IMG/VR virus record: IMGVR_UViG_3300029448_000465
Location: 1-23,259 of that record
Strand: one strand, 5' to 3'
Length of the DNA stretch: 23,259 nt
Source: a virus
Below, in pieces: positions 1 through 23,259 of this stretch. How positions within the stretch are numbered: the first letter of the stretch is position 1; each line of letters begins with the position of its first letter. The notes under the pieces were generated by a model. That model was not told the origin of the DNA and did not search any database. It worked only from the letters and a program-made list of their open reading frames with translations. The translations under genes were made by a program, and so were the position numbers.

Positions 1-372
1 GACTATATTGGCTTTGTATATGAAATAACCGATACTGAAAATAAAATGAAGTATATCGGTAAAAAGAAGTTTTGGTCGAAGGTAACTCGCCCGCCGCTTA
101 AAGGCAAAACTCGTAAACGCAGATCGGTTAAAGAATCAGATTGGCAACAATATTATGGATCGAGTAAAGAAGTAAAAGAGTTAGTAGAAAATACGGGCGA
201 TTGGAGATTTAAACGTAAGATACTTCATTTATGTACTACACTTGGCGAAATGACATATCTTGAAATGAAAGAACAAATCGATCGAGAAGTACTTCTTAAA
301 CCAGATGAATACTATAATGCTTTTATTGGTGGTAAGATTCATAGAAATCATGTTAAAAATTTACACAAATAA
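1..372 (+). CDS. GIY-YIG-like endonuclease, 5' truncated
   Basis: The reading frame is open from base 1, so the true start lies outside the window; an internal ATG at 46 is not the likely start because it would remove the first half of the signature. The visible N-terminus contains GFVYEIT and, about 12 residues later, KYIGKKKF. This spacing matches the GIY...YIG core of the GIY-YIG nuclease fold. A YYGSS stretch follows near residue 55, as in many phage members. The family includes free-standing homing endonucleases of T4-like phages that cut DNA at intron-less or allelic sites; that role is inferred from family and is not visible here. The C-terminus is rich in Lys and Arg. The next gene has its own promoter, so this is the end of an upstream transcription unit. 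The missing N-terminus prevents checking the full catalytic set. Confidence 0.6.
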   Translation, partial: DYIGFVYEITDTENKMKYIGKKKFWSKVTRPPLKGKTRKRRSVKESDWQQYYGSSKEVKELVENTGDWRFKRKILHLCTTLGEMTYLEMKEQIDREVLLKPDEYYNAFIGGKIHRNHVKNLHK

Positions 373-375
373 TTG

Positions 376-404
376 TTTACAACTTGATGCATGTGTGATA
401 TAAT
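376..404 (+). promoter_or_regulatory. sigma-70-like early promoter for rnh operon
   Basis: TTTACA at 376-381 and TATAAT at 399-404 are separated by exactly 17 nt. The start of transcription should fall near 411, leaving a roughly 20-nt leader with a Shine-Dalgarno (AAAAGGA) before the ATG at 432. The same box pair and spacing recur at several other gene starts in the window. Confidence 0.75.
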
Positions 405-431
405 ATACTAACAATTGAAAAGGATTATAAT

Positions 432-1289
432 ATGATATTAGTAGATTATTCAGGAATCTGTATGGGCGCATATTTTGCTCGAGGTTCTGGACCCGATGAA
501 GGATTACTTCGGCATTTTATTCTTAACTCATTAAGAATGCATAACGCAAAATTCAAAGACGAATACGGCAAAATGGTATTGTGTTGTGATGGTGGATCAT
601 GGCGTAAAGATGTATTTCCAGAATATAAAGCGAATCGCAAAAAAGATCGAGAAACATCAGATCATGATTGGCCAGATATATTTGAAAAATTTACAAAAAT
701 ACGTAACGAAATAAACGAACATCTGCCGTTTGATGTAATACACGAATACGGTGTAGAAGCAGATGATATTATTGCTACGCTAGTTCAAGAAACACAAGAG
801 TTTGGTAAACACGAACCAATTATGATTATATCTGCGGATAAAGATTTTATTCAATTGCAAAAGTATAATAACATAAAGCAATATTCTCCTCTTACTAGAA
901 AGTTTATTACCGATAATAATCCAATTAGATATCAATTTGAGCATACGCTAAAAGGTGATAGTAGCGATGGTGTACCAAATGTATTATCAGATGATGATGC
1001 GCTATGTAACGATGATAAACGTCAAAGCCCACTATCTAAGAAAAAGATAGAATCATGGTGGGAAAACCGAGATAATTTACAGACAACAATGCCAGAGCAC
1101 ATATATCGTAATTTTCAACGCAACGATCATGTAATTAATCTTGATCGCATACCAGAAGATCTTAAAACTAAAATATTATCTAATTATGAATCGATTAAAT
1201 CAACTCCAAATATGAAAGTATTAAATTATCTTGTAGTTAATCGACTTAATAATTTAATCGAATCAGTAGGAGATTTTCATAGACCATGA
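432..1289 (+). CDS. rnh: T4-type RNase H, 5'-3' exonuclease (FEN-like)
   Basis: This is a 285-residue member of the FEN/5'-nuclease superfamily, most like the T4 Rnh protein, which removes RNA primers from lagging-strand fragments. Visible motifs in order are the N-terminal metal-binding Asp (MILVDYS), CDGGSWRKDVFPEYKANR near residues 52-70 (the helical arch region), GVEADDIIATL near 106-116, SADKDFIQLQ near 134-143, and the helix-hairpin-helix-proximal GDSSDGVPNV near 175-184. All carry the acidic residues expected to bind two metals. T4 Rnh is of similar size (about 305 residues). The start is supported by AAAAGGA 7-8 nt upstream. The stop overlaps the next start as ATGA, implying coupled translation. 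It is the first gene after a strong promoter and probably early. Confidence 0.9.
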   Translation: MILVDYSGICMGAYFARGSGPDEGLLRHFILNSLRMHNAKFKDEYGKMVLCCDGGSWRKDVFPEYKANRKKDRETSDHDWPDIFEKFTKIRNEINEHLPFDVIHEYGVEADDIIATLVQETQEFGKHEPIMIISADKDFIQLQKYNNIKQYSPLTRKFITDNNPIRYQFEHTLKGDSSDGVPNVLSDDDALCNDDKRQSPLSKKKIESWWENRDNLQTTMPEHIYRNFQRNDHVINLDRIPEDLKTKILSNYESIKSTPNMKVLNYLVVNRLNNLIESVGDFHRP

Positions 1290-2140
1290 ATGCGTTTGTA
1301 TTAAATAATATATTAGATTCATCATCAGTTGAATTACTAAAAACTAGTATCAAAAATAGACAAAAGTTTTTCGAAGATAATTCATTTTATGCCGAAGCGA
1401 ATTGGTTAGATTACGGCGCTTCTCCAAATAATTTAATCGAAAAATATATATTAGATACACATAAAATGGCATATACTGGTAATGAAAAAATTGCTGGGTT
1501 TGAATGGTGGATTCATGATATTTATGAAGAAAGCCATTTGGTTGGTTTACATTTTGATCTTGATGAAGAACATCATCATAACACAAATAATCGTGTATGT
1601 CCATTAAGATCAACAGTAACATATTTAACCGACACAGTTGACGCTCCTACATTATTGTTAGATTTAATGCAATTATCTCCAGATCCAAATAATGTAACTG
1701 ACACTATTAATCAAGCTGCATATTCTTATCCTAAAGTTGGCAAAATGTTATCTTTCGATTCAAGATATTTACATGCTGCGCTACCACCAGATTTTGCATT
1801 TAGAAGATTATGTCTCATGTATAACGTTTGGAATTATAAATTACCATGGCTAAATGATCCTTCTCTTTGGCCTGAAAATTGGGATAAAGTAAATACATTA
1901 AAAATACCAAATAAGAATTTTATAGAAGAAATAAATAAAAACTTTAAACCAAATAATAGTGTAAAAGAAAAAACAGCTACGCTAGTTAATGAAAATCAAG
2001 TTGAAACTGAAGAACATACATTAAGTATATACGATTTAACATTCGATATAGAATTGATTTACGAAAAAAATGTAGAAGAAGATTTTGTTGTTATGAATCA
2101 TGATGTAAAAGTAGAAAGGATGATATGTTCAAATGAGTGA
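1286..2140 (+). CDS. 2OG-Fe(II) oxygenase-like protein
   Basis: This is a 284-residue protein with the arrangement of a 2-oxoglutarate/Fe(II) dioxygenase. HFDLDEEHHH near residues 94-103 supplies an H-x-D metal pair. The distal His is probably in RYLHAALP near residue 160, and an Arg shortly after (FRRLCLMYNVW) would hold the 2-oxoglutarate carboxylate. The C-terminal 80 or so residues are charged and look like a separate extension. Such oxygenases are common in marine T4-like phages and usually have unknown substrates. The start overlaps the RNase H stop by 4 nt and AGGAG lies about 14 nt upstream. The end overlaps the next gene by 8 nt. The substrate (protein, nucleobase or lipopolysaccharide) cannot be read from sequence. 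A second, unrelated 2OG oxygenase lies at 14841. Confidence 0.65.
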   Translation: MNAFVLNNILDSSSVELLKTSIKNRQKFFEDNSFYAEANWLDYGASPNNLIEKYILDTHKMAYTGNEKIAGFEWWIHDIYEESHLVGLHFDLDEEHHHNTNNRVCPLRSTVTYLTDTVDAPTLLLDLMQLSPDPNNVTDTINQAAYSYPKVGKMLSFDSRYLHAALPPDFAFRRLCLMYNVWNYKLPWLNDPSLWPENWDKVNTLKIPNKNFIEEINKNFKPNNSVKEKTATLVNENQVETEEHTLSIYDLTFDIELIYEKNVEEDFVVMNHDVKVERMICSNE

Positions 2141-2546
2141 AGAATATAAAACAATATATGGCGTTTTAGAAAAAGCAAATGAATTAAAACAACCTAAACG
2201 AAGAATACAATTTTTAAAAGATAACGAATCGTTTGGTTTAATAACAATATTTCAAGGTAATTTTAAAAAAGAAATAGATTTTCATATGCCAGAAGGTGCA
2301 CCACCATTTAAGGAAAATAATGATACACCTAAATTAGAAAATAAATTATTTAATTTTGGTCCGTGTTTTCAACAAGGATCAAATGTTCATCAATGGGCAA
2401 GAGAAGGTGAATTTATAAAAATATTGCAAAATGTAAATAAAAAGGATGCTGAAGTTATTGTTGCAATGAAAGATAAAACACTTACAGATATTTTTCCAAA
2501 TATTACAAAAGAAATAGTCGAAAAAGCATGGCCTAAACTTTTGTGA
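2133..2546 (+). CDS. conserved T4-like marine phage protein (DUF6433-like)
   Basis: This is a 137-residue soluble protein with no signal peptide or membrane segment. From memory it resembles a conserved protein of T4-like cyanophages and pelagiphages (DUF6433-like). Shared features are an N-terminal helical segment with a K-x2-R-x2-FL pattern, a central DFHMPEGAPPFK stretch near residues 50-61, and a C-terminal VIVAMKDKTLTDIFPNIT segment. The function is unknown. The conserved MPEG.PPF core is the best diagnostic. The start lies 8 nt inside the previous gene, with AAAGGA about 12 nt upstream, so it belongs to the rnh operon. The next gene has its own promoter. Confidence 0.6.
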   Translation: MSEEYKTIYGVLEKANELKQPKRRIQFLKDNESFGLITIFQGNFKKEIDFHMPEGAPPFKENNDTPKLENKLFNFGPCFQQGSNVHQWAREGEFIKILQNVNKKDAEVIVAMKDKTLTDIFPNITKEIVEKAWPKLL

Positions 2547-2553
2547 TTATTTA

Positions 2554-2582
2554 TTGTACAATTTTCTTAGGTTGTGTTATAT
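2554..2582 (+). promoter_or_regulatory. probable sigma-70-like promoter
   Basis: TTGTAC at 2554-2559 and TTATAT at 2577-2582 are spaced by 17 nt, in the 73-nt gap between two genes. The -10 is weaker than at other promoters here. GAGGA follows before the ATG at 2620. Confidence 0.5.
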
Positions 2583-2619
2583 TCCTTATATGGTTTATTA
2601 ATAGCGAGGACGCAGACTA

Positions 2620-3162
2620 ATGAATATATTTGTACTAAATGAAAACGCAAAAGTAGCAGCTCAAGAACATTGTGACAAACATGTTGTTAAAATGATTATT
2701 GAATCTGCACAGATGTTATCCACAGCTCATCGAATACTTGACGGTAAAGAAACACGTAAGCCATCAAAATCTGGCAAACGTATCGTTAAATATTGGGAGA
2801 TGGATAATCAATATGATGAAAATCTATTATACAAAGCAGTACATATGAAACATCCTTGCACTCTTTGGACAATGGAATCATCAGAAAATTATTATTGGCA
2901 TTGGGAGTTGTTTAATGCTCTTTGTGACGAATACATTCATCGATACAAAAAAATACATAAGACAGATGAATTACTTCGAGGTAAGTTACTAACACCACCA
3001 AAAAATATCCCGCATGGACCGATGACACCCTTCCGTCAAGCAATCTTTGATGACTGTAAAGGTCCAGATCCCGTTAAAGCATATAGAAAATATTACCACG
3101 CAAAGACATTTAAAATGGTATGGACAAATCGGAAAGTTCCAGCGTGGTATTCATATAAATAG
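2620..3162 (+). CDS. conserved phage protein of unknown function
   Basis: This is a 180-residue protein whose pattern recurs in many tailed phages, mainly marine. It has an N-terminal MNIFVLNEN, then HCDKHVVKMIIESAQ near residues 17-31, KHPCTLW near 77-83, and a C-terminal FRQAIFDDCKGPDPVKAYRKYY region. The invariant-looking His, Cys, Asp and Lys residues suggest an enzyme or nucleic-acid-binding protein. I do not recognise a characterised family, and a pyrimidine-dimer glycosylase label would not be supported by visible residues. The protein is soluble. The start is supported by GAGGA upstream. The last codons Tyr-Lys-stop (TAT AAA TAG) themselves form the late promoter for the next unit, so the two transcription units are physically fused. 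Confidence 0.75.
   Translation: MNIFVLNENAKVAAQEHCDKHVVKMIIESAQMLSTAHRILDGKETRKPSKSGKRIVKYWEMDNQYDENLLYKAVHMKHPCTLWTMESSENYYWHWELFNALCDEYIHRYKKIHKTDELLRGKLLTPPKNIPHGPMTPFRQAIFDDCKGPDPVKAYRKYYHAKTFKMVWTNRKVPAWYSYK
3154..3161 (+). promoter_or_regulatory. T4-type late promoter TATAAATA
   Basis: An exact TATAAATA overlaps the stop codon of the preceding gene. T4 late promoters consist essentially of this octamer at -13 to -6, read by gp55. Transcription would start near 3167, just ahead of the glutamine aptamer at 3171. Confidence 0.75.
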
Positions 3163-3170
3163 AATTGAAT

Positions 3171-3226
3171 TACGTTCACCCGAAAGGGCGGAAGTACTCA
3201 CACAGTGTGAGGAAGGAACGCACCGT
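3171..3226 (+). promoter_or_regulatory. glutamine riboswitch (glnA / downstream-peptide motif)
   Basis: The fold is a three-way junction. Closing stem P1 pairs CGTTC (3173-3177) with GAACG (3216-3220). One arm is CCC-GAAA-GGG (3179-3188). The other arm is CTCACA-CAG-TGTGAG (3197-3211). The junction strands CGGAAGTA and GAAG, and the tail GCACCG, match the conserved core of the glnA and Downstream-peptide RNA motifs as I recall them; these bind L-glutamine and occur in cyanobacteria, their phages and marine metagenomes. The aptamer ends 17 nt before the start codon at 3243, with AGGAG in the gap, suggesting control of translation or transcript fate of the small peptide gene. Confidence 0.85.
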
Positions 3227-3242
3227 AAATAGGAGAATAACA

Positions 3243-3413
3243 ATGGCTACTCTACAATATAGAGGGTCTAAAGTTGTTGCTTCTGAAAAAGCGGTGGCAA
3301 AACCTAGCATCGCTTCTTACAGAGGTTTCACATACGACCCAAACGACCCGCACTATCATGCTAAGCATATTGCTCAGACATTGAACTATCGTGGTTCAAA
3401 ATTCGAAGCATAA
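3243..3413 (+). CDS. 56-residue riboswitch-controlled peptide with YRG repeats
   Basis: This small protein begins at an ATG 7 nt after AGGAG, directly behind the glutamine aptamer. An in-frame upstream start at 3165 would run through the aptamer and is rejected. It contains three YRG motifs: LQYRGSK (residues 4-10), SYRGFTYDP (near 27-35) and LNYRGSKFEA at the C-terminus. YRG motifs define DUF4278-type small proteins, which I recall as typical products downstream of such aptamers. Some cyanobacterial peptides under glutamine riboswitches modulate nitrogen assimilation. By analogy this peptide could act on host nitrogen metabolism, but that is inference. The late promoter suggests expression late in infection. 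Confidence 0.8.
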   Translation: MATLQYRGSKVVASEKAVAKPSIASYRGFTYDPNDPHYHAKHIAQTLNYRGSKFEA

Positions 3414-3430
3414 CTTAACACAATAATAAC

Positions 3431-3472
3431 TTTCCCTCAAGCCTAGTGTTTTATAAATAGGTTTGAGGGAAA
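3431..3472 (+). repeat. 15-bp inverted repeat masking the next RBS
   Basis: Arms 3431-3445 and 3458-3472 pair over 15 bp with a single G-U; the 12-nt loop is 3446-3457. The right arm holds the GAGGG Shine-Dalgarno (3465-3469) of the gene at 3475. The late promoter octamer lies in the loop and first bases of the right arm. Read-through RNA would fold and hide the RBS. RNA started at the internal late promoter would lack the left arm. Confidence 0.75.
3452..3459 (+). promoter_or_regulatory. T4-type late promoter TATAAATA inside hairpin loop
   Basis: An exact TATAAATA octamer. With late-promoter geometry (octamer at -13 to -6), transcription starts near 3465, giving an RNA that begins at the Shine-Dalgarno and reaches the ATG at 3475 within about 10 nt. 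Confidence 0.75.
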
Positions 3473-3474
3473 AC

Positions 3475-4803
3475 ATGGCTAAGAAAAAGAAAGACCAAGA
3501 ACTTTCTGTATCTGAAGCACAAAAGATAACAGCTTATCTTTATCATAAGAAACAGAAAGAAGATGAGTTATTACGAGATGCAGCTTACGTTCTACTGAAA
3601 GAAACAAACCCAGAGTTTGATTACGAAGTAGAACCAACAGATACAGCAGACATTAAAGGCATAGATCACGTAGCATCAGCTGGTGCAAACGCGGCAACAG
3701 TTGCGGGTGCAGCGGCAGCGGCCACTACGACAGCGGCGACTACTGCAACAACAGCTGGAGTATCAACAGTCGGAGCAGCAATTGCTCAATTACAATCATT
3801 AGGAACTGCAGGCGTTATTGCTATGTCTTCAGCAGTTTATTTCCAAGGTAGTTCAGTTTATGATAATGTAGATGTAATGATAGATGAAGTTACACCTATG
3901 ATTGAAGAATTAGTTGTTACAGGTACAATTACCCCTCCTCCAGAATCATCATTTTATGGTCAAGAAATACCTAAGACCACAAGCTTCGTCGGAGTTAAAG
4001 TTGGAGAGGCTCGTGAGAAGCCGGCTGAAGATTCCGATCAACCATCAACAGAAGAAGGTACTAATGACTCAACATCAGAGAATCAAACATCAACAAAGGA
4101 TACGGAAAAATCAAAAGGCGAAGCTAAATCAGGCAAGCCGAACGAAAAGCAAACCGTAACTAAAGATGAAAAAACTGATGAAGAAGAGTCTGAAGAAACC
4201 GAAGAATCTGAAGACTCTTCTAAAGATGAAGAAGCCGAAAAAAAGCCTAAGAAAAAAGGTGGATTCTTTGGTTTATTTGCAGATGATGAAGAAGAGGAAG
4301 AAGAATCTGATGAAGAGGAAAAGCCTAGTGACGAAGTTCAAGAAGAAACTCGAAACGAAGAAGTGGCAAAAGAAAAACCGCCAGCAGATGAACCTAAAGA
4401 AGAACCAACGCAAGAACCTAAGCCTGAACCCCAACAAGAATCTCGTGGACTGTTCAGCATGTTTGCAGCAGCAGTTGCGCCTGATGAACCAACCGAAGTT
4501 GACGAACCTAAATTGGATGAGCCTCAAGCTTTAAGTTCTTTACCTCCAGTTGAATTATCTCCAGCAGTAATCGAAGCTTCTGAAAGTGTATCTGATGCAG
4601 AGCTTGAAGAAGCTGGTATTTCAAGAGACGATTTTGAAATAGCGTTACAAGAAATGCATGAAATGCCGCTAGAAGTAGATGAAACGATTTTTAATGAACA
4701 AATAGAAGAAGAAATAGAAGAGGAAATACAAGAAGACGAAACTATTAATTGGACTGAAGTATTCGGTCCAGCCTACGAAGAAACGGACGCTACACCAATA
4801 TGA
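3475..4803 (+). CDS. late acidic low-complexity protein with Ala/Thr-rich segment
   Basis: This 442-residue protein is not recognised. The start chosen is the ATG at 3475 with GAGGG 5 nt upstream; a TTG at 3463 is in frame but would start inside the RBS. Residues 1-50 are charged and helical. Residues about 68-122 form an Ala/Thr/Gly-rich hydrophobic stretch that could be one or two membrane or amphipathic helices. Residues about 180-320 are an extended Glu/Lys/Pro/Ser low-complexity region. Two aromatic motifs interrupt it: KKGGFFGLFADDEE near 259-272 and SRGLFSMFAAA near 323-333. The remaining C-terminus stays strongly acidic. Late expression and overlap (ATGA) with a small membrane protein suggest a virion, envelope or lysis-related role, but no function is proven. 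Strongly acidic phage proteins can also be DNA mimics or scaffold-like. Confidence 0.75.
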   Translation: MAKKKKDQELSVSEAQKITAYLYHKKQKEDELLRDAAYVLLKETNPEFDYEVEPTDTADIKGIDHVASAGANAATVAGAAAAATTTAATTATTAGVSTVGAAIAQLQSLGTAGVIAMSSAVYFQGSSVYDNVDVMIDEVTPMIEELVVTGTITPPPESSFYGQEIPKTTSFVGVKVGEAREKPAEDSDQPSTEEGTNDSTSENQTSTKDTEKSKGEAKSGKPNEKQTVTKDEKTDEEESEETEESEDSSKDEEAEKKPKKKGGFFGLFADDEEEEEESDEEEKPSDEVQEETRNEEVAKEKPPADEPKEEPTQEPKPEPQQESRGLFSMFAAAVAPDEPTEVDEPKLDEPQALSSLPPVELSPAVIEASESVSDAELEEAGISRDDFEIALQEMHEMPLEVDETIFNEQIEEEIEEEIQEDETINWTEVFGPAYEETDATPI

Positions 4804-4985
4804 TACACTTACAAATAATATGGGATATGATAAAAGACAATATGCTTGACACGGGTATTGCTCTAGTGGGATTGATTGCACTACTTGCAATGTTTATTCC
4901 ACCTGACTCACCTGTTGGTAGGTTCTTTGCTACTCTCGGGGAAGGATTAAAATTTATTAAAGGAATATTTACAAAAGGAAAATAA
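4800..4985 (+). CDS. small single-span membrane protein
   Basis: A 61-residue protein whose ATG overlaps the previous stop as ATGA, so its translation is probably coupled. Residues about 17-33 (TGIALVGLIALLAMFIP) form one hydrophobic span, followed by a PPDSP turn, a short amphipathic segment and a basic tail ending KGIFTKGK. Size and topology would fit a holin-like or accessory membrane protein. No family signature is visible, so no function is assigned. It lies between the acidic late protein and the PEP-CTERM protein, within what looks like one late operon (next start after a 1-nt gap), which supports an envelope-related role. Confidence 0.65.
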   Translation: MIHLQIIWDMIKDNMLDTGIALVGLIALLAMFIPPDSPVGRFFATLGEGLKFIKGIFTKGK

Positions 4986-4986
4986 A

Positions 4987-5577
4987 ATGAAAAAACTAAT
5001 TAGTTTTATTTTGTTATGTTCTACAGTATGTTTTGGTGATTTGATAACAACATTTGATTTTGATATCAAAGAATCAACTGTTTTACAATTTAGTAGACCC
5101 GGATGGAATAGTACTAATTCTATTTTCTATTATAACTTAGCTTACTTTACAGTAGATACCGCGGGAGATTGGAAAGCTCAAAATAATTTAATAACTTCTA
5201 ACGACTCGTTTGATTATACAAATTATCAGGTTCAAATAGAAAATAATCCTTGGTTTGCAGCTGATACTTATGTGTACCTTTATAAAGATACATTTGATGC
5301 ATCAGATCCGTCAAAAAATCTTATAGCGGAAAACGATGATGGTTTCGGTCGTGGTAATGGTGTTCAATTTGAATTATCATATAATTTAGAAACTAACACA
5401 ACTTATTGGGCAGTCATTACTACATATGAACCCGAAGAAGAAATCAGCGGTATGGTTTCTGTAATTGGCCCGCAAGGTGCAGGTATAAACTTAGTTACAA
5501 TACCTGAACCATACGCAGTGAGCTTAATTGCTATATCAGGATTAGGTTTATTAGTAGGAAGAAGATTATTTAGGTGA
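4987..5577 (+). CDS. secreted PEP-CTERM surface protein
   Basis: A 196-residue exported protein. An N-terminal signal peptide (MKKLISFILLCSTVCFG, residues 1-17) is followed by a beta-rich domain. This contains DTYVYLYKDTFD and LIAENDDGFGRGNG, with Asp/Gly-rich loops like those of pre-peptidase C-terminal/PPC-like domains of secreted proteins. The end has the three-part PEP-CTERM signal: IPEP at 172-175, a hydrophobic helix of about 15 residues (AVSLIAISGLGLLVG) and a terminal RRLFR. In bacteria this signal is processed by exosortase (EpsH/XrtA) and the proteins are linked to extracellular polysaccharide. A phage carrying one is unusual and suggests host-cell surface display during late infection. 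AAAGGA 8 nt upstream supports the start. It is followed by a barrel protein. Confidence 0.8.
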   Translation: MKKLISFILLCSTVCFGDLITTFDFDIKESTVLQFSRPGWNSTNSIFYYNLAYFTVDTAGDWKAQNNLITSNDSFDYTNYQVQIENNPWFAADTYVYLYKDTFDASDPSKNLIAENDDGFGRGNGVQFELSYNLETNTTYWAVITTYEPEEEISGMVSVIGPQGAGINLVTIPEPYAVSLIAISGLGLLVGRRLFR

Positions 5578-5583
5578 ATGTTT

Positions 5584-6756
5584 ATGAAAAGGCTTTTTTG
5601 TTTATTTGTATTATTGCTATCAGTTTCATCCTCGCATGGATTACTGAACGATTTAATAATAGTTAAAAATCATACTCGTCCAGGATATGATGATAATGTT
5701 TTTACTCGTACCTCAGGTAACGAAACGGGTTCTTTTTATGTAGAACAAATAGTAAGCATCGATGCTATATTATCTGCGAATCAAAGGCACATGTTATCTA
5801 CGATGTATAGTCCAAAATATGTTTATAGGGATTTAGATCAGAAGCAGTTACTATATCATACTTGGGTTACGAAAATGCAATACAAACCTACACCAAAAAG
5901 TACCTTTGATATATCTCATAAATGGACAACATCAGAACGAGAACCAACTGACATTGATGCTGACGTCGATATTACTTGGGCCCAAACACAAACAGATTTA
6001 CAATTTTCTCACACATTTTCTAGAAGATCTTCAACAGTAATCGGACTAAGCCGCAAAACAAAAGAATGGTCAGAAAATTTATTGGCAGTTGGCGAGATGT
6101 ATACTGACGGAGACTTTGAACAATATTCAGCTAATGTTCATCAAATATATGAATTAATTAAAGGAAGACTTTTTTGGACAACAGGCGTTGAAGCTACTCG
6201 ACATGAGTATGTAAACGATAGAGGTGGATTTCACGGCGGAGATTTATATAATAATATAATATATGTATTGGGTAAATCAACAATTTTGCAATTAGATTGT
6301 TGGTACGGACACTCAACGACTGTATTACAAGAAGACGAAACCGATGGTGGAGGTTGGGGGCCATCGTGGAAAGCATCACTTAATTCTCAGCTAGCTCAAA
6401 ATTTAATGACAGGTTTATCATTTACATACGAAACAGTAGATTCTTCTATTGCATTTTGGAACGCAAAAGATATTTATAAAGCAATGATAAATGTTAAATA
6501 CAATATAACACCGAAACTAGAAACAATGTCTGCAGTAGTTCTCTCGGAAAGTAGTTATCTTGAGGACTACGACAGAAACGGAACTGGCCTTACCAGAAAA
6601 GACTATCTCGGTGTTGTTATATGGAATACTACATACAATATAAATAGAAATCATGCAGTCGAATTAAACTTTATGGGATTCGCAATGAACCCGCATAAAG
6701 AACTTGAAGGCGTGGCTAGAAATAAATTAACTTTAGGATATAAGTTAACACTTTAA
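5584..6756 (+). CDS. outer-membrane beta-barrel protein
   Basis: A 390-residue exported protein. The ATG at 5584 is preferred over 5578 because AGGTGA ends at 5577, leaving a normal 6-nt spacing. A signal peptide (MKRLFCLFVLLLSVSSSHG) is followed by alternating polar/hydrophobic beta strands throughout, with many aromatic residues and a terminal strand NKLTLGYKLTL, as in outer-membrane barrels. The early segment TRPGYDDNVFTRTSGN resembles the start of BBP2-like porins found beside exopolysaccharide and PEP-CTERM genes in bacteria. It directly follows the PEP-CTERM gene and shares its transcript. Possible roles are superinfection exclusion, envelope remodelling or a transport pore; none is shown by the sequence. 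A phage tail fibre is unlikely given the signal peptide. Confidence 0.7.
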   Translation: MKRLFCLFVLLLSVSSSHGLLNDLIIVKNHTRPGYDDNVFTRTSGNETGSFYVEQIVSIDAILSANQRHMLSTMYSPKYVYRDLDQKQLLYHTWVTKMQYKPTPKSTFDISHKWTTSEREPTDIDADVDITWAQTQTDLQFSHTFSRRSSTVIGLSRKTKEWSENLLAVGEMYTDGDFEQYSANVHQIYELIKGRLFWTTGVEATRHEYVNDRGGFHGGDLYNNIIYVLGKSTILQLDCWYGHSTTVLQEDETDGGGWGPSWKASLNSQLAQNLMTGLSFTYETVDSSIAFWNAKDIYKAMINVKYNITPKLETMSAVVLSESSYLEDYDRNGTGLTRKDYLGVVIWNTTYNINRNHAVELNFMGFAMNPHKELEGVARNKLTLGYKLTL

Positions 6757-6760
6757 CATA

Positions 6761-6768
6761 TATAAATA
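6761..6768 (+). promoter_or_regulatory. T4-type late promoter TATAAATA, possibly leaderless
   Basis: Exact octamer five nt before the ATG at 6774. With the octamer at -13 to -6, the predicted first transcribed base is the A of the start codon, and no Shine-Dalgarno lies between. Confidence 0.7.
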
Positions 6769-6773
6769 ATTTT

Positions 6774-7031
6774 ATGATATATACATTTGCATGTGATAGT
6801 TGTGATGGAAGTTTTGAAGTAAATGTTCCTATCGCAGAAAACCAAAAACCTCTTTCTCAACCATGCCAATTGTGTGGTGTGAAAGATAAAGTCTATAGAG
6901 TATTCGATCATTCAGGATTTCAACATGATATGATTGGAACACACCAAAAAAGAGCTGGTTCTGGGTGGAATGACGTTTTAAAATCAATTAAAAAAGCATC
7001 AGGAAAAGATAATATAATTCAAACATACTAA
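6774..7031 (+). CDS. FmdB-like zinc-ribbon protein
   Basis: An 85-residue protein beginning MIYTFACDSCDGSFEV, with a CxxC at residues 7-10 and a second Cys pair CQLC at residues 32-35. The spacing and N-terminal Y-x-F-x-C are typical of the FmdB/CxxC_CXXC_SSSS zinc-ribbon family, small putative regulators often encoded by T4-like phages. The C-terminal half is basic and helical. It has a late promoter five nt upstream and no Shine-Dalgarno, so it may be translated from a leaderless mRNA. Its stop overlaps the start of the following 34-residue peptide by one base. The target is unknown. Confidence 0.75.
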   Translation: MIYTFACDSCDGSFEVNVPIAENQKPLSQPCQLCGVKDKVYRVFDHSGFQHDMIGTHQKRAGSGWNDVLKSIKKASGKDNIIQTY

Positions 7032-7135
7032 TGAAACGAAAAGAAAAACCTAAAAAATCGTACGACGCAGCATCTAAAATCGATAGAAAAAAGAAAAAAT
7101 CTAATCCTAAAAAGTCTCTCCGGTATGGATATTAG
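7031..7135 (+). CDS. 34-residue lysine-rich basic peptide
   Basis: The ATG overlaps the previous stop as TAATG, indicating coupled translation. The product is dominated by Lys/Arg (for example IDRKKKKSNPKKSLRYGY at the end), with no hydrophobic segment. Composition suggests nucleic-acid or ribosome binding, but a peptide this short could be a chance frame; the overlap with the upstream stop is the main support. Confidence 0.5.
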   Translation: MKRKEKPKKSYDAASKIDRKKKKSNPKKSLRYGY

Positions 7136-7166
7136 ATAAAAAAGTCACTTTTAGCGCATTTTTTTA

Positions 7167-7196
7167 TTTACATATACCCATTTTCTGTGGTATACT
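7167..7196 (+). promoter_or_regulatory. sigma-70-like promoter, predicted leaderless transcript
   Basis: TTTACA at 7167-7172 and TATACT at 7191-7196 are spaced by 18 nt, with TGTGG before the -10. The start codon at 7203 begins 7 nt after the -10, where transcription normally starts. No Shine-Dalgarno is present. Confidence 0.7.
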
Positions 7197-7202
7197 ATAT
7201 AC

Positions 7203-9344
7203 ATGATTAGCCAAGATAGCCGCAATACAAGAACAATCACCGATGCTGAACGCCTCGCTAAGACTGAAGTCAAGTCCATGGTTGCAAAACTTCTCGCTCG
7301 AGAAGATGTTACTATTCAACGAGGAGATTTTAAAACAGCATCATTCGATCTTAAAAATCGAATCCTTAAACTTCCGCTTTGGAAAGATATTACTAATGAC
7401 GAGCTCGACCTATTTATTGGTCACGAAGTAAGTCACGCTCTTAACACACCTGAGAATGGTATCGATATTTTTCTTGATCGGTTTAAAGGTGTTCCTTTCA
7501 GTATTTGTAACGTTGTAGAAGATGTTCGCATCGAACGGCTTGTTCAGAAAGAATATCCAGGTTTGATCCGTTCTTTCAGAAATGGTTACGACTCACTTTA
7601 CGAAAAAGATTTCTTCGGCTTAGAAGACGCAAAAATGGAAGATCGCGGTTTTGTAGATCGTCTAAATATTCATGCTAAGTTAGGTTCTCGAGTTGATGTT
7701 CCTTTTAATGACGAAGAGCAAGCACTAGTTGATGCTGCGTTTGCTACTAAAACATTTGATGATGTTCTTAACGTTATCGAAAATATTGTAGAGTATGTTG
7801 ACGAGAACGAAGAAGATGAAGACGAACAAGAAGAAGAACAACTAACTTCAATGCCAAATAGCGAAGACGAAGACGAAGACGAAGACGAAGCAGCTGATTT
7901 TCAAAGTTCTGATTCTAACAAAACTGAAGACGAGTCAGGCGGTTTCGATAATTCTTCTTCAGATGATACTGATAACGAAGATGACCAAAAAGAAACCGAA
8001 TCTTCAGCAGCAGGTAAATACGGTTCAAAATCACAGCAATCTTTTGAAGAAAAATTAGAAGACACCGTTGTTGATTCTGTTGCTCATAGTGAAACATCAT
8101 TTGGTGAAACTCAAGGCACATTACACCATTTGCTTGAGCCCGCAAAAGAACGGATTCAACAAGCTATACACAGTTACGACAAGTTAGAAATGTCTCGAGC
8201 TGCAGTTCCTTATAATACTCCCGAGTTATACGATGCAGATTGGATTAAGTTCAAACGCACTAACAAAAAATATGTTGCTGCCTTAAAACGAGAATTTGAT
8301 ATGAAAAAATCAGCATATCAATATACTCGAGCTAAAGTTTCTAAGACTGGCCAGCTCGATGTAAATAAACTTCATTCTTATAAGTATAGCGAAGATATTT
8401 TCAACAGTATAACAACATTAGCAGATGCTAAAAATCACGGCATGCTTTATTTCTTAGATATGTCTGGATCGATGCACTATCGAATTAAAGCAGTCTATAA
8501 GCAAGCAATCAATCTCGCTATGTTTTGTAAAAGCGTAGGTATACCTTTTGAAATGTACGGCTTTACTACTGGTCGTCGCGTAGCCGATGATTACTACGAA
8601 AAATTTCCTTCAATCGATGGTATGATAGATGTATCAGATCTTCGAATTGTTGAATTGCTTAATAGTGATCTTAAGCCAAAAAGATTTGAAAAAGCACTAA
8701 AAGATATGTTTGTTGCTGCGCAAAGGTTTGATTCATATTCTAGCTGTTCACAATTAGAACAACTAAGTGGAACACCGCTTTCAGAAACAATCATATGCGC
8801 ACATACTATTGCTAAAGAGTTTATCAAAAAACATAAGCCGCAACATTTAACTACAATGTGGTTGACTGATGGTGAAGGTTGTCAATTAGCTATAGACGGA
8901 GGAGTTTATCCTTGGCGTAATGATCGATCAGTAGTTAAAATCGGTGGAAAAATGGTAGAATTTAAAGATTCGTTATTCAACCATCGAACACAACCAGCAC
9001 TACTTGAAAATTACGCTAAAGTTACAGGTTCAAAGAACATTCACTTTTTCTTAGTTGATAATAAAAGAGAGATTGGTCATCAATATCATATTAGCGATAA
9101 AACACAATGGAAAAGATTTAGAAAAGATAATCTAATTACACTAGATGGAAATAAAGGTTTTGACAGAGTATTTGTTGTTGGTGATCGTAAAGTAAATTCA
9201 ATTGAAGATAGTTCTACGTTTAGCGAAGAAACCGTAAATCGAGAATTAACTGATAACGAATTAAAAAGAGCGTTTATTAACCACAACAAATCAAAGAAAG
9301 GACAGCGGGTATTCGTCAATAAGTTCGTTGAAATTATTGCATAA
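7203..9344 (+). CDS. VWA-domain protein with HEXXH motif (CobT-like partner of CobS)
   Basis: A 713-residue soluble protein of three parts. The N-terminal domain carries FIGHEVSHALNTPENG with HEXXH at residues 74-78 and NVVEDVRIERLV at 103-114, a layout like a zinc peptidase whose later Glu may be the third ligand. Residues about 200-270 form a very acidic linker (runs of Glu-Asp and Ser). The C-terminal von Willebrand A domain has an intact MIDAS: DMSGSM at 419-424, Thr in SGTPL near 524, and TDGEG at 555-559. VWA proteins paired with MoxR/CobS-type AAA+ ATPases act in metal insertion or remodelling, as CobT does with CobS in cobaltochelatase. The adjacent CobS-like gene supports such a pair. 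HEXXH in the same chain is atypical for CobT, so a protease-type activity is an alternative. Confidence 0.8.
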   Translation: MISQDSRNTRTITDAERLAKTEVKSMVAKLLAREDVTIQRGDFKTASFDLKNRILKLPLWKDITNDELDLFIGHEVSHALNTPENGIDIFLDRFKGVPFSICNVVEDVRIERLVQKEYPGLIRSFRNGYDSLYEKDFFGLEDAKMEDRGFVDRLNIHAKLGSRVDVPFNDEEQALVDAAFATKTFDDVLNVIENIVEYVDENEEDEDEQEEEQLTSMPNSEDEDEDEDEAADFQSSDSNKTEDESGGFDNSSSDDTDNEDDQKETESSAAGKYGSKSQQSFEEKLEDTVVDSVAHSETSFGETQGTLHHLLEPAKERIQQAIHSYDKLEMSRAAVPYNTPELYDADWIKFKRTNKKYVAALKREFDMKKSAYQYTRAKVSKTGQLDVNKLHSYKYSEDIFNSITTLADAKNHGMLYFLDMSGSMHYRIKAVYKQAINLAMFCKSVGIPFEMYGFTTGRRVADDYYEKFPSIDGMIDVSDLRIVELLNSDLKPKRFEKALKDMFVAAQRFDSYSSCSQLEQLSGTPLSETIICAHTIAKEFIKKHKPQHLTTMWLTDGEGCQLAIDGGVYPWRNDRSVVKIGGKMVEFKDSLFNHRTQPALLENYAKVTGSKNIHFFLVDNKREIGHQYHISDKTQWKRFRKDNLITLDGNKGFDRVFVVGDRKVNSIEDSSTFSEETVNRELTDNELKRAFINHNKSKKGQRVFVNKFVEIIA
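7863..7890 (+). repeat. hexanucleotide repeat (GAAGAC)n in coding sequence
   Basis: Four tandem copies of GAAGAC plus a partial copy encode an alternating Glu-Asp run in the acidic linker of the VWA protein. Such a tract can change length by slippage in whole codon pairs without frameshift. Confidence 0.8.
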
Positions 9345-9411
9345 GCCGTTGATAGCCTATGACTTATAAAAATCAAAATATATTTACAATATGGAATCGC
9401 AAGTTGTTTGT

Positions 9412-9465
9412 TACCAAAGACTTAGGGCCGAAAATAATTGTTTACTTTTCGGGTAGACTTTGGTA
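9412..9465 (+). repeat. nested inverted repeats spanning a promoter
   Basis: The outer arms TACCAAAG (9412-9419) and CTTTGGTA (9458-9465) enclose inner arms CCGAAAA (9428-9434) and TTTTCGG (9446-9452). The right arms overlap the -35 and -10 of the promoter before the CobS-like gene, so the DNA could be an operator or extrude a cruciform. The rest of the 156-nt gap upstream shows nothing I can identify. Confidence 0.6.
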
Positions 9466-9469
9466 TAAT
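9441..9469 (+). promoter_or_regulatory. extended -10 early promoter for cobS-like gene
   Basis: TTTACT at 9441-9446, 17-nt spacer, TATAAT at 9464-9469, preceded by TTTGG. The leader of about 25 nt contains GAGAGGATAAGGG before the ATG at 9501. Confidence 0.8.
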
Positions 9470-9500
9470 TAACCTGTAATTGAGAGGATAAGGGACTAAT

Positions 9501-10613
9501 ATGAAAAATTATGAATTATTGAAAGAAGCCGCAAAGGCTACGGGTAAATCAAAGTTTACCTCACGCGAGCTAAAAGAGTTCGCTGCTAAGTATGATATGC
9601 CAGCAAACGAGTTTTACAAAGCTCTTCGTAAGTTTAATAAAACCCCGCGGTCTGCACGAACCTATTGGTATTCATGTGAAGCTGCACCACCTGTGGCTCC
9701 TGCTGCAGAATCAACCATGGCGTTAGCTACTAACGTTACATCTATTAAGTCTAATGATGTGTATGTACCGACAGTTGTTTCAGAGTATGTGAAATGGGGT
9801 CAATCAAAAAATATCGAGAAAATTATTAAATCTACCGAATTTTTTCCAGTGTATATTTCAGGTCCATCAGGAAACGGTAAAACAATGATGGTTGAACAAG
9901 CGTGTGCTCGAGCTAAAGCAAATTATGTCCGAGTACAGATTACACCTGAAACCGACGAAGACGATCTGATTGGTGGTTTTCGATTAATTAACGGCGAAAC
10001 AGTCTTTTGTAAAGGACCAGTTATCAAAGCGATGGAAGAAGGCGCAATCCTCCTTATCGACGAGATTGACCGTGGTTCAAATAAAATCATGTGTTTGCAA
10101 GGTGTTCTTGAAGGCAAGCCAGTTTTAATCAAGAAAACAGGTGAAGTTATTCATCCTGCTCGTGGCTTCAATGTAATCGCGACAGCAAATACAAAAGGTC
10201 GTGGTTCAGAAGATGGACGATTTGCTGCAGCAACGATTATTGACGAAGCATTCCTTGAACGATTCGTTTCTGCGATTGACCAACCTTGGCCAACAAAAGT
10301 TACTGAAACCAAGATTGTTAAGAATCACCTTAACATGTACGATGCTTCTGATGATGACTTTGCCGATAAGTTAACAACGTGGGCAAGCATCATTCGAAAA
10401 ACTTTCGAAGTAGATGGTGTCGAAGAAGTTGTTTCAACTCGAAGATTATGTCACATCGCAAAATCATTTTCAATCTTCGGTGATCGGCTTGACGCGATCG
10501 CAATGTGTATCGCAAGATATGACGAAGATACAACAACTGCATTTACCGATCTTTACACAAAGATTGATGCAGGTGAATTGACAGTTGACGAAGACGATGA
10601 GTCAGAATGTTAA
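9501..10613 (+). CDS. cobS: CobS/MoxR-like AAA+ ATPase
   Basis: A 370-residue AAA+ protein. Residues 1-90 form an N-terminal helical domain and Pro/Ala-rich linker. The ATPase core has Walker A GPSGNGKT at 121-128, Walker B ILLIDEID at 183-190, and sensor-1 Asn in NVIATANT near 230. Arg residues near 250 (FLERF) are candidates for the arginine finger. The order and the EIDR Walker B fit the CobS/MoxR clade. CobS is the ATPase motor of aerobic cobaltochelatase, and a cobS-like gene is common in T4-like marine phages; true cobalt chelation in phage has not been shown here. It follows the VWA protein but has its own strong promoter and ends at a strong terminator, so stoichiometry is set separately. 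Confidence 0.85.
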   Translation: MKNYELLKEAAKATGKSKFTSRELKEFAAKYDMPANEFYKALRKFNKTPRSARTYWYSCEAAPPVAPAAESTMALATNVTSIKSNDVYVPTVVSEYVKWGQSKNIEKIIKSTEFFPVYISGPSGNGKTMMVEQACARAKANYVRVQITPETDEDDLIGGFRLINGETVFCKGPVIKAMEEGAILLIDEIDRGSNKIMCLQGVLEGKPVLIKKTGEVIHPARGFNVIATANTKGRGSEDGRFAAATIIDEAFLERFVSAIDQPWPTKVTETKIVKNHLNMYDASDDDFADKLTTWASIIRKTFEVDGVEEVVSTRRLCHIAKSFSIFGDRLDAIAMCIARYDEDTTTAFTDLYTKIDAGELTVDEDDESEC

Positions 10614-10647
10614 TAGATTTCCCTCAAAATCGTGTTAGTCCCACGTG

Positions 10648-10671
10648 CCACCCCTTCGGGGGTGGTTTTTT
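10648..10671 (+). terminator. rho-independent terminator after cobS-like gene
   Basis: A 7-bp stem CCACCCC/GGGGTGG closed by a TTCG tetraloop is followed by six T residues. It lies 35 nt after the stop codon and isolates the clamp operon from the upstream unit. Confidence 0.95.
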
Positions 10672-10685
10672 AACTAAATTAAATA

Positions 10686-10714
10686 TTTACAACGGCAATG
10701 AAATTTGGTATAAT
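10686..10714 (+). promoter_or_regulatory. extended -10 early promoter for clamp operon
   Basis: TTTACA at 10686-10691 and TATAAT at 10709-10714, 17 nt apart, with TTTGG before the -10. AAGGAG lies just upstream of the ATG at 10738. It is the only evident early promoter for genes 45, 44 and 62. Confidence 0.85.
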
Positions 10715-10737
10715 ACTACCATAAATTAAGGAGCGAT

Positions 10738-11418
10738 ATGCAGATTAGTACAGATACTATAACGATGCTAAAAAATTATGCATCAATTAATGCCAATCTT
10801 GTTGTAACAGATGATGGCTATTTAAAAACAATTAGTGAAGCAAAAAATATTCTCGCTAAATCGAAAAATAAAGTTGATATTGCAAATGCTAATTATGGTA
10901 TTTATGATCTCAACGAATTTTTATCAACATTACAATTAATTCCAGATGGTAATTTAGAAGTGGTTAATAATTCTTATATAGAACTTTCTGAACATTCAAA
11001 GTCAGTTAGATATGGTCTTGCTGATCCTAATATCTTAACTGCGCCTACTAAAGAAGTTACTATGCCTGATGCAGATGTTCGAATTGAAATTACAAACGAA
11101 CAACTTAATGAATTGCGTAAGGCAGCTTCAGTACTTGGTAATGATACGCTGCGTATTTCAGCAGGAGCAGAAGATGAATTTATTAAGTTATCGGTAGTAG
11201 ATTCGAATGGCGCAACAGCTAACGTGTTTGAAATAGAAATGCAATATAGAAATGCTCCAAAAGGTGACGCATTTTCTTTCGACTTTTTGATAAATAATTT
11301 GAAAGTACTATCAGGTGATTACGAAGTTAGTCTATCATCAAAGTTAATTTCCCAATGGGAAGGTGAAGAAGTAATTTATTGGATTGCATTGGAAAAAACA
11401 TCTAAGTATGAAAATTAA
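10738..11418 (+). CDS. 45: DNA polymerase sliding clamp (gp45)
   Basis: A 226-residue protein, nearly the length of T4 gp45 (228). It has the repeated two-domain beta-rich pattern of a PCNA-like clamp; a central segment MPDADVRIEITNEQLNELRKAA divides the halves. The C-terminal half ends with an EEVIYWIALEKTS strand typical of clamps. Gp45 trimers encircle DNA, tether polymerase, and in T4 also activate late transcription together with gp33 and gp55, so it links replication to the TATAAATA promoters seen here. Recognition rests on overall pattern plus synteny with gp44 and gp62 just downstream. AAGGAG 6 nt upstream supports the start. The 3' end overlaps the next gene by 11 nt. Confidence 0.9.
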   Translation: MQISTDTITMLKNYASINANLVVTDDGYLKTISEAKNILAKSKNKVDIANANYGIYDLNEFLSTLQLIPDGNLEVVNNSYIELSEHSKSVRYGLADPNILTAPTKEVTMPDADVRIEITNEQLNELRKAASVLGNDTLRISAGAEDEFIKLSVVDSNGATANVFEIEMQYRNAPKGDAFSFDFLINNLKVLSGDYEVSLSSKLISQWEGEEVIYWIALEKTSKYEN

Positions 11419-11665
11419 AAAACATTTAGTGTGCAGATGCGGTACTATCGTTGAAACAGAACGAGCAGAACTTGGTCTTAAAAACTGCATAGAATGTGCA
11501 AAGCGACTCAACGTGCAAAAGAAAAAGGGTCGTATGGTATATTTTCATAAAACTGGTGGACAAATTGAAGTTATGTCTGCACAATCATATGAAGAAAATA
11601 AAAAATATTTCGTTCCTCAGGGTGTGTACTCTAGCGTAAAGAATTTTAGTAAACCTACTAATTAG
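11408..11665 (+). CDS. small zinc-ribbon-like protein
   Basis: An 85-residue basic protein starting at the ATG at 11408 inside the end of gene 45. Residues 9-11 give CRC and residues 30-33 give CIEC, a plausible four-Cys zinc site. The rest is Lys-rich with a short predicted beta segment (RMVYFHKTGGQIEV). No defined family is recognised. Position between clamp and clamp loader, in the same operon, suggests a replication or transcription accessory role. The start at 11384 in the same frame is possible but would overlap gene 45 further and lacks a ribosome site. Confidence 0.65.
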   Translation: MKIKKHLVCRCGTIVETERAELGLKNCIECAKRLNVQKKKGRMVYFHKTGGQIEVMSAQSYEENKKYFVPQGVYSSVKNFSKPTN

Positions 11666-11677
11666 AAAGGTAATATT

Positions 11678-11914
11678 ATGGCACTAGAACTACATTTACC
11701 AGACATTGCTAATGCGCTCAATATCATTGATGCTGCAGCAAGTCGTGGTGCATTTCAAGGTCCTGAACTTAGCCAAGTTGGTCAAGTTCGTGATCGCCTT
11801 GAAGCGTGGGTAAAAGAAAATGCCCCGCCGCCAGAAAATGTTGAGCCTCCAGCTCCTCCAGAGTCTGAGTCTCAAGATATGGCAGAAACTGTCGAAGTAA
11901 ATCCAGAAGGATAA
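11678..11914 (+). CDS. conserved small protein with Pro/Glu-rich tail
   Basis: A 78-residue protein starting after AGAAAGG. Residues 1-48 form a compact helical domain (LHLPDIANALNIIDAAAS, then QVGQVRDRLEAWVKE). The tail is Pro/Glu/Ser-rich and acidic, likely disordered. A similar small protein with the LPDIANALNIIDAAASRGAF pattern is, as I recall, frequent near gene 44 in marine T4-like phages, but its function is not known. It is co-transcribed with gp45 and gp44. Confidence 0.65.
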   Translation: MALELHLPDIANALNIIDAAASRGAFQGPELSQVGQVRDRLEAWVKENAPPPENVEPPAPPESESQDMAETVEVNPEG

Positions 11915-11921
11915 TTAAATA

Positions 11922-12869
11922 ATGAATAATAGTGAATTCCTTTGGTGCGAAGAGTATCGACCAAAGACCATAGATGATTGCATATTACCAAAAGAACTAA
12001 AATCTACATTTAAACAAATTGTAGATAGCGGTGAAATGCATAATATGTTATTATCTGGAACAGCAGGTCTTGGAAAAACTACCGTAGCAAAGGCCCTTTG
12101 TAATGAATTAGATCTTGATTATATCTTGATTAACTCGTCCGAAGATAGTGGCATTGACGTGTTGCGTAGTCGTATACGTCAATTCGCTTCTTCGGTTTCT
12201 TTAGGTGGTTCAGACTCTCATAAAGTAGTGATACTTGATGAAGCTGACTATCTAAACCCGCAATCTACTCAACCTGCACTTCGTGCATTTATTGAAGAGT
12301 TTAGTAAAAATTGTCGATTTATCTTTACATGCAATTTTAGAAACAAGATAATCGAACCTCTTCAGTCACGTTGTGCAGTAATTGAGTTTAACACAACAAA
12401 GAAACATTTAGCTGGACTTGCGGCACAATTCCACAAAAGATTGAAAGTAATATTAGATGAAAAAGGTATCGAATACAATGAGCAAATTCTTGCAGAACTT
12501 ATCATGCGCCATGCACCAGATTGGCGGCGTGTGGTCAATGAGTGTCAACGTTTTTCGGTATCTGGTACGCTTAGCCCTGCGTCCATTGTGGGTCTTTCTG
12601 ATCAAAATGTTGCGGCTTTGATATCGCATTTAAAAGAAAAAAACTTCAAGCAAATGCGAAGTTGGGTTGCAGCAAATCCTGATTTAGATTCAAGCGCAAT
12701 CTTTCGAAAAATATATGATGGCGCTAATGATTATTTAGAACCGCAAAGTATTCCGCAGATGGTGCTTATTCTTGCAGACTATCAACATAAGGCAGCATTT
12801 GTTGCAGATAAAGAATTGAATATTGTAGCATGTATGACAGAACTAATGGGAAATTTAAAATTCAAATGA
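11922..12869 (+). CDS. 44: clamp-loader ATPase subunit (gp44)
   Basis: A 315-residue AAA+ protein matching T4 gp44 (319 residues). It opens with WCEEYRPKTIDDCILP, the standard RFC-type N-terminus. Walker A is GTAGLGKT at residues 46-53, Walker B VVILDEAD at 102-109, sensor 1 is in FIFTCNF near 133-139, and the SRC motif with the arginine finger is at 149-151. The C-terminal helical collar follows. Four gp44 subunits with one gp62 load the gp45 clamp onto primer-template DNA. Its stop overlaps the start of a small membrane protein (ATGA) rather than gene 62, which lies 340 nt further on. Confidence 0.93.
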   Translation: MNNSEFLWCEEYRPKTIDDCILPKELKSTFKQIVDSGEMHNMLLSGTAGLGKTTVAKALCNELDLDYILINSSEDSGIDVLRSRIRQFASSVSLGGSDSHKVVILDEADYLNPQSTQPALRAFIEEFSKNCRFIFTCNFRNKIIEPLQSRCAVIEFNTTKKHLAGLAAQFHKRLKVILDEKGIEYNEQILAELIMRHAPDWRRVVNECQRFSVSGTLSPASIVGLSDQNVAALISHLKEKNFKQMRSWVAANPDLDSSAIFRKIYDGANDYLEPQSIPQMVLILADYQHKAAFVADKELNIVACMTELMGNLKFK

Positions 12870-13024
12870 AACATAATATAGAAAAAAGAGTTATTACGTA
12901 TCTATTAATAACTTCTGTTATAAGCATATTTATCAATATATCTTTTGCGATTTATCTTGCAGTAATGTGTAACGTAGCAACAAACTACTTTAGAAACTAT
13001 ACGCGGAGATATACTGATGGCTAA
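12866..13024 (+). CDS. 52-residue membrane protein inserted after gp44
   Basis: The ATG overlaps the gp44 stop as ATGA, which marks this start rather than an earlier one at 12830. After a basic N-terminus (MKHNIEKR), residues about 9-35 form one long hydrophobic helix (VITYLLITSVISIFINISF and beyond), and the tail is rich in Asn, Arg and Tyr. No family is recognised. It overlaps the next gene by 8 nt. A membrane protein between two clamp-loader subunits is unexpected. Confidence 0.65.
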   Translation: MKHNIEKRVITYLLITSVISIFINISFAIYLAVMCNVATNYFRNYTRRYTDG

Positions 13025-13211
13025 AAAAGTTATTATATGGAGGCTACTATCAATTTTATTTTGTACACTTGCTGCCCGCATTTGGTTTGGTGATTGGCAC
13101 GTAACAATGTTTGGAATCTTTTTATCAATAATGATGACATTTGTGCACTACTGGTTTGAAAGAATATGGGATTACTTTTCAGTGCCAACTCGGGAATGGT
13201 TTGAACTATGA
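13017..13211 (+). CDS. DUF2061-like small membrane protein
   Basis: A 64-residue protein with two hydrophobic helices (about 7-24 and 28-47). The pattern K-x2-IWR at the start, GDW in the turn, and HYWFERIWDYF at the end fits DUF2061, a family of short membrane proteins of unknown function found in bacteria and some phages. It overlaps the previous gene by 8 nt and gene 62 by 4 nt, so it is translated in series with the clamp loader. The function is unknown. Confidence 0.7.
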   Translation: MAKKVIIWRLLSILFCTLAARIWFGDWHVTMFGIFLSIMMTFVHYWFERIWDYFSVPTREWFEL

Positions 13212-13582
13212 GCCCATTTGATTATTTAAATTCTATTAATATGACCAAGAAAAATCTTATGGTTGATGAAAAATCTGAAAAAGATTATGTACCATTTATC
13301 GTTAATAGAGGTTTAGGTTATTTTTCAGATACTGTATTGCTAGCTAACGAAATGAATGTTAATTGTCATATTGACGGTAAGTTACAATATGACTTCTTGA
13401 AAGGTACTGTGAAAAAACGTAAACGATTTAGTAAGTGGCTTAAAGCCGAAAATGATAATAAAATCAATGTAATTAAAGAATATTTTGGATATAGCACATC
13501 AGCCGCTAAACAAGTAGTAGATCTATTTGATGATAAACAAATAAGTGACTTAGAAAAAATGTTATCTAAAGGCGGAAAATAA
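13208..13582 (+). CDS. 62: clamp-loader small subunit (gp62)
   Basis: A 124-residue protein, shorter than T4 gp62 (187) but similar to the marine T4-like form as I recall it. It begins MSPFDYLNSIN. The core shows NRGLGYFSDTVLLANEMN near residues 34-51 and KLQYDFLKGTVKKRKRFSKW near 58-77, with YFGYS near 93-97, all typical of the gp62 family. Gp62 is the non-ATPase subunit that joins four gp44 subunits in the loader. Its ATG overlaps the stop of the DUF2061-like protein, so translational coupling to gp44 is relayed through two membrane-protein genes. Confidence 0.88.
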   Translation: MSPFDYLNSINMTKKNLMVDEKSEKDYVPFIVNRGLGYFSDTVLLANEMNVNCHIDGKLQYDFLKGTVKKRKRFSKWLKAENDNKINVIKEYFGYSTSAAKQVVDLFDDKQISDLEKMLSKGGK

Positions 13583-13590
13583 TATAAATA
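13583..13590 (+). promoter_or_regulatory. TATAAATA late-promoter match before regA
   Basis: An exact octamer directly after the gp62 stop and five nt before the first possible regA ATG (13596), the same geometry as at 6761. RegA is an early/middle function in T4, so this site may be a second, late source of regA RNA, or chance in AT-rich DNA. Confidence 0.5.
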
Positions 13591-13595
13591 TAAGT

Positions 13596-14024
13596 ATGAA
13601 TGATGAACTTATAGAATGGTTACCAAGTGATATGTTAGAAGTATTGCTAAATGAGCCAGATGATTTTTTAAAGATAAAAGAAACCTTAACAAGAATTGGT
13701 ATAGCATCTAGAAAAGATGAAAATACTTTATACCAAAGTTGCCACATTCTTCATAAACAAGGTCACTACTTTATCACCCATTTTAAAGAATTATTTGCTT
13801 TAGATGGAAAACCAACAAATCTAACTACGAATGATATCGGCCGAAGAAATACAATAACTAAACTGCTATCTGATTGGGGTTTACTTGATATTGTTAATTC
13901 TTCGATAATAAAAGAATATGCTCCGATAAAACAAATAAAAATTATCTCGCATAAAGAAAAAAACGAATGGACATTAGAATCTAAATATTCTATAGGAAAT
14001 TCTAAAGGAAGATCGTATTCTTAA
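13596..14024 (+). CDS. regA: RegA translational repressor
   Basis: A 142-residue protein matching T4 RegA (122 residues) along most of its length: EPDDFLKIKETLTRIGIAS near residues 20-38, LYQSCHILHKQGHYFITHFKE near 45-65, and LLSDWGLLDIV near 89-99. RegA binds ribosome sites of early mRNAs, including those of replication genes, and blocks translation. T4 RegA aligns from the Met at residue 13 here (ATG 13632), so the first 12 residues are either a genuine extension or the true start is 13632. Neither ATG has a clear Shine-Dalgarno, and the first coincides with the predicted late start point. It follows gp62 as in T4. Confidence 0.92.
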   Translation: MNDELIEWLPSDMLEVLLNEPDDFLKIKETLTRIGIASRKDENTLYQSCHILHKQGHYFITHFKELFALDGKPTNLTTNDIGRRNTITKLLSDWGLLDIVNSSIIKEYAPIKQIKIISHKEKNEWTLESKYSIGNSKGRSYS

Positions 14025-14032
14025 TATAAATA
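14025..14032 (+). promoter_or_regulatory. T4-type late promoter for hsp20
   Basis: An exact TATAAATA one base after the regA stop. Transcription from about 14038 would give a leader of some 60 nt that starts with the hairpin at 14038-14061. Confidence 0.75.
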
Positions 14033-14037
14033 GTTTT

Positions 14038-14061
14038 GAAGATGCTCACGGTGAGGTCTTC
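14038..14061 (+). promoter_or_regulatory. 5'-terminal hairpin in hsp20 leader
   Basis: GAAGA (14038-14042) pairs with TCTTC (14057-14061), and an inner CTCA/TGAG stem closes on CGG. It sits at the predicted 5' end of the late hsp20 transcript and could stabilise the mRNA. The RBS (AGGAGG at 14087-14092) remains outside. Confidence 0.5.
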
Positions 14062-14098
14062 GTATAACATAACCTTGCTTAATAATAGGAGGCAAAAA

Positions 14099-14557
14099 AT
14101 GACAATGCTAACAGCAGCACAGATGCACAGCATCTTAAATCATCCAACATTTCTTGGATTCGATTCAATGTTTGAACGATTAAATCAAACATTTGACCAT
14201 CAACCATCAACATACCCACCGCATAATGTACTAAAAAATGGTGAGGATGAAGTAGTAGTAGAACTCGCTCTTGCAGGATATGCTGTAGACGATATTTCTA
14301 TTCAAGTTAAAGAAGAACAACTAATAATTAGCGGAGAAAAACCGAATAATAAAAATGAGTATTTACATCATGGTATTTCGGCTAAAAAATTCAAAAAGCA
14401 ATTTACGCTTGGCGAATATATGGTAGTTCAAAATGCTTCATTCGAAAATGGTTTGCTTAAGGTTTATATCGAACGAATTATTCCAGATGAAAAGAAACCT
14501 CGTACGATAGAAATTAACGGTAAAAAACGTGAAAAAAAGAGTTTACTTAAGGGATAA
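14099..14557 (+). CDS. hsp20: Hsp20 small heat-shock chaperone
   Basis: A 152-residue alpha-crystallin-type chaperone. The ATG at 14099 has AGGAGG 6 nt upstream, so the in-frame start at 14036 is rejected. After a 40-residue N-terminus, PPHNVLKNGEDEVVVELALAG begins the crystallin domain; EEQLIISGEK and NASFENGLLKVYIERIIP follow in the usual order, the latter with the A-x-x-x-N-G-L signature. Hsp20-like genes are a recurrent feature of marine T4-like phages, thought to aid folding or virion assembly. Expression appears late. A sigma-70-like promoter for the following RNA lies inside its last codons. Confidence 0.93.
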   Translation: MTMLTAAQMHSILNHPTFLGFDSMFERLNQTFDHQPSTYPPHNVLKNGEDEVVVELALAGYAVDDISIQVKEEQLIISGEKPNNKNEYLHHGISAKKFKKQFTLGEYMVVQNASFENGLLKVYIERIIPDEKKPRTIEINGKKREKKSLLKG

Positions 14558-14570
14558 CCTTTGGTATAAT
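14542..14570 (+). promoter_or_regulatory. extended -10 promoter for the boxA-bearing RNA
   Basis: TTTACT at 14542-14547 (inside the last hsp20 codons), a 17-nt spacer and TATAAT at 14565-14570 preceded by TTTGG. The expected start is near 14577. It is as good as the promoters of the replication genes, yet no reading frame follows for 270 nt. Confidence 0.85.
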
Positions 14571-14589
14571 ATACTCATAATTTAAACAA

Positions 14590-14606
14590 TGATCTTTAAC
14601 AATTTA
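14590..14606 (+). promoter_or_regulatory. rRNA-type boxA antitermination element
   Basis: TGATCTTTAACAATTTA differs at one base (third position, C to A) from the E. coli rRNA-leader boxA region TGCTCTTTAACAATTTA as I remember it. boxA RNA is bound by NusB and ribosomal protein S10. It lies about 14 nt after the predicted transcript start. Confidence 0.65.
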
Positions 14607-14805
14607 GAATAAGTATGACTGAATAACCCTCGCTTATAGGAGGGTAAGGTATCGACGCTCGATGGGGACGCCCAAGTGGGAATAGCCATACAGAGGACAG
14701 TTCGAGTTTGCTAGATAAAACTACTATAGGTCTAGCTGCAGAGGGTTGCAGCTCTGGCAATACGGGTAAAAAGTGAATCCCGTTACATATTCAGAGGTTT
14801 AAGGG

Positions 14806-14837
14806 AGGTCGCTCCTTCCTTTTTCCTCGACCTTTTT
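14806..14837 (+). terminator. terminator at end of structured RNA
   Basis: AGGTCG (14806-14811) pairs with CGACCT (14828-14833), followed by T residues to 14837, three bases before the next ATG. A competing stem AGGGAG/CTCCTT (14802-14807 with 14812-14817) uses some of the same bases and is followed by its own T run (14820-14824). Confidence 0.7.
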
Positions 14838-14840
14838 AAT

Positions 14841-15503
14841 ATGATACATAATATATTTCCAACACCGATTTATACAACGATTATAAAAGATTATAATAAA
14901 TCTGCTATGATCGATCGTATTCACCGTTATATAAAAGAAACCAAATCTTGTGGAAAAGAAGCATCTCTTCAAGAACGATTAAATGTAAAATCATATTTTG
15001 GAGATACGTATGACGGAGATCAAATACATAATATTGAAGAATTTTATGAACTAAATAATTCGATTGGCATTCATACTAAAAAATATTTAAAAGAAATTAA
15101 TGTAAATTTAGAACTGTTAAATGAGCTTGATATTTACGCACAAAAATCTTGGTTAATTAGACTTAGATCTGGCGGCAATGTTGCTCCGCACACTCATCCA
15201 AATGCACACTTAAGTTGTGTATTTTATATACAAGCACCTGAAGGTTGTGGTAAAATCGAATTTTTAGAACCACCCACTAATCCGATATTTAATTTACCGT
15301 TATACTTAAATCAAGCTGATGGTGTAATTACACCAAAAGATGGTATGCTTATTATTTTTCCTTCTTCGTTACATCACATGGTACATAATTCTTTACCTAA
15401 TATTGCACGCTATTCAGTATCTTATGATTTAATGTGTGCATCTAAAATGCCTGAAGAAAGCGTTTGCTTAAACCCAAAGCTTTGGAAAAAATTAGATAAA
15501 TAA
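14841..15503 (+). CDS. 2OG-Fe(II) oxygenase (TIGR02466-like)
   Basis: A 220-residue protein of the phage 2OG-Fe(II) oxygenase type. It begins MIHNIFPTPIYTTII, the usual N-terminal FPTP strand. PHTHPNAHLSCVFYI near residues 117-131 carries the metal-binding region, DGMLIIFPSSLHHMVH near 168-183 the distal His, and RYSVSYDL near 190-197 the Arg for 2-oxoglutarate. The substrate is unknown. The ATG lies three bases after the terminator T run with no Shine-Dalgarno, although the start is fixed by the conserved N-terminus. Expression therefore depends on read-through and an unusual mode of initiation, or on processing of the leader. Confidence 0.8.
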   Translation: MIHNIFPTPIYTTIIKDYNKSAMIDRIHRYIKETKSCGKEASLQERLNVKSYFGDTYDGDQIHNIEEFYELNNSIGIHTKKYLKEINVNLELLNELDIYAQKSWLIRLRSGGNVAPHTHPNAHLSCVFYIQAPEGCGKIEFLEPPTNPIFNLPLYLNQADGVITPKDGMLIIFPSSLHHMVHNSLPNIARYSVSYDLMCASKMPEESVCLNPKLWKKLDK

Positions 15504-15506
15504 ACA

Positions 15507-15535
15507 TTTACATTTCGCGCAAGGTGTGTTACTAT
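15507..15535 (+). promoter_or_regulatory. sigma-70-like promoter for DNA polymerase, predicted leaderless
   Basis: TTTACA at 15507-15512 and TACTAT at 15530-15535, 17 nt apart. The polymerase ATG at 15543 is 8 nt past the -10, where transcription should start, and no Shine-Dalgarno is present. Confidence 0.65.
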
Positions 15536-15542
15536 ATCTTAT

Positions 15543-18005
15543 ATGAATAATTACAAAAGCTTTTATACTAATGTTGGTCGATACGGTAATAATATTCTCT
15601 ATCGAGGTTATGATACCGAAGGTAAACCCGATATTCGTAAGATTAAGTACAGACCCACAATGTTTGTGCAATCTCAAAAGCAAAATCCCGAATGGCGCGG
15701 TCTTGACGGCACACCAGTCGATCCTATTCAATTATCATCGATGCGAGAAGCAAAGCAATTTATCGAGTCTTATGGACAAATCGACAATTATAAAATCTAT
15801 GGTAACACTCGACACATTCATGCGTGCATCCGCGATATGTATCCTGAGACAATACAAGCCGATACAAGTTTAATTAACGTTGTTACGTTCGACATCGAGA
15901 CAGCAATCGGAGATGGCTTTCCAAGTCCAGAAGAAGCTCGTCAAGAAATCCTTGCTATTACACTTAAATCTAGTCGAAATAACAAATACACTGTTTTTGG
16001 TTTAAAAGACTACGATCCTAAAAAATCAGATCTTGATCTTGAGATAGAATACTTTCAATTTGATAATGAACATACTTTACTTTCGGCATTCGTCGAGTGG
16101 TGGGAACAACCATACCACACACCTGACGTCATCACTGGTTGGAACTCTCGATTCTTCGATGTCCCGTACATCGTCAACCGTATGGCTCGGGTAATCGGCG
16201 AAGACGAAACTCGTCGCCTTTCTCCATGGAAAAAGATTGATCAGCGATCAGTTAAGATCAAAGGTCGCGAGCAAGTTACATTCGATATCGCAGGTGTTGA
16301 AAGCTTGGATTATATGGACCTATTTAAAAAGTTTGCATACACTTACGGTAATCAAGAGTCTTATTCTTTGAATCATATTTCTCATGTTGTGCTTGGTGAT
16401 GAAAAACTTGACTATTCAGATGTTGGTACATTCATGGAAGTATACGATAATGACCATCAAAAGTTTATCGACTACAACATTAAGGACGTTGAACTAGTGC
16501 ATCGCATTGACGAAAAGCTTGGTCTTATTGATCTAGTTATGACAATGGCTTATATGGCTGGTGTAAACTATTCCGATACTCTTGGCACAACTGCAATATG
16601 GGATTGTATTATCTATCGCGAGCTAATGAACAAAAAGATTGCAGTCCCGCAACCAAACGATAATAAAAAAACATCGTTTGTTGGTGGTTACGTAAAAGAT
16701 CCACGCGTTGGTATGCATGATTGGGTAATGTCATTCGACCTTAACTCTCTTTATCCTAATATTATTATTCAATACAACATGTCTCCTGAAACTTTGATAC
16801 GAATGCCTCACGCAGTTGGTGCAAAGGCTGCAAACGGTGCGACTTTTCGTAAAGATAAAAAGGGTATTATTCCCGAGATTGTAGAAAAAATGTACGAAAC
16901 TCGTGTTGTAACAAAAAACAAAATGCTCAAAGTTAAGCAGCAAATCGAGACTGAAGGTAAATCTGATTCACTTGTTCGCGAAGCAACTATTCTTGAAAAT
17001 AAGCAGATGGCAACAAAGATTCTTCTTAACTCTCTTTACGGTGCCATGGGTAATCGATACTTCCGTTACTTTGATTTGTTAGTCGCTGAAGGTGTAACTA
17101 CTACAGGTCAAGCTGTAATTCAACACGCAGAAAAGGTAGTAAATAAATTTCTCAATAAAGTAATGTTAGACACAAAAGATCGTGTAATTGCAATGGATAC
17201 AGATTCGCTTTATGTTGGTGTTGGCGATCTCGTCGAAAAACATTGCAAAGAAGATCCTGTTAAATTTCTTGATCGCTTTGCACAAGAAGCCATCGAGCCT
17301 CTTTTAGAAAAAGCATTTGATCAATTTGCAAAAGATACTAACGCTTATTCAAATCGCATGGTCATGAAACGCGAAGCAATCGCAGATCGTGGTATATGGA
17401 CTGCAAAAAAACGTTACATTCTCAACGTTCATAATAACGAAGGTGTTCAATACGCTGAACCAAAAATTAAAGTTATGGGCATTGAAGCAGTTAAGTCTTC
17501 TACTCCCGAAGTATGTCGCGATGCGATGAAACAGATGTTCAAGATTATTGTATCTGGAGACGAGCGCAAAACCCAAGATGCGATTGCTGCATTTAAAAAA
17601 CATTTTCAGTCTTTATCTCCCGATAAAATTGCGTTTCCTCGAGGTGTAAGTGATATTACATCATACGCCGACAAAAATCAAATCTTTTCTAAAGGTACAC
17701 CAATCCACTCGCGAGGTGCGTTACTTTATAACTACTATGTTAAGAAAGAAAATCTAGCTAAACGTTATCGCCTAATTCAAAACGGTGACAAGATTAAATT
17801 TATCTATCTTAACAAACGAAATGTTATGCGACAAAATGTGATCTCATTCCCCGACGATAAACTTCCAGACGAACTCGGATTGAATAAATATATTGACTAT
17901 GACTTGCAGTTCCAGAAAACGTTTCTTGATCCGCTTGACATAATTCTAAAATCAATTAAATGGCAGGCAGAGCCAGTTGCTAACTTAGAGGATTTCTTTG
18001 TATGA
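15543..18005 (+). CDS. 43: family B DNA polymerase (gp43)
   Basis: An 820-residue replicative polymerase, somewhat shorter than T4 gp43 (898). The proofreading 3'-5' exonuclease is intact: Exo I FDIET (Asp117, Glu119), Exo II GWNSRFFD at 199-206, Exo III YNIKD at 311-315. Polymerase motif A is SFDLNSLYPNII at 397-408, motif B KILLNSLYG at 492-500, motif C MDTDSLY around 552-554, and the KKRY element is at 622-625. The C-terminus (about 780-820) likely contacts the clamp. It is the replicative enzyme working with gp45/44/62 encoded upstream. The start is the first ATG, which coincides with the predicted transcription start, so the mRNA may be leaderless. The stop overlaps the next ATG by 4 nt. 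Confidence 0.97.
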   Translation: MNNYKSFYTNVGRYGNNILYRGYDTEGKPDIRKIKYRPTMFVQSQKQNPEWRGLDGTPVDPIQLSSMREAKQFIESYGQIDNYKIYGNTRHIHACIRDMYPETIQADTSLINVVTFDIETAIGDGFPSPEEARQEILAITLKSSRNNKYTVFGLKDYDPKKSDLDLEIEYFQFDNEHTLLSAFVEWWEQPYHTPDVITGWNSRFFDVPYIVNRMARVIGEDETRRLSPWKKIDQRSVKIKGREQVTFDIAGVESLDYMDLFKKFAYTYGNQESYSLNHISHVVLGDEKLDYSDVGTFMEVYDNDHQKFIDYNIKDVELVHRIDEKLGLIDLVMTMAYMAGVNYSDTLGTTAIWDCIIYRELMNKKIAVPQPNDNKKTSFVGGYVKDPRVGMHDWVMSFDLNSLYPNIIIQYNMSPETLIRMPHAVGAKAANGATFRKDKKGIIPEIVEKMYETRVVTKNKMLKVKQQIETEGKSDSLVREATILENKQMATKILLNSLYGAMGNRYFRYFDLLVAEGVTTTGQAVIQHAEKVVNKFLNKVMLDTKDRVIAMDTDSLYVGVGDLVEKHCKEDPVKFLDRFAQEAIEPLLEKAFDQFAKDTNAYSNRMVMKREAIADRGIWTAKKRYILNVHNNEGVQYAEPKIKVMGIEAVKSSTPEVCRDAMKQMFKIIVSGDERKTQDAIAAFKKHFQSLSPDKIAFPRGVSDITSYADKNQIFSKGTPIHSRGALLYNYYVKKENLAKRYRLIQNGDKIKFIYLNKRNVMRQNVISFPDDKLPDELGLNKYIDYDLQFQKTFLDPLDIILKSIKWQAEPVANLEDFFV

Positions 18006-18265
18006 TAGAAAACTTGTTGGGACTAATATACAACTTTTGTTTTGTGTCGTGTTACTGGCCGCAGATAATTAAGTCATACAAAACTAAAAGCGTGGAAGAT
18101 GTAAGTCTACCGCTATTTGTAATATCAATTATAGGATATATTTCTGCAACCGGTTACACATTGCTTAAGTTCGGCTTTGACTTCTGGTTATTGTTCAACT
18201 ACGCATTTAGCGGCATGTCATCAATCATAATGACAGTGGTTTATTTTGTTTACAAAAAGAAATAA
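18002..18265 (+). CDS. PQ-loop / SemiSWEET-like membrane protein
   Basis: An 87-residue protein with three hydrophobic helices (about 5-22, 36-55, 60-82). The first ends in CYWPQIIKSYKTKSVEDVSLPLF, the hallmark PQ-loop: Pro-Gln at the end of the helix, then a K-T-K-S-x-E/D-x-x-S-L segment. One three-helix bundle of this length corresponds to a bacterial SemiSWEET, which dimerises to form a sugar transporter. The ATG overlaps the polymerase stop (ATGA). Activity is inferred from family only. A promoter for the next gene lies inside its last codons. Confidence 0.75.
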   Translation: MIENLLGLIYNFCFVSCYWPQIIKSYKTKSVEDVSLPLFVISIIGYISATGYTLLKFGFDFWLLFNYAFSGMSSIIMTVVYFVYKKK

Positions 18266-18277
18266 ATTTGGTATAAT
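18249..18277 (+). promoter_or_regulatory. extended -10 promoter
   Basis: TTTACA at 18249-18254 and TATAAT at 18272-18277, 17 nt apart, preceded by TTTGG. AAGGAG follows about 7 nt before the ATG at 18303. Confidence 0.85.
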
Positions 18278-18302
18278 AGGTAGAAATTATAAGGAGATAG
18301 AT

Positions 18303-18503
18303 ATGAATATATTACAATGGTTCAGAGAAAAGTTTGCTCCAGGTACAACGTGGGCATGGCAACAAGAAGAAAAACCAGATTTTGAAAGTATGACTAAAGT
18401 TCAACTTGAAGAATATGGTCGTAAGCATGGTATAGAACTCGATCGTAGAAAAAAGAAAGCTACGCTCATAGAAGAATTAACGACCACAATAAAGGATAAG
18501 TGA
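18303..18503 (+). CDS. small protein with SAP/HeH-like motif
   Basis: A 66-residue protein. The first 25 residues include an aromatic stretch (FAPGTTWAWQQ). The rest, MTKVQLEEYGRKHGIELDRR followed by KKKATLIEELTTTI, has the helix-loop-helix spacing and GI-x-L-D-x-R...LI-x-x-L pattern of SAP/HeH/LEM-like DNA-binding motifs common in phages. DNA or chromatin-like binding is inferred. The ATG at 18303 with AAGGAG is preferred over an upstream start at 18246 that would precede the promoter. The stop overlaps the next ATG (TGATG region). Confidence 0.65.
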   Translation: MNILQWFREKFAPGTTWAWQQEEKPDFESMTKVQLEEYGRKHGIELDRRKKKATLIEELTTTIKDK

Positions 18504-18913
18504 TGAGTTATATATGGCATCAAGATATGGAAGATATGCACGACAAGTTTGGTGTGCGTAAAGCAATTAAAACAATGGATAAAGATACGCTACGTAAGTT
18601 TCTTAAGTTTCGTGGTGAGTGTGTTCAAGAAGAAGTAGATGAATTACATCATGCAATATCAGGAAAAGATATTGATGCAGAAGAAACAGTCGACGCGCTT
18701 ATTGATATTATAGTATTCGCGATTGGCACACTTGATATATTTGGTGTTGATGCTAATAAAGCATGGAATGAAGTACTTAATGCAAACATGGCAAAAAAAG
18801 TAGGTATTAAAAAAGAACGGCCTAACCCGTATGGTTTGCCAGATTTGATTAAGCCTGAAGGATGGAAAGCCCCAAATCATGAAGATAATCATGGCATTTT
18901 AGAGGAATTGTAA
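18503..18913 (+). CDS. MazG-like nucleotide pyrophosphohydrolase
   Basis: A 136-residue all-alpha protein. Residues near 40-46 give EEVDEL and near 65-70 DALIDI, the EExxE...DxxxD-like metal-binding pattern of MazG/dUTPase-like all-alpha NTP pyrophosphohydrolases. The N-terminus holds WHQDMEDMHDKFGV, also typical of phage members. These enzymes hydrolyse (d)NTPs to the monophosphate and PPi; phage forms may tune nucleotide pools or ppGpp, but the substrate is not readable. The C-terminal 40 residues (NPYGLPDLIKPEGW) are Pro-rich. The ATG overlaps the previous stop (TGATG); a GTG three bases earlier is also possible. Confidence 0.75.
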   Translation: MSYIWHQDMEDMHDKFGVRKAIKTMDKDTLRKFLKFRGECVQEEVDELHHAISGKDIDAEETVDALIDIIVFAIGTLDIFGVDANKAWNEVLNANMAKKVGIKKERPNPYGLPDLIKPEGWKAPNHEDNHGILEEL

Positions 18914-19041
18914 TGGGTACACCCTTTATAGGACAATATGATAAAACACAAGTAAGCATGATATTATTTTTATGTTGGTGTAATCTAATCTTAATAAGTT
19001 CAATAGTGGCATTTTTAGTAATATGGACAAAAGTACAATAA
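18913..19041 (+). CDS. 42-residue single-span membrane peptide
   Basis: The ATG overlaps the MazG-like stop as TAATG. After a short polar N-terminus (MGTPFIGQYDKTQVS) residues 16-38 are almost wholly hydrophobic (ILFLCWCNLILISSIVAFLV), followed by WTKVQ. Coupled start and a clean transmembrane pattern support a real gene. It resembles accessory phage membrane peptides but no family is recognised. It overlaps the next small gene by 19 nt. Confidence 0.5.
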   Translation: MGTPFIGQYDKTQVSMILFLCWCNLILISSIVAFLVIWTKVQ

Positions 19042-19160
19042 TAATATTTCTTTTTGTATTGTTTACAATAATAGTACCATTAATGATTCATATAAGTCTA
19101 ACAATATATGAAAATGATAAAATCAAAAAAGAAGATCAGCTTAAGTGGTATAATGATTGA
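19023..19160 (+). CDS. 45-residue single-span membrane peptide
   Basis: It starts inside the previous membrane peptide gene and encodes a hydrophobic span (residues 6-28, IIIFLFVLFTIIVPLMI and on) with a charged C-terminus (YENDKIKKEDQLKWYND). The tandem arrangement with the preceding peptide suggests an overlapping two-gene pair. It has no ribosome site of its own; coupling is likely. No function is assigned. Overlapping two-peptide layouts are known for spanin- or holin-type genes, but neither peptide shows a lipobox or signal peptide. Confidence 0.45.
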   Translation: MDKSTIIIFLFVLFTIIVPLMIHISLTIYENDKIKKEDQLKWYND

Positions 19161-20091
19161 GTTTACTGCATTTCCTTCTATATTTGATAATAAGACCCAT
19201 CGTCGATTTTCTTTTGATAATTGGCAAAAGTTTTCTGACGCGTTGTTTGCTATGAGTAAACAAGAAGGTTATAAACCGAAAAAAGGTGAAAAACCTCATC
19301 GTAAACCATCTCCACTTATTACACCTGCAGTATATAAAAAAAGTACTACTCGTGCAAATGCAAACGTAATTAAATGGGCGGGTTGGTGCGCACTTGATAT
19401 TGATGAGTATGATACATCATTTAAAGAAGCTGTACAACAGTTTAAAGATTATTCATTTATATGTTATTCGACTGCTTCATCTACAAAAGAAAAACCGAAG
19501 TTTCGTATTGTACTTAAACTTACTTCAGATGTAGAAGCAGATAAGATTAAACATTTTTGGTATGCACTAAATAAAGAATTTAATTCTATTGGTGATCCGC
19601 AAACAAAAGATTTATCTCGAATGTATTATGTTCCTGCACAATATCCAAACGCATATAATTTTTGCTTTAAAAATACAGGTAAAGATGTAGATCCTCAAGA
19701 ATTTATGGATAAACACGACTATGTAGATAATTCTGGTACCTTTTTATCAAAACTCCCCATTGAAATGCAGCAAGCAATATTACAACATCGTAAAGATACA
19801 CTTACTAATACATCATATGTATGGTCATCGTATATAGATTGTAAGTTTGTAAACAAAAAGCTTGTTCAAGAATATCGTACTATTAGTGAAACTGGTTGGT
19901 ATCATAAAATGTATCAAATTATGATTTCTATAGCAGGCAATGCAATTCGTTATAAATATCCAATAACTGCTACAGAGATTGCAATTTTGTGTAGACAAAT
20001 CGATCTTGAAACTGGCGGATGGTACAAAAATAGACCACTTGAAAAAGAAGCAAAAAGAGCGCTAGAATTTGTGCTTGCAAGTGATATATAA
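19153..20091 (+). CDS. primase-like (AEP-superfamily) protein
   Basis: A 312-residue protein from the ATG at 19153, which overlaps the previous stop; a longer form from 19108 (327 residues) is possible but buries the upstream gene. CALDIDEYD near residues 80-87 gives the D-x-D pair. STASSTKEKPKFRIVL near 106-121 and TKDLSRMYYVPAQYP near 151-165 follow, matching in order the metal- and nucleotide-binding motifs of archaeo-eukaryotic-type primases as seen in plasmid and phage replication proteins. T4 itself uses a DnaG-type primase (gp61), so this would be an additional enzyme. It might instead be a virulence-E-type primase-like domain without priming activity. The C-terminal 120 residues are helical and unassigned. 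Confidence 0.55.
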   Translation: MIEFTAFPSIFDNKTHRRFSFDNWQKFSDALFAMSKQEGYKPKKGEKPHRKPSPLITPAVYKKSTTRANANVIKWAGWCALDIDEYDTSFKEAVQQFKDYSFICYSTASSTKEKPKFRIVLKLTSDVEADKIKHFWYALNKEFNSIGDPQTKDLSRMYYVPAQYPNAYNFCFKNTGKDVDPQEFMDKHDYVDNSGTFLSKLPIEMQQAILQHRKDTLTNTSYVWSSYIDCKFVNKKLVQEYRTISETGWYHKMYQIMISIAGNAIRYKYPITATEIAILCRQIDLETGGWYKNRPLEKEAKRALEFVLASDI

Positions 20092-20107
20092 TATAGGAGC
20101 ATTTGTA

Positions 20108-20578
20108 ATGGAAAGAATATTGAAATCCGCATACCACAAGCAAGGCTATATTGAAATGAAAGGGACGAAATTTGAGGTAAAACCTCTGTCCGTAGCACAT
20201 TGTTGGCCTTCAGTTAAAAAAGCAAAAATTCATCGTGGCGTTGAATTTTACGAACCAATTAAAAAAGATATTCAAAAAAATGGTATGCGCCATCCAATTA
20301 TGGTTGTTCATTCTACTTGGGCCCAACTCATTGAACAAAAAGAATATTGGGGCGATAATATGGAGCCATTGCCATTTTGGACTGCACATCTCCCAAAATC
20401 ACACTTAAATAATATGATTTACGTTGTATGGGGTGGATCTAATCGTTGGTATATCGCAAATGAACTTAAGTATACCCACATCGATTGCGCGATTATGCCA
20501 AGTTATTCAGTTGCATATAATTTGCAAAAAGTAATGCGAGCTCCTTATCCACAATTTTATGGCGGAGACCCAAGATAA
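20108..20578 (+). CDS. ParB-like domain protein
   Basis: A 156-residue protein; the ATG at 20108 has AGGAG upstream, so the in-frame start at 20069 is rejected. VEFYEPIKKDIQKNGMRHPI near residues 47-66 matches the ParB N-terminal pattern where a loop residue directs nucleotide binding. GGSNRWYIANELKYTHIDC near 115-133 matches the G-x-x-R-x-x-A-x-x-L-G segment with the key Arg. Between them lies an insertion with WTAHLPKSH. ParB-fold proteins bind CTP or ATP and may be nucleases or partition factors; function here is unknown. The gene precedes sugar-related genes without evident terminator, and its stop overlaps the next ATG by one base. Confidence 0.55.
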   Translation: MERILKSAYHKQGYIEMKGTKFEVKPLSVAHCWPSVKKAKIHRGVEFYEPIKKDIQKNGMRHPIMVVHSTWAQLIEQKEYWGDNMEPLPFWTAHLPKSHLNNMIYVVWGGSNRWYIANELKYTHIDCAIMPSYSVAYNLQKVMRAPYPQFYGGDPR

Positions 20579-21384
20579 TGAAACGATTAATATATCAAGT
20601 TTACGTAGGTCAAGAATCTAATTTATATAATCATTGCATACAATCAGTTTATGATTATTGTAAAAAATATAACATAGACCATTATGTCCAAAAAGATCCT
20701 AAACTTAAAATTTTACCAGATCCTAAAACAACTAATCGTAGTCAAGGTGCAATTCGTTTAGGCTATTTACCTATATATGAAAAAGAAAATGCGTTTGAAT
20801 GGTTTGAAGAATACGATCAAATTGCTATTGTTGATTCTGACATTTATATAAAATCCACCGCACCAAATATATTTAATGACTTAGATCCTACTGTTGATTT
20901 TGCTGGTGTTATTGAAAGAGAAATGCCATTGACTTCGGAGTACACACACAAAATTATACATTATTCTCGTTCGCAGTATGAACAACTTTCTAATGTAGAT
21001 TTCGCGCCAAATAAATACGGATATGAATTTTATAATATGGGATTAATGGTAATGAATAAATCTATTACTAAATATATTAACGGCACACCAAAAGAATTTA
21101 TTCAACAACCAGAGTTTAAACGATTTGTAGATGGTCTTGGTGCATGGAAATGGTCAACAGACCAAACACTTTTAAATTATTGGGTAAGAAATTCTGGTAT
21201 GAAACAACAACATTTATCTTGGAAATGGAATGCTTTATTTAAAGGTATTCGAGATGATTGGTTACCTAAAGCACATTTTATACATTTCTTTTTAAAGGAT
21301 AAACTTCCAGCACGAGGAGAAAATGTAAATCTTCTTATGCAAGAACTTGATGGTAACACGAAAATGGAGCATAAACATATATGA
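20578..21384 (+). CDS. GT-A glycosyltransferase-like protein
   Basis: A 268-residue protein. It opens MKRLIYQVYVGQ, typical of the first beta strand. The nucleotide-sugar-binding DXD motif is DSD at residues 86-88 (IAIVDSDIYI). YEFYNMGLMVMNKS near 149-162 resembles the N-x-G-V-x-x-x-N region of GT8-like transferases. STDQTLLNYW near 193-202 carries a conserved Asp-Gln, and the C-terminal HFIHFFLKDKLP resembles a second metal site. The sugar and acceptor are unknown. It is translationally joined to the next gene by an ATGA overlap, and together they suggest sugar modification of virion protein, DNA or host envelope. Confidence 0.7.
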   Translation: MKRLIYQVYVGQESNLYNHCIQSVYDYCKKYNIDHYVQKDPKLKILPDPKTTNRSQGAIRLGYLPIYEKENAFEWFEEYDQIAIVDSDIYIKSTAPNIFNDLDPTVDFAGVIEREMPLTSEYTHKIIHYSRSQYEQLSNVDFAPNKYGYEFYNMGLMVMNKSITKYINGTPKEFIQQPEFKRFVDGLGAWKWSTDQTLLNYWVRNSGMKQQHLSWKWNALFKGIRDDWLPKAHFIHFFLKDKLPARGENVNLLMQELDGNTKMEHKHI

Positions 21385-22736
21385 TTAAATTAGTTTTATT
21401 TGATTTAGACGGTGTTTTAATTAATTCAAAGAAAATTCATTTTGATGCAATGAATGTTGCATTACCTTCTAAATATAAAATTACTTATGAAGAGCATCTT
21501 AATCTATATGATGGTTTAAAAACAATTGAAAAACTAGAAATGTTAACTAAAGAAAAAGGATTCCCTTTATCTGAACACAAATATGTATATGATGCAAAAC
21601 AACAAGAAACGATGAATCTTTTATCTGATTTAAAACCAAATGAAGATATAGTTGAATTATTTTATACTTTAAATAAATTAGGTTATAAAATTGGTGTGTG
21701 TTCCAATTCAATTCGTAGAACAGTGTTAACTACATTAGCTCAAACACAATTAATAAAATATTGTTCTGTTATTATGTCTAATGAAGATGTAAAAAATGGT
21801 AAACCACATCCTGAGATGTATTGGAAAGCAATGTCTGTATTAGGTTATTTACCTGAAGAAACTATTATTATAGAAGATTCACCGCCAGGTTTATTGGCTG
21901 CAGAAAGATCAAAAGCAAATTATATTAGAGTTAAAGACCCATCCGAGGTTAATGTAAATATTTTAGACAAAATTAAAGGAGAAATAAAAGTGAGTAAATG
22001 GCAAGACGATAAATTAAATGTACTGATACCAATGGCAGGTGCTGGTTCAAGATTTGAAAAAGCAGGATATACTTTTCCTAAACCATTAATTCCAGTAAAT
22101 GGCAAACCCATGATACAAGTTGTTGTTGATAATCTTGGCGTAGATGCTAACTTTCATTTTGTAGTTCAAAAATCTCATCGAGAAAAATATAATTTAAATA
22201 CGATGTTAAATTTAATTGCACCTAGTTGTAAAGTTATTGAAGTAGATGGTATTACAGAAGGTGCAGCATGTACAGCATTATTAGCTAAAGAGTTTATTAA
22301 TAATGAACAACCATTGTTATTTGCAAACAGTGATCAGTTTTGTGAATGGAGTCCAGTCGATTTTATGTATAATATGCAAGAAAAAAATTGTGATGGTGGT
22401 ATTGTAACATTTGAGAATACACATCCTAAATGGTCTTATGCTCGTATTGACGAAAACGGTTTAGTAACAGAAGTACAAGAAAAAAATCCAATATCTAAAG
22501 ATGCAACAGTTGGATATTACTATTGGAAACACGGATCAGATTTTGTTAAGTATGCAGAACAAATGATTGAAAGAGATATTAGAGTCAATAACGAGTTTTA
22601 TGTTTGTCCTGTGTTTAATCAGGCTATCGAAGATGGTAAATCAGTTAGAGCATTTCGTGCTGAAGGTATGTGGGGATTAGGCACACCAGAAGACTTAGAA
22701 TATTTTATTGCTAATTATAGTAAGGAAAAAAAATAA
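21381..22736 (+). CDS. HAD phosphatase-nucleotidyltransferase fusion
   Basis: A 451-residue two-domain protein. Residues 1-200 are a HAD-superfamily phosphatase with DLDGV (Asp8, Asp10), SNS near 108-110, the Lys of NGKPHPEMYW at 139-148, and IIEDSPPG at 163-170. Residues about 210-451 are a sugar-1-phosphate nucleotidyltransferase: LIPMAGAGSRF near 215-225 (nucleotide-binding G-rich loop), KPLIPVNGKPM at 234-244, and FANSDQF near 314-320. Such a pair would dephosphorylate a sugar phosphate and then activate a sugar-1-phosphate as an NDP-sugar. Substrates are unknown. At the junction AAAGGAG precedes an in-frame GTG (21990), so the second domain could also be made alone. It starts overlapping the glycosyltransferase. 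Confidence 0.8.
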   Translation: MIKLVLFDLDGVLINSKKIHFDAMNVALPSKYKITYEEHLNLYDGLKTIEKLEMLTKEKGFPLSEHKYVYDAKQQETMNLLSDLKPNEDIVELFYTLNKLGYKIGVCSNSIRRTVLTTLAQTQLIKYCSVIMSNEDVKNGKPHPEMYWKAMSVLGYLPEETIIIEDSPPGLLAAERSKANYIRVKDPSEVNVNILDKIKGEIKVSKWQDDKLNVLIPMAGAGSRFEKAGYTFPKPLIPVNGKPMIQVVVDNLGVDANFHFVVQKSHREKYNLNTMLNLIAPSCKVIEVDGITEGAACTALLAKEFINNEQPLLFANSDQFCEWSPVDFMYNMQEKNCDGGIVTFENTHPKWSYARIDENGLVTEVQEKNPISKDATVGYYYWKHGSDFVKYAEQMIERDIRVNNEFYVCPVFNQAIEDGKSVRAFRAEGMWGLGTPEDLEYFIANYSKEKK

Positions 22737-23259
22737 TGTGGAAAGTGCCAAATAAGTGGGTTTTACCAAAAAATGAATATTTTTATGAAAAACACCTAGA
22801 AATATTTGAACATACAATAAATGAATATAATTATGTTACGCCTCATCTTACTGAGCAACGTACTGCAATAGACATTGGTGCACATATAGGTTCAACAACT
22901 GTAAGATATGCTAAAGATTTTAAAAAAGTAGTAGCAATAGAACCAGTATACATAAATGAATTATCTGAAAATACAAAACACTTAGATAATGTTCAATATA
23001 TTAATCATGCGCTTAGTGATGTAGAAAGTCAAGTTGAAATGGTAAGAAAAAATGATAATTCTGGAATGACACTGGTAATGACAGAAGAAACTCGCGATTA
23101 TATTAATTCAAGAAGTTGGTGGGTAAATCAAGGGAAAGTTTCGACAAAAACTCTTGACTCATATAATATTGAACAAGTTGATTTTATAAAAATAGATACA
23201 GAGAATTATGTACTACCAATATTAAAAGGTGCAATAGAAACATTAAAAAATAATAATCC
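22736..23259 (+). CDS. FkbM-family methyltransferase, 3' truncated
   Basis: The ATG overlaps the previous stop (TAATG) and the frame stays open to the window end (174 complete codons). AIDIGAHIGSTTVRYAKDF near residues 44-62 is the SAM-binding motif I, and KKVVAIEPV follows with the acidic residue that binds the SAM ribose. KTLDSY near 138-143 then DFIKIDTENYVLPILKGA near 149-166 is the FkbM hallmark. Members methylate oxygen or nitrogen of sugars or small molecules. In context with the glycosyltransferase and nucleotidyltransferase it likely decorates a sugar. The C-terminal part lies outside the window. Confidence 0.8.
   Translation, partial: MWKVPNKWVLPKNEYFYEKHLEIFEHTINEYNYVTPHLTEQRTAIDIGAHIGSTTVRYAKDFKKVVAIEPVYINELSENTKHLDNVQYINHALSDVESQVEMVRKNDNSGMTLVMTEETRDYINSRSWWVNQGKVSTKTLDSYNIEQVDFIKIDTENYVLPILKGAIETLKNNN

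Follow-up and report, generated by a model that had tools for sequence, protein, structure and literature searches.

The DNA analyzed here, hereafter referred to as the window, is a linear virus record of 23,259 bases that carries T4-like genes for DNA polymerase, clamp, clamp loader, an RNase H-type exonuclease, Hsp20 and a CobT/MoxR-like pair, and that contains a cassette of four genes preceded by a predicted hairpin (Table 1). Among 50,697 phage records, none exceeded ~49% identity to the window polymerase, the best match being Phage C48C1 (Kyanoviridae). The carriers of the cassette are uncultured marine phages of T4-like (Kyanoviridae-like) type and constitute a clade. An assignment as cyanophage was rejected in view of this low polymerase identity to known phages and of the lack of psbA on 15 carrier contigs, which are fragments, so that its absence is no proof. 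Elsewhere in the window, a small PQ-loop/SWEET-like membrane protein (PF04193, 18002–18265) is encoded directly 3' of the DNA polymerase gene, while a fusion of HAD hydrolase and nucleotidyl transferase (PF13419 + PF00483, 21381–22736) is preceded by a glycosyltransferase-like ORF (20578–21384); these sugar-nucleotide genes may also alter surface polysaccharide. The CobT-like gene of one carrier (L011:2330–4561) has the opposite orientation to its counterpart in every other carrier examined.

Table 1 Features of the cassette, its leader and its flanking genes, in window coordinates.
Feature	Coordinates	Strand	Remarks
Left flank gene (phrog_624)	2620..3162	+	Cassette inserted between phrog_624 and the Zn-ribbon gene
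15-bp hairpin, cassette leader (predicted)	3431..3472	+	3' arm with Shine-Dalgarno-like GAGGG at 3465–3469; loop with late promoter
T4-type late promoter motif TATAAATA	3452..3459	+	Inside hairpin loop
Acidic Glu-rich protein, first cassette gene	3475..4803	+	One hydrophobic stretch; KKKGGFFGLFxDDEEE-type motifs; 28 relatives (first HMM survey)
Small membrane protein, 61 aa	4800..4985	+	One transmembrane stretch, amphipathic C-terminus; 29 relatives
PEP-CTERM protein	4987..5577	+	Signal peptide ~residues 1–17; beta-jellyroll body 18–171; sorting tail 172–196 (nt 5500–5574)
18-stranded outer-membrane beta-barrel (predicted)	5578..6756	+	N-terminal signal peptide; ATG 5578 or 5584
Right flank gene, small Zn-ribbon (FmdB-like)	6774..7031	+	Follows left flank gene in cassette-less relatives

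A search with the barrel gene returned 33 IMG/VR contigs, the four-gene order being present on more than 30. Wherever the contig was long enough, this order was constant, with the acidic Glu-rich protein followed by a membrane protein of 57–61 aa, one or two PEP-CTERM proteins (tandem pairs in L008, L009, L010 and L011) and the 18-strand barrel. Homologues of the PEP-CTERM protein thus do occur in other viral genomes, where the initial annotation had pointed, namely on IMG/VR contigs from several metagenomes and next to the same flanking phage genes; cultured phages yielded none for the PEP protein or for two barrels. Occurrence of the cassette is all-or-none and tied to a single site, and a scan with the flank genes revealed this site to be empty in at least 52 related contigs, in which the left flank gene is followed by the Zn-ribbon gene directly or within ~0.3 kb. 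The identical synteny on independent contigs, together with these many empty sites, ruled out that the locus is chimeric host DNA. In the tree of the flank gene the carriers formed one clade of ten plus the outlier L035, which corresponds to two changes versus 10.5 for shuffled labels. The phrog_624 gene of this carrier (L035/L036) groups apart from those of the other carriers, and its exonuclease scores with the carriers; because of this exonuclease score, the flank gene beside the L035 cassette is likely to have been exchanged singly. A small extra ORF (3165–3413) between left flank and cassette belongs to the window's own branch.

Within the cassette, the first ORF was listed from a TTG at 3463, and its relatives favor the ATG at 3475; its end overlaps the gene of the small membrane protein by 4 bases. 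The motifs of the acidic protein are repeated and resemble the amphipathic C-terminus of the adjoining small membrane protein, and the acidic protein is possibly membrane-binding or condensate-forming. Comparison of the window with L005 gave dN/dS values of 0.055 for the small protein, 0.086 for the barrel, 0.235 for the acidic protein and 0.37 for the PEP protein, which indicates that purifying selection keeps all four genes and that the PEP protein changes fastest. The conserved synteny leads us to infer that the four proteins would act jointly.

The leader hairpin has a predicted dG of −23.1 kcal/mol (z −5.8), which none of 200 shuffles equaled, and eight further gene starts of the window, when tested, showed no comparable hairpin. 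The same anatomy of hairpin, loop promoter and GAGGG is present in L005, L053, L092 and L094, and 4 of the 14 pairs show compensatory changes. Over 17 leaders, the lock is strong in five and absent in four, and the other cassettes carry CTAAATA in weaker hairpins. In 13 of 17 cassettes an NTAAATA motif is found close to where the first gene begins (expected ~2–9% per stretch). Its enrichment near gene starts over the whole window is marginal (p 0.07), and Sigma-70 promoters in the cassette showed no excess over shuffles. A second TATAAATA motif is situated at 6761–6768, just 5' of the Zn-ribbon gene, and has no hairpin. The late promoter consensus of phage S-PM2 is NATAAATA (PMC2984593), and in the T4 genes e, soc, 49 and I-TevI such a hairpin anatomy stops translation on early transcripts (PMC3014915). 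The hairpin of the cassette would likewise block translation from early read-through transcripts, while late transcripts, which would be devoid of the 5' arm, would be translated. Given the anatomy of a T4-type lock, late synthesis of the cassette is probable, at least for the branch to which the window belongs; the sequences show the motif, the hairpin and its covariation, from which we infer transcription start and timing.

The initial annotation had described ORF 4987–5577 as a secreted protein with signal peptide, beta domain and a full IPEP-helix-Arg tail, all of which were confirmed by the sequence and by an AF2 model of helix-sandwich-helix type. The encoded protein of 196 aa, read from an ATG, starts with a Lys-rich, hydrophobic N-terminus (MKKLISFILLCSTVCFG), has a beta-rich middle and ends in the tail IPEPYAVSLIAISGLGLLVGRRLFR (IPEP, helix, RRLFR), whose hydrophobic helix stretch AVSLIAISGLGLLV is followed by the basic residues GRRLFR. 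The model, built from 23 phage homologues (pLDDT 72), comprises a helix (2–14), a beta sandwich (22–171) and a terminal helix (175–195); its N-terminal helix agrees with the signal peptide that a hydropathy rule detected in all seven cassette PEP proteins scanned. The fold of the body was best matched by the jellyroll of Tk-subtilisin (Z 10.6) and by PPC-type collagen-binding domains of the collagenases ColG and ColH (Z ~9–10, over 90–100 residues), with calpain C2-like domains close behind. The jellyroll predicted by the model is a common binding fold; the body gave no significant sequence match to a known binding-domain family.

Recovery of the tail by the established models TIGR02595 and PF07589, proposed as the first check on the sorting signal, succeeded in part. 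TIGR02595 aligned to residues 172–194 of the window protein with 12.9 bits, below the cut-off of 16, which marks a limit of recognition rather than a biological property, and neither PF07589 nor any other Pfam model matched it, so for the window copy itself the check failed. For its orthologues it held with TIGR02595, which placed the tail above the cut-off in 12 of the 15 phage contigs tested, with up to 26.9 bits and with matches at the cassette only. We therefore assign the phage family to the PEP-CTERM proteins and include the window copy as an orthologue. Among the other three contigs, one has an evident sub-threshold tail and two start at the barrel gene, so that their PEP gene lies off the contig; at E ≤ 1, TIGR02595 matched 18 of the 23 homologues.

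The sub-threshold score of the window copy and the silence of Pfam would also be compatible with an ordinary C-terminal membrane anchor that merely resembles PEP-CTERM, as would the degenerate tail (VPES...LLLLKQK) of one second PEP-CTERM copy (L010:8001–8558), which is perhaps a signal being lost after duplication. A plain anchor is, however, difficult to reconcile with the passing of the cut-off on most carrier contigs and with the invariance of the motif, as P-E and L are invariant in the tails of the 23 homologues (PE in 23/23, PEP in 20/23) despite diverging bodies: the L035 body matches none of the others in BLAST, and yet the L035 tail shares 79% identity with the L008 tail. Applied to six carrier contigs with 604 ORFs of 80 aa or more, a tail rule returned seven matches, all of them cassette PEP proteins with a signal peptide, while shuffled C-termini gave 8 matches in 30,200. 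In a tblastn search of 72,556 plasmids, the 29-aa consensus of the phage tails retrieved six records, all annotated as PEP-CTERM proteins; cultured phages gave two chance-level matches only.

A profile built from the phage tails alone was then run on 398 Pseudomonadota genomes, of which it matched 20, several with many copies (17 and 11). Exosortase (PF09721) was present in 20/20 of these genomes versus 4/20 non-matched genomes from the same list (Fisher p 1.5e-7, with related genomes not being fully independent). The assumption that this type of tail goes with exosortase was thereby borne out, as among the genomes tested it was confined to exosortase-bearing bacteria. Based on the rule scan, the plasmid matches and the exosortase association, we concluded that the phage tail behaves as a genuine PEP-CTERM signal; against these data a plain membrane anchor appears very improbable.

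Sorting by the PEP-CTERM/exosortase system is widespread among exopolysaccharide-producing bacteria with an outer membrane. The 15 carrier contigs, which are fragments of up to 142 kb, yielded no exosortase, and as no phage enzyme was detected the tail would be handled by that of the host, in line with the requirement for a host exosortase anticipated at the outset. The host can thus reasonably be narrowed to exosortase-bearing bacteria. The sole match in the bacterial collection was a contig of the Porticoccaceae MAG NP1052 (L055:1–12059, PCCK01000047.1), which is nearly identical to the IMG/VR contig 3300020469_000264 and represents DNA of the phage clade mis-binned in a bacterial MAG. A Porticoccaceae host was consequently rejected, since L055 is a phage contig and the MAG's own DNA has no PEP-CTERM match outside of it. 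The best Pseudomonadota tails scored 37 bits versus 69 for a phage tail, a comparison that favors the phage because its tail is itself part of the profile, and the true host may lie outside the sampled Pseudomonadota. The tail style PEPSTYAL...AIRRR suggests Verrucomicrobiota as a possible host.

The AF2 model of the barrel (pLDDT 78) has 18 strands, and its top fold match was the alginate exporter AlgE (Z 22.8, 322 residues, rmsd 4.0), nearly tied with the OprD family (Z ~21.7), at sequence identities of ~5–13%. Membership in either family was rejected, as profile comparison with hhalign gave no kinship to AlgE (E 0.17) or OprD (E 0.58) and PF13372 had no match in the Pfam search. Similarity to BBP2_2/EpsL-like barrels was weak (hhalign E 0.002–0.003 over ~92 columns versus 0.13–0.21 for reversed controls): PF10082 matched 10 of 19 barrel relatives below threshold (best E 0.0016), TIGR03014 matched none of the three barrels scanned, and no close bacterial homologue was detected in the bacterial genome-contig collection or in 46 exosortase-positive genomes. 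On one bacterial MAG contig (L057, G011:C82), an XrtC-like (VPDSG-type) exosortase adjoins an EpsL-like barrel and a PrsK-like histidine kinase; TIGR02595 found no PEP-CTERM tail in this MAG. In combining PEP-CTERM proteins with a barrel, the phage thus mirrors bacterial clusters, a putative kinship of the barrel itself being faint.

The closeness of the fold to OprD-family uptake porins, together with a jellyroll that resembles carbohydrate- and collagen-binding domains, raises the question of an auxiliary uptake function, in which the barrel would act as porin or transporter feeding the infected cell and the PEP protein as a surface partner similar to SusD-/BtuG-type lipoproteins. Late expression would come too late for feeding, and the fold match has no counterpart in the profile comparison with OprD or AlgE, so that we regard uptake as improbable.

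Our main proposal, which we consider evenly balanced between right and wrong, is that the late envelope cassette uses the sorting route of the host exosortase to change the host surface or its exopolysaccharide. The PEP-CTERM protein or proteins and the barrel would be exported by Sec, the barrel inserting in the outer membrane and the PEP tail retaining the jellyroll protein at the inner membrane up to its cleavage by the host exosortase. Once cut, the jellyroll protein would pass to the surface or into the exopolysaccharide route and, together with the barrel, would alter the host surface or exopolysaccharide late in infection. The likeliest benefit would be the release of progeny, or that progeny do not re-adsorb to infected cells and debris.

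Receptor-blocking lipoproteins and porins are known from phages, and surface-directed proteins plus an outer-membrane barrel could similarly serve superinfection exclusion or receptor masking, in the sense of the blocked adsorption considered by the initial annotation, with the surface-sorted jellyroll and the barrel blocking or replacing a receptor early in infection; the Llp-FhuA structure 8a60 is indeed among the fold neighbors of the barrel. The late promoter and hairpin, however, point to late synthesis, which mildly argues against classical early superinfection exclusion and favors egress or progeny protection, and one protein suffices for exclusion, yet four genes travel together here. 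We thus consider exclusion unlikely.

An accessory function in lysis or egress is to be weighed as well, in which the small membrane protein and the acidic protein would act at the inner membrane while the PEP protein and the barrel breach or loosen the outer membrane or the exopolysaccharide and so let progeny escape. The leader lock has the anatomy of that of T4 lysozyme (gene e), and the cassette combines a small transmembrane, a predicted inner-membrane-anchored and a predicted outer-membrane protein, as would suit such a task. Nevertheless, neither an enzyme nor a spanin signature is present in the cassette, the carrier contig L077 encodes a separate phage endolysin homologue elsewhere, and the many relatives without cassette must also lyse, which leaves the lysis function a minor candidate. 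Returning to the exosortase-dependent change of the host surface, a more specific version would be that a lytic phage takes over the exosortase/PEP-CTERM route with sorting substrates and an exopolysaccharide-exporter-like barrel under a lysozyme-style late lock, and reshapes the coat so that its progeny leave or escape recapture. We put this version forward tentatively and think it somewhat more apt to fail than to hold; if true, no earlier viral use of exosortase/PEP-CTERM sorting would be known.

While each ingredient is known, the open-licence literature searched described no phage that combines them and had nothing relevant on phage PEP-CTERM. The conserved cassette would provide natural, minimal substrates whose fate would show exosortase action. 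It also links marine T4-like phages of one clade to hosts in which an exosortase is probably present, and its late lock would predict the timing and purpose of phage remodeling of a surface covered with exopolysaccharide.

With the PEP-CTERM/exosortase system (TIGR02595, PF07589, EpsH; Haft 2006, PMC1569441) the phage proteins share the signal peptide, a variable body of low homology, the Pro-Glu-Pro motif, a hydrophobic helix of ~14 residues and the basic C-terminus, and the phage-tail profile goes with exosortase as in that system. In contrast to the bacterial proteins, they are phage-encoded, occur in one or two copies within an operon at a fixed site and have no phage exosortase found beside them, and the window copy scores below the cut-off. 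The body of the PEP protein shares its predicted fold with jellyrolls of the PPC/collagen-binding-domain type, as in Tk-subtilisin, ColG and ColH, whereas sequence kinship is not significant. Like the EpsL/BBP2_2 barrels of exosortase clusters (TIGR03014, PF10082), the phage protein is a predicted outer-membrane barrel linked to PEP-CTERM genes with weak profile similarity; unlike them, it represents a phage-specific family that has no member over the cut-off and no close bacterial homologue found. AlgE and OprD resemble it in strand number and as best structural match (Z 21–23), but identity is ~5–13% and profile similarity is absent, so that a shared architecture only is possible. Unlike the lock of T4 e, soc, 49 and I-TevI (PMC3014915), the phage hairpin would control an envelope cassette, is weak or absent in some relatives and is known from its sequence anatomy, which nevertheless has the T4 arrangement of a Shine-Dalgarno sequence in the 3' arm and a late promoter whose predicted transcripts lack the 5' arm.
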